Shown: positions 1-64,000 of the stretch, in pieces
How the letters are laid out: each line of letters starts with the position of its first letter
Numbering within the stretch: position 1 is the stretch's first letter
Assembly: GCA_001871905.1 (NCBI GenBank)
Contig: MNUG01000017.1
Coordinates: forward strand, 124,397-188,396
Source of the DNA: Alphaproteobacteria bacterium CG1_02_46_17
Lineage (GTDB): Bacteria > Pseudomonadota > Alphaproteobacteria > Micavibrionales > Micavibrionaceae
Reading direction: 5' to 3'
DNA: 64,000 nucleotides
Program-made: the position numbers and the translations under genes
Notes under the pieces: model-generated
Told to the model about the DNA's origin: nothing
The model's input: only the letters and a program-made list of their open reading frames with translations
Databases searched by the model: none

Positions 1-284
1 AAATCCCCACCCTCAACAAAATCACTAAGACGCTCGAACACCATGCGCCGCTCGAGTGTCACCACCACACCATTGGCAGGGGCCACATCAAATATTACGG
101 AACCCCCAGCACTCTCGCCCGCACCGTAAATGGTAAATCCGGAAATCTGCGCAGCACCATCGAAATAAATTTTCAAATCTTCACTGGCAAAAACCGGAAA
201 TGGGTACTCGAAATTTACCCGCACGCCATCGGCCAGATAGCGGATAATAGGAACCACATCCGGCATTTTAATATGCTCGGTCAT
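1..284 (-). CDS. T7-like tail fibre N-terminal domain protein (partial, runs off left edge)
   Basis: Manual translation from ATG at 284: MTEHIKMPDVVPIIRYLADGVRVNFEYPFPVFASEDLKIYFDGAAQISGFTIYGAGESAGGSVIFDVAPANGVVVTLERRMVFERL; resembles phage T7 gp17 N-terminal domains; last gene of the cassette in the window. Confidence 0.65.
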   Translation of the reverse strand, partial: MTEHIKMPDVVPIIRYLADGVRVNFEYPFPVFASEDLKIYFDGAAQISGFTIYGAGESAGGSVIFDVAPANGVVVTLERRMVFERLSDFVEGGD

Positions 285-310
285 CAAAACTCTCCAAAAA
301 AATAATAGGA

Positions 311-781
311 TTAAAAAAGATCGCTCAAGGATGACAATAAGGTCTTTTGCTTGAGCTGTTGTTTTTGCAGTAAGTTTAGCTGACGCTGCTGCGCCAGTTT
401 CTGATCCAGCGTTTCATTGGCCAGAGACGTATCATTTTCGTTATTCTGTCGCTCAATATCTGAATCCTCGACCAGACCTTGCAGAACCGCCTCACTTGAT
501 CCCGCTCCGGAACCAACACCACTCCCGCCATATTCGGCACGTTGCGAAGACACCATCTTCTTCAACTTATTCCGTCGCTCCGTTTCGGCTTGCTGTAACC
601 CAAGCAGATTCTGCTTTTTTTGTAATTCGACATTTTGTTGATAGTTCTGCAAAGCCAGATCAGACTCTGACCCCTTATGCGATGCCGACATAAAAGGCTG
701 CGCGAAACTGGCAACGCTCCCGATTGCCGATCCAACCTGCGCCAATGGCGCCACCACCGATGATAAACTTCCCATCTTCAA
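311..781 (-). CDS. putative internal virion protein (T7 gp14-like position)
   Basis: 156 aa, small hydrophobic N-terminus then Q/K-rich helical region; lies directly after tail tubular protein B. Confidence 0.5.
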   Translation of the reverse strand: MKMGSLSSVVAPLAQVGSAIGSVASFAQPFMSASHKGSESDLALQNYQQNVELQKKQNLLGLQQAETERRNKLKKMVSSQRAEYGGSGVGSGAGSSEAVLQGLVEDSDIERQNNENDTSLANETLDQKLAQQRQLNLLQKQQLKQKTLLSSLSDLF

Positions 782-798
782 ACTTCTCCTTTTTAACT

Positions 799-2697
799 CT
801 AACTATTCGCCATGACCGTGATATGAACTGCAAGCAACGAAAATGGCACAGGCACACTCTGCTCGATCCGCCATAAGGGCCGCGACGGATCATTGCTCCA
901 CCCGAACGCCTGCACTCGAATATCGCCTGAAACCAGCGGCACCGGAGCGTCAAGAATATCTTCTTCGCCCAATTGGCGCAGTGTGATATCTTTCAATCCT
1001 CGCCCGATATCAACCTGTAACGCCGAAGTGTCCTCCACGCGAAAAGTTGCCTCGATCAACCGGACAGCCCGCGCCGTTCCCACAGAGCCGGTATTCCCCG
1101 GCGGCAAAGGCTCAATCACATGGGTAAACGGCAATCCAACCTGCACAGCGGAAAAATTATTTTCAAGCATGATAGAACCACTTGTCACCACCTCGTCCGC
1201 CAGCACACGTCCGTCTGCCACAACAGACACGGTCTGTCCCTCCAGATGATCCAACCCGCCCCATATATTGGTGGGTGACTCGACCTCTCCGGTCAACGCG
1301 GAATCAAGAACCAGATCATCATCAATCATCTCGAGAAAATAATCATCGCCGCGCTTCATCATGAAATAGACGTCATCACCGGCCACCGACACCGATAACG
1401 CCTCGCCATTTGTCTCATGAAGCGTCCACGCCGCAACAGATTCCGCACGATACACGGTCAGCGTGGCAAATTTTCCATCCGCACGGATCAAAAACAATAA
1501 CCGTCGGCGCTGGTCGTAATCCTGATCAATCGGGGTCTTGATAATATGATGGGACAAAAGCGCCAGATCGGTTGACTGATACGCGGCTTCAACATCCGTA
1601 TAAACAAACTCGCGCAACTCCTGACCATTCCGCGCCACAAACAGAGTTGCCCCATCGACATCAATCGGGGCGATATAACGGTCAACCATTGACCCGACCC
1701 GTGTCTGACGCTTGATCTGGACAGTGGACGGCGTCAACGGATCCCCCGTCACCATCCATTCTGCACCACTGGTAAACACCTGCAAGTGACGACCGGAAAA
1801 AACGCCGCAAATGGCGTTGACCTGATCCGAGAAAATCCCGAACTCAACCGCCTCGGCATCCAATCCAGTTCCAAGGTCGAAATTAAACAAATCTCCCGAT
1901 TGCGACATCCATAACCGGTTGGGCAAATCGCGTGACCCGCCGATCACCAGCCTGTCCTGATGAAAGACGACTGTTTGCGGATATCCCCGAACGGGGGAGA
2001 ATGATTGTTCTTCCCAATCAACCGTCGCCGAAGTGGATAGCAAATCCTCGATCGTTGTAACACTGACAACTGTCGGGGAATCAACACTTGTTATCAGGAC
2101 TTCCTGATCCCCCACCCGCAACCTTGTCCCGTTATGCTCGTCTTCAAAAACAGAAGCGGACGCAGTCAAAGTAACGGATCCACTGGTGCCACTGGGGGTT
2201 ACGGTTACACTCGCACCGGCAAATTTATACATGGGCTGATAAACCCTGCCGCTATCACTGCTATAAAATTCCCAGTCAATGATCGACCACACTCCGCCAG
2301 CACTGCGGATCAATTTCTTGGGGGGATAATTTCCATGCACCAGCAACAATGTATCGGCACTTTGCGTCCAGGACAGATCAGGAATATCCGCCTCGACCCA
2401 GGGGGCCACAAGCGTCGTCTGCAAGACACCATTTGCGTAAACAGCCATTTGCAAATCAGTAACAACCAGCAGATAGGTTTGCTCGGTATTAAACTCGAAC
2501 GCAATCAAGCGTCCTTGCCCTGAAATCTGGTCTAGATAGCGCAGGCCAGAGCGGCGTTTCACTCCGCCAGTCGGCTGGATAAATACGTTTCTCAGCTTTA
2601 ATGCCCCGTTATCATAGGCGCGCAAATCCCCACGCCCCAACAGACTTGGCGACACCTCGCCAGCTGTGAATGTTGTTTTAATCTGGGATGTTTTCAT
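799..2697 (-). CDS. tail tubular protein B-like (T7 gp12-like)
   Basis: 632 aa; 'TFTAGEVSPSLLGRGDLRAYDNGALKLRNVFIQPTGGVKRRSGLRYL' is typical of podovirus tail nozzle/stabilisation proteins. Confidence 0.8.
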   Translation of the reverse strand: MKTSQIKTTFTAGEVSPSLLGRGDLRAYDNGALKLRNVFIQPTGGVKRRSGLRYLDQISGQGRLIAFEFNTEQTYLLVVTDLQMAVYANGVLQTTLVAPWVEADIPDLSWTQSADTLLLVHGNYPPKKLIRSAGGVWSIIDWEFYSSDSGRVYQPMYKFAGASVTVTPSGTSGSVTLTASASVFEDEHNGTRLRVGDQEVLITSVDSPTVVSVTTIEDLLSTSATVDWEEQSFSPVRGYPQTVVFHQDRLVIGGSRDLPNRLWMSQSGDLFNFDLGTGLDAEAVEFGIFSDQVNAICGVFSGRHLQVFTSGAEWMVTGDPLTPSTVQIKRQTRVGSMVDRYIAPIDVDGATLFVARNGQELREFVYTDVEAAYQSTDLALLSHHIIKTPIDQDYDQRRRLLFLIRADGKFATLTVYRAESVAAWTLHETNGEALSVSVAGDDVYFMMKRGDDYFLEMIDDDLVLDSALTGEVESPTNIWGGLDHLEGQTVSVVADGRVLADEVVTSGSIMLENNFSAVQVGLPFTHVIEPLPPGNTGSVGTARAVRLIEATFRVEDTSALQVDIGRGLKDITLRQLGEEDILDAPVPLVSGDIRVQAFGWSNDPSRPLWRIEQSVPVPFSLLAVHITVMANS

Positions 2698-2700
2698 TTA

Positions 2701-3270
2701 TTACTCCCTCGCGTCAATCAATGAAAAGCTTTCAAGCCGGTTGGGACTATCTTGCTGGGCGTCGATCTGGCGGGCGCGGGCAAATTCCTGTTCGGCAAGC
2801 TTGGCCAGAACTTCACTGCGCGAGACATTTTCGGTCAGTGGCAGACAAAATTCGGAGGCCAATCGTGCCATCATCGCCATATCAAAATAGGGTGGAAAAG
2901 TTTCTTCCTCAGGACGATAGATATAGGTCAGCAAAACCGTATCAGAATTGCAATGCAACTGATCGCCGATGATGCGATAGGACAAACCACTCCCACGCGT
3001 TCCAACTCCTGCAGAAATGGCGCGCAAAAAATCATTGGGAAGCTGGAACGCCGCACAATAATCCGCCACCGGATCAACACTCAATTTTGTCAACGCCACC
3101 TGTCCGGTTGCAAAACTCCACGCATAGCAAGACAACAGATAATCACGAACCGGCCCATATAAAAGACCGGAAATTTCAGACGCTGCCGTCCCATCGGAAA
3201 AAGAAGAAATCGGATGTGCGCCAATCCGCACCAGCGCACGCGAACATAACCCAATATCAGATAGAGCCAT
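2701..3270 (-). CDS. tail tubular protein A-like (T7 gp11-like)
   Basis: 189 aa; 'IGLCSRALVRIGAHPISSFSDGTAASEISGLLYGPVRDYLLSCYAWSFAT' resembles the podovirus adaptor family; upstream of tail tubular B. Confidence 0.8.
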   Translation of the reverse strand: MALSDIGLCSRALVRIGAHPISSFSDGTAASEISGLLYGPVRDYLLSCYAWSFATGQVALTKLSVDPVADYCAAFQLPNDFLRAISAGVGTRGSGLSYRIIGDQLHCNSDTVLLTYIYRPEEETFPPYFDMAMMARLASEFCLPLTENVSRSEVLAKLAEQEFARARQIDAQQDSPNRLESFSLIDARE

Positions 3271-3377
3271 AATAGAAACCTCTTCAAAAATAAAAGAAAG
3301 AAGTGACCTGCATCAACGTGCAGGCCACTCCCGATTGATACAAAGACAACCTGAATCACCCAACCAAAGGCGGGGGG

Positions 3378-3620
3378 TCAGGCGGTAAAGGCTGCAATGG
3401 TTACAACAGAACCACTATTGGCAGTCACCACATAGAACACGGTCGATGGTGTGCCGTCTGTATCAATATTCGCGATCACCAGATCATTGACGCGCATCAT
3501 GGATGCAGCAGTGTTGAAATACCCTGCACCAGTCACGGCAGAATCCGTGGTGGTATAATGCCACAAGGTAAAATTATTCGCATAAGCGAGAACGCTTAGC
3601 TCTTTGCTCTCAAAAGCCAT
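3378..3620 (-). CDS. small phage structural-cassette protein, unknown function
   Basis: 80 aa ORF colinear with the cassette, between capsid and tail genes. Confidence 0.55.
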   Translation of the reverse strand: MAFESKELSVLAYANNFTLWHYTTTDSAVTGAGYFNTAASMMRVNDLVIANIDTDGTPSTVFYVVTANSGSVVTIAAFTA

Positions 3621-3670
3621 TTGAAATCTCCTAAATATTTTTAATGAATTTAATGATGAAAATTTTTCGT

Positions 3671-3795
3671 ATCATTCAAAGGTGGTTGCGGCGAAAATCT
3701 TGACTTTTGAGAACCGGCGCGCAGCGTACTTTTTTGTACGTGAGCACCGGAAGCACAAAAAGGCAGAATTTGCAGCCCAACCCCCAAAGAATGAT
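3671..3795. repeat. 125-bp imperfect palindrome (59/60-nt arms, T6 loop)
   Basis: Left arm ATCATTCAAAGGTGGTTG...CCGGCGCGCAGCGTAC, TTTTTT loop, right arm GTACGTGAGCACCGG...CAACCCCCAAAGAATGAT; reverse complement of the right arm aligns along the left arm. Confidence 0.8.
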
Positions 3796-3802
3796 CGATA
3801 AA

Positions 3803-4633
3803 TTAGTCAGGTGTCTCGTCACAATTGATGACAACCACTCCCGCCTCATCAACCAATGCCGCCCCTTGGGACATCATATTGTTGATAAAATGCGCGGCGC
3901 GGTCACCATGCCATGAAATATCGGTCTGAACATCAGACCCCGATGCATGACCAATTGCGGTTTTGTGTAACCAAAAACAAGACCTGATGTCATTGCCATC
4001 AATCGGCAGACCAGAATGCGGAATCCATGTTGTCCCCAACCATTTCTTGGCCTGAGTCCCCTTGTAGGGCAACTCGTCAGGGCCAACGAATTCGCTGCTG
4101 GAAAATTCCTGAATCTTCAAAAGTTCAGACCATTGTTTCCATCCGATCACGGCAAACCGCCCGCCATCATCCGGCACATCGGACTCTCCTAAAAGTTCGA
4201 ACGCTTCCAGAACCTTATCGCGGGTCATACCGGTATTGTTATCCGCAACACTCAAAGACGAGGCTCCACCCAAGGCCGCAATAATCAGGTCATCGGTTTT
4301 GCGCCCCAGAGCATAAGCTCCGGCATTGGCAATCACATGACGCTCATCATGGTTGACTTTCAATTCGTCGAATTTATCAACCCAGTCCCCTGCATAAAAA
4401 TCCTGCAATTCACACTCGATGGACGAATGGGACAAGTTCATCACCGGTACCATCCCATGGGTAGATTTGGTTGACGCCGTGCCTTTTCCGACTTTCTGGA
4501 AGACAACAGATGATCCTTTGACATTATTAATGGTGCGAACAGCACCACGCAGTTTTGATCCTTGACGCTGATAGGCTTCATGGACTTCGCGTTCAAACTG
4601 CTTGACGAACGCCTGTGGAAGTTCGGTACTCAT
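3803..4633 (-). CDS. major capsid protein-like (podovirus type)
   Basis: MSTELPQAFVKQFEREVHEAYQRQGSKLRGAVRT...; size and position between scaffold and tail genes; ORF track starts at an earlier ATG (4675). Confidence 0.75.
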   Translation of the reverse strand: MSTELPQAFVKQFEREVHEAYQRQGSKLRGAVRTINNVKGSSVVFQKVGKGTASTKSTHGMVPVMNLSHSSIECELQDFYAGDWVDKFDELKVNHDERHVIANAGAYALGRKTDDLIIAALGGASSLSVADNNTGMTRDKVLEAFELLGESDVPDDGGRFAVIGWKQWSELLKIQEFSSSEFVGPDELPYKGTQAKKWLGTTWIPHSGLPIDGNDIRSCFWLHKTAIGHASGSDVQTDISWHGDRAAHFINNMMSQGAALVDEAGVVVINCDETPD

Positions 4634-4928
4634 ATAGTATCTCCTTGATATATACATAATAATTTTATGAAACACCGCGACAGGTTCTCGAAAATCGGCC
4701 TGATTTTGGCAAACGGGATGCAGGCAGGAACCGTATAATTCCTGTTATCTGCGCTCATTACGGTGGATTGCGACATCCTGTCGTGATGAAAAACTTGTTT
4801 TTTCTGAAATGACCCCCTATATTAATAACGGTCGGTCGTTACGTAAATGGAGATTACGTAACTCTTTAATAGTGCTTGGTGTTGTTAATAAATATAAAAT
4901 TTTACTGGACGAACACAGGAGCCCAAGT

Positions 4929-5333
4929 ATGCTGCAGACCATTATGTCAGCACTCAAAATTAAGAAGTCCCTTTCTTTGGATGACGGAGGCAATAACGGC
5001 TTCTCGTCCCGTCGTGTGCATCCGCGTCGCTCTTGCGACCAATGCATTGGTTTTATCAATGGCAAAGCCCATCCGATTATGGACTGGAGTCCGGGGGGCG
5101 TAAAAGTATTTGGCGATTCACGTCCCATGGCCATTGGTCAGGAAATGGATGTCGAGATGAAATTCCATCTTCGCGATCACCTGATCCATATCAAGCACCG
5201 TGCCAAAGTCGTTCGTAAAATGGCGGAAACTTTCTCGCTGCAATTCGAACCGTTGAACACCGACATTCGCAAAACATTCCAGAATGTCATCGACGATTTC
5301 AATGCCCGTGAATTCGCCGGATCGCAAGCGTAA
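4929..5333 (+). CDS. PilZ-domain protein
   Basis: RRVHPRR (RxxxR) and DWSPGG ([D/N]xSxxG) motifs with beta-rich body; opposite strand to the phage genes. Confidence 0.7.
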   Translation: MLQTIMSALKIKKSLSLDDGGNNGFSSRRVHPRRSCDQCIGFINGKAHPIMDWSPGGVKVFGDSRPMAIGQEMDVEMKFHLRDHLIHIKHRAKVVRKMAETFSLQFEPLNTDIRKTFQNVIDDFNAREFAGSQA

Positions 5334-5375
5334 CCACCCCTTGCACATCAAAAATTAATCCTGTTAAATGACACC

Positions 5376-5959
5376 ATGTTTATGCGCGTGGTGTCATTGC
5401 TCTTTTTAAGCGTTCTTCTTCTGGGGTGCTCAACCACACCCGAAGATTCATCGCTCGGCTATATGCCCATACCCGACCAATTCATCGGGCGGTGGGAACC
5501 TGTATCCAAGAATGTCTGGCAACCTATAACGATCGAAAGGACCAGCACAGGAGCCCTTATTACAGCAGATACGACTGTTAGTGACGCAAAAGGCCACGTT
5601 CATCGGATCATTGATACAACAACCATCAATATCTTTGCCGCGGTCAAAACCGTCTCTACGCCATATCAGAGGAACGCAATATTTCCAAAAAAACAGGCAT
5701 GGATGTCATTATAAAACCGTATTACGTTTACTACATCATTGATCTCAAACCTTCTGAATATCTTCCTTTTACAAAAGTCACACTTGATCCCAAAATAGCA
5801 TTGAACCGGATATATTGCAGAACAAAACTAACAGAAAAAAGTATGTCGATCGCATCATCAATCCATTGGTCACGCATGAACAACAATAGCTGTGAAGACA
5901 TTCCCCCTGTCCAAAAGCTTCAGGCAGCATCAACCTTCTATTACAGCAAGATGGACTAG
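5376..5959 (+). pseudogene. lipoprotein gene with apparent frameshift near 5640-5650
   Basis: ORF 5376-5714 has a lipobox (LLLGCST). Adding one A to 'gtcaaaaccgt' joins it to ORF 5699-5959 as ...FAAVKNRLYAISEERNISKKTGMDVIIKPYYVYYIIDL... Confidence 0.6.
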
Positions 5960-6238
5960 CGCTTTTTCTCTTCCTCATCAGCAGACATAAATAGTTCCCT
6001 TGTCCTTTGATTCCACCCTTCAGAAACATCCACCCTATGGGATTCCTTGGAAACCGCCTTCCAATCCCTCTTTTCCATCGCATCAAACATTTTAGGCCAT
6101 GGCATCAGGAATCATATGCCCGTGACCAACGGTGACATATCCTTTGGAGTCTTGATACATATGGTCAGAAGTCCCCTCGCTCTCTTTAATCCAGCTTTTC
6201 AAATCGTCATCCATCCACTCATCTTGGGAATCAGCCAT
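5956..6238 (-). pseudogene. lysozyme-like (GH24-type?) small protein split into two ORFs
   Basis: 6238-6092 encodes MADSQDEWMDDDLKSWIKESEGTSDHMYQDSKGYVTVGHGHMIPDAMA*; 6090-5956 (other frame) encodes MFDAMEKRDWKAVSKESHRVDVSEGWNQRTRELFMSADEEEKKR*; TAA-A-ATG junction; absent from the ORF track because both are short. Confidence 0.5.
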
Positions 6239-6240
6239 AA

Positions 6241-6993
6241 TTATTTTCCCCCATAAAGTTTTTCAAAGCCGGCAGTCACCTTGGCAATAAAGGCAGGGTT
6301 GCGGTCACGCCAATACATTGGGTCTTTCATCATCTTTCTCAAGGATTGTTCATCCAGCGCCCCAGTCCCCGCCGCATCGGCACGCAATGACGGCATCTTG
6401 TCATCTTTTTGCATCATTTTATAAAGCGCCATCACACCATCATAAGAACAGGCCATCCCTTCAAAAGCGGCTTGGGGCAAAGCTTTGCTGCCGTATTCCT
6501 GTAACTGTCGGGAAATTTCCTGCCATCTGGAAACCCCACCAAATGCCTCAACCAGACGCTCAATCTCGCGTTCAGCCTGAAACTCGGCAGCCATCTCCAG
6601 AATAAGCGGCACCAATTTCTCTGACGCCAGATCATACACTTCCTGAACCTGTTCCGGCGTAAACCCCTTCCCGTGCAAACGGGCATTCAAATCCGGATCA
6701 ATATCCAGAAAATCATTGGACAACGTCACCTGATACCCATCCGGTGTCTCCGGAACTCCCAGCAATTTCAAAAGCCGCAGACGATCCACGTCGTTTTCGG
6801 GGACGGGGATCATATTTGAAAGCTTTTTCTCAAGCGCCATATAAGATTGCAACAACGCCTCTACGCGAATTTCTTTCTTTTTGGCATCCCAGAATTTTTC
6901 CGGCACCTGCGGAGGGCGATCATTGGTTTGTCCCGCCTGCATCTTCTCATCTGATTTGACCTCGACTTGAGCATCCAGATATGTATTGGTCAT
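6241..6993 (-). CDS. phage scaffold / capsid assembly protein-like (T7 gp9-like)
   Basis: 250 aa, acidic, helical; between portal and capsid; 'KFWDAKKKEIRVEALLQSYMALEKKLSNM'. Confidence 0.65.
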   Translation of the reverse strand: MTNTYLDAQVEVKSDEKMQAGQTNDRPPQVPEKFWDAKKKEIRVEALLQSYMALEKKLSNMIPVPENDVDRLRLLKLLGVPETPDGYQVTLSNDFLDIDPDLNARLHGKGFTPEQVQEVYDLASEKLVPLILEMAAEFQAEREIERLVEAFGGVSRWQEISRQLQEYGSKALPQAAFEGMACSYDGVMALYKMMQKDDKMPSLRADAAGTGALDEQSLRKMMKDPMYWRDRNPAFIAKVTAGFEKLYGGK

Positions 6994-7033
6994 GTTTATC
7001 TCCTGATTAAAAATAAAGTTAAAAGAAATTTGA

Positions 7034-8536
7034 TTACTGTTTTGGGGGTAAAGATTTTTCGGCCTCGACAGGGGCCACCATCAAAGACGACGGAACACCC
7101 AGAACGCGGGCCAGATAATCAATCATCGCGACCCGATCAACCCGCGCCAATGCCTCCGGCCCCAGACTATTGGCTGTCTGCAGCCATCCGATCATAGTCT
7201 GGACATGCTGCCCTGCCTGCGCTCTTGCCAAAGGGGATCGGTATTCGATCGCCAATGTCCGCCTATCAAGTGGCAAATCCGGCACTGCGCCACGCCGCCT
7301 TAAAATCTGGTAGGCCTGTGTAATCAACGGATTTAGAAACTCGACTTGCAGCCGTCCAAAAGTCGCCCCCAGCAACATCGCCATTTGGCTGGATCTCTCC
7401 AGAATTTCTGTGGCCGTCACTTTTGATCCCCCTACAAGAGGCAAGCGATCCACCAAAAGCGCATGACGAATACGCGCACGCAAATCATCCAGAACAAGTT
7501 GCGACACATCAAATCTGGCCGGCATCTCAAGTGGTGTTAATCCTTTCGATCCGACAGCTTTCGGGATAATGGCCCCGGGGACCAGTTCAATATTGGCTGG
7601 GTTAATAACCCCGTCATCATCAGCCTGCCAGATTTCTGTCACAGCGATGGACGCATTCTTCAAAATCAACTCGACAACTTTGTTGGCAGTTTTAATATCC
7701 GGCAATGCCTTCATAACTGGCGATCGCCCATAAATTTCCCCCGGAGATTTCATCCAACGAAAATTGATAAAGGGCGACCCCTCCAGCTTGCTGGAATAAA
7801 TAATCTCTCTGGCATCATACAACATCACAACCAGAACATACCCGCGCGCATCGGAGGCTGGAAAAACACTCTCGATCACCGCATATTTTTCATCCATATC
7901 GGATCGAGACCTATTGACCATGGAGACGGGTAACTCCGCGCCATCATACCGATCCATAATCTGTGAGATAGTCAAAGAAAGATGACGATAAACAATATCA
8001 AGTCCACCTGATTGTCCCTCGGCAAAATAAACATCCTGTAAGGGAAGTGCAGTAAAGCGAAACGCAGATCCTTGTCCGATCTCGGCTTCTTCCAACGCCA
8101 GAGAAGCCGTTCCCGCTACCACCAGATCAAGAAAGCACTGATGCACTTCGACCAGAAAATTCGATTGGTCGAAATGTGCCTGCATAATGCAGGTCGTTTT
8201 ATCCAGAACAGGAGCAAGTTTTTGGGCTTCCTCGCTGGATAAATCTGTTCCAGCCTTGATGGCAAACCAAGGCACCAAAGGCGGCGTCAGATTTCCCAAC
8301 AAAAGTGACGCCAGCTCATCAACTTCATCCGGTGCTGTCGCATCAAATAATTGTTCTCCACGCCGCAAATTTGAAGATAGGCCAGAATTAAAATCACCAC
8401 GCAATGGCAAAGAATAATCATAACAATCCTGCCATAATCCTTCCCATTTGGATCGGCGTACGCGAGCTTGTGTAAATTTTTCCAACACGCCCGCTGCCAA
8501 CTGATCTAGTTTTTGCTTGTCTTCGGAATATTCCAT
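7034..8536 (-). CDS. head-tail connector/portal protein (T7 gp8-like)
   Basis: 500 aa; 'RRSKWEGLWQDCYDYSLPLR...LFDATAPDEVDELASLLLGNLTPP' and 'GRSPVMKALPDIKTANKVVELILKNASIAV' typical of podovirus portals. Confidence 0.85.
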   Translation of the reverse strand: MEYSEDKQKLDQLAAGVLEKFTQARVRRSKWEGLWQDCYDYSLPLRGDFNSGLSSNLRRGEQLFDATAPDEVDELASLLLGNLTPPLVPWFAIKAGTDLSSEEAQKLAPVLDKTTCIMQAHFDQSNFLVEVHQCFLDLVVAGTASLALEEAEIGQGSAFRFTALPLQDVYFAEGQSGGLDIVYRHLSLTISQIMDRYDGAELPVSMVNRSRSDMDEKYAVIESVFPASDARGYVLVVMLYDAREIIYSSKLEGSPFINFRWMKSPGEIYGRSPVMKALPDIKTANKVVELILKNASIAVTEIWQADDDGVINPANIELVPGAIIPKAVGSKGLTPLEMPARFDVSQLVLDDLRARIRHALLVDRLPLVGGSKVTATEILERSSQMAMLLGATFGRLQVEFLNPLITQAYQILRRRGAVPDLPLDRRTLAIEYRSPLARAQAGQHVQTMIGWLQTANSLGPEALARVDRVAMIDYLARVLGVPSSLMVAPVEAEKSLPPKQ

Positions 8537-8539
8537 TTT

Positions 8540-8782
8540 TTATTCTCCCAACAAGGTTTTTCGGGCAACCGAATTGTTTCCTGTGCTTAAAACACCACGA
8601 AAACTGGTCAATACATTGCCCAACACGCTTCGTTTGCGGCGTAAGACATTTTCGGCGCGCGCTGCTGCCACTTCCGCAGGATCAGCCTCGCTTGAAACCG
8701 TTGCAGTTGTTTCAACCGGTGCTGCATAAACGACTTGCGCACTTTGGTTAGACGCCTTGGGGCGCGATGTTAAAGAACCCAT
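8540..8782 (-). CDS. small phage-cassette protein
   Basis: 80 aa ORF (start ATG 8782) immediately upstream of the portal gene. Confidence 0.5.
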   Translation of the reverse strand: MGSLTSRPKASNQSAQVVYAAPVETTATVSSEADPAEVAAARAENVLRRKRSVLGNVLTSFRGVLSTGNNSVARKTLLGE

Positions 8783-8792
8783 CTCAATCTCC

Positions 8793-9203
8793 TTAATTTT
8801 TTTGCAAATAACGATATAACTGTGCTGGTGTAATAATGAACGGGCGATGCACACCCAATATGCGTTTCACCACTTCGACACAGGATAAGAAAATCGGCGG
8901 ATAACACCGCCGCGCAGGACTAATAATTTCAGTTTCAACGACCTTTAATCCCTGACCCGTAAACCATCCAGCAAGATCAGATTCAGCGGATACGTCTGGA
9001 ATAGAAACTTCCCAGAAATGCAACATCGGATCAATCACCACCCATCTGTCTTGGGAACAGATCACGACAAAACAGTGCCGGAAATCACGTTTCAAGAATC
9101 TTAACCACCACAAATCTGTCTGGCCCGAAAAAACAACCAAAGCCCTATTATGCCCTACCTCACACATTGGCCAATGATCCCCAATCAATTCGTGGAACAA
9201 CAA
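8793..9203 (-). CDS. phage-cassette protein, possible permuted papain/NlpC-like fold
   Basis: 136 aa; HCFVVICSQDRWVVIDPM followed by C-terminal SCVEVVKRILG; the fold call is inference from His-before-Cys order. Confidence 0.4.
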   Translation of the reverse strand: MLFHELIGDHWPMCEVGHNRALVVFSGQTDLWWLRFLKRDFRHCFVVICSQDRWVVIDPMLHFWEVSIPDVSAESDLAGWFTGQGLKVVETEIISPARRCYPPIFLSCVEVVKRILGVHRPFIITPAQLYRYLQKN

Positions 9204-9555
9204 TACCTTTGGAAACCAGAGCTTCTTCCAGACGTTCCATGGCTTCCGTCCAGATATGATGGGCGCGCAGCTCTTTGGGGCGACGGGGATCAGGTGACGT
9301 CAAACGTAATCCGTAGTAACGCAAAACCTTGATATGGTCGATGACCAGACGCCGCCCACGATAAAGACGATCCAACTCACGGTAAATATCAACAGGCTCA
9401 CAAGGACGCTGGAATGTTCCGGCACCAGCCGAGATCCGCGCCCCCTCAAGTCGCGCCACCTGAGCCTGAACAAACCAGAACCACGCAGCTTCAGCCGAGT
9501 CAAAAGGACGCATTTGCTCGTGAGCAACGTCACGGCAACCAGATACTATAGACAT
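9160..9555 (-). CDS. conserved phage-associated protein, unknown function
   Basis: 131 aa; first gene of the cassette; overlaps the next ORF. Confidence 0.5.
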   Translation of the reverse strand: MSIVSGCRDVAHEQMRPFDSAEAAWFWFVQAQVARLEGARISAGAGTFQRPCEPVDIYRELDRLYRGRRLVIDHIKVLRYYGLRLTSPDPRRPKELRAHHIWTEAMERLEEALVSKGIVVPRIDWGSLANV

Positions 9556-9589
9556 AAATTAATCCCCCAGAGAAAATTGGAGAGAGCAC

Positions 9590-9621
9590 ATATCTCCGGA
9601 TTATCTTGGCTCCGGACATAT
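9590..9621. promoter_or_regulatory. operator-like inverted repeat ATATCTCCGGA-N10-TCCGGACATAT
   Basis: 11-bp arms with one mismatch, in the divergent intergenic region between the phage cassette and the S24 regulator. Confidence 0.5.
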
Positions 9622-9623
9622 TT

Positions 9624-9638
9624 GTTCCCTTTATGTTC
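9624..9638 (+). promoter_or_regulatory. putative LexA SOS box GTTC-N7-GTTC
   Basis: GTTCCCTTTATGTTC exactly fits the alphaproteobacterial LexA direct-repeat consensus. Confidence 0.5.
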
Positions 9639-9729
9639 TAATTTATGATCGGGTTTTTTGATGATGTCAAGAGTTTTTTATGATTATTTTCCTATATCTA
9701 GGATTAAAGACTTATGAGATACTATTTAT

Positions 9730-10389
9730 ATGTTTACGCACGAAAATATCTGGGCTGCCCTTGACCGTCTTGCACGGGTTAGCGGCTATTCCACCTCAGG
9801 CCTCGCCAAAAAAGCAGGGCTAGACCCCACCTCTTTCAACCGCAGCAAAAGAATTGGCCCAGACGGAAAACCGCGTTGGCCCTCAACCGAAAGTCTCGCG
9901 CGAGTTCTGGGCGCCACAGAATCTTCTCTGTCGGATTTTCTGGCCTTACTTAATGAGTCCGGAGAAGCCCAACTTCCTCAAAAGGCGAAACCACAAATTC
10001 CAGTGTTAGGATATGCACAAGCAGGAAAAGACGGATATTTCGATGATGCCGGATATCCAACAGGGGAAGGATGGGACAGCATCCACTTCCCTCATCCCGC
10101 GCAAGACACACAACAGGACATAAAAATATATGCTTTGGAAGTCAGTGGGGATTCCATGTTGCCCCTGTTTCGGGCAGGTGACCGTTTGATTGTGTCTCCA
10201 CAAAGTACCATCCGACGGGGTGACCGTGTTATTGTTAAAACAACATTGGGCGAAGTCATGGCCAAGGAATTACTGCGTCAAACCGCCAGCAAGGTTGAAC
10301 TGAAATCTCTTAATCCGGATCAAGAAAACAAAAGCTTTACCACACAGGAAATTTGCTGGATTGCGCGTATAATCTGGGTCTCTCAATAA
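9730..10389 (+). CDS. HTH transcriptional regulator with S24 (LexA/CI-like) peptidase domain
   Basis: N-terminal HTH; C-terminal ALEVSGDSMLPLFRAGDRLIVSP...RRGDRVIVKTTLGEVMAKEL with Ser/Lys dyad context. Confidence 0.85.
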   Translation: MFTHENIWAALDRLARVSGYSTSGLAKKAGLDPTSFNRSKRIGPDGKPRWPSTESLARVLGATESSLSDFLALLNESGEAQLPQKAKPQIPVLGYAQAGKDGYFDDAGYPTGEGWDSIHFPHPAQDTQQDIKIYALEVSGDSMLPLFRAGDRLIVSPQSTIRRGDRVIVKTTLGEVMAKELLRQTASKVELKSLNPDQENKSFTTQEICWIARIIWVSQ

Positions 10390-10399
10390 AGGAGTTTTT

Positions 10400-10951
10400 A
10401 TGCCTTCACAAATAAAGGACGCCTTGATGGGCTGTCTTGAGATCCCTCTCTTTATGAAGACTGGCGCAACCAGATTCCAAAATACAATTCAGGCCGCGAA
10501 AACTTCTTTTCTGGTGCCCATTCTGGTTATTTTCCCAGTTGCAGAGGTTGCAAAAGTAAATTCTGATTTTACAGACCACAGCTATATCTGGCTTTTGGGA
10601 TTTTTTGCTATGATGCTCGCTCTCAATATGCTGTTCTTCTTCGGTGCCAGCTACGCCTGCATGGTGGCACTCGAGAAAAAAGACAAATTTCCAGCCTATA
10701 TAACATCCATGAACTGGCTTAGTCTGACATCCCTTGTCATCAACATGCCTTTTTTACTTTTGGTCTATTTTGGAATCTATAGTTACGACGAAATGTATAA
10801 TCTGTTCATCTTTTTGATTCTGTTTGGAACAACCTATCAGGCCTTTCTGATTACCCATTTGTTACGGATCAACTGGATGCTGGGGGCTGCCATATCTATC
10901 ATGGGAATGCTGATTGACGACGGAATTCGTCAACTCCTTTTTTCCTTATAA
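10400..10951 (+). CDS. membrane protein, unknown function
   Basis: 183 aa with several hydrophobic helices. Confidence 0.6.
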   Translation: MPSQIKDALMGCLEIPLFMKTGATRFQNTIQAAKTSFLVPILVIFPVAEVAKVNSDFTDHSYIWLLGFFAMMLALNMLFFFGASYACMVALEKKDKFPAYITSMNWLSLTSLVINMPFLLLVYFGIYSYDEMYNLFIFLILFGTTYQAFLITHLLRINWMLGAAISIMGMLIDDGIRQLLFSL

Positions 10952-11009
10952 ATTTTTATTTGGATCTTTACATCTTCGTCATTGTTCTTATTCTTCTTTC
11001 GAACAAGCT

Positions 11010-12480
11010 TATGAGGATACAGATGATAAACTCCGGTTGTAAAAATATTCTTTTAACAACTCTTATGGTTTTGCTACTTTGTCCAGTAGCAGCTCAGGCT
11101 CAAAATCAATCCGAGGCGGCCATTCCTTCATCCCAGTCCGCGATCAAGATGTCCTTTTCTCCACTGGTCAAAAGACTCTCTCCCGCTGTGGTTAACATCT
11201 ATACCAAGCGCGTGGTCACCAGTCGCGTTTCTCCATTCGTCAATGATCCCTTCTTCTCGCAATTCTTCGGAGGTGGCTTTGCTATTCCGCAACAACGCCT
11301 TGAAAGTTCTCTTGGCTCCGGCGTTATTATAAGCGATGACGGTATGGTCATCACCAATGCTCACGTCATTCGGAATGCCAGCGAAATTACCGTAGCATTG
11401 TCAGATGGGCGGGAATTTCCGGCAGACGTCAAAGTCATGGACAATGCGTCAGATATTGCCCTTCTTTCAATCAAAGCGAAGGGAGAAAAACTTCCCCACG
11501 CCACGCTCCAGCCATCGGAAACTCTGGATGTCGGGGATCTGGTCATTGCCATCGGTAATCCATTCGGAGTTGGCCAGACCGTCACGTCAGGCATTGTTTC
11601 TGCTCTGGCGCGATCTTCTCTCTCGATTAACGATATCAATTTCTTTATCCAGACAGATGCTGCAATTAATCCCGGGAACTCCGGTGGCCCACTAGTGTCC
11701 ATGGATGGCGGTGTAGTCGGCATCAATAGTGCCATTTTCTCGAAAGATGGCGGATCGTTAGGGATAGGGTTTGCCATTCCGTCCGAGATGGTGGCCAGTG
11801 TCCTCGCCGCCTATAAAGGAGGTCAGATTACCAAAGACGGTGAGATCAAGCGTCCTTGGATTGGCATTACGGCTCAGGATGTTACCTCTGATATTGCCGC
11901 TTCTCTTGGTCTTGCTCGCCCCGTTGGTGCCCTGATTTCTTCCCTGCATGACGAAAGCCCTGCCCGCAAAGCTGGTCTTAGAACCGGTGACATCGTTCTC
12001 GCAGTCAATGGGCATAAAATCCACGATGCGGCTGAAATGCGCTTTCGTATGGCCATGGTTGCCTTGGGACAAACATCCAATCTTGATATCTGGAATAAAG
12101 ACTTGCCAAAAGATCAGGTGAAAACCCTGAGTGTTCAATTGATTGCCCCTCCTGAAGTTCCAGCGCGGGATGAAAAACTGGTCGGCGGACAAAACCCGCT
12201 ATCAGGGGCGACGCTGATGAATCTTTCCCCTGCTGTTGAGATTGAGCTGGGGTTAAAAGAGTCTCCGGATCATGGGGTTGTGGTAGGAAAACTGGCCCCG
12301 AACGCGATTGCCAGCCGTGTTGTCACCATTGGCGATGTGATTACATCCATTAATGGACAAAAAATAGCCAAGGTCGAAGATGCACTTGATGCAATCCGCA
12401 CCCCCACCGCGAAGGGCTGGGTTCTAAAAATCATCTCGAGCGGGTCGGGAGGGCAAGAGCGCACCCTGATTGTCAGATAA
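11010..12480 (+). CDS. degP: Do/DegP-family periplasmic serine endopeptidase
   Basis: Signal peptide, TNAHVI, DIALL, NPGNSGGPL catalytic motifs, two PDZ regions. Confidence 0.9.
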
Positions 12481-12527
12481 TTTGACCTGATAGGCTGGAA
12501 TTTTAGACCAAGACAGGCTAAAGTCCG

Positions 12528-13850
12528 GTGATGCCGGATTTATTCAAAACATCTGATTTGCCCACCCCAGACGATACCAATCGCCCACTGGCAGATTTGT
12601 TGCGCCCCCACAAGATTGAAGATGTTGTAGGACAAGATCACTTGGTTGGCGAAAATGCCCCACTTTCGCGAATTTTGAAATCCGGAAAAATTCCATCTCT
12701 TATTTTCTGGGGGCCTCCCGGATGTGGTAAAACCACATTGGCCAGATTGTTGGCCGATCATACCGATTTACATTTTGAACAAATCTCGGCCATTTTCTCT
12801 GGCATCGCCGATCTCAAGAAAGTTTTCGAAAGTGCCAAGATTAGAAAATCAAAAGGGCATGGAACTCTGTTATTTGTTGACGAGATTCATCGGTTCAACA
12901 AATCCCAGCAAGACGCATTTTTGCCAGTCGTAGAAAATGGCACCATCATACTGGTCGGGGCAACAACTGAGAATCCGTCCTTTGAACTCAATGCAGCATT
13001 GCTTTCAAGAGCGCAAGTATTGGTCTTGAAACGTCTTGATGACAAAGCACTGGAACAACTCCTTACTCGCGCCGAAGATCATGCCGAACGAGAACTACCT
13101 TTGACGGAAGATGCAAAAAATTCACTAAAAGCTTTGGCTGACGGGGATGGTCGTTATTTTCTGACCCTGGCAGACCAGATCTTTGCCCAAGCCCCAGCAG
13201 GCACAACACTTGACCAAGACAGCTTATTTGCGCTCGTACAAAAACGCGCTCCTTTGTACGACAAAGGAGATGACGCCCATTATAATCTGATATCCGCCCT
13301 TCATAAATCAGTACGCGGATCAGACGTTAACGCAGCACTCTACTGGTTTTCGCGCATGCTGGATGGGGGAGAGGATCCACGCTATATCGCACGGCGCATG
13401 ATACGGATGGCTGTCGAGGATATCGGTTTGGCCGACCCGCAGGCCATGCCAATCTGCCTTGCTGCATGGGACACGTTCGAGCGTCTGGGCAGTCCGGAAG
13501 GGGAATTGGCTTTGTCCCAAGCCCTGATTTATCTGGCAACTGCCCCAAAATCAAATGGCAATTACGTAGCCTATAAGGCCGCCCGCAAGTCAGCCGCAGA
13601 ATACGGATCGTTAATGCCTCCCAAACATATTCTCAATGCCCCAACCAAATTGATGAAACAGGTTGGCTATGGCGATGGATACCAATATGACCACGACACG
13701 CCGGATGCCTTTTCAGGACAAAATTATTTTCCTGACGATATGCCACGCACAGAATTTTATATTCCGCCGGACCGTGGTTTCGAACGCGAAATTAACAAGC
13801 GTCTTGCCTACTGGGATAAACTAAGAAAAGAAAAACATACCGCCAAATGA
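12528..13850 (+). CDS. rarA: replication-associated recombination protein A (RarA/MgsA AAA+ ATPase)
   Basis: Walker A GPPGCGKTT, VDEIHRFNKSQQD, C-terminal MPICLAAWDTFERLGSPEGELAL. Confidence 0.93.
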   Translation: MMPDLFKTSDLPTPDDTNRPLADLLRPHKIEDVVGQDHLVGENAPLSRILKSGKIPSLIFWGPPGCGKTTLARLLADHTDLHFEQISAIFSGIADLKKVFESAKIRKSKGHGTLLFVDEIHRFNKSQQDAFLPVVENGTIILVGATTENPSFELNAALLSRAQVLVLKRLDDKALEQLLTRAEDHAERELPLTEDAKNSLKALADGDGRYFLTLADQIFAQAPAGTTLDQDSLFALVQKRAPLYDKGDDAHYNLISALHKSVRGSDVNAALYWFSRMLDGGEDPRYIARRMIRMAVEDIGLADPQAMPICLAAWDTFERLGSPEGELALSQALIYLATAPKSNGNYVAYKAARKSAAEYGSLMPPKHILNAPTKLMKQVGYGDGYQYDHDTPDAFSGQNYFPDDMPRTEFYIPPDRGFEREINKRLAYWDKLRKEKHTAK

Positions 13851-14434
13851 CCACCCCGATTTTTTTACACATGCTGGGAATCCCCGGTGCAGGAAAAACA
13901 ACTTTTATAAATATCCTGCAATCCAACTGGATCGGGAAAGACCAACCCACACTTCTGGGGTTTGATCAGGTCATGCAGTCCATGGCGGAGTATAAGGCTA
14001 TGGATGATAAAATCGCCGCTTTCGCACAATATGAGATCCCCGCACGCGAACAAGGATATCAAATTCTCAATGAATTAATGGCTAAGAAAAGATCACTTCT
14101 ATTTGATAATGGGGGCTCGGCCGCCACCCACCTTGATATTATGAATCGGGCCTGTGATTTGGGGTACACGCTTATTCTGGTCTCAATAAAAACCCCGATA
14201 GAGATTGCCAAACGCCACGTAGATCAGCGCAGTATCATCGAAGGTCGTCACACCCCAATGCAATATCTTGAAGACCGCGCAAAAAAAATAGAAAACCTGA
14301 TTAGATCTTACCGCGACCTTACCCCGCATTTTTATGAAATACAAAATGACGGATTGGATGTGTCGAGCTTTGAAAAATCATGTTATAACTTGACACAAAC
14401 ACTCATCTTAAAATTCGGATCACAGGCAGCATGA
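13847..14434 (+). CDS. zeta-toxin-like P-loop kinase/ATPase
   Basis: GIPGAGKTTF Walker A; KPI-like 'FDNGGSAATH'; ATGA overlap with rarA. Confidence 0.55.
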   Translation: MTTPIFLHMLGIPGAGKTTFINILQSNWIGKDQPTLLGFDQVMQSMAEYKAMDDKIAAFAQYEIPAREQGYQILNELMAKKRSLLFDNGGSAATHLDIMNRACDLGYTLILVSIKTPIEIAKRHVDQRSIIEGRHTPMQYLEDRAKKIENLIRSYRDLTPHFYEIQNDGLDVSSFEKSCYNLTQTLILKFGSQAA

Positions 14435-14823
14435 CTATACTCTATCACTTTTTTCTTGTCGGGCTGGGAGGTGCCATTGGGTCCATGATGCGCCACGGCC
14501 TGAACATGGCTTCCCTCAAGCTGATTGGCCCCAATTTCCCCTTTGGGACGATGACAGCCAATATTGTGGGGTCACTTTTGATCGGCATTCTGGCAGGTTG
14601 CTTTGCCCATTTTGCAAGCTGGTCTCAAGACCTTCGATTATTTCTGGTCATTGGCCTGCTGGGTGGCTTCACAACCTTTTCGTCTTTTTCACTCGATACG
14701 ATTTTGCTGTTTGAAAAAGGAGCGACGTTGCAAGGCATAATCTATGTTGTGGGCTCGTTTGGACTTTCATTAAGTGCTGCGTTGGGCGGCCTTTGGATAA
14801 TACGGCAGGTCGCCACCCTATGA
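14431..14823 (+). CDS. crcB: fluoride efflux transporter CrcB/Fluc
   Basis: GGAIGSMMRHGL, FPFGTMTANIVGSLLIG, GLLGGFTTFSSFS. Confidence 0.93.
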   Translation: MTILYHFFLVGLGGAIGSMMRHGLNMASLKLIGPNFPFGTMTANIVGSLLIGILAGCFAHFASWSQDLRLFLVIGLLGGFTTFSSFSLDTILLFEKGATLQGIIYVVGSFGLSLSAALGGLWIIRQVATL

Positions 14824-15833
14824 ACCACGAAATCACTCATCTAAAGGTCGAAGACGACGCAGATGGTCAACGCCTTGACCGTTGGCTTAAAAAGAAGTTG
14901 CCCAAGACACCCTACGCTCTCATACAGAAAATGTTGCGTACCGGACAAGTCCGCATTGATGGAAAACGTGCCAAAGCAGAAACCCGTCTGGAATCAGGGC
15001 AAGATGTCCGCTTACCACCTGCCGAAAAGAAAACAGAAAAACTGACTTTCCGCGCCCAAAAGGGAGATAAGGAATTTCTGGAATCAATCACTCTATTCGA
15101 TGATGGAAAACTATTAATCCTGAATAAGCCATTTGGTCTGGCTGTTCAGGGTGGGCCCAACATCACCCGTCATATTGATGGGATGCTCGCAGAACTGATT
15201 AATCTGAAAGGTGTTCAACCTCGCCTTGTCCATCGCCTTGACCGTGATACATCAGGCATTCTGGTTTGTGGCAGATCACTTGCCATGACCCGCGACATGG
15301 GGGATATTTTTGTCAACCGTGATATCAAAAAAATATACTGGGCAATTGTCTCTCCCGCTCCGCCACATGACAAAGGCGAGATTAATGGAGCCCTCATCAA
15401 AGGCACACAGGGTAATCGCAAAGAAGCCATGGTCATTGATAATGAAAATGGCAAGGCATCAAAAACTATGTACCGCGTGATTGAGAGAACGCCCGATAAT
15501 GACGCTGCCTTTATCGCCTTCTGGCCACGCACAGGACGTATGCATCAAATTCGTATTCACACAGCCGACATTCTTGGGTGCCCGATTATTGGCGATGAAA
15601 AATATGATTGCAATGGATCAATCATTGATAAATATGACTTGAATGGCCGCCTTCATCTTCATGCGGCACGTCTGATGTTTCGTCATCCCGGAACTGGAGA
15701 AATCATGGATATTCGCGCACCGCTGGCTGATGATTTACAAGATTCTTGGAAAAAACTGGGGTTTAATGCCGCCTATGATGACGATCCATTTGCTGATATA
15801 ATCCCCAAAGATTTGAAACCTGTTAAATCCTGA
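14821..15833 (+). CDS. rluC: 23S rRNA pseudouridine synthase RluC/RluD family
   Basis: S4 domain; HRLDRDTSGILVCGRS; RTGRMHQIRIH. Confidence 0.88.
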
Positions 15834-15853
15834 CCATTCAAAAAGGCCTGACG

Positions 15854-16615
15854 ATGAAAAAATGGATCTTCCGCATTCTTCTCACGATGATTATTATTAT
15901 AGCATTCCTGATTGCGGGTCTAAGCATGTTGTCCGGTACAGGAGATGCCCAGAAAGCGGGTCTTGAAGACGCATTTGGTAAAGCCTTGAGTGCAACGGTT
16001 ACTTTCGGAGAACTGGAATTTTTTAATATTTTTCCCCAATTCACAATCAAAGTAAAAGAGTTTCGTGGCATCTATGATGGAGAAAAAAGTGACATCTATG
16101 CAGATCACATATCCTTGTCATTCGACTTCATCGACCTAATCACCAAGCAAAAGAAAATCAACCAATTTAATGTCGATAACCTGTCTGTCGGAAAAGGAGA
16201 TTGGTTCGATCAACCTATTACCAATGCGACGATCAAAATAGAACCCCTTGAGCAGGACAAGGCCCGTCTGCAAATAAACGGTCAATATGGCGACCGTCCC
16301 ATAGATATTAGTGTGGCGATGGAAAAGAAAAGCTCCCTGCCTCCTTCTTACATGTTTTCTTCAGAAAATCATTTTGACCTCACAATTGGCAAGACAGAAG
16401 TTCATGGTGTCTTTATACCAGATGCTCCAGATAATACTGTTTTACACGACATGACAGTTTCGCGCGCAGGAAAAAACTGCACAACCCTGCCAGAGAAAAA
16501 CCGCTTTTCCATGCAGGCTTTTACTGAAAATATTTTCGGAGAAACCTCAGAATCAGATTTAAAAAACACAGATATTGACGAGCTGTGTACCTCCATCTTG
16601 CGATATGGCCTATAA
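15854..16615 (+). CDS. AsmA-like membrane-anchored protein
   Basis: N-terminal TM helix followed by AsmA/DUF748-like beta-rich sequence. Confidence 0.4.
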   Translation: MKKWIFRILLTMIIIIAFLIAGLSMLSGTGDAQKAGLEDAFGKALSATVTFGELEFFNIFPQFTIKVKEFRGIYDGEKSDIYADHISLSFDFIDLITKQKKINQFNVDNLSVGKGDWFDQPITNATIKIEPLEQDKARLQINGQYGDRPIDISVAMEKKSSLPPSYMFSSENHFDLTIGKTEVHGVFIPDAPDNTVLHDMTVSRAGKNCTTLPEKNRFSMQAFTENIFGETSESDLKNTDIDELCTSILRYGL

Positions 16616-16617
16616 AA

Positions 16618-17325
16618 ATGAAAAGATTTTACAAGATTGTTTCCATTGAAAATGTGGACTCGGAATGGAAGATCCTTCTGGATGGAAAAATTGTCCGCAC
16701 CCCCATGCGCTCGGAATTAACTATCCCGACTGAAAAATTGGCCGCGGCCATCCAGACCGAATGGCAAGATCAAAACGACATGATCCTGCCAGATACGATG
16801 CCCATCACACAAATGATGATGACCATCATCGACCGCATACGCCCCAACCGCGAAAAATTCCTGAACGAAGCCTTGGGTTACCTTGATACGGATTTGATTT
16901 GCTATTTTGCTGACGAGCCTGAAATTTACGCCGCGGAACAAAAAAAACATTGGTTACCCATTCTGAACTGGCTCAGGGATTTCTTAAAATGTGAAATTCT
17001 GACCACCAATGCGCTGGCCGCCCTAACCCAGGCACAACCAACACACAAAGTCATAAGCGACTATATTTCAAATCTGGATGAACTGAAGTTTTCGGTTCTT
17101 TATTTAACAACACTGACAACCGGATCCGTGTTGCTGCCCATCGCCTTTATTGAGAACGCCTTCACCGAAAATGAAATATTCGACGCCACATTAGCAGAAG
17201 ACCTTATCAAGGATAAAATCTATCTGGCAGAGACATACGGGATCAGTCCAGATCAAGAGCGCCGTAGAAAGATCGTAAAGAACGAACTGTCTGGTAGCCG
17301 TCAATTTCTTGATTTATGTCTCTAA
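16618..17325 (+). CDS. ATP12-family F1-ATPase assembly chaperone
   Basis: 'KRFYKIVSIENVDSEWKILLDGKIVRTPMRSELTIPTEKLAAAIQTEWQDQ' is characteristic. Confidence 0.9.
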   Translation: MKRFYKIVSIENVDSEWKILLDGKIVRTPMRSELTIPTEKLAAAIQTEWQDQNDMILPDTMPITQMMMTIIDRIRPNREKFLNEALGYLDTDLICYFADEPEIYAAEQKKHWLPILNWLRDFLKCEILTTNALAALTQAQPTHKVISDYISNLDELKFSVLYLTTLTTGSVLLPIAFIENAFTENEIFDATLAEDLIKDKIYLAETYGISPDQERRRKIVKNELSGSRQFLDLCL

Positions 17326-17784
17326 TTTTTTTTCCAAGTTAGGAATGCTGTGGCCAGCCTCTTGCATGGCTACATGAACCTTATCGACATATCTCGGATC
17401 AACCAGCAGAAGTAACTCGGCATGTTTCGCAAACACCTCGACCAAAGCAGGAGTAAGAGGGACACAAACAACAACGGAATGAAAAGTCTGGCTTAATTGG
17501 TTTTCGACCCGTGTGCGTTCCAATCGGGAAGTCCTTAAAAGTTCCGATATTTGTAAAGAATTCTGTCTTGTCAGCTTATTCTCACCAATCAAAAAACGAC
17601 GTGCATCTCCTTTATCAAACTTCGTTCCCAAAGATTTATTCAGAAATAGTGCCACTTTCTCATAGGAATAATCGGCAGTCCCGCCATTATCACGCAAGAA
17701 GGTCAAGTGATCCCGTATCTCGGAAATAATAATATCTCTAAGATTTGCAGACGGGGACTCCGTAAAGGTCATAGTCATCAGCAT
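17314..17784 (-). CDS. hypothetical protein
   Basis: 156 aa ORF; start overlaps rimO 3' end, 3' end overlaps the ATP12 gene. Confidence 0.5.
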
Positions 17785-19081
17785 CCTCTATTTCAACTTG
17801 AATAATATCACCTTGCTGGGCTTTTCCGGCATCGCGCAATAAAACTCGTCCATCTATCTCGGGAGCATCGGCCATGGACCGCCCATCCGCGCCGCCCTCT
17901 CCATCAACCTCGTCAATAATCACTGACAAAGTCTTGCCAATTTTAGCTTGAGATTTTTCTTCCGAGATCTGTCGCTGAACTTCCATAAACCGCTCGAACC
18001 GCTCCTGTTTAACTTCTTCTGGGACATGTCCATCTAATTCGCGGGACGGGGCACCTTCGACATTCTCATACTTGAAACATCCCGCACGATCAAGTCGTGC
18101 TTCGGTCATCCATTCCAGCAGATCCTCAAAATCATCTTCGGTTTCACCAGGAAATCCAACAATAAAGCTCGACCGCAAAGTCAGGTCAGGACAAATATCC
18201 CGCCATGCTCTGATCCGTTCCAGAGTTTTTTCCTGATTCCCCGGGCGCTTCATCGCCTTCAAAATCTTAGGGGAAGCATGTTGGAAAGGAATATCCAGAT
18301 AGGGAAGAATTTTTCCATCGGCCATCAACGGAATCACATCATCAACATGAGGATAAGGATAAACATAGTGCAACCGCACCCATATGCCCATATCCCCCAA
18401 TGCATCACATAAATCATAGAATTTGGTTTTGCGCCGAGCGCCTTTCCATGGATATTCCGCGTATTTGGTATCAATGCCATACGCACTGGTATCCTGAGAA
18501 ATCACCAGCAATTCTTTAACGCCCGCCTTAACCAGCTTTTCCGCTTCAAACAAAACATGATGAATAGGACGAGACACCAGATCACCACGCAAATGTGGGA
18601 TAATGCAAAATGTGCAGCGGTTATTACAGCCTTCTGAAATTTTCAGGTACGCATAATGGCGCGGCGTGAGTTTTAATCCTGCTTCAGGCACCAGATCGAC
18701 AAACGGATCATGCATAGGCGGGACGGCATCATGCACAGCTTCAACCACCTGTTCATATTGGTGCGGCCCCGTAACCGCCAGAATATTCGGATATTTGGCG
18801 GTAATTTGCTCCGGTTCTGCCCCCATACATCCCGTCACGATGACGCGACCATTGTCTTTCATCGCCTGACCGATTGATGCCAGAGACTCTTCCTTGGCAG
18901 AGTCCAAAAATCCGCATGTATTTACAATGACCACATCGGCATTTTTGTGCGTATCGGTAAATTGATACCCTTCCGATCGCAATTGGGTCATGATCCGTTC
19001 AGAATCAACCAAAGCCTTGGGGCATCCCAAGGACACAACCCCGACTTTAGGGGACTTTAGCTTTTTTGCTTTTTCGCTCAT
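17738..19081 (-). CDS. rimO: ribosomal protein S12 methylthiotransferase RimO
   Basis: [12 protein letters not shown], CxxxCxxC as [19 protein letters not shown]-terminal TRAM domain. Confidence 0.95.
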
Positions 19082-19244
19082 TTTACTCTCTCAATCTGGC
19101 GGGTTATATCGGAAAAATCTAAACTGTGCAAAGTTTTTGCACTGCACGGCTACCCTCTGCCCTTCCTGACATTTTAAGAGTACAATCTCATCCAAAGCAT
19201 TCGAACTGCGTCGGATCAAAAAAACGAACAGAACAGGGAACATC

Positions 19245-19796
19245 GTGCTTAATATAGCATTTCGCCCCGCAACAAGAGCGGATATTGGCGTATTACAAGC
19301 CATATTTATGGGGAATAGCGGCTTTGACCGGATGAATTTTTCATCCATCGGTCAACCCCTTACAAGCAACATCAACCTGATTGGCACTAAAGACGGTCAG
19401 ATTTGCGGCTTCATTCAGGCCCAAAGAGGCGTAGGACAAAATTCCAATCTACTGGATATTCACAGCCCCGTTATGACTTTTTCTGTCCTCAACACCCTGG
19501 AACAAGAAATAGATAAAGAAGCAGATCAAACCCAAGCCGATAACCGTGATGCTTTGCCACATCCATCAAGAGAAGATGCCTTTTCCCTGCTAAAAAATGA
19601 ATTTATGAACGCCGCCATAGAAGCTGCAATCGAGACTATACAGGACTTGGAATATTACCGTTTCGGCCACGCTTCCCCGCAGAGAATAAAACCTTTGCAG
19701 CAATTTTTAACCCCCTCTCCCACTTCCCCTCAGGAAGAAAATGAAAAAAAATTAAAAAATCCTGTTGCAACACAACATGAACCTGTGGTTTTATGA
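19245..19796 (+). CDS. GNAT-like N-terminal fragment / hypothetical protein
   Basis: 'IAFRPATRADIGVLQAIF' resembles a GNAT N-terminus but no complete acetyl-CoA motif. Confidence 0.4.
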   Translation: MLNIAFRPATRADIGVLQAIFMGNSGFDRMNFSSIGQPLTSNINLIGTKDGQICGFIQAQRGVGQNSNLLDIHSPVMTFSVLNTLEQEIDKEADQTQADNRDALPHPSREDAFSLLKNEFMNAAIEAAIETIQDLEYYRFGHASPQRIKPLQQFLTPSPTSPQEENEKKLKNPVATQHEPVVL

Positions 19797-19953
19797 ATTC
19801 ATGACAAATCAAATGAACCATCAACCGATTTGCTGGAACCCCAGCCTGACCGCGACCATTTCCATGGCCGTTGCGATGGCGTCCTATCGACTTGAGTCTC
19901 AGGTTAATAAGGATTTCGTGGGCAATAACGGCAGACTGGGCTAAGGTTTCAAG

Positions 19954-19987
19954 ACTGTCAGCCCGAAAAACCGGAAAGGCTGACAGT
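19954..19987. repeat. 10-bp perfect inverted repeat ACTGTCAGCC...GGCTGACAGT
   Basis: Perfect stem, 14-nt loop, ~70 nt upstream of the first complete GNAT gene. Confidence 0.6.
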
Positions 19988-20059
19988 TCAAAAATTCCCC
20001 CAAAGAGAATAAAACGAATCTGGCAGTCCTTTTCGAATAAAAGAAAAGGAGACTATATC

Positions 20060-20524
20060 ATGTTGACCATAAAAATCCGCACAGCCAGAAGCGGGGACTG
20101 GTCACAACTCGAGCCACTCATCGCCGGACTGTGCCAAGTCCACGGCGACAAGCACGGCATTACCCGCAAACAATTCGATGACATGGTGTGCCGATCAAAC
20201 GCGCCTGTCATTCTGCTGGTTGCCGAAACACCGGAAGGTATTCTGACCGGATATGTTTGCGGCTTCATGATGTATGAATTCCATTCTGGAAAGAACCGTT
20301 TCCGTATCCAGAATCTGTTTGTCGCAGAACCCTTCCGCCGCAACCGGATCGGCGAGGCCTTGCTGTTATCCATCCAACGGGAAGCCAGAGAAAAACTGCA
20401 CGCCCAAGGATTTGGTATCGGGGTAGAAAATTGGAATGACGCTGTGCTTACCCTCTACAAACAAATGGGATTTTCTGAAAATGAAAATGCCAAGAACTCA
20501 ACCATGCTGATTAGGAACATATAA
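20060..20524 (+). CDS. GNAT N-acetyltransferase
   Basis: IRTARSGDWSQLEPL; IQNLFVAEPFRRNRIGEALL motif A. Confidence 0.85.
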   Translation: MLTIKIRTARSGDWSQLEPLIAGLCQVHGDKHGITRKQFDDMVCRSNAPVILLVAETPEGILTGYVCGFMMYEFHSGKNRFRIQNLFVAEPFRRNRIGEALLLSIQREAREKLHAQGFGIGVENWNDAVLTLYKQMGFSENENAKNSTMLIRNI

Positions 20525-20525
20525 A

Positions 20526-21137
20526 ATGATCCCGCAAATACAAACAATCGAGCCAATTTTGATCGACATCCCTTTTCCGATCACAACGCCACGACTCAAG
20601 ATTCGCAACATCTTGCCGGGCGATGGCGCTGCGATGCAGGAAGTCCGCACCGAAAGCTGGGATGATCTGTGCAAATGGATGGATTGGACAAATAAAGGCT
20701 TGGGAACTGTCGAAGAGGCCGAAAAAATCATTCGTACCAACTACGCCAAATTTATCCTGCGCGAAGACATGATGTGCGCCGCCTTCACGCATGACGGACG
20801 CTTGATCTCTATGTGTGGCCTCCACCGGTTTGACTGGCGCGCGCGCAGTTTTGACATTGGCTATTACGTACGCTCCAGCGAACACAACAAAGGCTATGCC
20901 ACAGAATTGGCGAACGCTTTGACCCGCTTTGCGTTCGGCGCATTAAAAGCCAATCGGGTTACAATTTACGCAGCAACAGCGAATGCCGCCAGCCGCCGCG
21001 TGATTGAAAAACTGGGGTTTACACTGGAAGTTATCACAGAATTTGATGATTTCCTGCCTGACGGATCACCGACAGGCCATGCCTCCTATGTAAGGTACAA
21101 TACAAACGGCCTGCCTGAATTGGACGCAACTTGGTAA
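20526..21137 (+). CDS. GNAT N-acetyltransferase (RimJ/RimL-like)
   Basis: FDIGYYVRSSEHNKGYATELANALTRFAF ... AASRRVIEKLGF. Confidence 0.88.
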   Translation: MIPQIQTIEPILIDIPFPITTPRLKIRNILPGDGAAMQEVRTESWDDLCKWMDWTNKGLGTVEEAEKIIRTNYAKFILREDMMCAAFTHDGRLISMCGLHRFDWRARSFDIGYYVRSSEHNKGYATELANALTRFAFGALKANRVTIYAATANAASRRVIEKLGFTLEVITEFDDFLPDGSPTGHASYVRYNTNGLPELDATW

Positions 21138-21181
21138 AACTAAAAAGATAAAAAACAGCGCGAGCTGAACAGGAGAGTAAA

Positions 21182-21751
21182 ATGCAAAAAGCAGATATCC
21201 TTAAACTCCTGCCTTTGGAAACAGAGCATCTGGTCATCCGAATGCCGACGTTGGAAGACGTTGACATGCTTCAAAGCGCAAAAGAAAAGCGAGAAGAACT
21301 TCTCCGCCGTTGGATGAGCTGGTCTGACGACTATGGCATGAGCCGCCAAGGCGTCGTTGATTATATCGCCAATTCCGCTATCAATCTCTGCGCTGTCCCA
21401 CTCATAGGGATAGAAAAGGAAACGGGGCATTTTGTGATTGCCACCGGAATTGATGCAGAAGATGACAATTTCTCAACCATCTCAACCGGATGGTGGTTGG
21501 CTAAAGGCTATGAAGGGCAAGGTCTAGCTTTTGAGGCCATGCATAAAATATACGACTTTATGCAACAGACTATCGGCACAAAACGGGTCGAAGCACAATT
21601 TTATGAAGGCAACACCAGAAGCCGCAACCTGATGGAACGCCTTGGTATGAGCTATGTTGAAACAAAGCCAAAATCACATACCAGCCACCTGACCGGAGAA
21701 CTACTCGACGTCATTAAATACAAACGACTATTTGAATTGGAAACAACATGA
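21182..21751 (+). CDS. GNAT N-acetyltransferase (RimJ/RimL-like)
   Basis: GWWLAKGYEGQGLAFEAMHKI ... NTRSRNLMERLGM. Confidence 0.85.
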   Translation: MQKADILKLLPLETEHLVIRMPTLEDVDMLQSAKEKREELLRRWMSWSDDYGMSRQGVVDYIANSAINLCAVPLIGIEKETGHFVIATGIDAEDDNFSTISTGWWLAKGYEGQGLAFEAMHKIYDFMQQTIGTKRVEAQFYEGNTRSRNLMERLGMSYVETKPKSHTSHLTGELLDVIKYKRLFELETT

Positions 21752-21783
21752 GTAATTATTATATCATATAGCGAGTAAAGATA

Positions 21784-23004
21784 ATGAATAACGCAATTTG
21801 CAACCGCAATATCCGAATACTGAATATCTACACGATCTGCATCAATGCCTTGATGCTGCTCCCGATTTTACTGCCCTATTATCGGGATTATCTCGCGCTC
21901 AGTTTCCACGAATTCCTGATGATCGAATCTGTTTTTGCGTTCATGATCGTTATTCTCGATGTTCCAACCGGATGGCTGGCCGATAATTGGGGGCGCAAAA
22001 ACACGCTCATTCTAGGTGCATTCACTTTTGCGCTGGGAATTTTTATGATTGCACAAGCCAGTGGATTCTGGACGGCTGCTCTGGCCGAAGTCATTCTGGG
22101 GGCAGGCACATCTTTGATGAATGGTGCCAACTCGGCCATGCTTTATGATTCCTTGCTATTGGCAGACCGTCAGAGTGAGTACCGCAAACGCGAAGGCTTC
22201 CGCTTTGCTTTGCAACTCTACTCTTGTGCTGCCGCCAGCGTGGTTGGAGGATACCTCTATACGGTGTCGCCGACCCTGCCCGCCTTATTACAGGTCGGAA
22301 TCATCCTCGGTGCAGCGATCCTTGGGTTCTGGTTTATCGAACCACCTCGCCACAAAAAAACGGTTGAAGGACATCCCGTCAAGGATATCTTGCGAACCAT
22401 CAGGTACATCACGCACGGACACAAGGAAATTGCAGGTCTGGTGTTGCTGATGATGCTGATCTTTTCCACCACTAAGATCTGCATGTGGTCGATCCAGATT
22501 TATCTGAAAGAACTGGGCGTTGCAGAGAGCTGGAATGGCTGGACTATCAGCGCCCTGATGCTGGCGGGCGGACTCTGTGGCCATCTGGGACATAAGATAT
22601 GGCCGTCCCTTTATGGCCGCCACGCTCTTTATGCCCTCGGGTCATTGCTAACCCTTTCCCTGATCGGCGCCGGAGTCGGCATCAGCTGGTTAGGTCTGGC
22701 ATCCCTGTCGATCGAAGCTTTTGTCTTCGGCGTCGGCATGCCGCGCGCTCAAGAAGCCATCAACAATCTCGCTGAATCAGGAATGCGCGCCACCATTCTA
22801 TCAAGCGCAAGTCTGGCAACGTCTTTGGGATTTATCCCGATGAGCCAGTTGATCGGATGGATGACCGACCATTACGGCATCGGATCAGGTTTGCTGGCCC
22901 ATGCCGGATTGATCGCAACACTTGGCCTCTTTGCCTATTGGCTAGTGGAACGAAATGCGAAGCGTGGCTATGCCGCCGCAATTTCAACCACTACCGGCAC
23001 ATGA
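21784..23004 (+). CDS. MFS transporter
   Basis: 12-TM-like; DVPTGWLADNWGRKNTLILG MFS signature. Confidence 0.88.
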   Translation: MNNAICNRNIRILNIYTICINALMLLPILLPYYRDYLALSFHEFLMIESVFAFMIVILDVPTGWLADNWGRKNTLILGAFTFALGIFMIAQASGFWTAALAEVILGAGTSLMNGANSAMLYDSLLLADRQSEYRKREGFRFALQLYSCAAASVVGGYLYTVSPTLPALLQVGIILGAAILGFWFIEPPRHKKTVEGHPVKDILRTIRYITHGHKEIAGLVLLMMLIFSTTKICMWSIQIYLKELGVAESWNGWTISALMLAGGLCGHLGHKIWPSLYGRHALYALGSLLTLSLIGAGVGISWLGLASLSIEAFVFGVGMPRAQEAINNLAESGMRATILSSASLATSLGFIPMSQLIGWMTDHYGIGSGLLAHAGLIATLGLFAYWLVERNAKRGYAAAISTTTGT

Positions 23005-23780
23005 TCGCTGGTTTTATCCCAGTCGCGCGCCGAGGTTAGAACATCGTGCGACCGGAGACATCCCTCCAAAGGAGGAGTCACCCAGATATGATCAAGCCGC
23101 CGACCGCGATTGGATTTTTTCCAGTCGCGGTTTCGGTATGACCACCATGTATAAAGCTTTTCATCCAGTGGTACAAAGTGGCGGCCCACATCTACCCAGG
23201 ACAAACTATCACGAAACGCCGTAAGCTTTTCGACCTCAATCGGTGTATGGGACACCACATCCAAAAGCTGTTTGTGCGACCACACATCCTGTTCAAAGGG
23301 CGCAATATTAAAATCCCCGACGGCCATCACCTTATCGGTCTTTTTATATTCCTTGCTGAACCAGCCTTTCAGCTCATCCACGAAATCAAGCTTATGCCCG
23401 AACTTTTCATTCTGGTCACGATCAGGAATATCTCCCCCCGCCGGAATATAAAGGTTGTGCAGATCAAACCCTCCGATACGCACCATGATATGTCGGCAAT
23501 CTTCCCGCGCAACGCGGTGATGAATCCCGACAGTTTCAAACGGCACACGCGACAGGATCGCCACCCCGTTATAGGATTTCATCCCGTGAATATGGCGATG
23601 GATAAACCCCGCAGCATCAAAAACATCATGCGGAAAAAATTCGTCCGGAGTCTTGGTTTCCTGCAAACAAATCACATCCGCACGCAAATCGGCAGCAGCC
23701 TTCAGAACCAATCCCGCCCGCAAACGCACCGAATTGATATTCCATGTCATAATCCGTAAGTTTTGGAGTGTTCCAATCAT
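22968..23780 (-). CDS. xth: exodeoxyribonuclease III
   Basis: MTWNINSVRLR, CLQETK, SDHVPVVVEI. Confidence 0.92.
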   Translation of the reverse strand: MIGTLQNLRIMTWNINSVRLRAGLVLKAAADLRADVICLQETKTPDEFFPHDVFDAAGFIHRHIHGMKSYNGVAILSRVPFETVGIHHRVAREDCRHIMVRIGGFDLHNLYIPAGGDIPDRDQNEKFGHKLDFVDELKGWFSKEYKKTDKVMAVGDFNIAPFEQDVWSHKQLLDVVSHTPIEVEKLTAFRDSLSWVDVGRHFVPLDEKLYTWWSYRNRDWKKSNRGRRLDHIWVTPPLEGCLRSHDVLTSARDWDKTSDHVPVVVEIAAA

Positions 23781-23788
23781 CTTGTCTC

Positions 23789-24136
23789 CTATGGAAGAGC
23801 ATTTATAGCGGGAAAAGCCACTGCGTGGGCACAAAATTTGAATATAAGAGAAAAAGAACCCCCAAATTGTGAACCACGCTTTAATAGTTTGTTTGCCGCT
23901 TTTTGCTTTTTAAGAGAAGATATTTGGAGTTCCACATATCGCCGATAGCGCCGCTGTTGAAAAAGATAGGAACGTACACACCGCCATTGACGCGAGTACA
24001 TCCCGTGTTTTACTGCATTTTGAGAGGATTTTTGTTTACCAGAATCCGTACGCGGGCCCGTCGATTTTGTCCAAGGAGCCCACCGCCTGATGGCCTCCCG
24101 TTGTTTCTGTTTTTGCTCTTCTGTCCATTGACGCAT
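23789..24136 (-). CDS. short STGPRT/NA-KHG motif protein
   Basis: MRQWTEEQKQKQREAIRRWAPWTKSTGPRTDSGKQKSSQNAVKHGMYSRQ; a recurring bacterial small-protein motif. Confidence 0.5.
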   Translation of the reverse strand: MRQWTEEQKQKQREAIRRWAPWTKSTGPRTDSGKQKSSQNAVKHGMYSRQWRCVRSYLFQQRRYRRYVELQISSLKKQKAANKLLKRGSQFGGSFSLIFKFCAHAVAFPAINALP

Positions 24137-24354
24137 CCGGCCATTATAGGAATAAAGTCATAAAATAGCAAGAGGATTCCTCCCCACAAAATTATATAGT
24201 CCTGTCATCAAAAATAGCGGAATCGATGGATCACTCTAGAATCGCTCTAAAATTACTGCCTGATTCAGGTGATGGCAACCTGTCCGATTTTTTTATTGAC
24301 ATATAATACACAGATGGTCATTATTATCACGTTTCGTAAAATAAGGATAGGATA

Positions 24355-24903
24355 ATGACAGACCCAATGAGCGAAGATTCAGCCCAACAAAGTGAACCAT
24401 ATCCTTTAGGACGAGGCCGCCTGTATCACGTTGGAAGGGGTGCAAAGGATTTTGGTGGCAGAGTTTGTGCTGCCAATATCGTTTGTTTTGGTGCTTTTAA
24501 TATTGCTGGCGGCGCTGATGTTGCTACTGTTGCTGTTATTGCCGGTAGTATCGCTTTTGCTAGCAAAGTAGGTATTCGTCGTGTTTCTTCACTGGCTTCA
24601 GAGGCTTCATATGAATACGCGAAAAATATTTTGGAGGAAGAACAACATATCTTCGCACGTACAGGCGGTGCGCTGGTCTTCTGTTTTGGCTTCGCTGGCG
24701 GAGTTGTAGGAGAAAATATAGCTCATCATATTGCTACGTCGGCACTGGAAACAAACGCTCTACCAGTACAGGAAATCGACAAATCATCTCTAAGACAAGA
24801 TTTTTCCATCTCGGACTTAAGAAATAGAGATTGTGTCGTCGTCGTGAATCAAGGGCAAGCCCCTCGGGTTATCAGCGGTAAATGCAAAATACAGCCACGC
24901 TAG
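24355..24903 (+). CDS. hypothetical protein with hydrophobic segments
   Basis: 182 aa, two likely TM regions. Confidence 0.5.
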   Translation: MTDPMSEDSAQQSEPYPLGRGRLYHVGRGAKDFGGRVCAANIVCFGAFNIAGGADVATVAVIAGSIAFASKVGIRRVSSLASEASYEYAKNILEEEQHIFARTGGALVFCFGFAGGVVGENIAHHIATSALETNALPVQEIDKSSLRQDFSISDLRNRDCVVVVNQGQAPRVISGKCKIQPR

Positions 24904-24934
24904 GTTACTCTCCCCGTCATTTCAAGGAAGAAAC

Positions 24935-25270
24935 CTAAAACGGCAAACCGCCGCCGCCGAGCATACCGGGAGGCAAACCCATATCGGCCATGGCTTTTTG
25001 GGTTTCATCGGCTGTTTTCTGGTCAGCTTTTTCGCGCGCATCGTTACAGGCCGCCTTGATCAAATCTTCGAGGACTTCTTTATCTTCTGCAGAGATCAAA
25101 GAAGGGTCGATCATCAAACTCCTCATCATCCCCTTACAGGTCATAGTCACTTTGACCAGCCCACCGCCTGATTGGCCGGAGACCTCCAGTTTAGCAATTT
25201 CTTCTTGTAATTCTGCCATTTTCTTTTGGACGGCTTGGGCTTTTTGCATCATTTGCTGCATATTAAACAT
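24935..25270 (-). CDS. YbaB/EbfC nucleoid-associated protein
   Basis: MQQMMQKAQAVQKKMAELQEE, C-terminal GLPPGMLGGGGLPF; adjacent to dnaX. Confidence 0.93.
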   Translation of the reverse strand: MFNMQQMMQKAQAVQKKMAELQEEIAKLEVSGQSGGGLVKVTMTCKGMMRSLMIDPSLISAEDKEVLEDLIKAACNDAREKADQKTADETQKAMADMGLPPGMLGGGGLPF

Positions 25271-25272
25271 CT

Positions 25273-26952
25273 TTACTGTTCCTCTTTTTCGATAGATAAA
25301 ATTTCTGTCCCCGGAAAAGCCACCAAAATACGTGCCACCACCGGATCAGCCATGACGGCCTGACGTTCAGCTTCCAAAGCCATTGCATGTTGGCGCGCCA
25401 AAGTCGGTTGTCCTTGCTGCATCGAGATCGACACCAACCAGCGCCGCCCCGTAATTTCAGACAATTTCCGCCCTAGATCCTGTGCCAGTTTCGGATCGGC
25501 ATCCGGTGTGGCATGATATTCAAGGCGTCCGGCCTCAAGCTTAACCAGTTCAACCCCATGCACAACATTAGAGGCCAAAATCATCGCCCCGTTTTGTTCC
25601 AGCAACCCCACAACATCGGACAATGTTTCAAGGTTGGCATTTGCCACCGCCACAGGTTGGGACATGGCAACCGGTTGTGCAGCAATTTTTGCCCCCGCCC
25701 CACCAGAAACAGAAGCCACAGCCCCGCCACCTGAACCACCGGAAGACGCACGCGCCCCACCACCGCCCGAGACAATTGTCCCGTCTTTGAGCTGTTTTAA
25801 CACCGTTGCAGGATCAGGTAAATCCGCAGCATAAATCAAGCGGATTATCACCATTTCTGCCGTCGCTTGCGGATTTGGAGACTGCTGGAGTTCACCCAAA
25901 CCCTTGAGCAAAACCTGCCACACCCGTGTCAAGGCAGGAATACCGGTTTTAGCCGCCATATCGGCCGCACGATCCCGTTCAGCCGTTGCCATGTTGGGTT
26001 CAACCGTTGCAGGGGGAGCCTTGATCGTCAAAAACTTGCTCATCAAATGGGTGATATCGAGCAAGTCCTGCAAAACAGTTTGTGGGTCAGCCCCCGCACG
26101 ATACAAATCTGCCATAATTTTCATGGCATCTTCGCCATTTCCACCCAGTGCCGCTTGCATCAAATCAAGTAATTTGCTGCGATCTGCCAGACCCAGCATC
26201 GAGCGCACCTGAAGCGCGGTAATGCCACTTTCGCTCAGGGCCATGGCCTGATCGAGAATAGACAACCCGTCCCGCACCGATCCGTCGGCTGCGCGGGCAA
26301 TCATGGCAATTGCTTCGTCTTCGGCAGTTACCTTTTCTTGTGCACAAACATTCTTGTAATGTTGCAGCAAAGTTTCCGCATCAACACGGCGCAAGTCAAA
26401 CCGTTGGCAGCGCGACAGCACCGTCACAGGAACTTTGCGAATCTCGGTGGTTGCAAAGATAAACTTCACATGGGGCGGCGGTTCTTCCAGAGTTTTGAGC
26501 AACGCATTAAAGGCGTTTTTGGAAAGCATATGCACTTCGTCGATGATATAGACTTTATACCGTGCAGAAGTCGGTGCATACCGTACCCCATCCAGAATTT
26601 CGCGAATATCATCAATACCGGTGCGGGATGCTGCATCCATCTCCATCACATCCGGATGACGATCCTCCGCAATTGCCCGACAAATATCGCAATCATCCGT
26701 TGGTCCCGTACTCGGCCCCGAAGTTCCATCTGCCCCTGTATAATTCAAGGCCTTGGCAATAATCCGTGCCGTCGTGGTTTTCCCGACCCCACGCACACCG
26801 GTCAGCATAAAGGCGTGCGCCACCCGACCCGAGGAAATAGCATTGGTAAGGGTACGCACCAGCGCATCCTGACCAATCAATTGGCCAAAATTCTGGGGGC
26901 GATATTTACGCGCCAAAACGCGGTAAGCTTGTTTTTCTTGAATATCTGACAT
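25273..26952 (-). CDS. dnaX: DNA polymerase III subunit gamma/tau
   Basis: ARKYRPQNFGQLIGQD, GVRGVGKTTTARI, IDEVHMLS, TLEEPPPHVKFIFATTE. Confidence 0.95.
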   Translation of the reverse strand: MSDIQEKQAYRVLARKYRPQNFGQLIGQDALVRTLTNAISSGRVAHAFMLTGVRGVGKTTTARIIAKALNYTGADGTSGPSTGPTDDCDICRAIAEDRHPDVMEMDAASRTGIDDIREILDGVRYAPTSARYKVYIIDEVHMLSKNAFNALLKTLEEPPPHVKFIFATTEIRKVPVTVLSRCQRFDLRRVDAETLLQHYKNVCAQEKVTAEDEAIAMIARAADGSVRDGLSILDQAMALSESGITALQVRSMLGLADRSKLLDLMQAALGGNGEDAMKIMADLYRAGADPQTVLQDLLDITHLMSKFLTIKAPPATVEPNMATAERDRAADMAAKTGIPALTRVWQVLLKGLGELQQSPNPQATAEMVIIRLIYAADLPDPATVLKQLKDGTIVSGGGGARASSGGSGGGAVASVSGGAGAKIAAQPVAMSQPVAVANANLETLSDVVGLLEQNGAMILASNVVHGVELVKLEAGRLEYHATPDADPKLAQDLGRKLSEITGRRWLVSISMQQGQPTLARQHAMALEAERQAVMADPVVARILVAFPGTEILSIEKEEQ

Positions 26953-26961
26953 GGCATAAAC

Positions 26962-28137
26962 CTAGAGAGAGTCGATCACAGCTTCAACCCAAAACAAGGA
27001 AAAAACCCCAACGATCAACATTTCAAGATGATTATGCAGCGGTTCGAGACGATTCCGCAGCTTTTCCGCCTGATCCGACAGTTTCCCTAACTTCTTGCGC
27101 AACTCGGCAGAAGCTATATTGGCATCGCTGGAGTTGTCATTTGAAGCCTGTCGCACAAAAATATCAGCCAATGAATCACTGCCTTCCCTGATCCGACGTT
27201 TGACATCACGCAGCTCTGTCACCAGTTCCGGATAATCTTTGCCCGGCCACATCCGACGGATCAGACCCAGTTGACGGGTCGTGATCCCACGATATTCGGC
27301 AAACGGATTGGCATTAAAAATAGTCGGCAACGAGCCAAGCTTCATTTCATCACGCATCCACGCCCAGTCGATAATAGCCCAGTTACCATCAAAGTCCTCG
27401 GTCAGAGCTGTTGCTCCCTCAACCCAATCTCCACTATTCATATATAAAATCTCGGGTTTCTGGACAATTTCCGCGTGGTGGATATGACCACAAATCACCC
27501 CATCGAATTTGGCCACAATATTCTTACCCGTCACAGCCAGTTCAAAATCACCAATAATGCCAAAGATTTTTTTGGTTTTGCGTTTTAGGAACGCAGCAGG
27601 AGAAATATGCAGCCCCGTTGCCTCTTTGACAGCATCCCGCAGCATCCCATTAAAATGCACAAACCCCTCATAGGCGCGATCCGCATATTGTGCGATTACT
27701 TTCTTCTTGGTGGATTTCATAAATCCGTCAAAAACATCTCCGTGAAGCACCAGAAACTTTCGCCCCTTGGCATCCTGATGCTTGAAGCTCTTGCCAAATT
27801 GGATTGAGGATTCATGACTGTGTGCCTTATCCTTGAAGCGGATTGTCCGCCCTGCGATACCAGTTTTTTTTCGTGCCCAATCATCATCATGATTGCCCCG
27901 CAAGTAAATGACTTCTGTGCCGCGCGCCGCCACAGCATTCAGACCATCAAGGCATCTGGCATGCATCTCGGGAAAGGCGTCACGTTTCTTGTTTTTAAGC
28001 CCCCATCCTTCGATGATATCCCCGTTCAAGATCAGCCGCTCACAAGAAGCATGCTGCAAAAACTCAAAAAGAAAGGCTGCAGAAGCAGCTCGTTTTCCTA
28101 AATGCGTATCAGAAATGATGATGGTTTTGTACTTCAT
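26962..28137 (-). CDS. calcineurin-like metallophosphoesterase (LpxH-like)
   Basis: SDTHLGKR, LNGDIIEGW, LRGNHDDDW, VICGHIHHAE, YMNSGDWVE. Confidence 0.85.
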   Translation of the reverse strand: MKYKTIIISDTHLGKRAASAAFLFEFLQHASCERLILNGDIIEGWGLKNKKRDAFPEMHARCLDGLNAVAARGTEVIYLRGNHDDDWARKKTGIAGRTIRFKDKAHSHESSIQFGKSFKHQDAKGRKFLVLHGDVFDGFMKSTKKKVIAQYADRAYEGFVHFNGMLRDAVKEATGLHISPAAFLKRKTKKIFGIIGDFELAVTGKNIVAKFDGVICGHIHHAEIVQKPEILYMNSGDWVEGATALTEDFDGNWAIIDWAWMRDEMKLGSLPTIFNANPFAEYRGITTRQLGLIRRMWPGKDYPELVTELRDVKRRIREGSDSLADIFVRQASNDNSSDANIASAELRKKLGKLSDQAEKLRNRLEPLHNHLEMLIVGVFSLFWVEAVIDSL

Positions 28138-28185
28138 AGATTGCTCCCTTTTATTATTTGAACACGCCATTCCCAACCTAAATCC

Positions 28186-28566
28186 TTACACTAAAGCGGC
28201 AGTCAACCCACGAATTTCCTGACCAATATCGTAACTGGAACCCTGACCGATCATCACGGAAAAGCCCAGACCTTTATAATTTGTTGCCAGAACAGGGAAC
28301 AACCCGCCTTCCCGCGTTACTTCCTCTGGAGGATAATTCTCGAAAACGCTTTCAACTGCATTCCGGAATTCTTCTTTGGTAAAAGAATATTCCTGAGAAG
28401 AATAGGCAACACGCTCCGAAGTCACAACGTCTCCACCTGACACGATTCTGTTAAACTCGGTCATCAATTCTGAAAATCTGGGAGTATTGATAAAGTCACG
28501 TCTTAGCCGTGCAAGACGGGCATATTCTTTGGCAAAACCACTCAAGGGGTTATCTGTTACAGACAT
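28186..28566 (-). CDS. hypothetical protein
   Basis: Start at MSVTDNPLSGFAKEY; coding-like. Confidence 0.45.
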   Translation of the reverse strand: MSVTDNPLSGFAKEYARLARLRRDFINTPRFSELMTEFNRIVSGGDVVTSERVAYSSQEYSFTKEEFRNAVESVFENYPPEEVTREGGLFPVLATNYKGLGFSVMIGQGSSYDIGQEIRGLTAALV

Positions 28567-28598
28567 CCAGAACCTGCATAAACACAAAAATATCGGTG

Positions 28599-28689
28599 GA
28601 AGACCGGACACGACCCGAAAAGAATTCGTTGCGGCTGCTGCCTTTCGGCCCTGACCGGATTAGCGAGATTTTCGCCCGCGCCGATCTTC
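28599..28689 (-). ncRNA. ffs: signal recognition particle RNA (4.5S-type)
   Basis: Minus strand GGTCAGGGCCGAAAGGCAGCAGCC SRP core; closing stem GAAGATCGG/CCGGTCTTC. Confidence 0.9.
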
Positions 28690-28742
28690 CGCTGTTCTTC
28701 TAGCAAATCATATCTAACAACGCAAGAATTAAACCGGAAAAA

Positions 28743-29777
28743 CTAAACTGGAGCAGGCTTTATCTCCGGGCAGGAAAAATGAACAACTTCCCGCACGGAG
28801 GACGCAAAAGCCCCCATCAGTTTTCTGGAATGATCAATTTTTGAAAACGGGTTATCAACCCCCAGATCCTGCCATGTCTCGGTGTACTCGTACCCATGTT
28901 CGGTCTGGATATGCAACCCGTCCAGCCGCATGGTCAGCAACCCCCATAACCCGTACCTGTCACAGGCCAGACCTTGAACATAAGATGTTGAATCTCCTGA
29001 ATTCATATAGAGTTTTCCTTTATCCGTACGGTAAAACCCGCCCGTATGCGTATGGCCAGAAATCACCCTGTCAAATGTTCTCAACCGGTCAAGTTTACTT
29101 TTGATTGCCTCAATCGCCCTCACTCTGGATAAAATCGCATCCTTCAGGAAACGGGAACCAAAGCCATGTTTCAAATCATGAGCAAAAGAATAATCTGCCT
29201 CTAACCCCAGAGCTTTTCTTAGCTGGCAAGGATTTCTACGATCCAGACGTTGAACCATCTGGATAAAATGATCGCCGAACCAATGCCAGAATCCCTGCTG
29301 GTTCTGACGCAACTCGATATCCTCCTGATGGCCGTGTTCAGCCAGAATTTTCCGCCCCACAGGATCATTAAAATGAATTTTAGGCAGGATTTTCAAACCG
29401 TTCAAATTTTCGTGCAGCAATTTTTCCAGACCAATATCATGATTGCCAACACATAAGACTGTTGGAATACTCTGCGCCTTAGCAAAAATTGTTGATAAAG
29501 CCAGCACATGGGACGGATCGCTCAAAGCATCGCGACCCTGCTGAACCAGATATTCCCCGTCAATAATATCACCGTTGAGATGCAGATGTTCGGGGGTCAT
29601 AATATTAAGGAAATAAGAAAGCTGTTCGGCTTGGGAATTTTCCCACCCCAGATGAATATCGGACAGGGACAACAACCAGAGCCGCAATTTCGGCGAGCTT
29701 CCAGCAACCGAAACGCGGTCAAACGTCAAACGATCTGTAAACTCAGATATTTTTGAAAATGCTTTGTCCCTGTTCAT
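28743..29777 (-). CDS. calcineurin-like metallophosphoesterase, second LpxH-like paralogue
   Basis: LSDIHLGWENSQ, LNGDIIDGE, VGNHDIGLE, VISGHTHTGG, YMNSGD. Confidence 0.85.
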   Translation of the reverse strand: MNRDKAFSKISEFTDRLTFDRVSVAGSSPKLRLWLLSLSDIHLGWENSQAEQLSYFLNIMTPEHLHLNGDIIDGEYLVQQGRDALSDPSHVLALSTIFAKAQSIPTVLCVGNHDIGLEKLLHENLNGLKILPKIHFNDPVGRKILAEHGHQEDIELRQNQQGFWHWFGDHFIQMVQRLDRRNPCQLRKALGLEADYSFAHDLKHGFGSRFLKDAILSRVRAIEAIKSKLDRLRTFDRVISGHTHTGGFYRTDKGKLYMNSGDSTSYVQGLACDRYGLWGLLTMRLDGLHIQTEHGYEYTETWQDLGVDNPFSKIDHSRKLMGAFASSVREVVHFSCPEIKPAPV

Positions 29778-29924
29778 TTTTTTCGACTAAATTATGTCTT
29801 TATAAAAAACTAGCCGGAACACAGCCGTAACGCAAGGAAAAAGACGTTAATTTTGACCGAAAATGCTGCGGCACTGCGCCATAAAGGCCGCAGACGCGAT
29901 GTCAGAAACTTATTTGGAGGGGCT

Positions 29925-30218
29925 CTATGCCGGCGAACGGCCGATCTGTCCCCAGACCGTATAGGGATTAAAATCTGCAGGGAGAGGTAAATCTTCTTTG
30001 CTGCGAACGGCAGACGCTGGAATATTTTTCGGCAACGCGCCAGACAGAAGAACTTCATCGGGATAACTCGTATCGAGGTAAAAAACTTCCCCACTCGCGA
30101 CAGTCAGAGGGCTTTTCGCAACAGGCTTCTTTGCAACAGCAGTATCCGGAGTCCTAAAAAAAGCTGCGGCTTCATCTCCCAAATTCTCGTCTCGCGAGAA
30201 GTCATCGAACAGGCTCAT
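29925..30218 (-). CDS. hypothetical protein
   Basis: 97 aa ORF downstream of nothing recognisable; own start. Confidence 0.4.
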   Translation of the reverse strand: MSLFDDFSRDENLGDEAAAFFRTPDTAVAKKPVAKSPLTVASGEVFYLDTSYPDEVLLSGALPKNIPASAVRSKEDLPLPADFNPYTVWGQIGRSPA

Positions 30219-30351
30219 TTAGTGGTCTCCTTGATTTAACTGATTTTTTTGATTGGTTTCACAGTTATGTATATAGAGATAAAAACAGACTCTTGCAATC
30301 GAAAAGAAAAACGGATAGGAAAAATCCCGATCTTCAACAAAAAATCATTGT

Positions 30352-30426
30352 GCCGTTGTAGCTCAGGGGTAGAGCAGGTCATTCGTAATGACAAGGTCGG
30401 GAGTTCAAATCTCTTCAGCGGCACCA
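30352..30426 (+). tRNA. tRNA-Thr (anticodon CGT), CCA encoded
   Basis: GCCGTTG acceptor, GCTC/GAGC D-arm, loop TTCGTAA, TTCAAAT T-loop, CAGCGGC-A-CCA. Confidence 0.95.
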
Positions 30427-30460
30427 TTATAAAGCCCCTGCTTGTCAGGGGCTTTATAAT
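30426..30460 (+). terminator. strong bidirectional hairpin after tRNA-Thr
   Basis: Perfect 15-bp arms ATTATAAAGCCCCTG / CAGGGGCTTTATAAT, 5-nt loop. Confidence 0.75.
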
Positions 30461-30702
30461 GGGCTGTGGGATACTTGCTTCCGAAGGGAGTTCACGGCGA
30501 GCCTTTAGATAAAGGCGAGACGCCGCGCGGCAAAATTCAATCTGGTCAAAAACACAGGCATTGGTTTTAAGAACTCACTACCCATTCGCGCAAAAGATGT
30601 AAAAAGCAAATAATTAATTAAAAACTATTTTCTGAACAAAAGTCTTCCCCGCTCGTTCACATATTAGCACATCCAGTATGAGCCTTAAAATGTGGGGTAA
30701 TT

Positions 30703-31584
30703 ATGAAAATATATCTTTATCTAGTTGTTTTTTTGCTGGGGTTAAATGCCTTTGTTTGCAATGACTCTTTCTCTCAGTCCTCTGACCCACCGCTTGCCAA
30801 TAATGTCGAGGACGACAATCGTGTGAATGATCGCCCCTTTGCCGAGGAGCGCAAAGCCGCCCAGAATTTTATTGAGAACGTCAATGAAGCACGCAAAGAA
30901 CTAATCATTCTTCAACCTGCCCTTGCGCAGCAAAAAGTAATCATGGCGCGTAATTTGCTGCCCCTTATCCTGCGCGTTACACCTGCGCAACGTCGATTGA
31001 CCAGAGTTGAGTTTGGCGGCGGATTCTATGCCGATGATCTGGGAGACAGAAAAAGTTATATCCCGATTGAAACTCAGTCTCTAGAAAATCTGACGCAAGG
31101 GGCAGGGCCACGCTGGATGAAAAGCACCCGCTCAGAAAGCGATGCCGTCATTATTTACATCACTCTGGATCTGGCCGATGATAAAGCAAAGCGGTACCTT
31201 GATCAGGCAGAAAAATATATCGCAGCAGGCAGCATCAAGCAAGCCGAAGCGCAGCTCGCCGAGCTAAGCGACCGCGTTATCAAGATCAATGATTCTATTC
31301 CCGATGCAGTACAGGCTCGCGATTACCTGACGCTGGCAGACAATTATATTGGAGCCGCAAATTTCTTCGGTGCCAGAAATTCTCTGGAACAAGCGAAGAT
31401 CTTTCTGGATAAAATGAAAGATGAGAACATCTATAAAAATTATCGATCTGATATTATTTCCTTGCATCAAAGCATTGAGACTCTTCAAGCGGCCTTTGCC
31501 AAACTGGATGCCGATCAAATAAAGAATGCTGAAAGCAACTTGAAAAAATGGCAGCGACAATTGGCCGGTTGGGTTCAAGAATAA
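30703..31584 (+). CDS. YfdX-family-like secreted protein
   Basis: Signal peptide; 'SYIPIETQSLENLTQG...DAVIIYITLDLADDKAKRYLDQAEKYIAAGSIKQAEAQLAEL' resembles YfdX. Confidence 0.6.
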   Translation: MKIYLYLVVFLLGLNAFVCNDSFSQSSDPPLANNVEDDNRVNDRPFAEERKAAQNFIENVNEARKELIILQPALAQQKVIMARNLLPLILRVTPAQRRLTRVEFGGGFYADDLGDRKSYIPIETQSLENLTQGAGPRWMKSTRSESDAVIIYITLDLADDKAKRYLDQAEKYIAAGSIKQAEAQLAELSDRVIKINDSIPDAVQARDYLTLADNYIGAANFFGARNSLEQAKIFLDKMKDENIYKNYRSDIISLHQSIETLQAAFAKLDADQIKNAESNLKKWQRQLAGWVQE

Positions 31585-31599
31585 CAAGCGACCCAAGCC

Positions 31600-32379
31600 A
31601 TGAAAAAATTATCTGCATATTTTGTTCTGGGATTGTTATTGATTTTTGGCATCGAACCCCGCCAAACATACGCGGCTGTGCGCGAGACAAAGAATACTGC
31701 GTTTCAATCCTATTCTTTGGCCTTTAATGATTCGGAGATTTTTCACACCGATATCACGCCCTTTTATAAATGGACGAAAGTGTTGCGCCGAATGGATGCA
31801 CATAAGGAGTCGACCCCCCCATGGCTGGAAAATAAAGAGTCTTTGGAACGGTTATCTGCGTGGGACAGGGCGCAAAAAGTCGATCATCTGGTCAACAAGT
31901 ACGGTTATGTTTCCGACATGAGAAATTGGGGTGTAACCGATTATTGGGAAATCCCTGCCGAATTTTTTAAGCGCGGCGGTGATTGCGAAGACTTTGCCCT
32001 GACCAAATATGCCTGGCTGCGCTCCCTCGCCACAACCGAAGACAATCTTCGGATTGCTGTCGTTCATGATCGGGTTCGCAACATGCCACATGCTGTCCTG
32101 CTTCTCTATATAAACAACAAGGCCATGATTCTGGACAATCAGGTAAAAGATATTCGCGACAGCAGCACCACAAGCCGCTACCGAATGATATACAGCATCA
32201 ACCGTCAGGGCTGGTGGCGGCCTATGACAAGGTTCGCAAGTGCCGAGCCCCGCGTGGAAGAAGATATGGACAGGATGGAACCTGCGAGCGGCGGTGATGA
32301 CCTGCCCTTTTCCAAGGCCTGTTTCGACGGCGCGGACTTGCCCGAATGCATAAACTCCATTGAACCTAGCGCGAGGTAG
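31600..32379 (+). CDS. transglutaminase-like cysteine peptidase (BTLCP family)
   Basis: WEIPAEFFKRGGDCEDFALTKYAWL ... MPHAVLLLYINNKAMILDNQ: Cys-His-Asp layout. Confidence 0.85.
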   Translation: MKKLSAYFVLGLLLIFGIEPRQTYAAVRETKNTAFQSYSLAFNDSEIFHTDITPFYKWTKVLRRMDAHKESTPPWLENKESLERLSAWDRAQKVDHLVNKYGYVSDMRNWGVTDYWEIPAEFFKRGGDCEDFALTKYAWLRSLATTEDNLRIAVVHDRVRNMPHAVLLLYINNKAMILDNQVKDIRDSSTTSRYRMIYSINRQGWWRPMTRFASAEPRVEEDMDRMEPASGGDDLPFSKACFDGADLPECINSIEPSAR

Positions 32380-32522
32380 AAGATCCCCATTTTAGGAGTA
32401 TATATAATGCTCTTACCGTAAGAAAATTGTTGCACAGGCATCCTGATGCAGCATAACATCAATAACCTCCTGTGGGAGCAAGACTATTACCTTATCTGTC
32501 CAATAGATCCTGACGACATACA

Positions 32523-33433
32523 ATGACTTTATGTGACACCTGCGCGCGGATTTTAACATCAGAAGGAAAACGGATAAAGACGGGATTCCTCTCCTTCCTT
32601 TTCATCGCACTCTTTTCTTGCGTCTCTTTTGCTGCAACAGATATTCCCTTTACCATCAACATGTCTGAAGCCGTCAATATAACGGGTCACTGATACGTGT
32701 CCGCAGGTCAAGTGACAGCACAGAATTGGATATTGGCTATCTGGCCAGCGGGGATTTAGATACAGCAACCCTGACAAGTTTTTGCAGTGCAACCAGTTGT
32801 TTTATCAAAACATGGTACGATCAGAGTGGTAACGGCAATCATGCAACCCAAACCACAGCAGGAAACCAGCCAAGAATTGTCAATTCTGGAACCATTGATA
32901 TCGTTAACAGCGTCCCTGCTTTGAACTTTATAGCATCATCCAACAACTATATGCTGATGCCATCTATGTTGAGCGGGATGTCAGCTTTGACAATCGCCAC
33001 CGTGCTTAAAAACAACTCATCGGGAAACTGGGCCAGATTTTTTGACTTTGGGACAGGACAGACCGTGAATATGTTTGCAACCCCCAGCAATTCCACCCAA
33101 AGCCGTTTCAGAATAACAAATGGTGGGTACGCTAATGAACAAGGTCCTTCTGGCACAACAATCAACAGCGTAACCACCCATAATCTGATCTTCCTGCACA
33201 CAGGGACAACCATGACTATTTTTCAAAATGGTATATCCCTAGCCTCGGCCGGAAGCATCACCAAACTACCAAGTGCCATTGTTGGGACGCAAAACTATAT
33301 TGGAAGAAGCCAATACCCTGACCCTCATCTCAATGGATGGTATCAGGAATTTGTCCTGTTCCCCTCTGCCCTTTCAACACCAGACAGAAACACGCTGGAG
33401 GCCAACGAAAAGGCCTACTTTGGAACGCCATAG
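32523..33433 (+). pseudogene. LamG/arabinofuranosidase-catalytic-like secreted protein with disrupted N-terminus
   Basis: Signal peptide at 32523 in one frame; the 32726-33433 frame extends upstream as SRQYNGSLIRVRRSSDSTELDIGYLASGDLDTATL, preceded by an in-frame TGA; 'FIKTWYDQSGNGNHATQ' hallmark. Confidence 0.6.
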
Positions 33434-33440
33434 CGAAATA

Positions 33441-34283
33441 TTACATTTCTCTATCAGATATCAGCCCTCCATCTATCCCTGACCCGTTTTGTTGATAGAT
33501 ATGATGAATTAGGGACATGATCCCTCCGCACACCACATACCAGCACACCAATACCGGCCCTGCAGGAAGATCGGTTATAACAGAAAAAACAAGACCACTC
33601 CCCACCGAGAACACAGCCAAAAGGTACCCCACCATCAAACGTCCCCGCTTAGAGATTTCTCCCGAAGATGATCTGGCAAATGGCACACTCGCCAATGCCG
33701 GAATAATCAGACTGGCAAAAACCAGATACACCCCGACCATTTGTACCGCAAAGGTAATGGACACAGGAAACAAGATATAAAACAGCGCAGGATAACGCGC
33801 AACAAAGCGCCACCACACAAACAACACCCCGATAGACACCATCAAGGTCACAAGGACTTGTTGCCAAGCGACCCAAAGGATTTGTCCCGCCAGAACCCCT
33901 TGCATCTCCTCACCCCCATGAGGATCACCTGCCAGAACCAGCAAAATCAACGATGCCGAAAGCACAAAAGCGCAACCGATAAAGGCTTCCTGAAACTTTG
34001 GAACTTTATGCCCGAGCCACCCAAACACAAGGCTCCCAGCAACCGCAAACGATAAGGCCAGAAGAGCAGACATAATTCCGCCCTCAATATGAAAGACCAC
34101 ACTGCCGATCACCACACCCAACGCCGCAATTTGTGCAATCGCCAGATCAATAAAAATGATACCGCGCCTTAATACTTCTTGTCCCAAAGGAACATGGGTC
34201 ATGGAGACGACAAGCCCTGCGCAAAATGCCGGAGCCAAAAGCTCCAGCATCGCAAAAAGATCGGAAGACAACAGGTCAGTCAT
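33441..34283 (-). CDS. znuB: zinc/metal ABC transporter permease
   Basis: ABC-3 family permease; multi-TM; 'MTHVPLGQEVLRRGIIFIDLAIAQIAALGVVIG'. Confidence 0.87.
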   Translation of the reverse strand: MTDLLSSDLFAMLELLAPAFCAGLVVSMTHVPLGQEVLRRGIIFIDLAIAQIAALGVVIGSVVFHIEGGIMSALLALSFAVAGSLVFGWLGHKVPKFQEAFIGCAFVLSASLILLVLAGDPHGGEEMQGVLAGQILWVAWQQVLVTLMVSIGVLFVWWRFVARYPALFYILFPVSITFAVQMVGVYLVFASLIIPALASVPFARSSSGEISKRGRLMVGYLLAVFSVGSGLVFSVITDLPAGPVLVCWYVVCGGIMSLIHHIYQQNGSGIDGGLISDREM

Positions 34284-35163
34284 TCTGCCCCCTGATCAAT
34301 CGGTCAATCGTATCATCATAAAGATGTTCGAGCGTATCGGCCCGGTCATTTCCGCCAACAGTATAGGCCAGCCCTACAACCGGAATTCCCGTTTTCTCCG
34401 ATAACCATTCCGCAGCCTTCGGGTTTTGGTATGGCGAAACCAGAATGGCCTTGATCTGCTTTCCTTCGACAGATTTAAGAACATCTTGCAGATGAGATGC
34501 CGATGGCGGAATTCCCGGTTTAGGTTCCAAGGCCGCCACTTGCCTGATCTTCAGCCAATCCAGCAAATATGCCCATCCTTCATGATACACCACGACATTT
34601 TGTCCCTGAAGAGAAGCAGCCTTTTTGCCCCATCCCGCAATCAAGGACTGCCACCTGCTATGAAATGCACTGGCACGGTCTTGATATTCTGCCGCATGCG
34701 CTGGATCAATTGCAGCCAGCCTGTCCGCCACAACTGGGGCCATACGCATAATATTGCGCGGATCTGTTACAAGATGCGGATTACCGTCCGGATGAACGTC
34801 ACCCATGCTGCGGTCAACCTTGGTTGCAACACCCAGCTTGGTTACATAATCCGCAACAAAAAGAAAGACTGTATCAGGACGCGCCGCATTTTCCTGTAAA
34901 ACCGGAAGCCAGCCGGCCTCGAGAGATGCCCCGTTGCAAAAAACCAGATCGGCCTTTCGCATTGCCGCCAGCAAACTCGGCTTGGCCTTAATGTGGTGTG
35001 GGTCCTGACGAGCAGAAGCCGCCACTGTCACATCCACTTGATCTCCGCCAATCTCTTGCGCCAAAGCTCCCCATTCCGGTTCGCAGGCAAAGATATTGAC
35101 CTTTGCTTGCGCCGCCAGCGGCAACACAAGCAGACAAAGGAACGACGTTATAAAATATTTCAT
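34276..35163 (-). CDS. znuA: zinc/metal ABC transporter substrate-binding protein
   Basis: Signal peptide, FACEPEWGALAQEIGGDQVDVTVAASARQDPHHIKAKPS, NPHLVTDP. Confidence 0.9.
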   Translation of the reverse strand: MKYFITSFLCLLVLPLAAQAKVNIFACEPEWGALAQEIGGDQVDVTVAASARQDPHHIKAKPSLLAAMRKADLVFCNGASLEAGWLPVLQENAARPDTVFLFVADYVTKLGVATKVDRSMGDVHPDGNPHLVTDPRNIMRMAPVVADRLAAIDPAHAAEYQDRASAFHSRWQSLIAGWGKKAASLQGQNVVVYHEGWAYLLDWLKIRQVAALEPKPGIPPSASHLQDVLKSVEGKQIKAILVSPYQNPKAAEWLSEKTGIPVVGLAYTVGGNDRADTLEHLYDDTIDRLIRGQND

Positions 35164-35176
35164 GATGTCATCCCCC

Positions 35177-36532
35177 TTAAAAAGTATGAGCCGGATGAGC
35201 ACCAAGGCTCATGATATATTGCAAGATAAACTGGTTATCTTTTTGACCCGAGGCCGGTTCTTCATGACCGTATTGCAAACGGACGCGCGAGAATTCGCTG
35301 TTGCTCCAATCCATCATTAATGAGGCATTCCATGGATCATGCCCGCCACTGTCCAGCGCACTCCCTGCAAGACCCGCAGGAACATCGCCTGAATCGAGCC
35401 TGCTGTACCGCGCCCCGACTCGCCATTGCGGATCAAATTTATAAACACTTTGCAGATACCAGCCGTTCTGATGTTCGTCATAACCGACAGCACCCGTCCC
35501 CGCATTACTATCCTCATAAGTTCCATCTTCTTTGCGGATAAAATATTCCCCTTGCAGACTGACTTCCTGTTCGGTGTTGTTACCCGTTGGCGCCCATGTC
35601 ATACGCAGTGATGCCGCATACAGATCACTATCCCCATGGAACAAAACCGTATCATCATTGGCAGCGCGCTCTTCCGGTCGGGATTGAAGCGTCGATAAAC
35701 TGGCCATCCAGCTGACATCATCGCCAAGATCACCTCCCGTCCGAAGATAGCTCAGCCATGATCCGAAATCAGACCCGTCAGACCCACCTCCCGGGAAATC
35801 ATTGCCGCGATAAACACCAGCCCCCAATTCTGTATAAAGATCGGTCGGCAAGATAACTGACGCCATGACCCCGTCATCCTTATACGCGTTGTTTAGAAAG
35901 ACACGGTTTGGCAAAGGTCGGTCAGAAAAGTCATCTGTATGCCCATGATGTTCGTTAAGATACCCGATTGGTTGAAGAAACCGTCCCGCTTTCACGCTGA
36001 TGCCATAGGGCAAGGATGTTGTCTTGATAAAAGCCTCCTCGAGTTCGGTTTCTGTTTCTCCATCCTGCTCGGATAACGCCGCCGTCAACTTACCCATAAA
36101 TTTATCATCGATATTGGCGGTAAAGTTAAGCTCGGCCTCATCAAGCCCCAGCCCTTCACTCATACGACCTCCCTCTTGACCAACCCCAAATCCAGCAACA
36201 TCGGAAGACTCGTTACTAAAAGCCGCATAATGCCCGTTGAGTACAACACCAATCGCCGGATTAAAGGCATTGGCTGAATTTTGTGACGACACTGCAGAAA
36301 CAGAAGCTGCATCAACTCCGCCTGCAGCAGGCTGAATTTGCGCCACCTGTTTGGATTCCATATCCTGAAGCCGTGTTTCAAGACCGGAAATCTTACTCTC
36401 ATAAGCCTGCTTCATGGATTGTATTTCTGCCCGCAGAATCTCAATTTCAGCATCACTCGCCGCATAAGAAGGAGAAATAATGGCAGGGAATAAGGCAAGC
36501 GTGCTCGCTGCCCACAAAAATTTGGAAGACAT
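35177..36532 (-). CDS. outer-membrane porin-like beta-barrel, zinc-cluster associated
   Basis: Signal peptide, coiled-coil N-terminus, beta-barrel repeats, C-terminal Phe (AHPAHTF). Confidence 0.65.
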   Translation of the reverse strand: MSSKFLWAASTLALFPAIISPSYAASDAEIEILRAEIQSMKQAYESKISGLETRLQDMESKQVAQIQPAAGGVDAASVSAVSSQNSANAFNPAIGVVLNGHYAAFSNESSDVAGFGVGQEGGRMSEGLGLDEAELNFTANIDDKFMGKLTAALSEQDGETETELEEAFIKTTSLPYGISVKAGRFLQPIGYLNEHHGHTDDFSDRPLPNRVFLNNAYKDDGVMASVILPTDLYTELGAGVYRGNDFPGGGSDGSDFGSWLSYLRTGGDLGDDVSWMASLSTLQSRPEERAANDDTVLFHGDSDLYAASLRMTWAPTGNNTEQEVSLQGEYFIRKEDGTYEDSNAGTGAVGYDEHQNGWYLQSVYKFDPQWRVGARYSRLDSGDVPAGLAGSALDSGGHDPWNASLMMDWSNSEFSRVRLQYGHEEPASGQKDNQFILQYIMSLGAHPAHTF

Positions 36533-36587
36533 GATATGTCCTTTCTTATCTAAAAGAATTTTATAAAATCAAAAATATTGGAAAGAA

Positions 36588-36992
36588 TCAGACAAGACGG
36601 ATTGGGGGAGCCCGCGACTGGTAGAAAAAACTCACCTGTTGGACAAAAATTTGCCTCGCATCGGAATAATGTACACAGTCCGTAAGTATGTTTTGAAGAA
36701 CAATGACCGGATCTGCGAAAACCATCTGGGAAAAGTTTTTGGCCAGCAAGCACGTATCACAAATTTTGTGGCGAGAGGGAGTATCACCAGAATCATGACG
36801 ATCATCATCTATCCCCATTCCATTTCCCGCAACAGTGCCGGAGAGTACAGAGGACACACCATCTTCCAGAAAGTGAACCGTCGAGTGATGGGCAAGAACA
36901 AGCTGCGCCAACAGCATAAGCTGCAGAACAAAGAAACAAAGAAATTTATTTCTTGAAGCCATGCACATAGAAAGCACGAAACACGGCATCAC
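36588..36992 (-). CDS. DUF2946-like membrane/periplasmic protein
   Basis: QLVLAHHSTVHFLE...HKICDTCLLAKNF...YQSRAPPI pattern. Confidence 0.5.
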   Translation of the reverse strand: MMPCFVLSMCMASRNKFLCFFVLQLMLLAQLVLAHHSTVHFLEDGVSSVLSGTVAGNGMGIDDDRHDSGDTPSRHKICDTCLLAKNFSQMVFADPVIVLQNILTDCVHYSDARQIFVQQVSFFYQSRAPPIRLV

Positions 36993-37020
36993 CTCAAGAG
37001 AAAAATTTCTGTTTTCCTTT

Positions 37021-37641
37021 TTATTTTTTTGAATCTTTCCGCCATATGAATTGTGTTACAAAAGCCTGTCCCGTATGACCTGAACCTTCATAAACTGCAC
37101 GTTCACCGGAAAATTCATACACAATCCCTACGTCAGAAAAAACACCATGAATTTCATCAGGATCAATCATCCACGTTACATCTTTAGGCCCGCCAGTATC
37201 GTAGTTCATTTGTAACTGGTTTGGATGATACGCTTCCAGAATAAAGACTCCCTCTTGTTTTAACGCGGGAGAAACGCGATTAAGAATATGACGACGTGTC
37301 TTGGCATCAGTATGGGCAAAAATTGAGACAATGGCATCCCAACGCGCGACCCCAAAATCAAAATCATTTACATCCATCACATCATAATGAATGGTGACAC
37401 CACGATCGGCAGCCAGTCGCAGAGCTTTGTCTTTACCAACGCGAGATATATCAACCGCATACACATCAAAGCCTTGCTGCGCCAGAAACACGGAATTTCG
37501 TCCCTCGCCTTCGCCCAGACACAAAACCCGTCCCGATGGAGGAATATGCGAAACAGAGTCTCCCAAAAACTCATTGGGGTTTGTGCCATAAATATAGTCA
37601 TCTTTGGCATATCGCTCATCCCATAACAATCCGTTACCCAT
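37021..37641 (-). CDS. class I SAM-dependent methyltransferase
   Basis: WDERYAKDDYIYGTNPNEFL; GRVLCLGEGEGRNSVFLAQQGFDVYAVDIS. Confidence 0.85.
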   Translation of the reverse strand: MGNGLLWDERYAKDDYIYGTNPNEFLGDSVSHIPPSGRVLCLGEGEGRNSVFLAQQGFDVYAVDISRVGKDKALRLAADRGVTIHYDVMDVNDFDFGVARWDAIVSIFAHTDAKTRRHILNRVSPALKQEGVFILEAYHPNQLQMNYDTGGPKDVTWMIDPDEIHGVFSDVGIVYEFSGERAVYEGSGHTGQAFVTQFIWRKDSKK

Positions 37642-37690
37642 CTAAAATCCTCTCTATAAAAAATCAATCAATACAGATATAATATCTTTC

Positions 37691-38263
37691 ATGACAAAGA
37701 AAATACGATGCGGCTGGGTAGGAGAAAACAAACCCCATTACGAAGACTATCACGATCATGAATGGAGCCGTCCCGTTCATGATGACCAGAAATTGTTTGA
37801 GATGTTGATTTTAGAAGGCGCACAAGCCGGACTCAATTGGGAAACCATCCTCAAACGCCGCGCAGGATATCAAGCGGTCTTCAAGAATTTTGATATCAAA
37901 AAATGTGCACGCCTCACCGACGCTCAACTGGAAGAAATACTGCAAGATGAACGCATCATCAGAAACCGCTTAAAAGTGTTCAGCGTCCGTAAAAATGCAC
38001 TTGCCGTCCTGACAATCCAGAAAGAGTTTGGATCATTTGACGCCTATGTATGGTCGTTTATCGGGGGGAAACCCAGACAGAATAAATGGAGATCCTTGAG
38101 CGAGGTTCCCGCCATCACCCAGGAAGCCGAAGCCTTGTCCAAAGACCTGAAAAAGCGGGGCATGAGCTTTGTCGGCCCCACCATTATCTATGCCTATATG
38201 CAAGCCATCGGCATGGTTAACGACCACATCACGGATTGTTTTTGCTATAAGGAGTCTCGTTAG
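37691..38263 (+). CDS. tag: DNA-3-methyladenine glycosylase I
   Basis: RCGWVGENKPHYEDYHDHEWSRPVHDDQKLFEMLILEGAQAGLNWETILKRR. Confidence 0.95.
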   Translation: MTKKIRCGWVGENKPHYEDYHDHEWSRPVHDDQKLFEMLILEGAQAGLNWETILKRRAGYQAVFKNFDIKKCARLTDAQLEEILQDERIIRNRLKVFSVRKNALAVLTIQKEFGSFDAYVWSFIGGKPRQNKWRSLSEVPAITQEAEALSKDLKKRGMSFVGPTIIYAYMQAIGMVNDHITDCFCYKESR

Positions 38264-38264
38264 G

Positions 38265-38750
38265 CTAAAGTTTTGCCAGACACACATCCGCGCCGGAAAA
38301 TTCCAGATTGCCCGCAGCCGGCTCAACCTGCAATTCGGTGACTTTACCGTGATCGACCACCATCATAAAACGTTGCGCGCGCAACCCAAGCCCCGCGCCA
38401 GAGCCATCAAGCGTTAGTCCGAGTTTTTGAACCAGCTCACCATTTCCGTCAGGCACCATCATAACCTTACCTTCGGCCCCAGCCACTTCGCCCCAATGTT
38501 TCATGACAAACGGATCATTGACCGCCAGACACAAAATCGCATCAATGCCCTTGGCCTTAATTGCATCGGCCTGAGTAATATAACCGGGTAAATGTTTTTG
38601 CGCACAAGTCGGCGTAAAGGCTCCCGGAACAGCAAAAATAACAACTTTTTTATCCGCCAGAAATTCGGTAATTTTGAAATCTTCCATCCCGTCAGACCCA
38701 AGGCGTTTGAGTGTTACAGCAGGGAAAGCGTCACCAACAGCAATTGTCAT
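38265..38750 (-). CDS. peroxiredoxin (Prx5-like)
   Basis: VIFAVPGAFTPTCAQKHLPGY. Confidence 0.92.
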   Translation of the reverse strand: MTIAVGDAFPAVTLKRLGSDGMEDFKITEFLADKKVVIFAVPGAFTPTCAQKHLPGYITQADAIKAKGIDAILCLAVNDPFVMKHWGEVAGAEGKVMMVPDGNGELVQKLGLTLDGSGAGLGLRAQRFMMVVDHGKVTELQVEPAAGNLEFSGADVCLAKL

Positions 38751-38801
38751 CTTAAAATCTCCATTCTTATGAATGAGAACTAATATAGTCTGGATTTGAA
38801 A

Positions 38802-39512
38802 TTAAACCAGTGATTTTTCGACATTATCGACATCCTCCGGTGTGGAGATGTGATGCCAATCCCCATCATAAACCACACCATAGAGCCGTCCAGACTCCTC
38901 TGCCGCATCCATTTGCTGCAAAAAGGAATAAACTCCGTCCGGCATAGACTCCAGAATACGCGGATGAACAATCCGGATACCGGTAAACATCAGATCACCC
39001 GTTTTATCTTGGGCGCGGATCAAACGACCATCTGCAGCAATATCATAATCCCCCACCCCTTGGGTCAGGGTCATGCGCAAAACCGGTATCAAAAGCAGCA
39101 AAATATCCATATCATTGGCATCAAAAGTATTGGAAAGTGCCGCAAGCGCACCCATAGTCCCGTCTTTATCAACCCAGAATGCATCCCCGTTAATCATAAA
39201 AAACGGGGCATTTTTGGGCAAAAATTGTGCAGCATTCTTTAATCCTCCGCCCGTTTCCAGCAATACTGGCTCCTGCACAAAATCAACAGAAGTAAACCCC
39301 GAAACACCATCCAGATATTGAGAAATTTTGTCAGGCAAATGATGGGCATTCACTATCAGATGCTGCACATCTTCTGCCTTTAGATAATCAAATATATAAT
39401 CGAGCAATGGCCGATCATTCAAAGAGACCAATGGTTTTGGCAGACTATCGGTTAAAGGTGCCATGCGTGTCCCCTTACCTGCCGCCAAGACAAACGCCGT
39501 GTCAATTTTCAT
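38802..39512 (-). CDS. nucleotidyltransferase family protein (MurU-like)
   Basis: AFVLAAGKGTRMAPLTDSLPKPLVSLNDRPLLDY; next to tsaE. Confidence 0.88.
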   Translation of the reverse strand: MKIDTAFVLAAGKGTRMAPLTDSLPKPLVSLNDRPLLDYIFDYLKAEDVQHLIVNAHHLPDKISQYLDGVSGFTSVDFVQEPVLLETGGGLKNAAQFLPKNAPFFMINGDAFWVDKDGTMGALAALSNTFDANDMDILLLLIPVLRMTLTQGVGDYDIAADGRLIRAQDKTGDLMFTGIRIVHPRILESMPDGVYSFLQQMDAAEESGRLYGVVYDGDWHHISTPEDVDNVEKSLV

Positions 39513-39940
39513 TCCATGCCCTCTTCAATCATGATCTCGCGCGTTCCATCATCACGCAGCATAAATCGTACAGACTTAGATTTTTTAGCACCATAACCGT
39601 CCAGATGCCCCCCTAGGCGTTCCGGCCATTCCACCAGCACGATCCCTGAAAGAGCCTCTTCCCAACCCAGTTCGAATATTTCTTCAGGGTCTTTAAGGCG
39701 ATAAAGGTCAAAATGATAAATCTCGCCAGCCTTGCTGTCGTATGTCTGAACCAGTGTGAAGGTCGGACTGGGCACGTCCAGTTCAGAATCCTCTGCCAAA
39801 GCACGGATTACGGCACGCGCAAAGACCGATTTACCAGCCCCCAGATCACCATCCAACAACACGACATCACCGCGGGTCAAATTCCGCGCGAAATTCGTTG
39901 CTATACGAATCGTGTCATTCTCCGATGCGGAAAAAACCAT
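39509..39940 (-). CDS. tsaE: tRNA t6A synthesis ATPase TsaE
   Basis: LLDGDLGAGKSVFARAVIRAL, SPTFTLVQTYD, HFDLYRL. Confidence 0.92.
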   Translation of the reverse strand: MVFSASENDTIRIATNFARNLTRGDVVLLDGDLGAGKSVFARAVIRALAEDSELDVPSPTFTLVQTYDSKAGEIYHFDLYRLKDPEEIFELGWEEALSGIVLVEWPERLGGHLDGYGAKKSKSVRFMLRDDGTREIMIEEGME

Positions 39941-39999
39941 TTGAAATTAACCTCTCTTGACGTATGTATAGCCCAAGGAATAAAAATGGAACAGAAGAA

Positions 40000-41004
40000 A
40001 TGAAAACAGATGTCGCCATTATAGGGGCAGGGCCCACAGGTCTTTTTGCCGTTTTTCAATGCGGGATGCTGGGTCTTAAAACCCATATCATCGATAGCCT
40101 TGACCAGATTGGTGGTCAATGCACCGCACTGTACCCCGAAAAGCCCATTTTTGATATTCCAGCCGAGCCCTCCATCACCGCCGCCAATCTGATCGAACAA
40201 CTGGAGTCGCAAGCCGCCCCTTTTACACCGACTATCCATCTGGGGCATCAGGTTACAGAAATTGACGGAGTTGAGGGTGTATTCACAGTAAAAACCAATA
40301 AAGGCCTGACGATATCCGCCAGAGCCATTATTATTGCGGGAGGAGCAGGATCTTTCGGCCCCAACCGCCCACCTTTGGACAATATCGAAGAATTTGAAGG
40401 CCAGTCTATTTTTTATGCTGTGCGTAACCGCGACCAGTTCGCAGGCAAAAGGATCGTGATCGCAGGCGGTGGCGATTCAGCCGTTGATTGGGCAAATTCT
40501 CTGGCAGAAATTGCTGCACATATCACACTTATTCACCGCCGTGATAAGTTCCGCGCAGCACAAGCTTCCCTCGACAAACTCGTGGAAAATAAGGAACAAG
40601 GAAAGATTTCGATTAGAACTCCTGCCCAGCTTCACCAACTTTACGGCGAAAACGGATTGCTGCATAAAATTACTATTGCAGACATGGACGGCAACACCAG
40701 CGACCTTGATGCAGATATTTTACTGCCTTTCTTCGGTCTTGCGACTGATCTTGGCCCTGTCGCCAGATGGGGATTAAACCTTGATCGTCAGCAGATCAAG
40801 ACCGATCAATCCACCAGTCAGACCAGTATTCAGGGTATTTATGCAATTGGCGACATCTCAATCTACCCGCATAAATTAAAGCTAATCCTGACCGGATTTG
40901 CCGAAGCCGCCCAAGCCGCCCACCATATCCAGCACCGCTTAGACCCCGACAAGGCCCAACATTTCGAGTACTCTACCACCAAGGGAATCCCTCTTAAAAA
41001 TTAA
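40000..41004 (+). CDS. ferredoxin--NADP+ reductase (thioredoxin-reductase-like)
   Basis: IIGAGPTGLFAVFQ, DQIGGQCTALYPEKPIFDIP, VIAGGGDSAVDWA. Confidence 0.88.
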   Translation: MKTDVAIIGAGPTGLFAVFQCGMLGLKTHIIDSLDQIGGQCTALYPEKPIFDIPAEPSITAANLIEQLESQAAPFTPTIHLGHQVTEIDGVEGVFTVKTNKGLTISARAIIIAGGAGSFGPNRPPLDNIEEFEGQSIFYAVRNRDQFAGKRIVIAGGGDSAVDWANSLAEIAAHITLIHRRDKFRAAQASLDKLVENKEQGKISIRTPAQLHQLYGENGLLHKITIADMDGNTSDLDADILLPFFGLATDLGPVARWGLNLDRQQIKTDQSTSQTSIQGIYAIGDISIYPHKLKLILTGFAEAAQAAHHIQHRLDPDKAQHFEYSTTKGIPLKN

Positions 41005-41028
41005 TAATTTTGTGCTATATCTTAAGGC

Positions 41029-41409
41029 ATGAAATGGATTTATGTTTTTTTGAGCGTCGCAATATTTTGCACTCCGCCCGTTGCAAAGGCAGGAGAAATA
41101 ACGCCTTTTGAAGAATGTGCCACGTTGCGCAATATGTCGGATCAAACCATAATGGGGGTAATCCGCACGGCTCCGTTCAAAATCACAAACGGAGGCATTC
41201 AACGCCACGAAGGCACCTTCAGATTGGAGCCCGATGAAACAGCACAAATCTGTTCGACCGGCCCGTTTTATGAGGGGTACAAGGTAGAACTGGTGATCCG
41301 CACCATCATGCCCCTGTTCACCTGCAAAACCAGGCTGAGTGGAAACATTTATCTGAGAAAAACCGAAAACAAGGACGGCATTGCCAAACTTTATGCCGAA
41401 TGTAAATAA
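41029..41409 (+). CDS. secreted hypothetical protein
   Basis: Signal peptide, 126 aa. Confidence 0.5.
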   Translation: MKWIYVFLSVAIFCTPPVAKAGEITPFEECATLRNMSDQTIMGVIRTAPFKITNGGIQRHEGTFRLEPDETAQICSTGPFYEGYKVELVIRTIMPLFTCKTRLSGNIYLRKTENKDGIAKLYAECK

Positions 41410-42101
41410 GGGCGCAAAAACCGCACCCCCCATAACAGAGCAAACACACCTGCCATGACAAACCAGAACAGTGCATATTGTAAATGATCGTTTTTCAAAT
41501 GTAATTCGATATGATAAGGCGTTAAACCTGACAATTCAGGTGCAACATTTTCTGCATAAAAGACAGCCGGCATAATACGCTCAAAACCCCAATATTCCGC
41601 CATTTCATCCGGATCAATCTGCCACCAGTCATTTTTTTGTGCAGCATTTTGAGGTCGAAAAGCAGAACGTTCCACCCCACGAAGCATCCCGTTCATCTCA
41701 ACATGAAAAGGGTTCATATCCTGCAAAAGACTGATCTCTTTTGAAGAGGTCACACCAACAACAACCACGACATGGACATCTTCCCCATCAATATCGGCAG
41801 GCATAATAACGGGGTAGGTGTTTCGGCCATCTTCGACATAACCATTCAGATAAAGTGCCTTGGCCGGATACAAGGTCAAACTAGCTTGACCGCGCTTTAT
41901 GGTAGAAGAATCCAAGAAATCACGCTCCCCCAGCGAGGGCAGATCACTAAGCTCCATCTGGGCATCAAGACGGGATTGTAAGTCATTTTTCCATGACAGG
42001 CGGTCAACCTGCCAACTCCCCAACGCGCATAAAGCCACAACTGCCAGAAAACAGAAGATCGTCGCCCATAACGGGAATTTTGCCTTACTGGCAGCCATCA
42101 T
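41391..42101 (-). CDS. SURF1 family cytochrome oxidase assembly protein
   Basis: N-terminal TM 'GSWQVDRLSWKNDLQSRLDAQM', C-terminal 'LHLKNDHLQYALFWFVMAGVFALLW'. Confidence 0.88.
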   Translation of the reverse strand: MMAASKAKFPLWATIFCFLAVVALCALGSWQVDRLSWKNDLQSRLDAQMELSDLPSLGERDFLDSSTIKRGQASLTLYPAKALYLNGYVEDGRNTYPVIMPADIDGEDVHVVVVVGVTSSKEISLLQDMNPFHVEMNGMLRGVERSAFRPQNAAQKNDWWQIDPDEMAEYWGFERIMPAVFYAENVAPELSGLTPYHIELHLKNDHLQYALFWFVMAGVFALLWGVRFLRPYLHSA

Positions 42102-42525
42102 CTTCTTCCCAATCCGAGGCACGATGACGATATTGAAGGGCAATCACCAAGGATTTCAGGGGTTTAAGCGTCCCCACGGTAATCCCGATCGCCAAAGCCC
42201 CCCACAATACCGCATGAACCCATAAAGGCGGGGCAAAAACAGTCTCGAAGATCAAGGCCATTGGCACCAATAAAAAGCCAAGGAAGAAAATCAGAAAGAC
42301 AGCAGGCCCGTCAGCACTGTCATTTTTAGCCAGATTCAAGCTGCAAGACGTACATACATGCCGCAACGTTAAATCAAATAACCCATTGTTATACAAAGAA
42401 CCTTTACCACAACGCGGGCACGTACAAGTCAGGGAATGACGAAGTACACCCCAAAAAGAGAGATCGGGGGTTATCCCCCCGCGCTCGCCCTGAACCTGAT
42501 TAGAATCTGTTGGCTGTTCGCTCAA
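42085..42525 (-). CDS. DUF983 family protein
   Basis: CPRCGKGSLYNNGLFDLTLRHVCTSCSLNL; likely TTG start at 42525 (ORF track extends further upstream). Confidence 0.85.
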   Translation of the reverse strand: MSEQPTDSNQVQGERGGITPDLSFWGVLRHSLTCTCPRCGKGSLYNNGLFDLTLRHVCTSCSLNLAKNDSADGPAVFLIFFLGFLLVPMALIFETVFAPPLWVHAVLWGALAIGITVGTLKPLKSLVIALQYRHRASDWEEDDGCQ

Positions 42526-42526
42526 C

Positions 42527-43447
42527 TTATTCTCCTGCTCCGGCTGTGGCTTCGTAAGCAGCCCGCGCCGTGTCATGGTCGCCGATGCCAATTGTTCCAC
42601 CCCAGATATAAACCGAGATAAACAGAAACAGCCAAACCACATCCACAAAATGCCAATACCAAGCGGCGGCTTCAAACCCGAAATGACGCTCGGGATTAAA
42701 ATGCCCCTTCATATTCCGGATCAGGCAAACTCCGAGGAAAATTGTCCCGACGAAAACATGGAACCCGTGAAAACCTGTTGCCAGATAAAAGGTCGAAGCA
42801 AAGGCGCCAGCGGTAAACCCAAAATGAGCGTGCGCATACTCGTACACCTGTAAAAACAGGAACACTACGCCGAGCAATACAGTATATGTCAAAGCATGGG
42901 TTGCCGATTTCTGGTTTCCTGACAAGATCGCATGATGCGCCCATGTCACGGTCGTCCCCGACAAGAGTAGGATCATCGTCATCAGAAACGGTAAGTCAAA
43001 TGGAGGGACAGGGTGAATTGAAGGCGGTGGCCAAACACCTTTTGTATAATCCAAGCGCAAATACTGGATTGCCTCGTCAGCATACACACTGACATCAAAG
43101 AAAGCCCAGAAAAACGCAACAAAGAACATCACTTCGGAGGCAATGAACAACGCCATCCCCATCCGCAGACCACGTTCGGTAATTTTGTTATGAACAGTTT
43201 CATGGACAGCTTCAAAAATAATATCTTTCCACCAGAAAAACATCACCGCCAAAATGGACAACACGCCCAAGAGCGGAGCCCAAATGCCCGGTTTGACCCC
43301 AGCAACCTCAATATCATGCATAAACAGCAACATTCCAACTGCAAACAAACCACCGGCGAAAGCTCCGACCATCGGCCAGATACTTGGACGCACAAGGTGA
43401 TAAGGGTGATGTTTGCCAGTTGTTCCAAATTCAATATGGTCGGACAT
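42527..43447 (-). CDS. ctaE: cytochrome c oxidase subunit III
   Basis: HHPYHLVRPSIWPMVGA, AFFWAFFDVS, GFHGFHVFVGTIFL, WYWHFVDVVWLFLF. Confidence 0.95.
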   Translation of the reverse strand: MSDHIEFGTTGKHHPYHLVRPSIWPMVGAFAGGLFAVGMLLFMHDIEVAGVKPGIWAPLLGVLSILAVMFFWWKDIIFEAVHETVHNKITERGLRMGMALFIASEVMFFVAFFWAFFDVSVYADEAIQYLRLDYTKGVWPPPSIHPVPPFDLPFLMTMILLLSGTTVTWAHHAILSGNQKSATHALTYTVLLGVVFLFLQVYEYAHAHFGFTAGAFASTFYLATGFHGFHVFVGTIFLGVCLIRNMKGHFNPERHFGFEAAAWYWHFVDVVWLFLFISVYIWGGTIGIGDHDTARAAYEATAGAGE

Positions 43448-43507
43448 TTATTTAAGGTTCCCTGATGCTAATAGATGCGACGAAACGTCACTCTTTAATC
43501 TTTTACC

Positions 43508-44050
43508 TTATTTTTCTTGATTGTAAAAGTCTTCTTGCGCCTTATCCAGCTCATCGGATTCCGAACGATAAAATGTATAGGATAACGTAACAGATTTAAG
43601 ATCATTCAGCTGGCTATCCTGATCCAACTCGGAGTCAATATAGAAAACAACCGGAAAGTGGGCAGTTTGCCCAGGGTTAAGCATCTGGTAATTGAAGCAA
43701 AAACACTGGGTTTTGTGGAAATGTTTCCCCGCAGCAGCAGGGGACACGTTAAATAGGGCCGTCCCCGCCAAAGGCTCACTCGCCGAATTGGTTGCAATAA
43801 AGCTGACCATGACTTCCTGACCAAGCTTGACTCGCACCGGCCCCTGTTCGGCCTTGAATTGCCAAGGCAACCCTGAACCCACATCTGAATTGAAGCGAAC
43901 CGTCACTTCCCGATCCAGAACCTGTATATCCTTAAGCGATTCCTGAACCGCTTGCCCGCCATATCCAGTAATCTGGCAATATAAGCGATAAAGCGGGATC
44001 GACAGCGCAGTCAACCCGACCATAAACAAAACCATACCTGCCACAATCAT
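43508..44050 (-). CDS. ctaG: cytochrome c oxidase assembly protein CtaG/Cox11
   Basis: PLYRLYCQITGYGG, KTQCFCFNYQMLNPGQTAHFPVVFYID. Confidence 0.93.
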   Translation of the reverse strand: MIVAGMVLFMVGLTALSIPLYRLYCQITGYGGQAVQESLKDIQVLDREVTVRFNSDVGSGLPWQFKAEQGPVRVKLGQEVMVSFIATNSASEPLAGTALFNVSPAAAGKHFHKTQCFCFNYQMLNPGQTAHFPVVFYIDSELDQDSQLNDLKSVTLSYTFYRSESDELDKAQEDFYNQEK

Positions 44051-44097
44051 CGCCGTACGACGATTTTTGCGGGCAATATGGTCTAAATCCTGAGAGA

Positions 44098-44418
44098 TTA
44101 CTCGCCGTCCTTGGCTTTGATAATGGTCGCCACTTCGTCAATATTGACATCAACCGGATCAATTATGGGATAAACATCCATCAAGACGTCATGTATCGCG
44201 TCTGACTCTGCTATCGGCGTTTCTCCGCCCGTCGCATAAAGGTGATCCACATATTCCTGCCCACGAACATGATATTCTTCGGCCTTCATCCCCATCTCGC
44301 GGTCATGGATAACACGCTGGTTCGGCCACAAATTCATCAATTGCTCTTCGGCACGCACCCCAAGAGAGCCTACCATCAGCAAAGAACAAAACATCACAAA
44401 CCCGAATAAACCGCGCAT
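44098..44418 (-). CDS. secreted hypothetical protein inside the cox assembly cluster
   Basis: Signal peptide MRGLFGFVMFCSLLMVGSLGVRA; located between coxF-like and ctaG. Confidence 0.55.
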   Translation of the reverse strand: MRGLFGFVMFCSLLMVGSLGVRAEEQLMNLWPNQRVIHDREMGMKAEEYHVRGQEYVDHLYATGGETPIAESDAIHDVLMDVYPIIDPVDVNIDEVATIIKAKDGE

Positions 44419-44422
44419 AATT

Positions 44423-44569
44423 TTAGCCTCCAAGCTTCATCTTCACAATTGTAACAGCAAAAATGGCAACCGCCAAGCCAAGAACCAGCGCCAGAACCGC
44501 TATGTTCTTATTCGCTCGCCGACGGGAGAAATCCTGATTTGGTTCAATATCCGACACGTTAACAACCAC
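44423..44569 (-). CDS. CoxF-like small membrane protein
   Basis: Manual translation (GTG start): VVVNVSDIEPNQDFSRRRANKNIAVLALVLGLAVAIFAVTIVKMKLGG; directly after ctaB. Confidence 0.65.
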   Translation of the reverse strand: MVVNVSDIEPNQDFSRRRANKNIAVLALVLGLAVAIFAVTIVKMKLGG

Positions 44570-44577
44570 CTAAAAAG

Positions 44578-45483
44578 TTAAATATGACAGACCATTAAGG
44601 CCAGAAATAATGCAAAAAGATAGAAAATGGAATAGCCGAACATCCGTTTGGCAGCCGCCATATCATCAGATAGCAATACCAGAATAGAAGATAAAATGAA
44701 AAATCCGCTTAACAGGCACGCAATCCCTGCATAAATCGCCCCGGCCATCCCTATAAAGTAAGGCACAACCGATAAAGGTAATAAAATCAATGTATAAGCC
44801 AACATTTGCCATTTAGTGACCCGCGCTCCGCTTACAACTGGCAACATGGGAATTCCCGCTTTTTGGTAATCCGCATTGGCAAACAAGGCCAGAGCCCAGA
44901 AATGCGGCGGCGTCCAAAAGAATATAATAAGAAACAACAAAAGACTTTGAGCGGTCACATCCCCCGTCACCATCGCCCAACCGATCATCGGCGGAAAAGC
45001 ACCAGCCGCACCGCCAATCACGATATTCTGGGGTGTCCGGCGTTTCAGCCACATCGTATAAATAACGGTATAAAAGAAACTGGCAAAGGCCAGAAGACCC
45101 GCCGCAACCCAATTGGTTACCAAGCCCATCATCATAACTGCCAAAATCGACATAATAACAGCAAAGCCCAGCGCATCATCGGGAGCAATGCGCCCCGAAG
45201 GCAGTGCCCGATTTTTTGTCCGGTTCATCACCGCATCAATATCGCGGTCATACCACATGTTGAAAGCCCCCGCCGCGCCAGCCCCGACCGCCAAGGCCAG
45301 AATGCCCATAAACGCCAGAAACGGGTGGAAATCAGGCCGTCCCGGTGCAATCCAATACCCCGCAAAACCCGAGAAAACCACCAAACTCATCACGCGCGGC
45401 TTGAGCAAAGAAAAGAAATCCCGTGCAGTTGACCCAGCAAGCGGAGAATTATGAAACAGATCTTGAGTGACAACTTGACGCAT
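44578..45483 (-). CDS. ctaB: protoheme IX farnesyltransferase
   Basis: NMWYDRDIDAVMNRTKNRALPSGRI; multi-TM UbiA family. Confidence 0.95.
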   Translation of the reverse strand: MRQVVTQDLFHNSPLAGSTARDFFSLLKPRVMSLVVFSGFAGYWIAPGRPDFHPFLAFMGILALAVGAGAAGAFNMWYDRDIDAVMNRTKNRALPSGRIAPDDALGFAVIMSILAVMMMGLVTNWVAAGLLAFASFFYTVIYTMWLKRRTPQNIVIGGAAGAFPPMIGWAMVTGDVTAQSLLLFLIIFFWTPPHFWALALFANADYQKAGIPMLPVVSGARVTKWQMLAYTLILLPLSVVPYFIGMAGAIYAGIACLLSGFFILSSILVLLSDDMAAAKRMFGYSIFYLFALFLALMVCHI

Positions 45484-45592
45484 ACCCTCTTTCTAACAGA
45501 TAAAACCAAACCCGAGAAGACAAATTCTGGACATAACCACCAGCGAATTGTAGAACTAGGGCTATCTGAAATGAAGAGCAGGAGAAGTTTCA

Positions 45593-46066
45593 ATGTCATT
45601 GAAATTATGGTTCGCACAAGCCCTAGGGCTCGATACAAAATACGCGCCTGCGGTAAAGGCCATAATGGAAAAGAGTTTGGGCGAGGTGCAAACACATTTT
45701 CCCCCGCACGGTGGAGATATTTGCGTTTTTTTCAAACACCCAATTTTTATTGCCAAAGAAAATGACAGGAATGAATACCAACTGTCCCAACCGGAAGGTC
45801 ATGGACGAACAAAGAATGTTGCAGTTCTGGATCTTTTTCTAAAACTTACAAAAGACCATCATGATTTGTATGTTCTTCGTTACATAGGTGAGAACACCAC
45901 AGATAAACGGCAATCGGACTATGCTGTTTTCCAATACAAACAAGGGGATTTCCATCCCGTTGGCACTTGGGCCGGAAACAAAAAGCCATACGAATGCAGC
46001 AAGTCTCAAGACAATTTGACATTAGTTCCAACCAGCCTGTGCGGCGGGACACGCTATACACTTTAG
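45593..46066 (+). CDS. hypothetical protein
   Basis: 157 aa ORF, coding-like. Confidence 0.5.
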   Translation: MSLKLWFAQALGLDTKYAPAVKAIMEKSLGEVQTHFPPHGGDICVFFKHPIFIAKENDRNEYQLSQPEGHGRTKNVAVLDLFLKLTKDHHDLYVLRYIGENTTDKRQSDYAVFQYKQGDFHPVGTWAGNKKPYECSKSQDNLTLVPTSLCGGTRYTL

Positions 46067-46084
46067 CTTTAGACTATTTTCAAG

Positions 46085-47632
46085 CTATTTCACTGCCAGA
46101 ATTCGGTGGGCAGGCTCCCCCGCGACAGGCTTGCATTCAACTGGCGACGACTCAACGATTTCATAAAATCGTGCATGGTCAGACTTTTGAGAGAACTCAA
46201 ACCCCATCAAGGCGCGACCAATTGTTTCTCCAGTATAAGCATAGTTGAAATAGCAAACATTGGCGACTTCCGAGACTTTACGCATAAACTCGCGTAACGC
46301 CCCTTTTCGTTCAGGGAAATGGACATGCAGCAAAACAGGGTGTTTGAAGAGCGCCGGATTATAATTGATAACGCGATAGCGCACATCCGGATCTTCGGTT
46401 ACGTCTTGGGATATTATTTTTTCTTTTTGCAGATTTTGCTGCAGCTCTTCCATCTTTTCTGGCATCGCTTCGAACGCAATCACGGGATATCCGTCCGTAT
46501 CCGACATCTTGCCATACTGGAATTCCGTGACATTCACATCGGCAAAAATCCTGTCCAGCAATGACAACAGGCTGCCATTTTCCTCGGACAGATGAAACCG
46601 CAAATACCGGCGGCGATTGGCTCCGATCGCAGACTGCGAAGAAATCAACGCCAGCTTGCCAAAATCCATATTCGCACCACACAGGATGCACAAAAGTTTC
46701 TTGCCCTTGACCTTTTCAGGATTTTCCGTACAAAATTTGACCATCCCCGCAAGCCCCATCGCCCCCGCAGGTTCAGGGATGACCCGTTTAGCATCCCAGA
46801 ATTTCTGGATCGCCGAGCAGACCTCTTCATTAGTGACCGTAATCATGCCGTCAATCGTTTTGCGACAAATATTAAAGGTCAGATTTCCCGGGCGCTTGAC
46901 CGCTGTTCCATCACAAAACGTGTCCACTTCGTGAAGTGTAACCGGTTCACCACGGTCCAAAGAAGCCGCCATGCTGGCCTGTCCGACCCCCTCTACACCA
47001 ATTACCTTGGTCAGGGGATGATGCACTTTAAGCCAACTGGACACACCAGCCGCCATCCCACCACCGCCAATTTGCAAGAACACATAATCAAACGGTCCTT
47101 CATTGGACAAAATGACTTCATCGGCAATCGTGGCTTGTCCGGCCATCGTATAAAGATCATCAAACGGATGGACATAGGGCAGGTTATTTTGTGCAGCAAA
47201 ATCCTTTGCTGCATCACTGGCCTGATCATAGGTATCCCCAACCAGCACAATTTCGACATGATCTCCACCATGAAGACGAACAGCTTTTTGCTTCATTTGG
47301 GGTGTTGAAAGCGGCATATAGATTTTAGCTTCGATCCCCAGCATCCGCACCGCCAAAGCCACGCCTTGGGCATGATTTCCGGCAGACGCCGCCACCACGC
47401 ATTTTGCGCCCTTTTGCTCACTTAAAACAGCGGTGCAATTATACGCTCCCCGCCATTTATAGGCATTAATCGGGGACAGGTCTTCGCGTTTGACGAAAAT
47501 CTGCGCGCCGGTTTCGCTCTCGATGCAAGGGATGCTCAGGCGTTGCAGAGGCGTAGGCTGTCCGGCGCGATACACGCGCGTACGAGCTTGAAGAATTTCG
47601 GTAAAGAGGCGATCAAAACTTTCTGGTTCCAT
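46085..47632 (-). CDS. ilvA: threonine ammonia-lyase, biosynthetic (long form with C-terminal ACT regions)
   Basis: KREDLSPINAYKWRGAYN PLP site; ASAGNHAQGVA; about 180-aa regulatory tail. Confidence 0.93.
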   Translation of the reverse strand: MEPESFDRLFTEILQARTRVYRAGQPTPLQRLSIPCIESETGAQIFVKREDLSPINAYKWRGAYNCTAVLSEQKGAKCVVAASAGNHAQGVALAVRMLGIEAKIYMPLSTPQMKQKAVRLHGGDHVEIVLVGDTYDQASDAAKDFAAQNNLPYVHPFDDLYTMAGQATIADEVILSNEGPFDYVFLQIGGGGMAAGVSSWLKVHHPLTKVIGVEGVGQASMAASLDRGEPVTLHEVDTFCDGTAVKRPGNLTFNICRKTIDGMITVTNEEVCSAIQKFWDAKRVIPEPAGAMGLAGMVKFCTENPEKVKGKKLLCILCGANMDFGKLALISSQSAIGANRRRYLRFHLSEENGSLLSLLDRIFADVNVTEFQYGKMSDTDGYPVIAFEAMPEKMEELQQNLQKEKIISQDVTEDPDVRYRVINYNPALFKHPVLLHVHFPERKGALREFMRKVSEVANVCYFNYAYTGETIGRALMGFEFSQKSDHARFYEIVESSPVECKPVAGEPAHRILAVK

Positions 47633-47678
47633 GGGACAAAACCATATCGTCTTTTCTAGTTAACGTGCAAGCCACAAT

Positions 47679-47930
47679 TCAAAGGCTCGGACAAGGATCT
47701 GCCTGACCGGACGAACCCTTTATCTGGATATGGGCATCGGGAAGTTTGCCCAGATTGCCCAGCAGATTGGTCATGCGATCACTCTGAAGGATAATATTAT
47801 TACCATGAGCAGGTGGGGCTTCTGTACACATACGCTCCTGATAGATCTGATACATGGTCGAGAGTGAATCCGTGTGTTCATAAACAACACGCACCATATC
47901 TATATAAGCCCTCCGGCGATCAGACTCCAA
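47679..47930 (-). CDS. small hypothetical protein
   Basis: 83 aa ORF in orphan cluster. Confidence 0.35.
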   Translation of the reverse strand: MESDRRRAYIDMVRVVYEHTDSLSTMYQIYQERMCTEAPPAHGNNIILQSDRMTNLLGNLGKLPDAHIQIKGSSGQADPCPSL

Positions 47931-47942
47931 TTCCTGATATCC

Positions 47943-48269
47943 TTATTGATCAACCATTTCCTCCACGCACAAGAAGTCGCTGGACGCGATATGAAATGAC
48001 AGTTTTTTCAGATCTTCTGTACGGAAATCAGGGCTGACAAAGGTTTGACGAAAGAATTTCTGCATTTCTTCGCGAAATAGATCCAAAGTTTCCTGATAAT
48101 TTGTGGTAGTCACAGATGACAGAACACCATCAATCAACATTTGATGAACATCCCGTGTTTCAAGTGGGTAATAAGCTTCCATCAATGCTGCTTGATATTT
48201 ATCTTTGAGCCATTCTACGCCAAAACTCATGACACATCCTCCTCGATATGAGACAAAGGACAGGGCCAT
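47943..48269 (-). CDS. small hypothetical protein (probable start at internal ATG, MSFGVEWLKDKY)
   Basis: ORF in orphan cluster; amphipathic, no TM. Confidence 0.4.
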   Translation of the reverse strand: MALSFVSYRGGCVMSFGVEWLKDKYQAALMEAYYPLETRDVHQMLIDGVLSSVTTTNYQETLDLFREEMQKFFRQTFVSPDFRTEDLKKLSFHIASSDFLCVEEMVDQ

Positions 48270-48408
48270 TCATACCCAAAAGCCCATCCTGTAACTACAG
48301 GAGTAGTAGCATAATATGCGTACGAGTTCAAACTTTCCATAAATTTAGAAAGTCCAGACTGGAGAACCTGATTCTATTCAGTCCGCACAGCGGACTCAAG
48401 ATTACCGT

Positions 48409-48687
48409 TCACATGGCGGCGCAGGTAGCGCGCCGTGACATCTGTCCATCTGGATTCAGGATGTTCACACGCATATTTGCGGGCCACACGGCGCAACATT
48501 CCTTCCAGTCGGTCAGCACTGATAGTGGATTATTGAGGGCTTTCCTCAATCGTCCCAAGGCAACATGACTGCAATACCCTGCATAATCCATATTCGGCGT
48601 TTCGCCAGCCTCAAGCATCGAAGAGTAGGCATGACAGCCTTCTTCCAGAGCTTTGCGAATAGATTGATGAATATGGGTATAGCTCAT
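48409..48687 (-). CDS. small hypothetical protein
   Basis: 92 aa ORF in orphan cluster. Confidence 0.4.
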   Translation of the reverse strand: MSYTHIHQSIRKALEEGCHAYSSMLEAGETPNMDYAGYCSHVALGRLRKALNNPLSVLTDWKECCAVWPANMRVNILNPDGQMSRRATCAAM

Positions 48688-49147
48688 AATATAACCTCCG
48701 GTTGATTTGCTCTTTTATTATCTATCGGGCATCCCACCAACATTCCCCGCAGTTTCTAGCGAATTTTAACAAAACTCCCCAACTGAAGACTGGCACGATA
48801 CCATCATCATTTCTGTTATACACACAGTCTGGAAAATGATCAGGACAATCGGGTTCCAAGAATCCCCCGAATAAGGCCATCCACATCACTGAATAGATCC
48901 AAACGCCCCCATACCATTTTTTGACCCCAGCATTACTGTTTCGCAGCAATATTTCAAAAAACGCGCCGATTGGATAATTTCATACTATAAAATACACCCC
49001 CGATTGTAAAGAGAAATATTTCGATACATACCGTATTATGTAGTGCAGAACGGTAAGTATCTCTAGCATCACATCTTTCAAGGGTTGACTTGGATCAGAA
49101 AATTCTCCCTAATCCGGCGAGAAAATCAAAGAAGGAGCATAAAAAGA

Positions 49148-50104
49148 ATGCGTGCATTTGTATTTCCCGGCCAAGGGTCACAATTTATCGGGATGGGCAA
49201 AGACCTTGCCGAAGCCTTTACCCCCGCCCGTGAAGTCTTTCAGGAAGTCGATGACGCCCTCTCGCAAAACCTGTTCAAACTGATGACCGAAGGATCGGAC
49301 TCTGACCTCAACCTGACCGAAAACACCCAACCTGCTTTGATGGCCGTCTCAATGGCAATAGTCAAAGTTTTGACGGGGCAAGGCGGTGTTGATTTAACCA
49401 AATCCGCAACTTTCCTTGCTGGGCATTCACTCGGTGAATATTCTGCACTGACGGCTGCTGGCGCATTTGATATTGCAACCTCTGCTAAACTTTTGAAACT
49501 GCGCGGACAAGCGATGCAAAAAGCTGTACCTATCGGTGTCGGCGCAATGGCGGCTATTCTGGGTCTCGACCTTGCCGACGTCCAAGCCATTACCACTGAG
49601 GCCACATCGAAAGCCCTCAACGGTGAAACAGTTGCCTCCGCCAATGATAACTCCCCGGGGCAAGTTGTGATTTCGGGTCACACTGGCGCAGTCGCCATCG
49701 CGATGGAACTGGCAACCGCCAAAGGCGCCAAACGCGCTCTGCAGCTCCCTGTATCTGCGCCATTCCACTGCACATTGATGCAACCGGCGGCGGACGCCAT
49801 GGCAGCGGCGTTGGCTAACACCATCATTCAAATTCCATGTTTGCCGATTGTTGCCAACGTCACCGCAAACGCAGTCTCCGACCCGAACGTCATCCGCCGA
49901 CTCCTCGTTGAACAAGTGACAGGCACAGTACGTTGGAGAGAGTCTGTCATGTGGATGAAAGAACAAGGCATCTCTGAGATGATTGAACTCGGCGCAGGCA
50001 AAGTTTTATCAGGCCTCATCAAACGTATTGAAAAAGATGTGGCGACCGAAAGCGTCGGCACACCTGAACAAGTTGAAGTCTTGATTAACAAGTTGAAAGG
50101 CTAA
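49148..50104 (+). CDS. fabD: malonyl CoA-acyl carrier protein transacylase
   Basis: MRAFVFPGQGSQFIGMGKDL, GHSLGEYSAL. Confidence 0.95.
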   Translation: MRAFVFPGQGSQFIGMGKDLAEAFTPAREVFQEVDDALSQNLFKLMTEGSDSDLNLTENTQPALMAVSMAIVKVLTGQGGVDLTKSATFLAGHSLGEYSALTAAGAFDIATSAKLLKLRGQAMQKAVPIGVGAMAAILGLDLADVQAITTEATSKALNGETVASANDNSPGQVVISGHTGAVAIAMELATAKGAKRALQLPVSAPFHCTLMQPAADAMAAALANTIIQIPCLPIVANVTANAVSDPNVIRRLLVEQVTGTVRWRESVMWMKEQGISEMIELGAGKVLSGLIKRIEKDVATESVGTPEQVEVLINKLKG

Positions 50105-50111
50105 ACAATCT

Positions 50112-50525
50112 ATGCGGATTGGAATTTGCGGCAGTATGCATTACACAGAAAAAATGATTGAGATGCGTGATGCCCTCAATCATCTCGGCCATGATGCCTT
50201 CGTAACCAATCTCGCAGCCCCTTTTGTTGGCAAAGATGACGCAGAAAAAGAACGCATCAAAATCCTGCAAAAGAACGAGCAAGATGCTATTCGCGAATTC
50301 TGGGATCTGATGCAGGGAGCAGATGCTATCCTTATTTTAAATTTGGAAAGAAAAGGAATAGCCAATTATATAGGGGGCAATGCCTTCCTAGAGATTGGAT
50401 TTGCACATATTTTGAAGCAAAAGATTTTCTTATATAATCCAATTCCCGACATCGATTTTTACAAATCAGAAATTGAAGCCATGCAACCGACTATCATTCA
50501 CGGCGATTTATCTCTCATTCACTAG
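50112..50525 (+). CDS. nucleoside 2-deoxyribosyltransferase-like protein
   Basis: ICGSMHYTEKM...MQGADAILILNLERKGIANYIGGNAFLEIGFAHILKQKIFLYNPIP. Confidence 0.65.
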   Translation: MRIGICGSMHYTEKMIEMRDALNHLGHDAFVTNLAAPFVGKDDAEKERIKILQKNEQDAIREFWDLMQGADAILILNLERKGIANYIGGNAFLEIGFAHILKQKIFLYNPIPDIDFYKSEIEAMQPTIIHGDLSLIH

Positions 50526-50535
50526 AAAAGGAAAA

Positions 50536-51279
50536 ATGAAAATGTTTAATCTCACTGGAAAAACAGCACTTGTGACAGGTGCCACAGGCGGTATTGGGGA
50601 AGCGATCGCCCGCGCCCTTCACGCCCAAGGCGCAACCGTTGGCATCTCTGGCCGTAACACGGATAAACTCACTGCGCTTGCCGCTGACCTCAAAGACCGC
50701 GTTCATGTTCTGCCCGCCGACCTTGGCGCACAAGGTGCAGTGGACGCACTGGTCGCCGATGCCGACAAGGCCATGGGACAGATTGATATTCTGGTCAATA
50801 ACGCCGGACTCACCCGCGATAACCTGTCCATGCGCATGAAAGACGAAGAATGGGATGAGGTGATTGCCGTCAATATGACCGCCACGTTCAAACTGGCCAA
50901 AGCCGTCCAACGCGGCATGATGAAACGCCGCTGGGGCCGCATTATCAACATTGCGTCTGTTGTTGGTGTCATGGGCAATCCCGGTCAATGTAACTATGTG
51001 GCTTCAAAAGCCGGTATGATCGGGTGGTCAAAAGCCATGGGACAAGAAATTGCCTCTCGCGGCATTACGGTTAACTGTGTTGCCCCCGGTTTTATTGCAA
51101 CCTCGATGACCGAAGTTTTAACCGACGATCAAAAAGCAAAAATCTCATCGACTATTCCGATGGGTAAAATGGGCACTGCAGGCGACATCGCCGCAGCCGT
51201 CGCTTATCTGGCCTCTGAAGAAGCAGGCTATGTGACAGGAGCCACCATCCATGTGAATGGCGGGATGGCAATGGTCTAG
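50536..51279 (+). CDS. fabG: 3-oxoacyl-ACP reductase
   Basis: ALVTGATGGIGEAIA, NNAGLTRDNLSMRMKDEEW, YVASKAGMIGWSKAM. Confidence 0.95.
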   Translation: MKMFNLTGKTALVTGATGGIGEAIARALHAQGATVGISGRNTDKLTALAADLKDRVHVLPADLGAQGAVDALVADADKAMGQIDILVNNAGLTRDNLSMRMKDEEWDEVIAVNMTATFKLAKAVQRGMMKRRWGRIINIASVVGVMGNPGQCNYVASKAGMIGWSKAMGQEIASRGITVNCVAPGFIATSMTEVLTDDQKAKISSTIPMGKMGTAGDIAAAVAYLASEEAGYVTGATIHVNGGMAMV

Positions 51280-51306
51280 GTCAGATTAACGATAAGGACA
51301 AAGAAA

Positions 51307-51328
51307 AAGGAGCCTTGCGGCTCCTTTA
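51307..51328. terminator. bidirectional terminator between fabG and helicase
   Basis: AAAGGAGCC-TTGC-GGCTCCTTT perfect 9-bp stem between convergent genes. Confidence 0.8.
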
Positions 51329-51352
51329 ATTTTATCTTTTGTAAGGTTAGGT

Positions 51353-53128
51353 TTAGGCTGCGCGGGGGCGACGAGGGCCTTGGCTATTAAAGCCGCCTTC
51401 TTTTTTATAGCCACCAGATTTGAATCCGCCTTCTTTCTTGAAGCCACCTTCTTTTTTGAATCCGCCTTCACGACGCTCGCCAGATTTTGCACCATCTTTA
51501 GAGAATGGTTTAGCTCCATCACGAGAGAAAGGCTTTTTAGCTGCGCCGTCTTTGTTGCCCCATTCTTTACGTGGGCCGTCCTGACGGAAACCTTCTTTAC
51601 GAGGAGCGTCTTTTGTCCATTCTTTTTTGAATCCGCCTTCACGACGTTCGCCAGATTTTGCACCATCTTTAGAGAATGGTTTAGCACCATCACGAGAAAA
51701 AGGTTTTGAGCCAAAAGGTTTTTTCACAAAAGGTTTTTTCTCGCCAACTTTTCTTTCAAAGAATTCTGATTTGGCGTGCGCCAGTTCAGGATCATCATGG
51801 GATTCAAAACGAACCGGAGTACGGGTGTCGGAACGTTCTTCTGATCTACGTGGACGGAAATCTTCGCGTCCTCCATCACGAGCAAAAGGCTTGCGACCTT
51901 CATCCTTTTTGAAGCTGGATTTCCAGCTTGGCTTGTCACCGAAGCTTCCTTCAGCTTTTTTGAAGCCGGATCCGTTACGACCACCTTCATGACGGCGTTT
52001 GGCTCCATTACCATTACTAGGACGTTCACTACGTTCTTGTTTTTTACCCGGATTCATCAAACGATCAATCGCAGACCATTTCGAACGATCCTGGCCGGAG
52101 ATCAGGCAAATTGCTTCGCCTTCGGCTCCGTTACGGCCAGTACGGCCAATACGGTGAATATAATCTTCCGGACATTGTGGCAGATCATAATTAATAACAG
52201 TTTCAAGCAAAGGAATATCCAGACCACGGGCCGCCACATCAGTGGCCACCAGAATACGGACTTCATTCTTGCGGAAAGAGCGAAGAACGCGATCACGTTG
52301 TCCTTGGCGCAAATCACCATGAATGGCATCGGCAGAATGTTCATCACGCGCCAATTTACGCGCCAGACGATCAGCACCGTGTTTGGTTTTCACAAACACA
52401 ATAATTTGACCCGAGCGTTCATCAAGCAATTTTACCAACTGGTCATGTTTGGCATCATCATTTACATGAATGAGTTCCTGACGGATTTTAGGAGCTGCCA
52501 CATGTGGTTGGTGAGTTTCAACACGAGCAGGGTCTTTAAGATATTTACCAGCCAGTTTCATGATGTTGCCCGGAACGGTCGCCGAGAACATCAGGGTTTG
52601 GCGAACTTCAGGCAAATATTCAGCAATGGCTTCCAATTGGACGCCAAAGCCCATATCAAGCATTCTGTCTGCTTCATCAAGAACCAAAAAGTCTGTTTTG
52701 TTCAAGCGCAGCGTATCACGTTCCAAATGGTCATTGATCCGGCCTGGTGTTCCGATAATCAAACGTGGTTTGCTTTGCAACTGACGCAATTGTTTGAACA
52801 TGGCTTCACCACCGATCAACAATGCCGCTTTGACGCCTGAACTTTCAGGCATAAAGGCTTTCAACTGTGTCATCACCTGAACCGCAAGTTCACGGGTCGG
52901 GGTCATGATCAAAGCACATGAATATGGGTTGTTCATCAAATGTTGAACCAACGGCAAGCCAAAGGCTGCTGTCTTTCCTGTTCCTGTTTGTGCAGTTCCA
53001 AGAATATCACGTCCTTCAAGCGCCAATGGAATGGCTTGCTCTTGAACTGGCGTTGGTGTGGTGAAATCAATGTTTTGTAATTTGTGCAATATAGCTTCGG
53101 CTAGGCCGAAAGATTTGAATCCGGTCAT
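51353..53128 (-). CDS. DEAD-box RNA helicase with repetitive basic C-terminal tail
   Basis: AQTGTGKTAAFGLP, PTRELAVQV, DEADRMLDMGF, SAT, HRIGRTGR; tail rich in GFKKEGG / KPFSRDGAKPFSKDGAK. Confidence 0.93.
   Translation of the reverse strand: MTGFKSFGLAEAILHKLQNIDFTTPTPVQEQAIPLALEGRDILGTAQTGTGKTAAFGLPLVQHLMNNPYSCALIMTPTRELAVQVMTQLKAFMPESSGVKAALLIGGEAMFKQLRQLQSKPRLIIGTPGRINDHLERDTLRLNKTDFLVLDEADRMLDMGFGVQLEAIAEYLPEVRQTLMFSATVPGNIMKLAGKYLKDPARVETHQPHVAAPKIRQELIHVNDDAKHDQLVKLLDERSGQIIVFVKTKHGADRLARKLARDEHSADAIHGDLRQGQRDRVLRSFRKNEVRILVATDVAARGLDIPLLETVINYDLPQCPEDYIHRIGRTGRNGAEGEAICLISGQDRSKWSAIDRLMNPGKKQERSERPSNGNGAKRRHEGGRNGSGFKKAEGSFGDKPSWKSSFKKDEGRKPFARDGGREDFRPRRSEERSDTRTPVRFESHDDPELAHAKSEFFERKVGEKKPFVKKPFGSKPFSRDGAKPFSKDGAKSGERREGGFKKEWTKDAPRKEGFRQDGPRKEWGNKDGAAKKPFSRDGAKPFSKDGAKSGERREGGFKKEGGFKKEGGFKSGGYKKEGGFNSQGPRRPRAA
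51451..51715. repeat. in-frame direct repeat (about 85 bp, period 171 bp) in helicase tail
   Basis: 'cttttttgaatccgccttcacgacgctcgccagattttgcaccatctttagagaatggttta...' from 51451 recurs from 51622 with few changes. Confidence 0.85.
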
Positions 53129-53366
53129 TATAAATCCTTATTTATGTCCGTGTGTGATAACCACCACCGTGGCAATTATCAGAGTTTCTGTCAGCCCGAT
53201 AGTTTGGCTGGCTCTTATTCAACACGGAATAAAAAGGGTTCTATATGACCCGTAAAATCTAGACCGGACTGTAACCCGATCAGGTGTGCGGAAGAAAAGC
53301 ATGTAACTCGTGGCGCAGTTATGCACAGCTTTTCCACAATAAGTCAAGAAAATAAAAGACAAAAAG

Positions 53367-53392
53367 AAAAGGGACACAAAAGCATCCCTTTT
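53367..53392 (-). terminator. terminator downstream of the 538-aa gene
   Basis: AAAAGGGA/TCCCTTTT stem, T-rich on minus strand. Confidence 0.65.
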
Positions 53393-53427
53393 CCCTTACG
53401 CAGTAAAACAATTTCTTAATCTTATTA

Positions 53428-55044
53428 TTATTTCAAGCTCATGCGAACTTCACGCGCCATATCGGGAACAGCGTCGCGGGTTACAAAACGATCGATACAA
53501 TCGACAACTTTGGTGCACGCATTGGCCGCACTTTTGAACAAATGACGCAAGCCACGAGGAGATGTATCCTGTGCATCGCGAACCGTTCCGAAATCGCCAA
53601 CATCCATCGTTTCTTTCAGAGCATCACATTTAGTCAGAACTTCAATAGGCCCTGATGTGGTACGAGGAATATCTGCAACACAAGAAAACGCCATTTTGCT
53701 TTGATCCAGTTGCGGTGCATTTTGTTCCAGACTCTTTAACAGGGCCTCGGGGTTACTCGGTGAAATCTGGCGTGCCAGTTCAAGACGATCTACTTGGGCA
53801 TCAGGTATAACACCTGTTGTTTTGGTGATAAAATCAACCAGTTCATGATGAACATATTTTTGTGTCAACGCGTTTTGCGCCAAATCAAACTCGGAAGAGG
53901 ATACACCTTGCGGGACAACCTCTTGCTCTACTGTTTGAAGGGCAGACTCTTCTGCAAGCTTGCGAGCAGCTTCTTCCACCATACGGTTTTGAACAACATC
54001 AACGGGCGCAACACTGGTCGGATTAATTCCTTTCCACTGGTCGACAAATTCTTTGGCAATATTGTGAACGGCACCTTTGCTATGATCCACAACACCTTGC
54101 ATCATTTGCAGAGCTGCCGCTGGATCAGTCTTATAACTCAAATAAGCCAGATCAATACTCGCTTGCCCCCATGCAGTTTTCTGTCCGGACTCAACTGCCC
54201 GATCAATAGCCTGCTTATAAAGATCCTTGGCCAGATCTTCGTGACTACGCACCAAAGCCTGAGCCACATCCTTAATTTTTTGCGCATCATCCGGATGTCC
54301 CACCATCGCTTCGACCAAATTTTTAGTCTTATCCGACACATCTTGACCGGATAATAGATCCCGTGCCCGATCAACTGGAGAAAGAACAGCGGGAGCCTCA
54401 GGAAGCGTTTGTTCCGCCTCCATTATATTCGAGCTCACATTTGTATTATTTGTAATATCTGGATTTATATCTGCGGGAGTAGCAACACCAACCGTACCGC
54501 ATGCTGTCTGTGGGTCATTACAATCCAGAGCGACATCAATCGATGGGACTGCCTGAATGGCCGCAGGGGCAGCTTGGGAATTAAATAAATCGGAAAAGAA
54601 ACCGCTGATGGTCGAAAAATTGCGGATCGTGCCCATGGTGAGGGCAGAAACGCCAACGCCCATCGCAACCCGTTTAATAAAGGTCTTATTCAAGATATCG
54701 TCTTCACGAGCATGTTTCCACATCAGGCTGGATATCGATGGTTTCTCAAGACCTTGTTCAATTTGTTTTTTCTGATCTGCCTGTGCGGCTTCTCGTACCA
54801 TACGAAAACCGGTTGTCGCAATATTGGCAGCCACAACCCCGCCAGCAACGCCCAACAAAACAGGAGCCGCAACCAACGCGACCTTGGCAGTAAGAATATT
54901 AGCCGCCATCCCGATCGCCATACTGCCGACAGTCCAGCCACCCTCGCGGCGCAGCCATCCTTTGACATCTGACACGCGGGACAATAATGACCGCCCAGTT
55001 TCGGACGTATAAACATCCAGCCGATTATGAGTAAATGTAACCAC
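53428..55044 (-). CDS. large hypothetical protein with hydrophobic segments
   Basis: 538 aa; Ala/Gly-rich TM segments near N-terminus; repeated helical middle region. Confidence 0.55.
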   Translation of the reverse strand: MVTFTHNRLDVYTSETGRSLLSRVSDVKGWLRREGGWTVGSMAIGMAANILTAKVALVAAPVLLGVAGGVVAANIATTGFRMVREAAQADQKKQIEQGLEKPSISSLMWKHAREDDILNKTFIKRVAMGVGVSALTMGTIRNFSTISGFFSDLFNSQAAPAAIQAVPSIDVALDCNDPQTACGTVGVATPADINPDITNNTNVSSNIMEAEQTLPEAPAVLSPVDRARDLLSGQDVSDKTKNLVEAMVGHPDDAQKIKDVAQALVRSHEDLAKDLYKQAIDRAVESGQKTAWGQASIDLAYLSYKTDPAAALQMMQGVVDHSKGAVHNIAKEFVDQWKGINPTSVAPVDVVQNRMVEEAARKLAEESALQTVEQEVVPQGVSSSEFDLAQNALTQKYVHHELVDFITKTTGVIPDAQVDRLELARQISPSNPEALLKSLEQNAPQLDQSKMAFSCVADIPRTTSGPIEVLTKCDALKETMDVGDFGTVRDAQDTSPRGLRHLFKSAANACTKVVDCIDRFVTRDAVPDMAREVRMSLK

Positions 55045-55250
55045 GACAACACCTCTTGAGATTCTTCTTGTTATATTCCCGTTATATTCGGGACAAATTA
55101 ATCTGTGAGGGATGTATCATAGGCGGGACAAAAAACGCAAACAAATTATTCTGAAAAATAAAACTTGACATTTTCGACCTAAAAGCTGTATTTCTCCGCC
55201 CAGATAAACCAAACAAATTTTAGTCCCAAATTTTAAGGAGGGCGTGTGAA

Positions 55251-56348
55251 ATGAACTTAAATCTGAAACAAACAGCAGCCGCATTGGCATTGGCTTTTGG
55301 TGTAGCCGGAACAGCACAAGCAACCTGTACATCTGGTTGCACCCCGTCATCAAGCGGAACCAATAACACCATCAACCTGTCCAATGGCGTAACGGCAAAT
55401 CCAACAAATACAACTACCGTAGCAGCGAATCCTGTTGCAAATGGCGGAACAAGCTCTGCTGCCGCGAACTCCAGTCTAACTGGTGGAAATAACACTGCAA
55501 CGCTGACAGGCGGCAACAATGCAGCAACCACAAATGCAACCCTCAATGGGGGCAACAGCACTTCCTCCGTTGGCAATGTTACCGGTGGCAGTTCAACTGT
55601 CGGCGTTGGAGTAAGCGTAAACGGAACCAATACCAATGATGTCAGCGTTAACACAGCCGGAACAGTTGGCAATGTGACTGGCGGAACAGCTATAGCCGCT
55701 ACTGGCGATAGCACTTCTTTTGCTACAACCGGAGCATCTACATCCGGCGCAAGTGCCACCGTTGCGGAAGGTGCTGTGCAAAACAACACATCAAACAATA
55801 TCGTTTTCAAAGATACCAAACAGGATTATGCAACCCCTCTGGGTAGCCTTGTTATCAATGATGCACAAATCAATGATATCTGTGCCGAAGGCGAAGGCCG
55901 TTCAATCGGATTCGGAATTTCTGCAGTTGGTGCGGGTGCAGCCCAGTTTACAATCGGTCGTCCAGTAGATAAATCGAGCGAAATTTACGCAGAATGTGTA
56001 CGTGCACATAAAGAAAATCAACGCCAGTACACAATGTTTAATGCAGGCGGCATATACCGTTATACAACTTTTACTGAATGGGAAGAGTCAGCAAAACAAG
56101 ATCCTAAAAGCATGCTGCCTTTGGCTGCTGATGAAGCTCGCGCACAAGCCGCTCTCCCACGGGAAAAGCAGGATGCATTCTTTCTAGCTTCTGTTCCACA
56201 AGCACCGACCGAACCTGTAAAGGCAACAACCATAGTTTATAATAAAGCGGCAAATGGTTTAGTTCCTCCGGAAAATTGTCCGGCAGAGCGGATCAAATAC
56301 GATGCCAAAACAAATACTCTGGTTTGTTCCAACGGTTTGACCAGATAG
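55251..56348 (+). CDS. secreted protein with N/T/G/S-rich repeat region
   Basis: Signal peptide ALALAFGVAGTAQA; repeats such as LTGGNN, LNGGNS, NVTGGS; distinct C-terminal domain. Confidence 0.65.
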   Translation: MNLNLKQTAAALALAFGVAGTAQATCTSGCTPSSSGTNNTINLSNGVTANPTNTTTVAANPVANGGTSSAAANSSLTGGNNTATLTGGNNAATTNATLNGGNSTSSVGNVTGGSSTVGVGVSVNGTNTNDVSVNTAGTVGNVTGGTAIAATGDSTSFATTGASTSGASATVAEGAVQNNTSNNIVFKDTKQDYATPLGSLVINDAQINDICAEGEGRSIGFGISAVGAGAAQFTIGRPVDKSSEIYAECVRAHKENQRQYTMFNAGGIYRYTTFTEWEESAKQDPKSMLPLAADEARAQAALPREKQDAFFLASVPQAPTEPVKATTIVYNKAANGLVPPENCPAERIKYDAKTNTLVCSNGLTR

Positions 56349-56378
56349 TGTTTTTAGTTTTTTAAAGATGCGATTAAG

Positions 56379-56400
56379 CCGACCGAAAGGTCGGTTTTTT
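56379..56400 (+). terminator. Rho-independent terminator
   Basis: CCGACC-GAAA-GGTCGG-TTTTTT. Confidence 0.9.
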
Positions 56401-56420
56401 CAAAGGCCGGAGTTCGAAAT

Positions 56421-57005
56421 ATGAATCAGTTGAATAACACTATCCGCTCTGTAACAATGTCCATGATTTTTATGGCGGCCAGTAGCCTCGCCAGCGCCAA
56501 TCAAGACAGTATCCTTTCTGCAAAGGAGCAACAAGCTATAGATGGGTTGAAAGAAAAAGGCATTACAGAAGTTTATTTGTTAAATGAACAAGCCGCGATT
56601 CTAAAATATGTGAAGAATGGTGAGATCATCATGACTGCCCCAGCTATATCCGGAAAGCACAAAGGGGACACTATAACAGACCATAAAGAGGCCACGCCTG
56701 CCGGGATTTTTGAACTCAGAGCCTACCTCAATGGCGAAGATATTCAGTATTATAGAGTAGGACGAGAGGCCTATCTTATCCACGAAACAGGGCCAATCCG
56801 CCGAAAACTCCTCTCCAAAAGAGGAACAATCCCATCTGACAGCTTTAGAGTTTCAAGCGGCTGTATCAATATTGTCCCTTCGGACTTCAGACAAATCTAT
56901 AACAACGTAGCCAATGCACAAAAGGCCTCGTTCCTATTTGTCATGCCCGAAAGAGAAATGGATATGGACAAGGCACTCCAAAGCTTCCATTTGGAAAATG
57001 ATTGA
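56421..57005 (+). CDS. L,D-transpeptidase (YkuD-like)
   Basis: ATPAGIFELRAY ... HETG ... FRVSSGCINIVPSDF catalytic motif. Confidence 0.8.
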   Translation: MNQLNNTIRSVTMSMIFMAASSLASANQDSILSAKEQQAIDGLKEKGITEVYLLNEQAAILKYVKNGEIIMTAPAISGKHKGDTITDHKEATPAGIFELRAYLNGEDIQYYRVGREAYLIHETGPIRRKLLSKRGTIPSDSFRVSSGCINIVPSDFRQIYNNVANAQKASFLFVMPEREMDMDKALQSFHLEND

Positions 57006-57028
57006 CATAATGCATTAAATAAGGTAGA

Positions 57029-57526
57029 TTGTCGCCTATGTTTATAAGCACCGCAAAAAAACTTAGTACAGCCTTTCTGGTCGCATCTCTGGCGGGATGT
57101 GCAACGACCCGTTTTACAGATGGGTATAACTGCACAGAGGTCGAGCAAACCAAACCAATTATGATTCCATTATTGGCAGAAATTCGTCCAAGCGACAAAA
57201 TAACCGAAATCCCTGAATGTGTAGAAGGTAAACGCGCTGCCGCAGCAACTTTGCAAGACCAACCGCAAAAAAGGACATTGGGGCCAATGGGATACTTGTT
57301 TGGCAAGAAGTTTACCGAGATTCACAATGGCATCATCAAGACCGCCCCAAAGTCTGAAGAAAAAACCACGAGCCAATTGGTTCTCGAGTTCTATAATTCT
57401 ATGCTCAAACATTTTGGTGATGTTAGTGTCAGCTTTTTTGAGAACCCCATTCTTCCCACCAAGGAGAAAGAAGTCGAAAAACCAAAAGCCTGCTCATCAG
57501 ACAGTCTTGTCTATAGTTGCAAATAA
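57029..57526 (+). CDS. lipoprotein, unknown function
   Basis: Lipobox LVASLAGC. Confidence 0.55.
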   Translation: MSPMFISTAKKLSTAFLVASLAGCATTRFTDGYNCTEVEQTKPIMIPLLAEIRPSDKITEIPECVEGKRAAAATLQDQPQKRTLGPMGYLFGKKFTEIHNGIIKTAPKSEEKTTSQLVLEFYNSMLKHFGDVSVSFFENPILPTKEKEVEKPKACSSDSLVYSCK

Positions 57527-57541
57527 TTCTAAACTGTCCCT

Positions 57542-58909
57542 ATGACATTAGAATTTGCACAAGAAAAAAATTTTTACACATCCTCCCTGACCTCGAAAAA
57601 GTCCGGCCCGTTAAACGGGTCCGCCCGCATTCCGGGGGATAAATCCATGTCGCACCGGGCGTTAATGTTCGGCGCACTGGCTGAAGGCGAGACTATGATC
57701 TCCGGCCTTCTCGAGGGCGAAGATGTCTATAACACTGCCACCGCAATGCGTGCCATGGGTGCCAACATCACCAAAGGTGATGACGGGTTATGGAGATGTT
57801 TTGGTCAAGGCGTCGGCAATCTGGAAGAACCTTCCGGAGTTCTCGAGATGGGAAATTCCGGAACCTCCACGAGATTGTTACTGGGGATTGTTGCTGCCCA
57901 CCCGATGACCGTATGCTTTACCGGCGATAAATCACTGATTAAACGCCCCATGGGCCGCGTCATTACCCCGTTGGAACAAATGGGAGCAACCTTTCTCTCA
58001 CGAGCAGGAGGGCGCCTCCCTTTGGCCATCCGCGGTACAGACAACGCCAAAGCCATCACCTATAAGTTACCCGTTGCCTCGGCACAGGTAAAGTCAGCCA
58101 TCATTTTGGCAGGCCTCAATGCCCGTGGCACAACAACAGTCATTGAAAGCCACCCCACCCGCGATCACAGCGAGAATATGCTGCGCCATTTCGGTGTGAA
58201 TGTCACCGTTGAGAAAACAGAAGATGGTGCAGATGCAATCTCGATCACTGGCGGTCAGGCTTTGCTGGGATGCGCTGTTGATGTCCCATCCGACCCAAGC
58301 TCGGCAGCATTTCCCGTTGTGGCAGCCCTGATTAACCCGGGCTCGGAAATCAAATTGCATCGCATCGGCATGAACCCGCGCAGAACCGGACTATATGACA
58401 CCCTAATCGAAATGGGTGCTGAAATCACTTTTGAAAACCAGAAGATCGAAGCAAGTGAACCGATTGCAACGCTCGTTATCAAATCAACAAAACCGTTAAA
58501 AGGCATTACCGTTCCCCCCGAGCGCGTCCCGAGTATGATTGATGAGTTTCCCATTCTGGCAATGGCCGCCGCCTGTGCCGAAGGCACAACAAAGATGACT
58601 GACCTCGCAGAACTACGCGTCAAAGAAAGTGATCGGTTGCTGATGGTTGCCAATGGATTAAAAGCCTGTGGCGTCGAATTGGAAATGGGCGAAGACTGGT
58701 TAACCATTCACGGAAATGGCAAACCACCCAAAGGTGGAGCCATGATCGAAACCGCACTGGATCACCGGATCGCCATGAGCTTTCTGGTTCTGGGAACGGC
58801 AACACAAGAGCCCGTCTCAATAGATGACAGCTCGCCGATCAAAACCAGTTTCCCAAACTTTATTGAGCTAATGAGGGAGATTGGCGCGGATATTGATAGT
58901 CGGGCTTAA
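57542..58909 (+). CDS. aroA: 3-phosphoshikimate 1-carboxyvinyltransferase (EPSP synthase)
   Basis: IPGDKSMSHRALMFGALAEGET, LEMGNSGTSTRLLLG, DEFPILAMAAACAEGTT. Confidence 0.95.
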   Translation: MTLEFAQEKNFYTSSLTSKKSGPLNGSARIPGDKSMSHRALMFGALAEGETMISGLLEGEDVYNTATAMRAMGANITKGDDGLWRCFGQGVGNLEEPSGVLEMGNSGTSTRLLLGIVAAHPMTVCFTGDKSLIKRPMGRVITPLEQMGATFLSRAGGRLPLAIRGTDNAKAITYKLPVASAQVKSAIILAGLNARGTTTVIESHPTRDHSENMLRHFGVNVTVEKTEDGADAISITGGQALLGCAVDVPSDPSSAAFPVVAALINPGSEIKLHRIGMNPRRTGLYDTLIEMGAEITFENQKIEASEPIATLVIKSTKPLKGITVPPERVPSMIDEFPILAMAAACAEGTTKMTDLAELRVKESDRLLMVANGLKACGVELEMGEDWLTIHGNGKPPKGGAMIETALDHRIAMSFLVLGTATQEPVSIDDSSPIKTSFPNFIELMREIGADIDSRA

Positions 58910-59853
58910 GCCTGGCGATCTGTTGAGAATCTTCACTTTGAACTTTTTCATTCAAGCGACGAAAAATCTTGTCCCGCTGACCTCTGTTGCTCGCACAAAT
59001 AACACCAATCACTGCGTCAGGTTTCTGGTCATTATCTGTATCAATCATCGCTACCCCATTGCTGCACCCGCCAAGATAACCACTTTTCCCAAGCACATAC
59101 CCGTCAAGGCCAATCTTGGTGGTGCTACTCAGACCAATGCGCAAAGGTCTGTCATCAAGGGTAGCCTTCTTGCTCCGCATAATTTCTTGAAATTCTTCCT
59201 CTTGGAAATCATGATAAAGACGCAAGGCCAACTGACTGATCTCGGACACTGTACTCACAGAATCTAGACGGTCCTTATTACTTGGATAATGCGGCATAAC
59301 AGGAAGACCAGTCGAATTCAAAAATATAGTGTGATGTAATTCAAGTTCTTGGGCTTTATCATTCATTCGTTTGACAAACGCTTCTTCAGAGCCAGCGACC
59401 GCCACCGCCAAAGAATAGGTCAGAATATTGTTTGATTGCAGCAACATACCGGTCAGAGCTTCACGCACAGTAAAGCTCCCCACACCTTTGGGTAATCTAG
59501 CAAACCCGCTAAAGATAAGATTGCTTGCCTCTTTTGGTTTTCTGATTTCTGTATCCAGACCAATCTCGCCATTGCGGATCGCATCAAAGACAACATAAGC
59601 ACTCATCAATTTTGCGAGAGATGCGGGAGGAATTAAGACATCGGCATTTTTTGACTGAACTTTTTCTAATTCAGGTTTTTTCTCGGGGCCCTTATCAACA
59701 ATCAGCGCACTTAACGTCGCATGTTGCCACCCCTTACCTCATTTCAAGGGCTCAACTTCCGCTTGGGAGTCTCTGTCCAGCTTCTCATCTGACATTGTAC
59801 TCGCCCACGCTGTTGAGGCGCCAAAATGCACAAACAATACCTACGCGCCGCAT
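58860..59853 (-). pseudogene. D-alanyl-D-alanine carboxypeptidase (serine peptidase S11) with disrupted N-terminus
   Basis: PPASLAKLM (SxxK) lies upstream of the ORF-track start; SNN and KSG-type (GKSGYLGG) motifs present; in-frame TGA at 59739-59741 and 1-nt frame offset near TTTT at 59823-59826 separate it from signal peptide MRRVGIVCAF/GASTAWAS. Confidence 0.65.
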
Positions 59854-60080
59854 GCGGCGACCGAACGAAAAGTGTGTAATATTGATAGATCCGAGACTGC
59901 CAAGAACAACTCTCCCTGTTTATTTATATTTTTTTATATTTTCATCTGCTTATGTGCAGTTTTTTATTTCTTTGAACTTGCACCACTAGTTCCATAATGT
60001 CAATTTCATTTATTTTTCAAAATACAACTTCATATAACAGGCTATACACAAGAGCCATAAACGAGTGTATATACATTTCC

Positions 60081-60755
60081 ATGTCTATCTTTATGAACAT
60101 CGCCATTGACGGCCCATCGGCTAGCGGTAAGGGAACCATTGCCCGCCGATTGGCCGAACATTTCCACCTTTCCTATCTCGACACAGGCGCACTTTATAGA
60201 GCAGTCGCGAAACATATTCTGGATCAAGGCAAAAACCCCGATTCTCCGGAAGATGCCGTAGCCTCAGCGATCTATGTCCGCGACCATTTATCCTGGGAGA
60301 TGCTGGAAGATCAGGCATTACGAAACGATATTGTAGCCGATGCCACCTCCCGGTCATCACAAATACCCGCAGTCCGCGAGATTCTTAAAGATACACAACG
60401 GCAATTTGCACAGCACCCACCCCATAAACCGGACCTAAAACCATGGGCAGGGTCTATATTGGATGGTCGGGATATTGGAACGGTCGTATGTCCGGATGCA
60501 ACCATAAAATTCTTTATAACCGCCTCTCCTGAGGTTAGAGCGGATCGCAGAACTAAAGAATTGCTGGCCAAGGGAATTGACACCACATACAAAACTGTCT
60601 TGCTGGATATGCTGGATCGGGATGCCCGCGATAGAAACCGCTCGGTAGCTCCAGCGCGTGCAGCAGAAGATGCGATTATTCTGGACACTTCTGACTTAAC
60701 CGCAGACGCCGTGTTTGAAAAGGCCTGCGATCTTATCAAGAAAAAGCTGGCTTAA
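60081..60755 (+). CDS. cmk: cytidylate kinase
   Basis: IAIDGPSASGKGTIARRLAEHFHLSYLDTGALYRAVA. Confidence 0.95.
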   Translation: MSIFMNIAIDGPSASGKGTIARRLAEHFHLSYLDTGALYRAVAKHILDQGKNPDSPEDAVASAIYVRDHLSWEMLEDQALRNDIVADATSRSSQIPAVREILKDTQRQFAQHPPHKPDLKPWAGSILDGRDIGTVVCPDATIKFFITASPEVRADRRTKELLAKGIDTTYKTVLLDMLDRDARDRNRSVAPARAAEDAIILDTSDLTADAVFEKACDLIKKKLA

Positions 60756-61011
60756 AGCACTGCCCCGCACAGATCTGAACAAATGGCCTATACCAAACTT
60801 CCTGCACGAAGCTCTCCCTAAAAGTAAAAATTATGAAAATAGCAACCAGAAGAGCTTAAAAAGTTGCAGAAATCAGCCTTTTCCCTTGCATGAAATTGCT
60901 ATTTAACGTATGAGTCCGCCTGTCCTATCGGGTACGAAAGCTTGGGGGTTTCCCTGACCTTATCCTCTGGCCTTTGGGACATATTTCTATTTCCTGAAAG
61001 GAAAACAAACT

Positions 61012-62724
61012 ATGGCACACGCAGCCTCTAACATACTAGACCGCGAAGAATCGAACGAGTTTGCAGCTCTTCTCGCGCAAACACTAAAACCGCAAACAAA
61101 ATTTACTGGACAAGTTTTGAATGGCCGGATCGTTGGCATCACTGAAGATACAGTGATCGTTGATGTCGGATTGAAATCCGAAGGCCGAATTTCCAAACGT
61201 GAGTTTGGTATGCCAGGTCAAGATCCGGAAGTCCGCATTGGCGATACTGTTGAAGTATTCGTCGAACGTATGGAAGACAAAGACGGATACACCGTACTTT
61301 CCCGCGAGAAAGCACGTCGTGAGGAAGTCTGGACTGTCCTTGAAAGATCCTGTGAAGCAAAAGAACGCGTTACCGGTGTTATTTTCTCCCGTGTCAAAGG
61401 TGGTTTCACTGTTGATCTGGGTGGTGCCGTTGCATTCTTGCCGGGCTCACAAGTTGACATCCGTCCTGTCCGTGACATCTCGCCATTAATGGGAACCCCG
61501 CAGCCATTCATGATCCTGAAAATGGACCGCGCACGTGGAAACATCGTTGTATCCCGTCGTGCAATTCTTGAGGAAAGCCGCGAAGAGGCCCGTTCAGAAT
61601 TGATGGAACAACTGCGCGAGGGTTCTATCGTCGAAGGTATCGTCAAGAACATCACCGATTACGGTGCGTTTATCGATCTCGGCGGTGTGGACGGTTTACT
61701 GCACGTTACCGATATTTCATGGAAACGTGTCAACCATCCTTCCGAAGTTCTGAGCGTTGGTCAAACCATCGAAGTTCAGATCATCCGTTACAACGAAGAA
61801 AACCAACGTATTTCTTTGGGTATGAAACAACTGGAATCCGACCCATGGTCAGAAGTCAGCGGAAGATACACCAAGGGTCTTCGTACAACTGGGAAAATCA
61901 CCAACATCACCGATTACGGTGCGTTTGTTGAATTGGAACCAGGTATCGAAGGTTTGGTACACGTATCGGAAATGTCATGGACCAAGAAAAACGTTCACCC
62001 GAACAAAATCGTCAACCCTGATCAAGCGGTTGAAGTTGAAGTTCTGGAGATCGATATGGACAAACGCCGTATTTCTTTGGGTATGAAACAAACCCAGGAA
62101 AACCCATGGTCTGCTTTTTCAGCTAATCATAAGTCCGGAGAAGAGATGGAAGGCGAAATTCGCAACATCACTGAATTCGGTCTGTTTGTTGGTATGCCCG
62201 GCGACATCGATGGTATGGTTCACCTGTCCGACGTTTCTTGGGAAGATGCCACCGAAGATGCTTTGAAGGCATACAAAAAAGGTGACATGGTTAAAGTCCG
62301 CATTCTGGACATTGATGCCGATAAAGAACGTATCGCTTTGGGTATCAAGCAAATGATGAATGACCCGATGGCTGGTGCCATGTCCGGTCTGGCCAAAGGT
62401 CAGGTTGTGACATGTACCGTTATCGAGGTTAACGACAAGGGTATTGAAGTTTCCGTTAACGAAACCGTTAAAGGATCCATCAAACGCGCGGATCTTTCAC
62501 GTGAACGTTCCGAACAACGCCCTGACCGTTTTGCTGTTGGTGAAAAAGTCGATGCCAAAATCACCGGTGTTAATGCCAAGAAACATCACTTGAATCTGTC
62601 GATCAAACAACGTGAAATCGACGAAGACAAAGCTGCTATGGCTGAATTCGGCTCAACCGAATCCGGTGCATCTTTGGGTGATATTCTGGGCGCCGCTTTG
62701 AAAAAAGAAGGTAAAGCCGAATAG
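61012..62724 (+). CDS. rpsA: 30S ribosomal protein S1
   Basis: Multiple S1 domains (ITDYGAFIDLGGVDGLLHVTDISWKR); follows cmk. Confidence 0.96.
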   Translation: MAHAASNILDREESNEFAALLAQTLKPQTKFTGQVLNGRIVGITEDTVIVDVGLKSEGRISKREFGMPGQDPEVRIGDTVEVFVERMEDKDGYTVLSREKARREEVWTVLERSCEAKERVTGVIFSRVKGGFTVDLGGAVAFLPGSQVDIRPVRDISPLMGTPQPFMILKMDRARGNIVVSRRAILEESREEARSELMEQLREGSIVEGIVKNITDYGAFIDLGGVDGLLHVTDISWKRVNHPSEVLSVGQTIEVQIIRYNEENQRISLGMKQLESDPWSEVSGRYTKGLRTTGKITNITDYGAFVELEPGIEGLVHVSEMSWTKKNVHPNKIVNPDQAVEVEVLEIDMDKRRISLGMKQTQENPWSAFSANHKSGEEMEGEIRNITEFGLFVGMPGDIDGMVHLSDVSWEDATEDALKAYKKGDMVKVRILDIDADKERIALGIKQMMNDPMAGAMSGLAKGQVVTCTVIEVNDKGIEVSVNETVKGSIKRADLSRERSEQRPDRFAVGEKVDAKITGVNAKKHHLNLSIKQREIDEDKAAMAEFGSTESGASLGDILGAALKKEGKAE

Positions 62725-62747
62725 GCAATACTCAAATGAGATTCATG

Positions 62748-62778
62748 AAAAACAGCCGGATACCTTCTGGCTGTTTTT
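62748..62778 (+). terminator. Rho-independent terminator after rpsA
   Basis: AAAAACAGCC...GGCTGTTTTTTT. Confidence 0.85.
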
Positions 62779-62829
62779 TTATTGACGAGTGATTAGGGAA
62801 GAGATTAGAACTACCAATACATTACATAA

Positions 62830-63480
62830 GTGAGAGGCATAAACCCTTTGGAAAACAAGTTATTTTTTGCTCATCAAAATCTAGATCACAGATATCGTGG
62901 AACTGATGTAGAGATTATACACCATATATTATCTGGTGAGGCTTTCCACATCATAACGGGCGATAATTTTGGTAAATACGTATTTCAGAGAAATCAACTA
63001 CGCCAATACGCGTACTCGCCAGCTGGGACATATACAGAGCCATCCAACCTTACAGCATCGTCCCTTATCACCGCAATCATGCGCCATCAAATAAGCTTGC
63101 AAGCAACGGCACTTGCTGGATTAGCCAGAGCATTCAACATACATGCTGTACCCTTTCTTGATGCACTGATTGATAGAGGTGGATTTCAGTTAAGAACTGA
63201 CGGCGGTCTTAAAAATATGCGGCTTGAAATGATTTTTAATGGCGCTGCAATCTCACGGGCTGAACTGAAAATAATGACCCCTGAAATGGAGAGTGGAAGA
63301 ATTTCTGGAATGAGCTTTTCCGAGGTGAGCATATCGGCATCGGAGTTTTTACACTCCCTGAAATATAACGGCATTATCTTTACCCCCGAACAATCAATCG
63401 TGTTTCAAGAGGCTCTAAAACAGAACGAAACGAGGATGGCCAAACAAACAGGCCAAGCACTATCGTTCCTTAAAAAATAA
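62830..63480 (+). CDS. hypothetical protein
   Basis: 216 aa ORF (non-ATG starts possible); no recognised motif. Confidence 0.45.
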   Translation: MRGINPLENKLFFAHQNLDHRYRGTDVEIIHHILSGEAFHIITGDNFGKYVFQRNQLRQYAYSPAGTYTEPSNLTASSLITAIMRHQISLQATALAGLARAFNIHAVPFLDALIDRGGFQLRTDGGLKNMRLEMIFNGAAISRAELKIMTPEMESGRISGMSFSEVSISASEFLHSLKYNGIIFTPEQSIVFQEALKQNETRMAKQTGQALSFLKK

Positions 63481-63494
63481 ACAGATAGATAAAA

Positions 63495-63983
63495 CTAACG
63501 AGTTGGATTGAGATCTTGCCAAGGGCTGGTTGGGCCTTCAACATTTGATCCAGCTTTTCCCCCTTCTTTGATTTTGACTTTCATCACTGGTGCCTTGGCT
63601 TTTTCAGAAAGATAGTTGAAAAAACTCGCCAAACTATCAAAGCTGAGTGCTGTTCTGGTTACTTCGATCTTCTGTGTAACCGTTTCAACCATCACATGTT
63701 CAAGCATCTCGCCAAAATTCTGCACCGATGAACCTTCTGTTAAGTGGGCATCAGGTTTATCCGGATTATAATCTTTACCCGAGCCAAACATATCATCTTT
63801 ACTGCTACCAAAAGCCGTTTCTTTCTCGGCAGAGAAATTCAAAAGTTTGGCTTTTTTACTCTCTGGGCTTCCTGACTTTTTGGCTGACTTGTCCTGAGAA
63901 GATTTGCCAATAACGCTTGAAGCAAATCCCGAAAAAGCCGCAACCATAGAACTGGCCAACGCAACCCCACCACTTAGAACCAA
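63495..63983 (-). CDS. hypothetical protein (may extend beyond right edge)
   Basis: 162 aa; hydrophobic N-terminus, K/S-rich middle. Confidence 0.4.
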   Translation of the reverse strand: MVLSGGVALASSMVAAFSGFASSVIGKSSQDKSAKKSGSPESKKAKLLNFSAEKETAFGSSKDDMFGSGKDYNPDKPDAHLTEGSSVQNFGEMLEHVMVETVTQKIEVTRTALSFDSLASFFNYLSEKAKAPVMKVKIKEGGKAGSNVEGPTSPWQDLNPTR

Positions 63984-64000
63984 AGACGGATGCGGAAGTC

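What the first reader, a model, noticed from the sequence alone, without database searches (positions are those of the whole stretch)
1..9645. Polymerase-less T7-like virion cassette: candidate domesticated podovirus particle or GTA-like element
Gene order matches the T7 morphogenesis block (portal, scaffold, capsid, tail tubular A and B, internal virion-like, tail fibre N-terminal). Upstream of the portal there are only three small ORFs, then a host-type regulator and housekeeping genes. No RNA polymerase, DNA polymerase, primase, integrase or large internal virion proteins (gp15/gp16-like) are visible. Known alphaproteobacterial GTAs derive from other tailed-phage types as far as I know, so a T7-like virion module kept without replication genes would be unusual. 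The left edge cuts the cassette, so terminase and lysis genes could lie just outside.
Basis: partly seen in the sequence, partly recalled or inferred. Interest (0 to 1): 0.72.

Follow-up and report, generated by a model that had tools for sequence, protein, structure and literature searches.

The report
Podovirus-type gene transfer agent candidate
A complete T7-like virus-particle gene set, lacking every gene for viral replication or integration, has been passed down with the bacterial chromosome across much of the Alphaproteobacteria, which suggests an unrecognised, ancient gene transfer agent rather than a leftover virus.

Summary
The cassette is 14.65 kb (contig C7:119301-133951; window 1-9555 plus 5.1 kb outside). 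The outside part holds the rest of a tail spike, a T7-type large terminase, a cell-wall hydrolase and a GTA-type 3TM holin, then host genes. There is no polymerase, integrase, tRNA or att-like repeat. The host is a Micavibrio-type alphaproteobacterium.

The cassette occurs in 97 of 104 genomes of its family, nearly always once, in one gene order; the same order recurs in many other alphaproteobacterial families. A five-gene virion tree tracks RpoB (21/34 shared splits, random maximum 3; distance r=0.91, random maximum 0.43). All genes are under purifying selection (dN/dS 0.03-0.23). The nearest sequenced phages fall outside. It never co-occurred with the RcGTA marker (0 of 385 genomes).

An adjacent S24 repressor is co-inherited. 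Its promoter region is enriched 10.7-fold for GGA-N6-TCC at that spacing only, the core of the published operator of Caulobacter's GTA repressor RogA.

Best reading: a domesticated podovirus-type GTA, unrelated to RcGTA and, by reported capsid type, apparently to BaGTA. Vertical inheritance and domestication are shown; packaging and transfer of host DNA are inferred.

The parts
9730..10389 (+). S24 (LexA/cI/RogA-like) HTH repressor, 219 aa, divergent from the cassette
   Evidence: PF00717 2.7e-20; A98-G99 cleavage site, S142 and K179 present; found in 45 of 47 class genomes with the cassette
9679..9694 (-). candidate operator TAGGA-AAATAA-TCATA (one base off the palindrome)
   Evidence: pattern match; family motif GGA-N6-TCC 45 observed against 4.2 expected between S24 and the cassette, only at spacing 6
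9642..9670 (-). candidate sigma-70-type promoter TTGACA-N17-CATAAA reading into the cassette
   Evidence: single match in the window, 0 in shuffles; not tested for function
9160..9555 (-). g131, conserved helical protein, first gene of the cassette, function unknown
   Evidence: found in 46 of 385 class genomes, nearly all with the cassette; AlphaFold pLDDT 84.5, no fold match
8793..9203 (-). g136, conserved protein with invariant H43, C44 and C108, function unknown
   Evidence: alignment; model pLDDT 80, no fold match at E<=0.001
8540..8854 (-). g104, small conserved protein just upstream of portal
   Evidence: phrog_831 0.005
7034..8536 (-). portal (head-tail connector), 500 aa
   Evidence: PF12236 2.9e-130; PDB portals such as 9efk_A, 2.4e-49
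6241..6993 (-). scaffold (T7 capsid assembly protein family)
   Evidence: PF05396 2.1e-9
5376..5714 (+). lipoprotein gene inserted between scaffold and capsid; detected only in this genome and its closest relative
   Evidence: tblastn hits in L003 and L034 only
4809..5333 (+). PilZ-domain protein, antisense between scaffold and capsid in nearly all loci of the order
   Evidence: PF07238 2.2e-6; found in 37 family loci and in other families of the order, not in class loci
3803..4633 (-). major capsid protein, 276 aa
   Evidence: PF19821 8.8e-81; PDB capsid 9eg4_A 4e-30
3378..3620 (-). g80, conserved 80-aa protein between capsid and tail genes
   Evidence: phrog_18004 1.7e-12
2701..3270 (-). tail tube protein A-like (gatekeeper)
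   Evidence: phrog_394 1.2e-42
799..2697 (-). tail tube protein B-like (nozzle), 632 aa
   Evidence: phrog_376 1.1e-149; PDB tail nozzle 8ck1_A 4.1e-66
311..781 (-). small internal virion-like protein
   Evidence: phrog_418 1e-4
1..287 (-). tail spike N-terminus; whole gene is C7:122662-124683 (673 aa, pectate-lyase-like); then g100 C7:122181-122483, TerL C7:120664-122163, g102 C7:120352-120660, cell-wall hydrolase C7:119856-120344, holin C7:119301-119855
   Evidence: L003 ORFs; PF12708, PF07486, PF11351; NF033889 T7 terminase equivalog 420.9 bits; phrog_38 4.2e-82
24147..24162 (+). second operator-like site TAGGAATAAAGTCATA, 11 bp upstream of a dispersed gene (23789-24136, - strand) of the KSTGPRT family
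   Evidence: three of four operator-like sites outside the cassette promoter lie just upstream of genes of this rare family

Best explanation
The cassette is a vertically inherited, domesticated T7-like (podovirus-type) particle locus, most likely a gene transfer agent. Proposed mechanism: the adjacent S24 repressor holds the divergent promoter silent by binding GGA-N6-TCC palindromes. DNA damage (RecA-stimulated self-cleavage of the S24 domain) or, in genera where the HTH is fused to PyrE, a metabolic signal lifts repression. Scaffold, capsid, portal and tail genes build a short-tailed particle, and TerL packages chromosomal DNA because no phage genome or replication origin exists. The hydrolase and holin lyse a few cells, and the spike and tail deliver DNA to relatives. 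Shown: gene content, absence of replication and integration genes, order, vertical descent, purifying selection, co-inherited regulator, motif enrichment. Inferred: repressor binding and induction, particle production, packaging of host DNA, transfer.
For: Complete packaging/virion/lysis set with host genes on both sides. Portal in 90 of 104 family genomes, plus tail tube B in 7 more. Same gene order across the family and class. Virion tree congruent with RpoB, as well as the two halves of RpoB agree with each other by shared splits. dN/dS 0.03-0.23. Cassette stays beside pyrE across most of the order. Phages fall outside the element's portal clade (support 0.86-0.91 for the core sets). Best 80 IMG/VR relatives all on contigs of at most 25.6 kb. 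0 of 47 cassette genomes carry the RcGTA marker. S24 present in 45 of 47. GGA-N6-TCC 10.7-fold enriched only at spacing 6, the core of RogA's GGAA-N4-TTCC operator (PMC9632790).
Against: No particle, packaged DNA or transfer has been observed for this locus. Seven family genomes show neither portal nor tail tube B, several of them at least 94% complete, and some portals carry a stop or frameshift, so the element can be lost. One genome (G013) is placed differently in the virion tree. The window's own operator is one base off and TAGGA-N6-TCCTA is not enriched genome-wide. Trees are FastTree only; the wider portal clade has support 0.69.
Confidence: 0.8

Rival explanations
1. An ordinary or satellite-like T7-type prophage that keeps re-entering these genomes horizontally.
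For: Homologous portals and capsids exist in free phages (Pelagibacter phage Hodr, MEP301) and in unrelated prophages.
Against: No integrase, replication genes, tRNA or att-like repeat; virion tree follows RpoB; fixed site by pyrE across most of the order; no relative on a phage-sized contig among the best 80 in IMG/VR.
Confidence: 0.04
2. A defective prophage remnant under decay.
For: Some genomes have in-frame stops, frameshifts or losses.
Against: dN/dS 0.03-0.23 in all cassette genes of the closest pair, capsid 0.02-0.05 in all pairs; intact open frames in nearly all of about 100 genomes; conservation over class-level distances.
Confidence: 0.02
3. A domesticated particle kept for another job: killing or feeding (Micavibrio includes predators), delivery of a protein, or a lysis tool, with DNA packaging incidental.
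For: Spike, hydrolase and holin could serve attack or lysis; extra peptidoglycan-binding-like and secreted ORFs sit in some cassettes.
Against: TerL, portal, scaffold and capsid are all retained under purifying selection, which only DNA packaging explains well; distribution includes non-predators such as Magnetospirillum and Azospirillum.
Confidence: 0.12

Closest known systems
RcGTA-like gene transfer agents (Rhodogtaviriformidae; Rhodobacter, Caulobacter)
   Same: About 15 kb structural cluster without replication or integration genes, vertical inheritance, purifying selection, a 3TM GTA-type holin, and a LexA-like repressor (RogA) with a GGA-N6-TCC core operator.
   Different: RcGTA marker PF13547 is absent from every cassette genome tested; here portal, capsid, tail and TerL are T7-type, so the phage ancestor was different.
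BaGTA of Bartonella (Bartogtaviriformidae)
   Same: Alphaproteobacterial, vertically inherited, small main cluster of about 14 kb.
FpGTA of Faecalibacterium
   Same: GTA-like element with predicted podovirus-like morphology (PMC12946183).
   Different: Firmicute host, two operons, demonstrated packaging; described there as the first podovirus-like GTA element. Not compared by sequence here.
T7-like phages (nearest sequenced: Pelagibacter phage EXVC031P Hodr)
   Same: Homologous portal, scaffold, capsid, g80, tail tube A/B, hydrolase and spike N-terminus.
   Different: Hodr is a 34 kb free phage with recombinase and further genes; none of the repressor, g131, g136 or holin profiles hit it.

Membership tests
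Gene transfer agent (viriform) | Particle genes derived from a tailed phage | tested here: met
Gene transfer agent (viriform) | No own replication, integration or att sites | tested here: met
   (cassette and both flanks read)
Gene transfer agent (viriform) | Vertical co-evolution with the host | tested here: met
   21/34 splits shared with RpoB, r=0.909; shared site by pyrE
Gene transfer agent (viriform) | Purifying selection on particle genes | tested here: met
Gene transfer agent (viriform) | Forms a clade apart from phage homologs | tested here: met
   portal tree, support 0.86-0.91 for the core sets, 0.69 for the widest set; only four phages and a few prophage homologs used
Gene transfer agent (viriform) | Particles carry random host DNA and cannot carry their whole locus | not testable with these tools
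   needs induction and sequencing of protected DNA
Gene transfer agent (viriform) | Small terminase lacking a DNA-binding domain | tested here: inconclusive
   g100 next to TerL is the candidate; a dispersed KSTGPRT family gives weak TerS matches (0.017); neither tested structurally
RcGTA-like (Rhodogtaviriformidae) | RcGTA-specific tail gene (GTA_TIM, PF13547) | tested here: not met
   absent from this genome and from all 47 cassette genomes in the class sample
BaGTA-like (Bartogtaviriformidae) | Homologous TerL and HK97-type capsid | not tested
   BaGTA sequences not held; capsid here is PF19821 and TerL is the T7 equivalog
T7-like phage (Autographiviridae-type) | Own RNA polymerase and replication genes | tested here: not met
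   none found in or around the cassette

The most novel reading that the evidence does not exclude
A previously undescribed, class-wide lineage of gene transfer agents of podovirus type, independent of RcGTA and BaGTA, inherited vertically since early in alphaproteobacterial history, and controlled by the same kind of repressor (RogA family, same operator core) that controls RcGTA-like GTAs. The two unrelated GTAs would thus be alternative occupants of one host control circuit, never found together in the sample.
Probability: 0.6. Interest if true: 0.94.

Novelty: new variant of a known kind. Interest (0 to 1): 0.86.

Why it matters
Only three GTA lineages have established genes in the formal classification, two of them in Alphaproteobacteria (PMC9662315), and a 2026 paper calls a Faecalibacterium element the first podovirus-like one (PMC12946183). 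A further lineage, spread over dozens of alphaproteobacterial families including Micavibrio, Magnetospirillum and Azospirillum, would show that bacteria have domesticated unrelated phages repeatedly for the same purpose. It would also make the disputed question of why GTAs are maintained testable by comparing independent origins. It supplies a candidate locus for unexplained mitomycin-induced particles with about 10 kb of random host DNA in Azospirillum lipoferum 4B and strain B510 (reported in PMC3899980; the cassette was seen here in five other Azospirillum genomes).

Tried and rejected
Terminase_6N (PF03237) missed the TerL in a whole-genome search; the T7 terminase model found it. A first RpoB tree picked antisense ORFs for two GC-rich genomes and gave a false low correlation; corrected. 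The first att-repeat test read the wrong file; repeated (longest shared word 12, shuffled maximum 15). Fold searches for g131 and g136 gave nothing usable. Exact GGAA-N4-TTCC is too strict for this repressor (3 matches); the shared core GGA-N6-TCC is the enriched form. The palindrome TAGGA-N6-TCCTA is not enriched genome-wide over its reversed control. An upstream-motif count for the KSTGPRT genes used an asymmetric pattern and is not relied on. Boyer 2008 on Azospirillum particles is not held. Papers on a T7-like alphaproteobacterial GTA were searched for and not found; preprints and most subscription journals are not in the library.
Full report
WHAT IS THERE. The window is contig C7:124397-188396 of a 2.07 Mb, 99.9% complete genome in 40 contigs. 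Its closest named relative is Micavibrio sp. UBA6212, whose portal is 97% identical (that contig's length equals the one of G060). The window edge cuts the cassette, not the contig. The next 5.1 kb to the left (locus L003; C7 position = 114396 + L003 position) hold the rest of a 673-aa pectate-lyase-like tail spike, a 100-aa protein, a T7-type TerL (NCBIfam equivalog, 420.9 bits; phrog_38 4.2e-82), a 102-aa protein, a Hydrolase_2 cell-wall hydrolase and a holin of the Pfam family GTA_holin_3TM, 'for gene-transfer release'. Beyond lie host genes: NhaA, ArsR, an aminotransferase, DHFR, GlmS and GlmU on the left, and HtrA and RarA on the right (named from their sequences). The whole cassette is C7:119301-133951, 14.65 kb. 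No polymerase, primase, integrase or tRNA lies in or near it. The longest word shared by the two flanks is 12 bases, against a shuffled maximum of 15.

HOW WIDESPREAD. The portal occurs in 90 of 104 genomes of the same family, nearly always once and intact. Seven of the 14 portal-negative genomes still have the tail tube B gene, so 97 of 104 carry the cassette or part of it. The same gene order (S24 repressor facing away, then g131, g136, g104, portal, scaffold, capsid, g80, tail tube A, tail tube B, internal protein, spike, g100, TerL, g102, hydrolase, holin) holds across the family. It also holds in other families of the order and in class-level loci. Named genomes include Magnetospirillum, Paramagnetospirillum, Azospirillum, Terasakiella, Caenispirillum and Defluviicoccus. 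In a sample of 385 genomes spread over the class, 47 have a portal scoring above about 500 bits. A 5 kb human-faecal 'phage' record (MT838907) is a piece of the same element type.

VERTICAL DESCENT. For 37 genomes across the class I compared a concatenated tree (portal, TerL, capsid, tail tubes A and B) with RpoB. They share 21 of 34 splits; relabelled trees share at most 3, and the two halves of RpoB share 16 with each other. Patristic distances correlate at r=0.909 (relabelled maximum 0.43). The only strong conflict is the placement of one genome, G013. The capsid evolves at about the same mean distance as RpoB (ratio 1.07). In most of the order the cassette sits directly beside pyrE, a shared chromosomal site; in the window's genus pyrE has moved about 100 kb away. 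Between this genome and G060, dN/dS is 0.03-0.23 for all cassette genes (portal 0.077, capsid 0.032, TerL 0.077, spike 0.061). These results exclude a recent prophage and a decaying remnant. Decay does occur in a few genomes: single in-frame stops, one frameshift, one cassette without portal, and seven family genomes with neither portal nor tail tube B.

RELATION TO PHAGES. Nearest sequenced phages are only 35% (portal) and 47% (capsid) identical (Pelagibacter phage Hodr). In a portal tree the element's core sets have support 0.86-0.91 and the phages lie outside; a wider set that adds reduced-genome lineages has 0.69. The 80 best relatives in IMG/VR lie on contigs of at most 25.6 kb, many of 13-18 kb, as expected if no phage-sized genome of this lineage exists. 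On plasmids only distant prophage portals appear.

REGULATION. The divergent S24 gene has a Cro/cI-type HTH and a LexA/cI peptidase domain with cleavage site A98-G99, S142 and K179, so SOS-type self-cleavage is plausible; most but not all linked homologs keep these residues. It is present in 45 of 47 cassette genomes, 21 of 35 genomes with the RcGTA marker, and 48 of 303 with neither (RcGTA versus neither p=5e-8, not corrected for phylogeny). Its size (about 213 aa) and taxon range match RogA, the LexA-like repressor of the Caulobacter GTA, which binds GGAA-N4-TTCC (PMC9632790). In 60 regions between S24 and the cassette, GGA-N6-TCC occurs 45 times against 4.2 expected, and no spacing other than 6 is comparably enriched. 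GGA-N6-TCC is the core of GGAA-N4-TTCC. The window has a one-base-off copy at 9679-9694 just upstream of a TTGACA-N17-CATAAA promoter at 9642-9670.

MUTUAL EXCLUSION. The RcGTA marker PF13547 occurs in 35 of 385 class genomes and in none of the 47 with this cassette (Fisher p=0.013, not phylogenetically corrected). The two elements look like alternatives.

UNEXPECTED FINDINGS. In about 30 loci the S24 domain is gone and the HTH is fused in frame to a full-length orotate phosphoribosyltransferase (PyrE, about 310 aa), yet the operator is kept in many of them. Tying a GTA repressor to a pyrimidine-synthesis enzyme would couple it to nucleotide status or protect it from loss; this is inference. 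In this genome, three of the four operator-like sites found outside the cassette promoter lie just upstream of genes or two-gene operons of one rare small-protein family (KSTGPRT motif), one member of which gives weak terminase-small-subunit matches (0.017 and 0.036). This may be a dispersed part of the regulon.

MECHANISM. The best-supported model is a gene transfer agent: repression by the S24/HTH protein, derepression after DNA damage or a metabolic cue, assembly of a short-tailed particle, packaging of chromosomal DNA by TerL for want of a phage genome, lysis, and delivery. All of these steps are inferred from gene content, residues and motif enrichment; none was assayed. PMC3899980 reports that Azospirillum lipoferum 4B and strain B510 release mitomycin-induced particles with about 10 kb of random host DNA whose genes are unproven; this cassette, seen in five other Azospirillum genomes, is a candidate source.

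COMPARISON AND VERDICT. GTA classification recognises three independently exapted groups (PMC9662315), and a 2026 paper calls the Faecalibacterium element the first podovirus-like one (PMC12946183). The element here meets the sequence-level criteria for a GTA. It fails the RcGTA marker, and it lacks T7 replication genes. Whether it packages host DNA is untested, so it is filed as a strong candidate: a new, podovirus-type variant of a known kind.

Noticed in passing
L044:16343-17272, L059:2815-3708, L055, L042, L053, L068 and others: HTH of the S24 repressor fused in frame to full-length PyrE (orotate phosphoribosyltransferase) in about 30 Micavibrio-type loci, with S24 and pyrE adjacent but separate in most other loci of the order.
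   Followed up: partly
window 23789-24136 with site 24147-24162; L459:384-1193; L461:707-1516: Operator-like palindromes precede three paralogous genes (KSTGPRT motif) or their operons in the same genome; weak terminase-small-subunit similarity for one of them.
   Followed up: partly
window 4809-5333: A PilZ (c-di-GMP-binding type) gene lies antisense between scaffold and capsid in nearly all loci of the order but not elsewhere in the class; reason unknown.
   Followed up: partly
L048 and L049 (genome G093, two contigs): Two full cassettes in one genome, both with the HTH-PyrE fusion; duplication or mixed assembly not resolved.
   Followed up: no
L043:11734-13080, L045:11131-12486, L040:12975-14141, L051:11724-16190: Variable cargo between cassette genes, including ORFs that by eye resemble peptidoglycan-binding proteins and small secreted proteins; not searched against profiles.
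   Followed up: partly
L301, L440, L441, L444, L445: Divergent and partly scattered cassettes in complete genomes of only 0.9-1.2 Mb, suggesting retention in genome-reduced lineages.
   Followed up: partly
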